Shown here in pieces: positions 1 through 5,934 of a stretch of 5,934 nucleotides of DNA (positions within the stretch are counted from its first letter, which is position 1; each line of letters begins with the position of its first letter). The notes below the pieces were generated by a model that searched no databases, was not told the origin of the DNA, and saw only the letters and a list, made by a program, of their open reading frames with translations. Source of the stretch: Acidobacteriaceae bacterium (GTDB taxonomy: Bacteria; Acidobacteriota; Terriglobia; Terriglobales; SbA1); contig JAFAGX010000248.1 in NCBI GenBank assembly GCA_019237515.1, positions 1-5,934 of the forward strand, given 5' to 3'. A program made the translations under genes and the position numbers.

Positions 1-171
1 GTTATTCAGCCCTTCATTAAGGCCCTCCCTTTGACAGCCCTCAATGACGCGTTGCGCGCGACCATCTTGGAAGGGGCTTCGCTCGGTGCTCAGAGCAGCA
101 GAATGCTTGTGCTCGCAACCTGGGGGACTGTCTGCTTCGTGCTCGCGCTCAGATGGTTCCGCTGGACGTAA
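1..171 (+). CDS. ABC-2 type transporter permease, C-terminal fragment (5' end outside window)
   Basis: Reading frame 1 is open from the first base and ends at TAA (169-171), giving 56 residues. The fragment contains the segment LPLTALNDALRA followed by a hydrophobic helix (about residues 35-50 of the fragment) and ends in ALRWFRWT. This is the familiar end of ABC-2 integral membrane permeases: a PLT-x-LN-ALR segment, then a last transmembrane helix and a short aromatic/basic tail. Such proteins form the membrane channel of an ABC exporter (drug, polysaccharide or unknown substrate) together with an ATPase that would lie further left. The substrate cannot be told from the tail. There is no start codon in the window. 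The gene runs in the same direction as otsBA but is 260 bases away, with a hairpin region and a candidate promoter between, so it is probably a separate transcription unit. Family assignment is by motif recognition and fairly secure. Confidence 0.82.
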   Translation, partial: VIQPFIKALPLTALNDALRATILEGASLGAQSSRMLVLATWGTVCFVLALRWFRWT

Positions 172-203
172 ACGGAATTTCGAGTGCAGCCGCGTCGGAT
201 TGT

Positions 204-243
204 CCCCGCGAGGTTCCTTGCCCCGCTGGTGAAAACGCGGGGC
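204..243 (+). terminator. GC-rich stem-loop region after the ABC permease gene; weak terminator or attenuator candidate
   Basis: GCCCCGC (220-226) pairs perfectly with GCGGGGC (237-243) across a 10-base loop. A second upstream copy, CCCCGCG (204-210), is perfectly complementary to CGCGGGG (236-242), so two mutually exclusive 7-bp stems compete for the same 3' arm. The location, 30-70 bases after the permease stop, suits a transcription end. However, no T-run follows the 3' arm, so this is not a canonical intrinsic terminator. It may be a pause site or the 3' end of a Rho-dependent transcript. Confidence 0.3.
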
Positions 244-303
244 CTCGGAATGAGCTCTGTACAGTAGGATTCAAATTGCGCCACCCGAATGTACTTACGA
301 GTT

Positions 304-331
304 TTGTCGGCGGGATGTTGCCTGTTACAAT
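304..331 (+). promoter_or_regulatory. candidate sigma-70-like promoter for otsBA
   Basis: A -10-like TACAAT (326-331; one mismatch to TATAAT) is preceded by a -35-like TTGTCG (304-309; four of six match TTGACA) with a 16-base spacer. The predicted transcription start near 338 would give a leader of about 94 nt before otsB. It is the best hexamer pair I found in the 260-base gap, and the only well-placed one for the trehalose operon. The call is by eye with no experimental support. Confidence 0.38.
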
Positions 332-421
332 TTCTCAGCTTACCCTCGCTGTGTTAGGTCCAGCGCCGCAAACGTAATCGTCAGCCACTTGCATACAGCG
401 TTTTCTGTAGATAGGCCATCT

Positions 422-426
422 AGAGG
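422..426 (+). promoter_or_regulatory. Shine-Dalgarno site that sets the otsB start
   Basis: AGAGG lies 5 bases before ATG at 432. An in-frame GTG at 426 overlaps the AGAGG itself, so it cannot use this site. ATG 432 is therefore preferred over GTG 426. Confidence 0.6.
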
Positions 427-431
427 TGCTG

Positions 432-1223
432 ATGGGAGCCCTGACCCACGCAGATCGGCGCACGAGTTTCTTCGCTCAGCTTCGTTCAGCGCCAAGCCGT
501 GTGCTCCTGCTTGACTACGACGGAACACTCGCGCCTTTTCAGATTGAGCGTGATCGGGCAGTTCCATATCCCGAAATTCCTGGCTTGTTGAGGCGGATAA
601 TCGCAAGTGGGACGCGAGTGGTTCTAATCAGCGGACGCCCAGCGCGCGAGCTACGCGAGCTTCTTGACGTCCAGCCGCAGCCGGAAATCTGGGGCAGCCA
701 CGGCACCGAGCGTTTGCGGCCTGATGGCACGTATCACGTGCAGGAGCTTTCACCAGAGCAAGGGAATGGGCTTGGGCAGGCCGAGAGTCTTGTGCGAAAC
801 CAAGGTCTCGAAACCCGACTGGAGCGCAAACCGAGTGCCATTGCGCTGCACTGGAGAGGATTGGGGCAGCGCGCGGTCGCAGATCTCAAGATCAGAGTTG
901 AGCCGCTTTGGAGTGAGCTCGCAACTCGTACTGGCTTGAAATTAATCGAGTTTGACGGCGGTCTGGAGCTTCGAACCCGGGCTGAAGACAAAGGAAAAGC
1001 CGTTATTGCCATCCTAAGGGAATGCAACCAAAATGCAGCAATTGCATATCTTGGCGATGATCGTACCGACGAGGACGCGTTTAGTGCATTGCAGGGCAAA
1101 GGCTTGACAGTGCTGGTGCGGAATCAATATCGACCGACTTTGGCGGACATACATTTGCGTCCGCCAGGTGAAGTCCTCGAATTTCTGCGCGACTGGCTTG
1201 CTAATTCAAACGAGGAGTGCTGA
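432..1223 (+). CDS. otsB: trehalose-6-phosphate phosphatase
   Basis: This 263-residue cytoplasmic enzyme hydrolyses trehalose 6-phosphate to trehalose and phosphate, the second step of the OtsA/OtsB pathway. It belongs to the haloacid dehalogenase superfamily, and all four HAD motifs are visible. Motif I is LLLDYDGTL, with nucleophile Asp28 and acid/base Asp30. Motif II is LISGRP (Ser67-Gly68-Arg69). Motif III lies in the EDKGKAV segment (Lys187). Motif IV is GDDRTDEDAF (208-217), with the metal-binding Asp cluster. The cap domain contains GSHGTERLRPDG and the ExKxxAxxxHWR-type stretch (Glu131, Lys133, His140, Arg142) that recognises the sugar phosphate. The length is usual for bacterial OtsB. 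ATG 432 was chosen over the in-frame GTG 426 because AGAGG (422-426) is spaced correctly for it. Its TGA stop shares its A with the otsA ATG, so the two are translationally coupled. No key residue is missing and I see no sign of decay. Confidence 0.95.
   Translation: MGALTHADRRTSFFAQLRSAPSRVLLLDYDGTLAPFQIERDRAVPYPEIPGLLRRIIASGTRVVLISGRPARELRELLDVQPQPEIWGSHGTERLRPDGTYHVQELSPEQGNGLGQAESLVRNQGLETRLERKPSAIALHWRGLGQRAVADLKIRVEPLWSELATRTGLKLIEFDGGLELRTRAEDKGKAVIAILRECNQNAAIAYLGDDRTDEDAFSALQGKGLTVLVRNQYRPTLADIHLRPPGEVLEFLRDWLANSNEEC
1212..1217 (+). promoter_or_regulatory. Shine-Dalgarno site for otsA, inside the end of otsB
   Basis: GAGGAG at 1212-1217 is 5 bases before ATG 1223 and lies within the last codons of otsB. 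An in-frame GTG (1217) overlaps the site and is therefore an unlikely start. Ribosomes ending otsB at TGA (1221-1223) can restart directly on ATG (1223-1225). Confidence 0.65.
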
Positions 1224-2779
1224 TGCTTACACCAGGACGCCTGATCAACGTATCAAACCGGTTGCCGGTTTCGATCAAGAAAACTACAGCGGGAATGCGA
1301 GTGGAGCGAAGTTCAGGAGGTCTGGCCACAGCACTGGACAGTGTCTGGCAGGACCAGCCTGGCGTCTGGATCGGGTGGCCAGGAATAACTGAAGATCAGC
1401 CGACGCAGGAGTTGTTGGCGCGCGCTTCCCGTCGCCGCTCTCACCGATTTCAAGGTGTCACGCTGACCAGCGAAGAGGTCGATAAATTCTATGCCGGTTT
1501 CACCAACGAGATCATCTGGCCGCTCTTTCATGACATGCCGACACGCTGCAACTTCGATCCGGATTACTGGGACGTGTACCAGCAAGTAAATCGCAAGTTC
1601 GCAACCGCAGTCGCTCAGGCCGCTCGAGATGAAGATTTTATCTGGGTACACGATTACCATCTGATGTTGGTCGGCTGCTCTCTTCGGCAACTAGGAAAAC
1701 AAGCCAAAGCCGGTTTCTTCTTGCATATTCCATTTCCCTCCCCCGATATTTTTGAGCAATTGCCGTGGCGAAATTCGGTGCTGAAATGCCTATTGGATTT
1801 TGACGTCGTGGGATTCCAGACCGATCGTTATCGTAATAATTTTCTGTGCTGCTTGAAGCACTTGTTCCCTGACGTGGTCATCGAACAAGTAACTCCACAT
1901 GCGCGGGTGAATTTTCGAGGGCACACCACCGTGATTGGTACGTTTCCGATCAGCATCGATTTTGATGATTTCGCGGGACGAGCGGCACGACCAGAGGTCG
2001 CGGCAAGGTCGGCTACAGTCCGTCGCGAGTTTCTGGACAACGTTCTGGTGCTCGGGGTCGATCGCCTTGATTACACAAAAGGCATCCCTGAACGACTGAA
2101 GGCTTTCCGTCATTTGCTGCGGCGGTTCCCGGAGCTACGTCGGCAAATCACGCTCGCCCAGGTTGTGGTACCTAGCCGCGAGGATATTCCAAGATACAAA
2201 GAGTTGCGCCGTGACATCGAGTTGTTGGTGAGCCAGATCAACGGCGAATTTACCGAACGGGGCTGGGTCCCGGTTCACTACATGCATCGCCAGATCAGTC
2301 GGGATGAATTGCTGGCTTACTATCGCGCCGCCGACATTGCATTGATTACTCCGTTGAAGGATGGCATGAATCTGGTTGCCAAAGAATTTTGCGCGGCGCA
2401 GATCGACGAACGCGGGGTTGTAATTATTAGCGAGTTCGCCGGGGCCAGCGACGAACTGCGGCACGGAGCGATTCTCGTGAACCCCAATGACATCGCTGGA
2501 GTTGTCCAAGCGATCCGCGACGCGTCGCTGATGTCGCAGGAAGAGAAGAGCACCCGTATGCGGCTGTTGCGCAACATCATCAAGGAGCACAACGTGCAGC
2601 GCTGGGCTCAGTCATTCCTCGAGGCTGCTGCGCTTGCGACGGGACAGAGCTCGCCAGGAGACGGTGGTCAGCCCGGACCGCGGCTTATTCAGCCGAAAAC
2701 ACCACGAGAGCCAGTGCCTGGCGTAGCGCTGATTGCGATGCCTTCCACTCGGCACTCGCATCGTCCGGTTGCGACTTAG
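1223..2779 (+). CDS. otsA: trehalose-6-phosphate synthase (glycosyltransferase family 20)
   Basis: This retaining GT20, GT-B-fold enzyme transfers glucose from UDP-glucose to glucose-6-phosphate, forming trehalose 6-phosphate for OtsB. Its 518 residues carry the full family signature. N-terminal VSNR (Arg13), GGL (32-34) and WIGWPG (49-54) come first. KFYAGFTNEIIWPLFH follows, with Tyr90 and Trp99 at the glucose-6-phosphate site. Then come VHDYHL (142-147; Asp144) and FLHIPFP with His168. The nucleotide-sugar site has GVDRLDYTKGI (Arg281, Lys286). LKDGMNLVAKEF (Asp380, Glu388) and SEFAGASDEL complete the set. These match the E. coli catalytic positions Arg9, Tyr76, Trp85, Asp130, His154, Arg262, Lys267, Asp361 and Glu369 (from memory). 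It starts at ATG 1223, overlapping the otsB stop by one base. The last 45 or so residues (474-518) are a Gly/Pro/Ser-rich tail beyond the usual ~474-residue E. coli length. The TAG stop overlaps the stop of the convergent CYTH gene. Confidence 0.97.
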   Translation: MLTPGRLINVSNRLPVSIKKTTAGMRVERSSGGLATALDSVWQDQPGVWIGWPGITEDQPTQELLARASRRRSHRFQGVTLTSEEVDKFYAGFTNEIIWPLFHDMPTRCNFDPDYWDVYQQVNRKFATAVAQAARDEDFIWVHDYHLMLVGCSLRQLGKQAKAGFFLHIPFPSPDIFEQLPWRNSVLKCLLDFDVVGFQTDRYRNNFLCCLKHLFPDVVIEQVTPHARVNFRGHTTVIGTFPISIDFDDFAGRAARPEVAARSATVRREFLDNVLVLGVDRLDYTKGIPERLKAFRHLLRRFPELRRQITLAQVVVPSREDIPRYKELRRDIELLVSQINGEFTERGWVPVHYMHRQISRDELLAYYRAADIALITPLKDGMNLVAKEFCAAQIDERGVVIISEFAGASDELRHGAILVNPNDIAGVVQAIRDASLMSQEEKSTRMRLLRNIIKEHNVQRWAQSFLEAAALATGQSSPGDGGQPGPRLIQPKTPREPVPGVALIAMPSTRHSHRPVAT

Positions 2780-3369
2780 GTAATTCGCGTAGCACGCCGA
2801 CTGTTCCCTCGGCGAATAGCTGCAAACGTCATCTCATGCGCTGGGCTGCGCGTTGCTTTTTTCCATTCGAAAAAAAGGGTGGTATAAGTATCGGTGACGT
2901 AATCATCGGGCGCGAGTCCAAGAAGACGCGCGGTTCGGTCGATCCAGCGCGCAGACCCTTCGATTTCGCCAAAGTTGCCAATGGGTGTTTCATCCACGAC
3001 CACGTGGCCTTGGGCATCTTCCCATTCCGCGCGAAATTTTTCGTAGCGAAACGCGGGTGCGAAGCCTAAGGCATGCAGGATGGCCTCCATCCTCTTCCCA
3101 TCCGCCACTTTCGTTTCGGTTTCGATTCTGACCTTGTGACGTCCTTCTGCCCCTTTGGCTTTATGAGTCAGCAGCCAATCAGCCCCGTATTTCCGGAGCC
3201 GTAGAAGTTCGCCTCGTTTGCGGAGAGGCTGCCCGCGAAGATCGTAGAGCGTATTCATCTCATGCGTGCGTTTTGTGGTCAGGCGAAATCCTGCCTGCCG
3301 CAAACGACGGTTCAATTGATCCAAATCGTCAATCCGGAATTTGATTTCGATTTCTTTGCTGGCCGGCAT
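2776..3369 (-). CDS. CYTH-domain protein (class IV adenylate cyclase / triphosphatase superfamily)
   Basis: This 197-residue cytoplasmic protein is of CyaB/thiamine-triphosphatase type. It has the N-terminal ExExK signature of the triphosphate tunnel metalloenzymes (EIEIK; Glu6, Glu8, Lys10). Alternating charged tunnel strands follow: LLRLRK (Arg57, Arg59, Lys60), LTHK (Lys70), HKVRIETE (Lys79, Arg81, Glu83, Glu85), RYEKFRAEW (Arg108, Lys111, Arg113), VVVDETPIG (Asp126, Glu127) and GEIEG (Glu135, Glu137). Such folds bind a triphosphate substrate and Mg2+ or Mn2+. Members make cAMP from ATP or cleave inorganic triphosphate or thiamine triphosphate, and the sequence alone does not decide between these. 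ATG 3369 fits because EIEIK normally sits within the first ten residues, but no Shine-Dalgarno sequence precedes it. It lies 40 bases after the DedA-rhodanese stop and is probably the last gene of that transcription unit. The basic tail (RRGNSRRATRIT) extends past the domain and overlaps the end of otsA by 4 bases. Confidence 0.85.
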   Translation of the reverse strand: MPASKEIEIKFRIDDLDQLNRRLRQAGFRLTTKRTHEMNTLYDLRGQPLRKRGELLRLRKYGADWLLTHKAKGAEGRHKVRIETETKVADGKRMEAILHALGFAPAFRYEKFRAEWEDAQGHVVVDETPIGNFGEIEGSARWIDRTARLLGLAPDDYVTDTYTTLFFEWKKATRSPAHEMTFAAIRRGNSRRATRIT

Positions 3370-3376
3370 GCAAGGA

Positions 3377-3382
3377 AGTATA
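3377..3382 (-). promoter_or_regulatory. possible -10 element just upstream of the CYTH gene
   Basis: On the minus strand TATACT ends 7 bases before the CYTH ATG. A start about 7 nt downstream of the hexamer would put the transcript's first base almost on the ATG, giving a leaderless mRNA. This would fit the missing ribosome binding site. No convincing -35 hexamer is present at 16-18 bases, so the call is weak; co-transcription with the gene upstream is the alternative. Confidence 0.2.
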
Positions 3383-3409
3383 CGGCGAAGGCTGTGCTTG
3401 GGCGGATAG

Positions 3410-4378
3410 TTAAGCGAAAGTCGGCAGCTTCACCAGATCATCGTGCGGCACAGGTTCTAAAGGCTGGCCTGCTTTTCGCCAAGCGGCAAGACCGCCATGG
3501 ATGACGAACGCGTTAAAGCCTTTCTCCCGGAGTTGCAGCGCCACACGGGCGCTAGTGGCTTCGCGCGCTCAAGTACAGTAAAGATAAATGTCCTTATCCG
3601 TGCTCCAGCTTTTTAGTTCTTCCGCAAGGTTGTTCGGTTCGAGCCGGATCGAGCCCTTGATGCGTTCGGCGCCGGCATCGTAATAGCCGTGGCTGCGAAC
3701 GTCGACCAGTAGAACTTTGCTATCTTCCGATTGCAGCTTGCGGGCCAACTCCTGCACCTGAACTCGGGGGACGACATCCAAAAGTTTGTACTTGCCGTAC
3801 AACCAGATTCGATAAGCAAGGTATATGACTGCAGCAATGATCAGAGTTTCGGTCAGGATGTGTCCGGCGGTTTGGAAGCTTTGCGTAATCTTCGCAAGAA
3901 AGTCGCGGAACACATAGCCTAAAGCACTATAGGCAAGGACGTACGCGAGGGCACCCACGGAGTCCAGGCGAAGAAATTGCCCGAACCGCATTTTCATGCT
4001 TCCGGCAAGAGGGGCGGACATGGTATTCAGGCCGGGAATGAACTTTGCGATCATCACCGTCATTTTCCCGCGCTTGTAGAATGATTCTGCCGAACGCAAA
4101 ATGCAGGTTTCCGGATTGATAGACAGCCGGCAGAGCGCACCGAGCAAGGCCCAGCCCGTATATCGGCCCAGAAAAAATAACACCAGATCTCCCATGAGGA
4201 GACCACTAAAAGCCAGGGACAGCACAATGGGAGCCCGCAGGATCCGGGCGGCTACTGCGGCTCCGGCTCCAACCAATGCGAGCGATGCCGGCAGAGGCAG
4301 GCCTAGGGATTCGGCCAGCACGATTCCGAACACCAGCAGGTAGCCATGATGCGCAATCAGTGATTGGAAACTATTCAT
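3410..4378 (-). CDS. DedA membrane protein fused to a rhodanese domain; probable selenoprotein with in-frame TGA (Sec270)
   Basis: This 322-residue inner-membrane protein is read through TGA 3569-3571 as selenocysteine. Residues 1-195 are a DedA (SNARE-associated/VTT) domain with several hydrophobic segments. It includes AESLGLPLP (Glu23), GDLVLFFLGRYTG (Asp64) and the re-entrant motif KFIPGLNTMSAPLAG (111-125). DedA proteins act in membrane homeostasis and some recycle undecaprenyl phosphate. Residues 203-322 are a rhodanese domain: VQVQELARKL, LLVDVR (224-228), the active loop YCT-U-AREATSARVA, then VIHGGLAAWRKAGQPLEPVP. The TGA sits at the second position of a Cys268-Thr-Sec270 pair, where Cys-type relatives, as I remember them, carry Cys-x-Cys. 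All 52 codons after it are rhodanese-like and open to TAA 3410-3412. ATG 4378 is chosen because the other in-frame ATG (4417) lies in a strong hairpin; its Shine-Dalgarno sequence is weak. Alternatives are a nonsense mutation or a single-base error at the TGA. Confidence 0.83.
3537..3571 (-). promoter_or_regulatory. candidate bacterial SECIS element (UGA plus downstream hairpin)
   Basis: On the mRNA the UGA (3571-3569) is followed after 15 nt by AGCGCC (3553-3548), loop CGUGU (3547-3543) and GGCGCU (3542-3537). This is a perfect 6-bp stem that a U-G wobble extends to 7. The loop starts 22 nt after the UGA and has a G in its first two positions. Both agree with the rules I recall for bacterial SECIS elements, which are read by the Sec-specific elongation factor SelB. 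It lies wholly inside the coding sequence, as bacterial SECIS elements do. Structure and placement are seen directly; function is inferred. Confidence 0.6.
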
Positions 4379-4406
4379 AGTGACTGTTAAACCTGGCCAT
4401 GATGGA

Positions 4407-4427
4407 CTGGGCGGCATTGCCGCCCAG
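4407..4427 (-). terminator. strong inverted repeat between the DUF5818-like gene and the DedA gene
   Basis: CTGGGCGGC (4407-4415) and GCCGCCCAG (4419-4427) form a perfect 9-bp stem with a 3-base loop, 19 bases after the stop of the small secreted protein gene. No T-run follows on the minus strand, so it is not a classical intrinsic terminator. It may trim or stabilise the 3' end of the upstream message and lower expression of the DedA gene. An in-frame ATG (4417) falls partly in the loop and would be hidden. Confidence 0.4.
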
Positions 4428-4446
4428 CTCTACGATTATCGCCTAC

Positions 4447-4761
4447 TTACTTCAGCATTTTCACGCTCATAACGTGGATAGCGTTCTTATCCGCATACAC
4501 GTGCGCACTGAGCTCGACGTGGTGACCCTCATGTCCCTTCAACGCCTCAGGGTTCATTACATCCCAGGATTTCATCCCCTTATCGCTAACAAACGTCAGC
4601 TTATCGCCATCCGCCTTGACCGTGCCCTTGATGTTTTTAAGGGGGGCGGCAGGTGCAGCCTTGTCAGTTTGTCCGGCGCCCTGGGACATATCCTGTGCAA
4701 AAGCCATCGTGCCAATGGAGGTTACGCAGAATGCCAAGAGTAAAACCAGAACCTTTTTCAT
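4447..4761 (-). CDS. small secreted DUF5818-like protein
   Basis: This 104-residue protein has a clear Sec signal peptide: MKK, a hydrophobic core VLVLLLAFCVTSIGTMAFA, and probable cleavage after Ala22 (AFA before QDM). The mature part begins with a short Gln/Gly/Ala/Pro-rich linker. From about residue 42 there is a compact beta-rich domain: NIKGTVKADGDKLTFVSD, then WDVMNPEALKGHEGHHVELSAHVY and a final strand NAIHVMSVKML. This pattern (a G-T-V strand, a W-x-V-x-NP segment, G-H-x-G-H-H-V) resembles the DUF5818 proteins common in Acidobacteriota, whose function is unknown. The fold suggests a small OB- or SH3-like exported barrel. The His-rich GHEGHH stretch (76-81) could bind metal, but that is speculation. 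It has the best ribosome site of the minus-strand genes. It lies between the polyprenyl synthase (106-base gap) and the DedA-rhodanese gene (68-base gap). Confidence 0.8.
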   Translation of the reverse strand: MKKVLVLLLAFCVTSIGTMAFAQDMSQGAGQTDKAAPAAPLKNIKGTVKADGDKLTFVSDKGMKSWDVMNPEALKGHEGHHVELSAHVYADKNAIHVMSVKMLK

Positions 4762-4769
4762 CCTAATTT

Positions 4770-4775
4770 CTCCTT
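4770..4775 (-). promoter_or_regulatory. strong Shine-Dalgarno site of the DUF5818-like gene
   Basis: AAGGAG on the minus strand with an 8-base spacer to ATG 4761 fixes the start and suggests high translation. Its strength contrasts with the weak or absent sites of the polyprenyl synthase, DedA and CYTH genes. Confidence 0.7.
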
Positions 4776-4867
4776 GTCAGATTTTCGGAATTCAACTTCC
4801 AATGAAAGTACGAAGAAGAGCCAAAGATGGATTGCCGAATACTGCAAAGAAAACCAGGCCAAATCAG

Positions 4868-5857
4868 CTATCGGTCCCGATCTACCACATATTCGGGAGC
4901 CCAAAGCAATGCGCGTTTAGCTTCGCACTGAGGGAAGTTACAGATGGCGTTACGCGCCAGCTTCGCGTATTGGGCGGCACGGTCATGAGCTGCTTCAATT
5001 GACCCGTAGCGGTGAAGGATCTCGAGAATATCTCCATGGGTTACGCCGTTGAAAGCGCGATCGCGCATAACGGTGCTGATCTTCTGGCGTTCACAAGGCG
5101 AACAGCGCTCAAGCGCGTGAATGACCGACATGGTGACCTTGCCTTCGCGCAGATCACTGGCGACGGGCTTACCTAGTACATTCTCGGAGGCGGTCAGGTC
5201 TAGCACGTCGTCCACAATTTGAAATGCCATTCCCAGGTCCCGTCCGTATTGTGCAAGGTTCTGTTCTTCTTCGGCATTTGCACCACTTAAAATCGCTCCC
5301 AGCCGCATGCAGACCGAAAACAGGCAAGCGGTCTTTCGGTAGATGAGGTCGAAGTGCTCATCCAAGGAAATGAGCTTGCCCAACTTCTCCATCTGGAGCA
5401 GTTCTCCTTCGACCATCTGCTGGGTCAGATCGATGAGGGTGTCGAGAATACGGAAATTGCGTTCCTGAACCGCGATCTTGAAGGCCTGCATGTAAAGCCA
5501 ATCGCCGGCCAAAACGCATTTTGAATTTCCCCATTGTGTATTGGCGGCGGGCCGTCCGCGGCGGCTTTGCGCTTCGTCAATGATGTCATCGTGAACCAGC
5601 GTAGCGGTGTGAATGATCTCAACCACCGCACCAAGTTTGATGGCCCCTCGCCCGCGGTAGTCGAAGAGTTTGGAGGAAAGCAGAACCAGCATGGGCCGAA
5701 TGCGCTTGCCCCCGCCCGCCCTGAGATATTCCCCGATTTCGGTGATCGCTTCGACCTGCGAAACCGTATCGCGGCCAAACTCCCGCTCGATCGCAGCGAG
5801 ATCATCCCGCAGCAGTTCGAAAATTTCCTTACCGTTGATCGCGGCCGATGCGCTCAA
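4868..5857 (-). CDS. long-chain all-trans polyprenyl diphosphate synthase (IspB-like)
   Basis: This 329-residue cytoplasmic enzyme elongates an allylic diphosphate with isopentenyl diphosphate, usually to build the side chain of a respiratory quinone. Features in order are GGGKRIRP (48-55), the first Asp-rich motif DDIID (90-94) followed by RRG (99-101), and KTACLF (175-180). GMAFQIVDDVLD follows, with the second Asp-rich motif DDVLD (216-220), then LGKP and DLREGK (235-240). Both metal-binding motifs are intact. The fifth residue before the first motif is Ala85, a small residue, which fits a long-chain rather than a C15/C20 product; the exact length is not readable. The start is TTG 5857: an in-frame TGA lies six codons upstream, and no in-frame ATG occurs before the essential GGGKRIRP segment. 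The Shine-Dalgarno is unclear. It appears to be the first minus-strand gene in the window. The name ispB is not assigned because octaprenyl specificity is unproven. Confidence 0.92.
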   Translation of the reverse strand: MSASAAINGKEIFELLRDDLAAIEREFGRDTVSQVEAITEIGEYLRAGGGKRIRPMLVLLSSKLFDYRGRGAIKLGAVVEIIHTATLVHDDIIDEAQSRRGRPAANTQWGNSKCVLAGDWLYMQAFKIAVQERNFRILDTLIDLTQQMVEGELLQMEKLGKLISLDEHFDLIYRKTACLFSVCMRLGAILSGANAEEEQNLAQYGRDLGMAFQIVDDVLDLTASENVLGKPVASDLREGKVTMSVIHALERCSPCERQKISTVMRDRAFNGVTHGDILEILHRYGSIEAAHDRAAQYAKLARNAICNFPQCEAKRALLWAPEYVVDRDR

Positions 5858-5876
5858 ATTTAGGTCCGACTTTCAC

Positions 5877-5900
5877 CACGGAGAAGCGGAGTCACGGAGG
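5877..5900. repeat. three degenerate 8-base tandem units (CACGGAG type)
   Basis: CACGGAGA, AGCGGAGT and CACGGAGG follow one another without a gap, all sharing CGGAG. They lie 20 bases upstream of the TTG start of the polyprenyl synthase. I recall similar CACGGAG-rich intergenic stretches in several soil phyla. The rest of 5858-5934 is AT-rich, with a small inverted repeat AGTTC-gacaa-GAACT (5912-5926) and no gene visible. Confidence 0.45.
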
Positions 5901-5934
5901 AAAAATATTTCAGTTCGACAAGAACTCTACTTCT

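Follow-up and report, generated by a model that had tools for sequence, protein, structure and literature searches.

A DedA-rhodanese fusion gene from an Acidobacteriaceae bacterium (assembly GCA_019237515.1, contig JAFAGX010000248.1) very probably encodes a selenoprotein, with selenocysteine (Sec) inserted at UGA codon 270; judging from sequence comparisons, we put the probability of this reading at roughly 0.93-0.95. A preliminary description of the DNA had proposed a selenoprotein at this place, and the proposal is now supported by the distribution of TGA and Cys codons among homologues, by a candidate SECIS hairpin, by the Sec machinery of related genomes and by selection on the codons past the TGA. 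Automatic annotation cuts these proteins at about 269/270 residues and thereby loses the rhodanese end, as happened to 37 of the 120 matches listed (of 6200 homologues). Reading through the codon would add a membrane-anchored selenoprotein that is common among the acidobacterial loci read, and DedA-rhodanese is absent from the selenoprotein listings searched. In what follows, the window is the whole 5,934-nt stretch of DNA that was analysed.

The reading frame and its in-frame TGA

The gene lies on the minus strand and its main features are these:

3410..4378, minus strand: DedA(VTT)-rhodanese gene with the TGA read through, giving 322 residues and one proposed Sec at residue 270 (translation with TGA as a residue; homologues share the ATG)
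3914..4276, minus strand: VTT/DedA membrane domain, residues 35-155 (Pfam PF09335, E 2.4e-9, 38.2 bits over a cut-off of 33.9)
3473..3754, minus strand: rhodanese domain, residues 209-302, matched with C for U (Pfam PF00581, E 4.8e-12)
3575..3577, minus strand: Cys268, at the canonical rhodanese cysteine position just past strand 263-267 (AF2 model, row alignment)
3569..3571, minus strand: TGA codon, proposed Sec270, third residue of the C-x-U loop (translation, codon comparison across loci)

After ...KDIYLYCT the frame meets an in-frame TGA (3571-3569) and then stays open through AREATSARVALQLREKGFNAFVIHGGLAAWRKAGQPLEPVPHDDLVKLPTFA up to a TAA at 3412-3410, 52 codons on, and the translation thus bears out what had first been read from the letters. 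Counted from ATG 4378, which matches the starts of homologues, the cut product has 269 residues and the full product 322; an upstream ATG at 4417 gives the longest ORF, of 282 residues. The TGA splits the rhodanese domain in two under ordinary annotation. The domain is indeed completed past the TGA, as had been claimed, with PF00581 reaching 46.7 bits over a cut-off of 22.2, and the predicted cut at 269 residues is found in practice, since databases carry 269/270-residue forms. The nearest named homologues of the window protein come from Terriglobales MAGs. An Rfam scan of the window gave four matches, all under their gathering scores, and a plasmid DNA search with the window gave no match.

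The codon column in homologues

What stands at the TGA position in other genes? Among the 120 matches listed of 6200 homologues, 82 have Cys at this column, one has Arg and 37 (the window's own cut protein included) end exactly there, which chance would hardly produce. Cys in the Cys-type relatives had been foreseen in the preliminary description, and homologues with an unrelated residue, which it had set down as counting against the idea, come down to the single Arg record. This record, the metagenome homologue P0015, may stem from a single-base substitution in TGA, from an error or from genuine loss of the active residue.

The codons themselves were read in genomes, whose contigs we scanned with two peptide patterns, neither of them covering the codon. 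From 185 confirmed loci 80 acidobacterial ones were kept; 78 of these have TGA at the codon and 2 have TGC, a share that is not a class-wide rate because the kept loci are the nearest to the window. TGA was expected to recur in other genomes; as it stands at this column in dozens of them, it is not a sequencing error. In a class-wide sample, 201 of 299 genomes had a match at E 1e-20, and the 38 near-family loci fetched from it divide into 14 TGA, 17 TGC and 7 TGT. There is also a far family, sharing about 34% identity with the window protein and matched over both domains, with a loop that is mostly C-T-U-P-N-E-A; its 32 loci, chosen from both kinds, carry TGA in 20, TGC in 7 and TGT in 5. Alignment placed the codon column in 151 of 151 loci. 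Every one of the 38 distinct open-frame genome genes has a Cys codon (TGC or TGT) there, and no third residue occurs among the genome loci read. Two residues upstream, Cys268 is Cys in 119/119 near-family rows (some of them copies) and in 32/32 far-family rows.

The far TGA genes (L145-L164) have their TGA at the same column and a loop that reads C-T/S-U-P-N-E-A or comes close to it, and they share the SECIS stem described next.

A predicted SECIS hairpin

A bacterial SECIS hairpin, of which the preliminary description made no mention, is predicted downstream of the codon:

3538..3552, minus strand: predicted bacterial SECIS hairpin, stem GCGCC/GGCGC, loop CGUGU (3547-3543), UGA-to-loop distance 21 nt (conservation, and the bSECIS model of PMC13188914)

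The element GCGCC-CGKGU-GGCGC begins at the 17th nucleotide past the UGA. Once identical copies had been removed, the near set held 87 TGA and 26 Cys genes. The complete five-pair stem is present in 87/87 near and 20/20 far TGA genes (107/107 together) versus 1/26 near and 2/12 far Cys genes (3/38), and when the pairing partner was slid by 1-6 nt as a control, no TGA gene had a full stem. The hairpin's codons are fixed at synonymous sites. In the near TGA genes the hairpin codons are Ser AGC in 87/87, Ala GCC in 83/83 of those with Ala, Val GTG in 84/84 and Ala GCG in 84/84, while for conserved Ser, Ala and Val positions upstream the commonest codon reaches at most 0.88, 0.57 and 0.42. All 98 TGA genes that carry the peptide SARVA spell it with AGC GCC, GTG and GCG and vary only in the third base of Arg, against none of the 4 Cys genes that carry SARVA. 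In L123, L126 and L127 the protein is changed and the stem is kept as GCACC/GGUGC, a compensatory G-C to A-U change that is perhaps one event; L135 has a wobble pair in the stem.

The bSECIS model, as given in the available text of PMC13188914, calls for a loop of 3-9 nt, a stem of 4-16 bp, a G in the first two loop positions, a distance of 16-37 nt from the UGA and an energy at or below -7.5. The window hairpin falls within these limits (5-nt loop CGUGU, 5 bp, 21 nt), with -8.6 kcal/mol in its 45-nt context and -7.6 kcal/mol for the stem alone, the latter barely beyond the published limit. The minimum-energy fold of these 45 nt is a rival hairpin, GCCAC/GUGGC, rather than the SECIS stem; its arms occur in only 26 of the 87 near TGA genes, so it is conservation and not energy that decides for SECIS. 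Against shuffled sequence the window stretch has no folding advantage (183 of 200 shuffles do at least as well), and folding energy was rejected as proof: over the five stretches folded, two of them from Cys genes, z-scores ran from -0.79 to +1.21.

The exact 34-nt pattern of UGA plus hairpin has 29 occurrences in 30 whole genomes, one in each of 27 TGA genomes and two in G016. It is absent from both Cys genomes, and a reversed control pattern is absent from all 30. When its places in four genomes (G003, G006, G008 and G029) were compared with gene coordinates, 4/4 lay inside the DedA-rhodanese gene.

Selection and history of the codon

The stretch past the TGA is under purifying selection. 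Its 49 codons have a median dN/dS of 0.117, versus 0.106 in the 49 codons before the TGA (a ratio was obtained for 83 downstream and 59 upstream pairs out of 90), and none of the 87 near TGA genes has a second stop inside the region matched. Parsimony on a tree of 145 genes, calculated with the codon and hairpin stretch masked, counts 9 Sec/Cys exchanges, and well-supported branches require 6 of these; the tree is a quick one and carries a warning of long branches that meet.

These data bear on one alternative, that the TGA is a true stop and the gene makes a DedA protein whose rhodanese tail is truncated and decayed, whether as a pseudogene, through a recent nonsense mutation or through a sequencing error. 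Such a reading would agree with the databases, which list the 269/270-residue form as a protein, and with a DedA domain that is complete before the TGA. We nevertheless hold it to be very improbable: TGA stands in 78/80 genome loci and 37 of the 120 matches listed end exactly there, the codons past it are about as constrained as those before and, in all 87 near TGA genes, free of a second stop, and TGA genes retain the SECIS stem, which most Cys genes have lost. A pseudogene or an error was rejected on the 78/80 loci.

Selenocysteine machinery in related genomes

We infer the Sec machinery of the window's own organism from its relatives, namely 30 genomes picked from the 80 loci (28 of the TGA form, 2 of the TGC form). 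Among the 28 TGA-form genomes, tRNA-Sec was found in 22, SelB in 23, SelA in 26 and SelD in 23; 18 have all four, 5 have three, 3 have two, one (G018) has SelB alone and one (G030) has none. In neither of the 2 Cys-form genomes did we find tRNA-Sec, SelA, SelB or SelD. A genome devoid of all Sec machinery had been named beforehand as an argument against Sec, and among these relatives at least one part is present in 27 of the 28 TGA genomes, with G030 as the case that goes the other way. TGA genomes that lack machinery are drafts and may be incomplete.

G030, the genome of L080, has the TGA form and an intact SECIS, and tRNA-Sec, SelA, SelB and SelD were not found in its 4.7 Mb draft; incompleteness or mixed binning is possible.

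For tRNA-Sec, presence was called by the gap between strong matches, at 64-72 bits, and all others, at 58.1 bits or less. The Rfam cut-off of 47 bits is unspecific here because tRNA-Ser lifts Cys-form genomes over it too: it is passed by 27/30 genomes, both Cys-form ones included, and by 5/14 control genomes. ARAGORN identified the five strong matches given to it, from five TGA genomes, as SeC(TCA); for the eight genomes that lack a strong match, it called the best ones tRNA-Ser.

In the class sample, SelB goes with the TGA codon. Among the matches listed, it is present for 14/14 near TGA genes versus 14/31 near genes without the stop (Fisher p 2.5e-4), and for 53/58 far TGA rows versus 17/45 far rows without it (p 6.7e-9), so that 5 far TGA rows sit in SelB-less genomes; the place of the TGA at the column is confirmed for all 14 near genes and, among the far rows, for the 20 whose loci were fetched. 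These tables leave out G161, a SelB-negative fragment without a stop, and G088 (one TGA, one TAA), count G110 (two TGA) as TGA, and take three genomes missing from the SelB list as SelB-negative; there are genomes that occur twice or fall into both families, and 212 SelB-positive genomes were used versus 213 over the profile cut-off.

Could the UGA be read as something other than Sec, through a reassigned code or a programmed readthrough with Cys, Trp or Arg? The Arg at the column in one metagenome homologue would fit, as would the TGA-form genomes in which SelB was not detected. Set against these are another gene pair of the same window and the relatives' tRNAs:

426-2779, plus strand: trehalose-phosphatase and OtsA (trehalose-6-phosphate synthase), in the order phosphatase then synthase, with an overlap of a few bases

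The trehalose-phosphatase ORF ends at TGA, and the five TGA genomes checked with ARAGORN have SeC(TCA) tRNA genes. Moreover, the hairpin fits the bSECIS model as far as the available text of PMC13188914 sets it out, and the replacement residue is Cys in 38/38 distinct open-frame genome genes. Code reassignment was rejected, because TGA serves as a stop in the window and tRNA-Sec is present in relatives, and we give a non-Sec reading of the UGA a very small chance.

In G001-G030, 19 of the 24 SelD matches listed carry one in-frame TGA themselves, so that in many of these genomes SelD is probably a selenoprotein too.

Domains, gene neighbourhood and proposed function

The AF2 model (mean pLDDT 79.8, pTM 0.59) places C268 right after strand 263-267 and ahead of helix 274-285; U270, entered as Cys, lies in the loop, and C268 occupies the place of the rhodanese catalytic Cys. 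Foldseek with this model finds solved rhodaneses among its top matches (best E 2.5e-5), rhodanese names recurring among the best 50 of 282, and the 11 sequences that a profile search found among solved structures all match over the rhodanese part.

The genes around the locus are these:

4868..5857, minus strand: polyprenyl diphosphate synthase, upstream neighbour (domain match, flank comparison)
4447-4761, minus strand: 104-residue ORF between the polyprenyl synthase and DedA genes, with a signal-peptide-like start by eye
2776..3369, minus strand: CYTH-domain gene, downstream neighbour (domain match, flank comparison)

In 68/80 loci a gene for a polyprenyl diphosphate synthase is found upstream in the same orientation, no more than 2.5 kb away in 66 and no more than 500 nt away in 23; a CYTH gene follows downstream, likewise in the same orientation, in 54/80 (50 within 2.5 kb). 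Because these two recur as neighbours, we favour a polyprenyl-lipid or envelope setting. The 104-residue ORF has relatives at 26/80 loci and matches no Pfam family at E 0.001; relatives of trehalose-phosphatase and OtsA were absent at E 1e-8 from the flanks of the 80 loci.

To account for these features we propose that the SECIS hairpin, 21 nt past the UGA, would recruit SelB with Sec-tRNA-Sec, and that the ribosome would then read UGA 270 as selenocysteine. U270, two residues past C268, could close a selenenylsulfide with it. Because C268 stands at the catalytic Cys place and U270 would be able to pair with it, the rhodanese domain would most likely be a thiol/selenol redox or persulfide relay anchored in the membrane, not simply a thiosulfate sulfurtransferase, and the DedA-fused protein would probably serve the polyprenyl-lipid-carrier or envelope side of the membrane. 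The combination of the two, a redox/persulfide role in a lipid-carrier context, is a tentative suggestion drawn from residue position and gene neighbourhood.

What the DedA part may carry is a further matter. In its KFIPGxN stretch, Lys112 is found in 116/119 and Asn118 in 109/119 near rows. Going by spacing and motif, these would be the places of the two Args essential in UndP-flipping COG0586 DedA proteins; Lys and Asn at the Arg places would weaken the flippase reading, and the DedA part may move something else. In the UndP-flipping DedA proteins the two Args lie six residues apart in the second reentrant helix, according to the available text of PMC10127716.

Sec insertion might also be incomplete by design. 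At low selenium the gene would then yield mainly the 269-residue DedA-only protein and, with selenium, the full enzyme, the UGA acting as a selenium-gated switch. The TGA does follow a complete DedA domain, and since the stop falls past that domain the short form could fold and work. The nine Sec/Cys changes counted by parsimony argue the other way, as they suggest that Cys forms do well without any switch. We regard it as unlikely that the gene makes such a bifunctional membrane protein, in which a DedA carrier and a C-T-Sec rhodanese would couple a redox or persulfide reaction to polyprenyl-lipid handling when selenium is present and the DedA part would act alone when it is not. If true, a single UGA would make the recycling of envelope lipids depend on selenium and the redox state in a large group of soil bacteria.

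Comparison with known systems

Selenocysteine in a CxU rhodanese has precedents. The available text of PMC13188914 lists NF041203 with the motif CxU, and that of PMC9312934 lists a CxU rhodanese form. The NCBIfam family NF041203 (rhodanese_LYCAU, rhodanese-related (seleno)protein) shares the C-x-U active loop in the rhodanese domain with the window protein and is the best NCBIfam match both for it and for the six relatives scanned. Its model has 126 positions and covers the rhodanese part only; the window protein scores 86.3 bits (C for U) and the six relatives 78.8-92.9, all under the curated cut-off of 115. In a term search of the available text of PMC13188914 and PMC9312934, DedA, VTT, SNARE and Acidobacter were not mentioned.

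Going by its NCBIfam name, TsoB (NF045694, rhodanese/DsbD fusion-like selenoprotein) is a fused rhodanese selenoprotein, as is proposed for the window protein. Unlike the C-x-U of the window protein, its motif is UxxxxU in the available text of PMC13188914, and the match is weak (27.1 bits versus a cut-off of 805).

DedA-rhodanese fusions are known as well. The available texts of PMC10127716 and PMC12893004 describe COG0586 members with PF09335 and PF00581 in one protein, for example P. aeruginosa PA1209, whose domain order is that of the window protein; a term search for 'selen' met it in a reference title only in the former text and not at all in the latter. We found no description of a selenoprotein that combines DedA/VTT with rhodanese in the open-access literature searched, partly by titles and abstract starts. 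The label "new-type" given to the selenoprotein in the preliminary description thus stands in part: the DedA-fused form of the CxU rhodanese selenoprotein seems to be undescribed, and the CxU rhodanese family NF041203 was already listed. The part of the literature available also hints at an earlier connection of selenium with DedA proteins.

Selenocysteine usually marks a redox-active residue, and the Sec form is for that reason a sharp handle on the connection between rhodanese and UndP in DedA fusions, a connection called unclear in the available text of PMC10127716. The natural Sec/Cys swaps allow a paired biochemical comparison.
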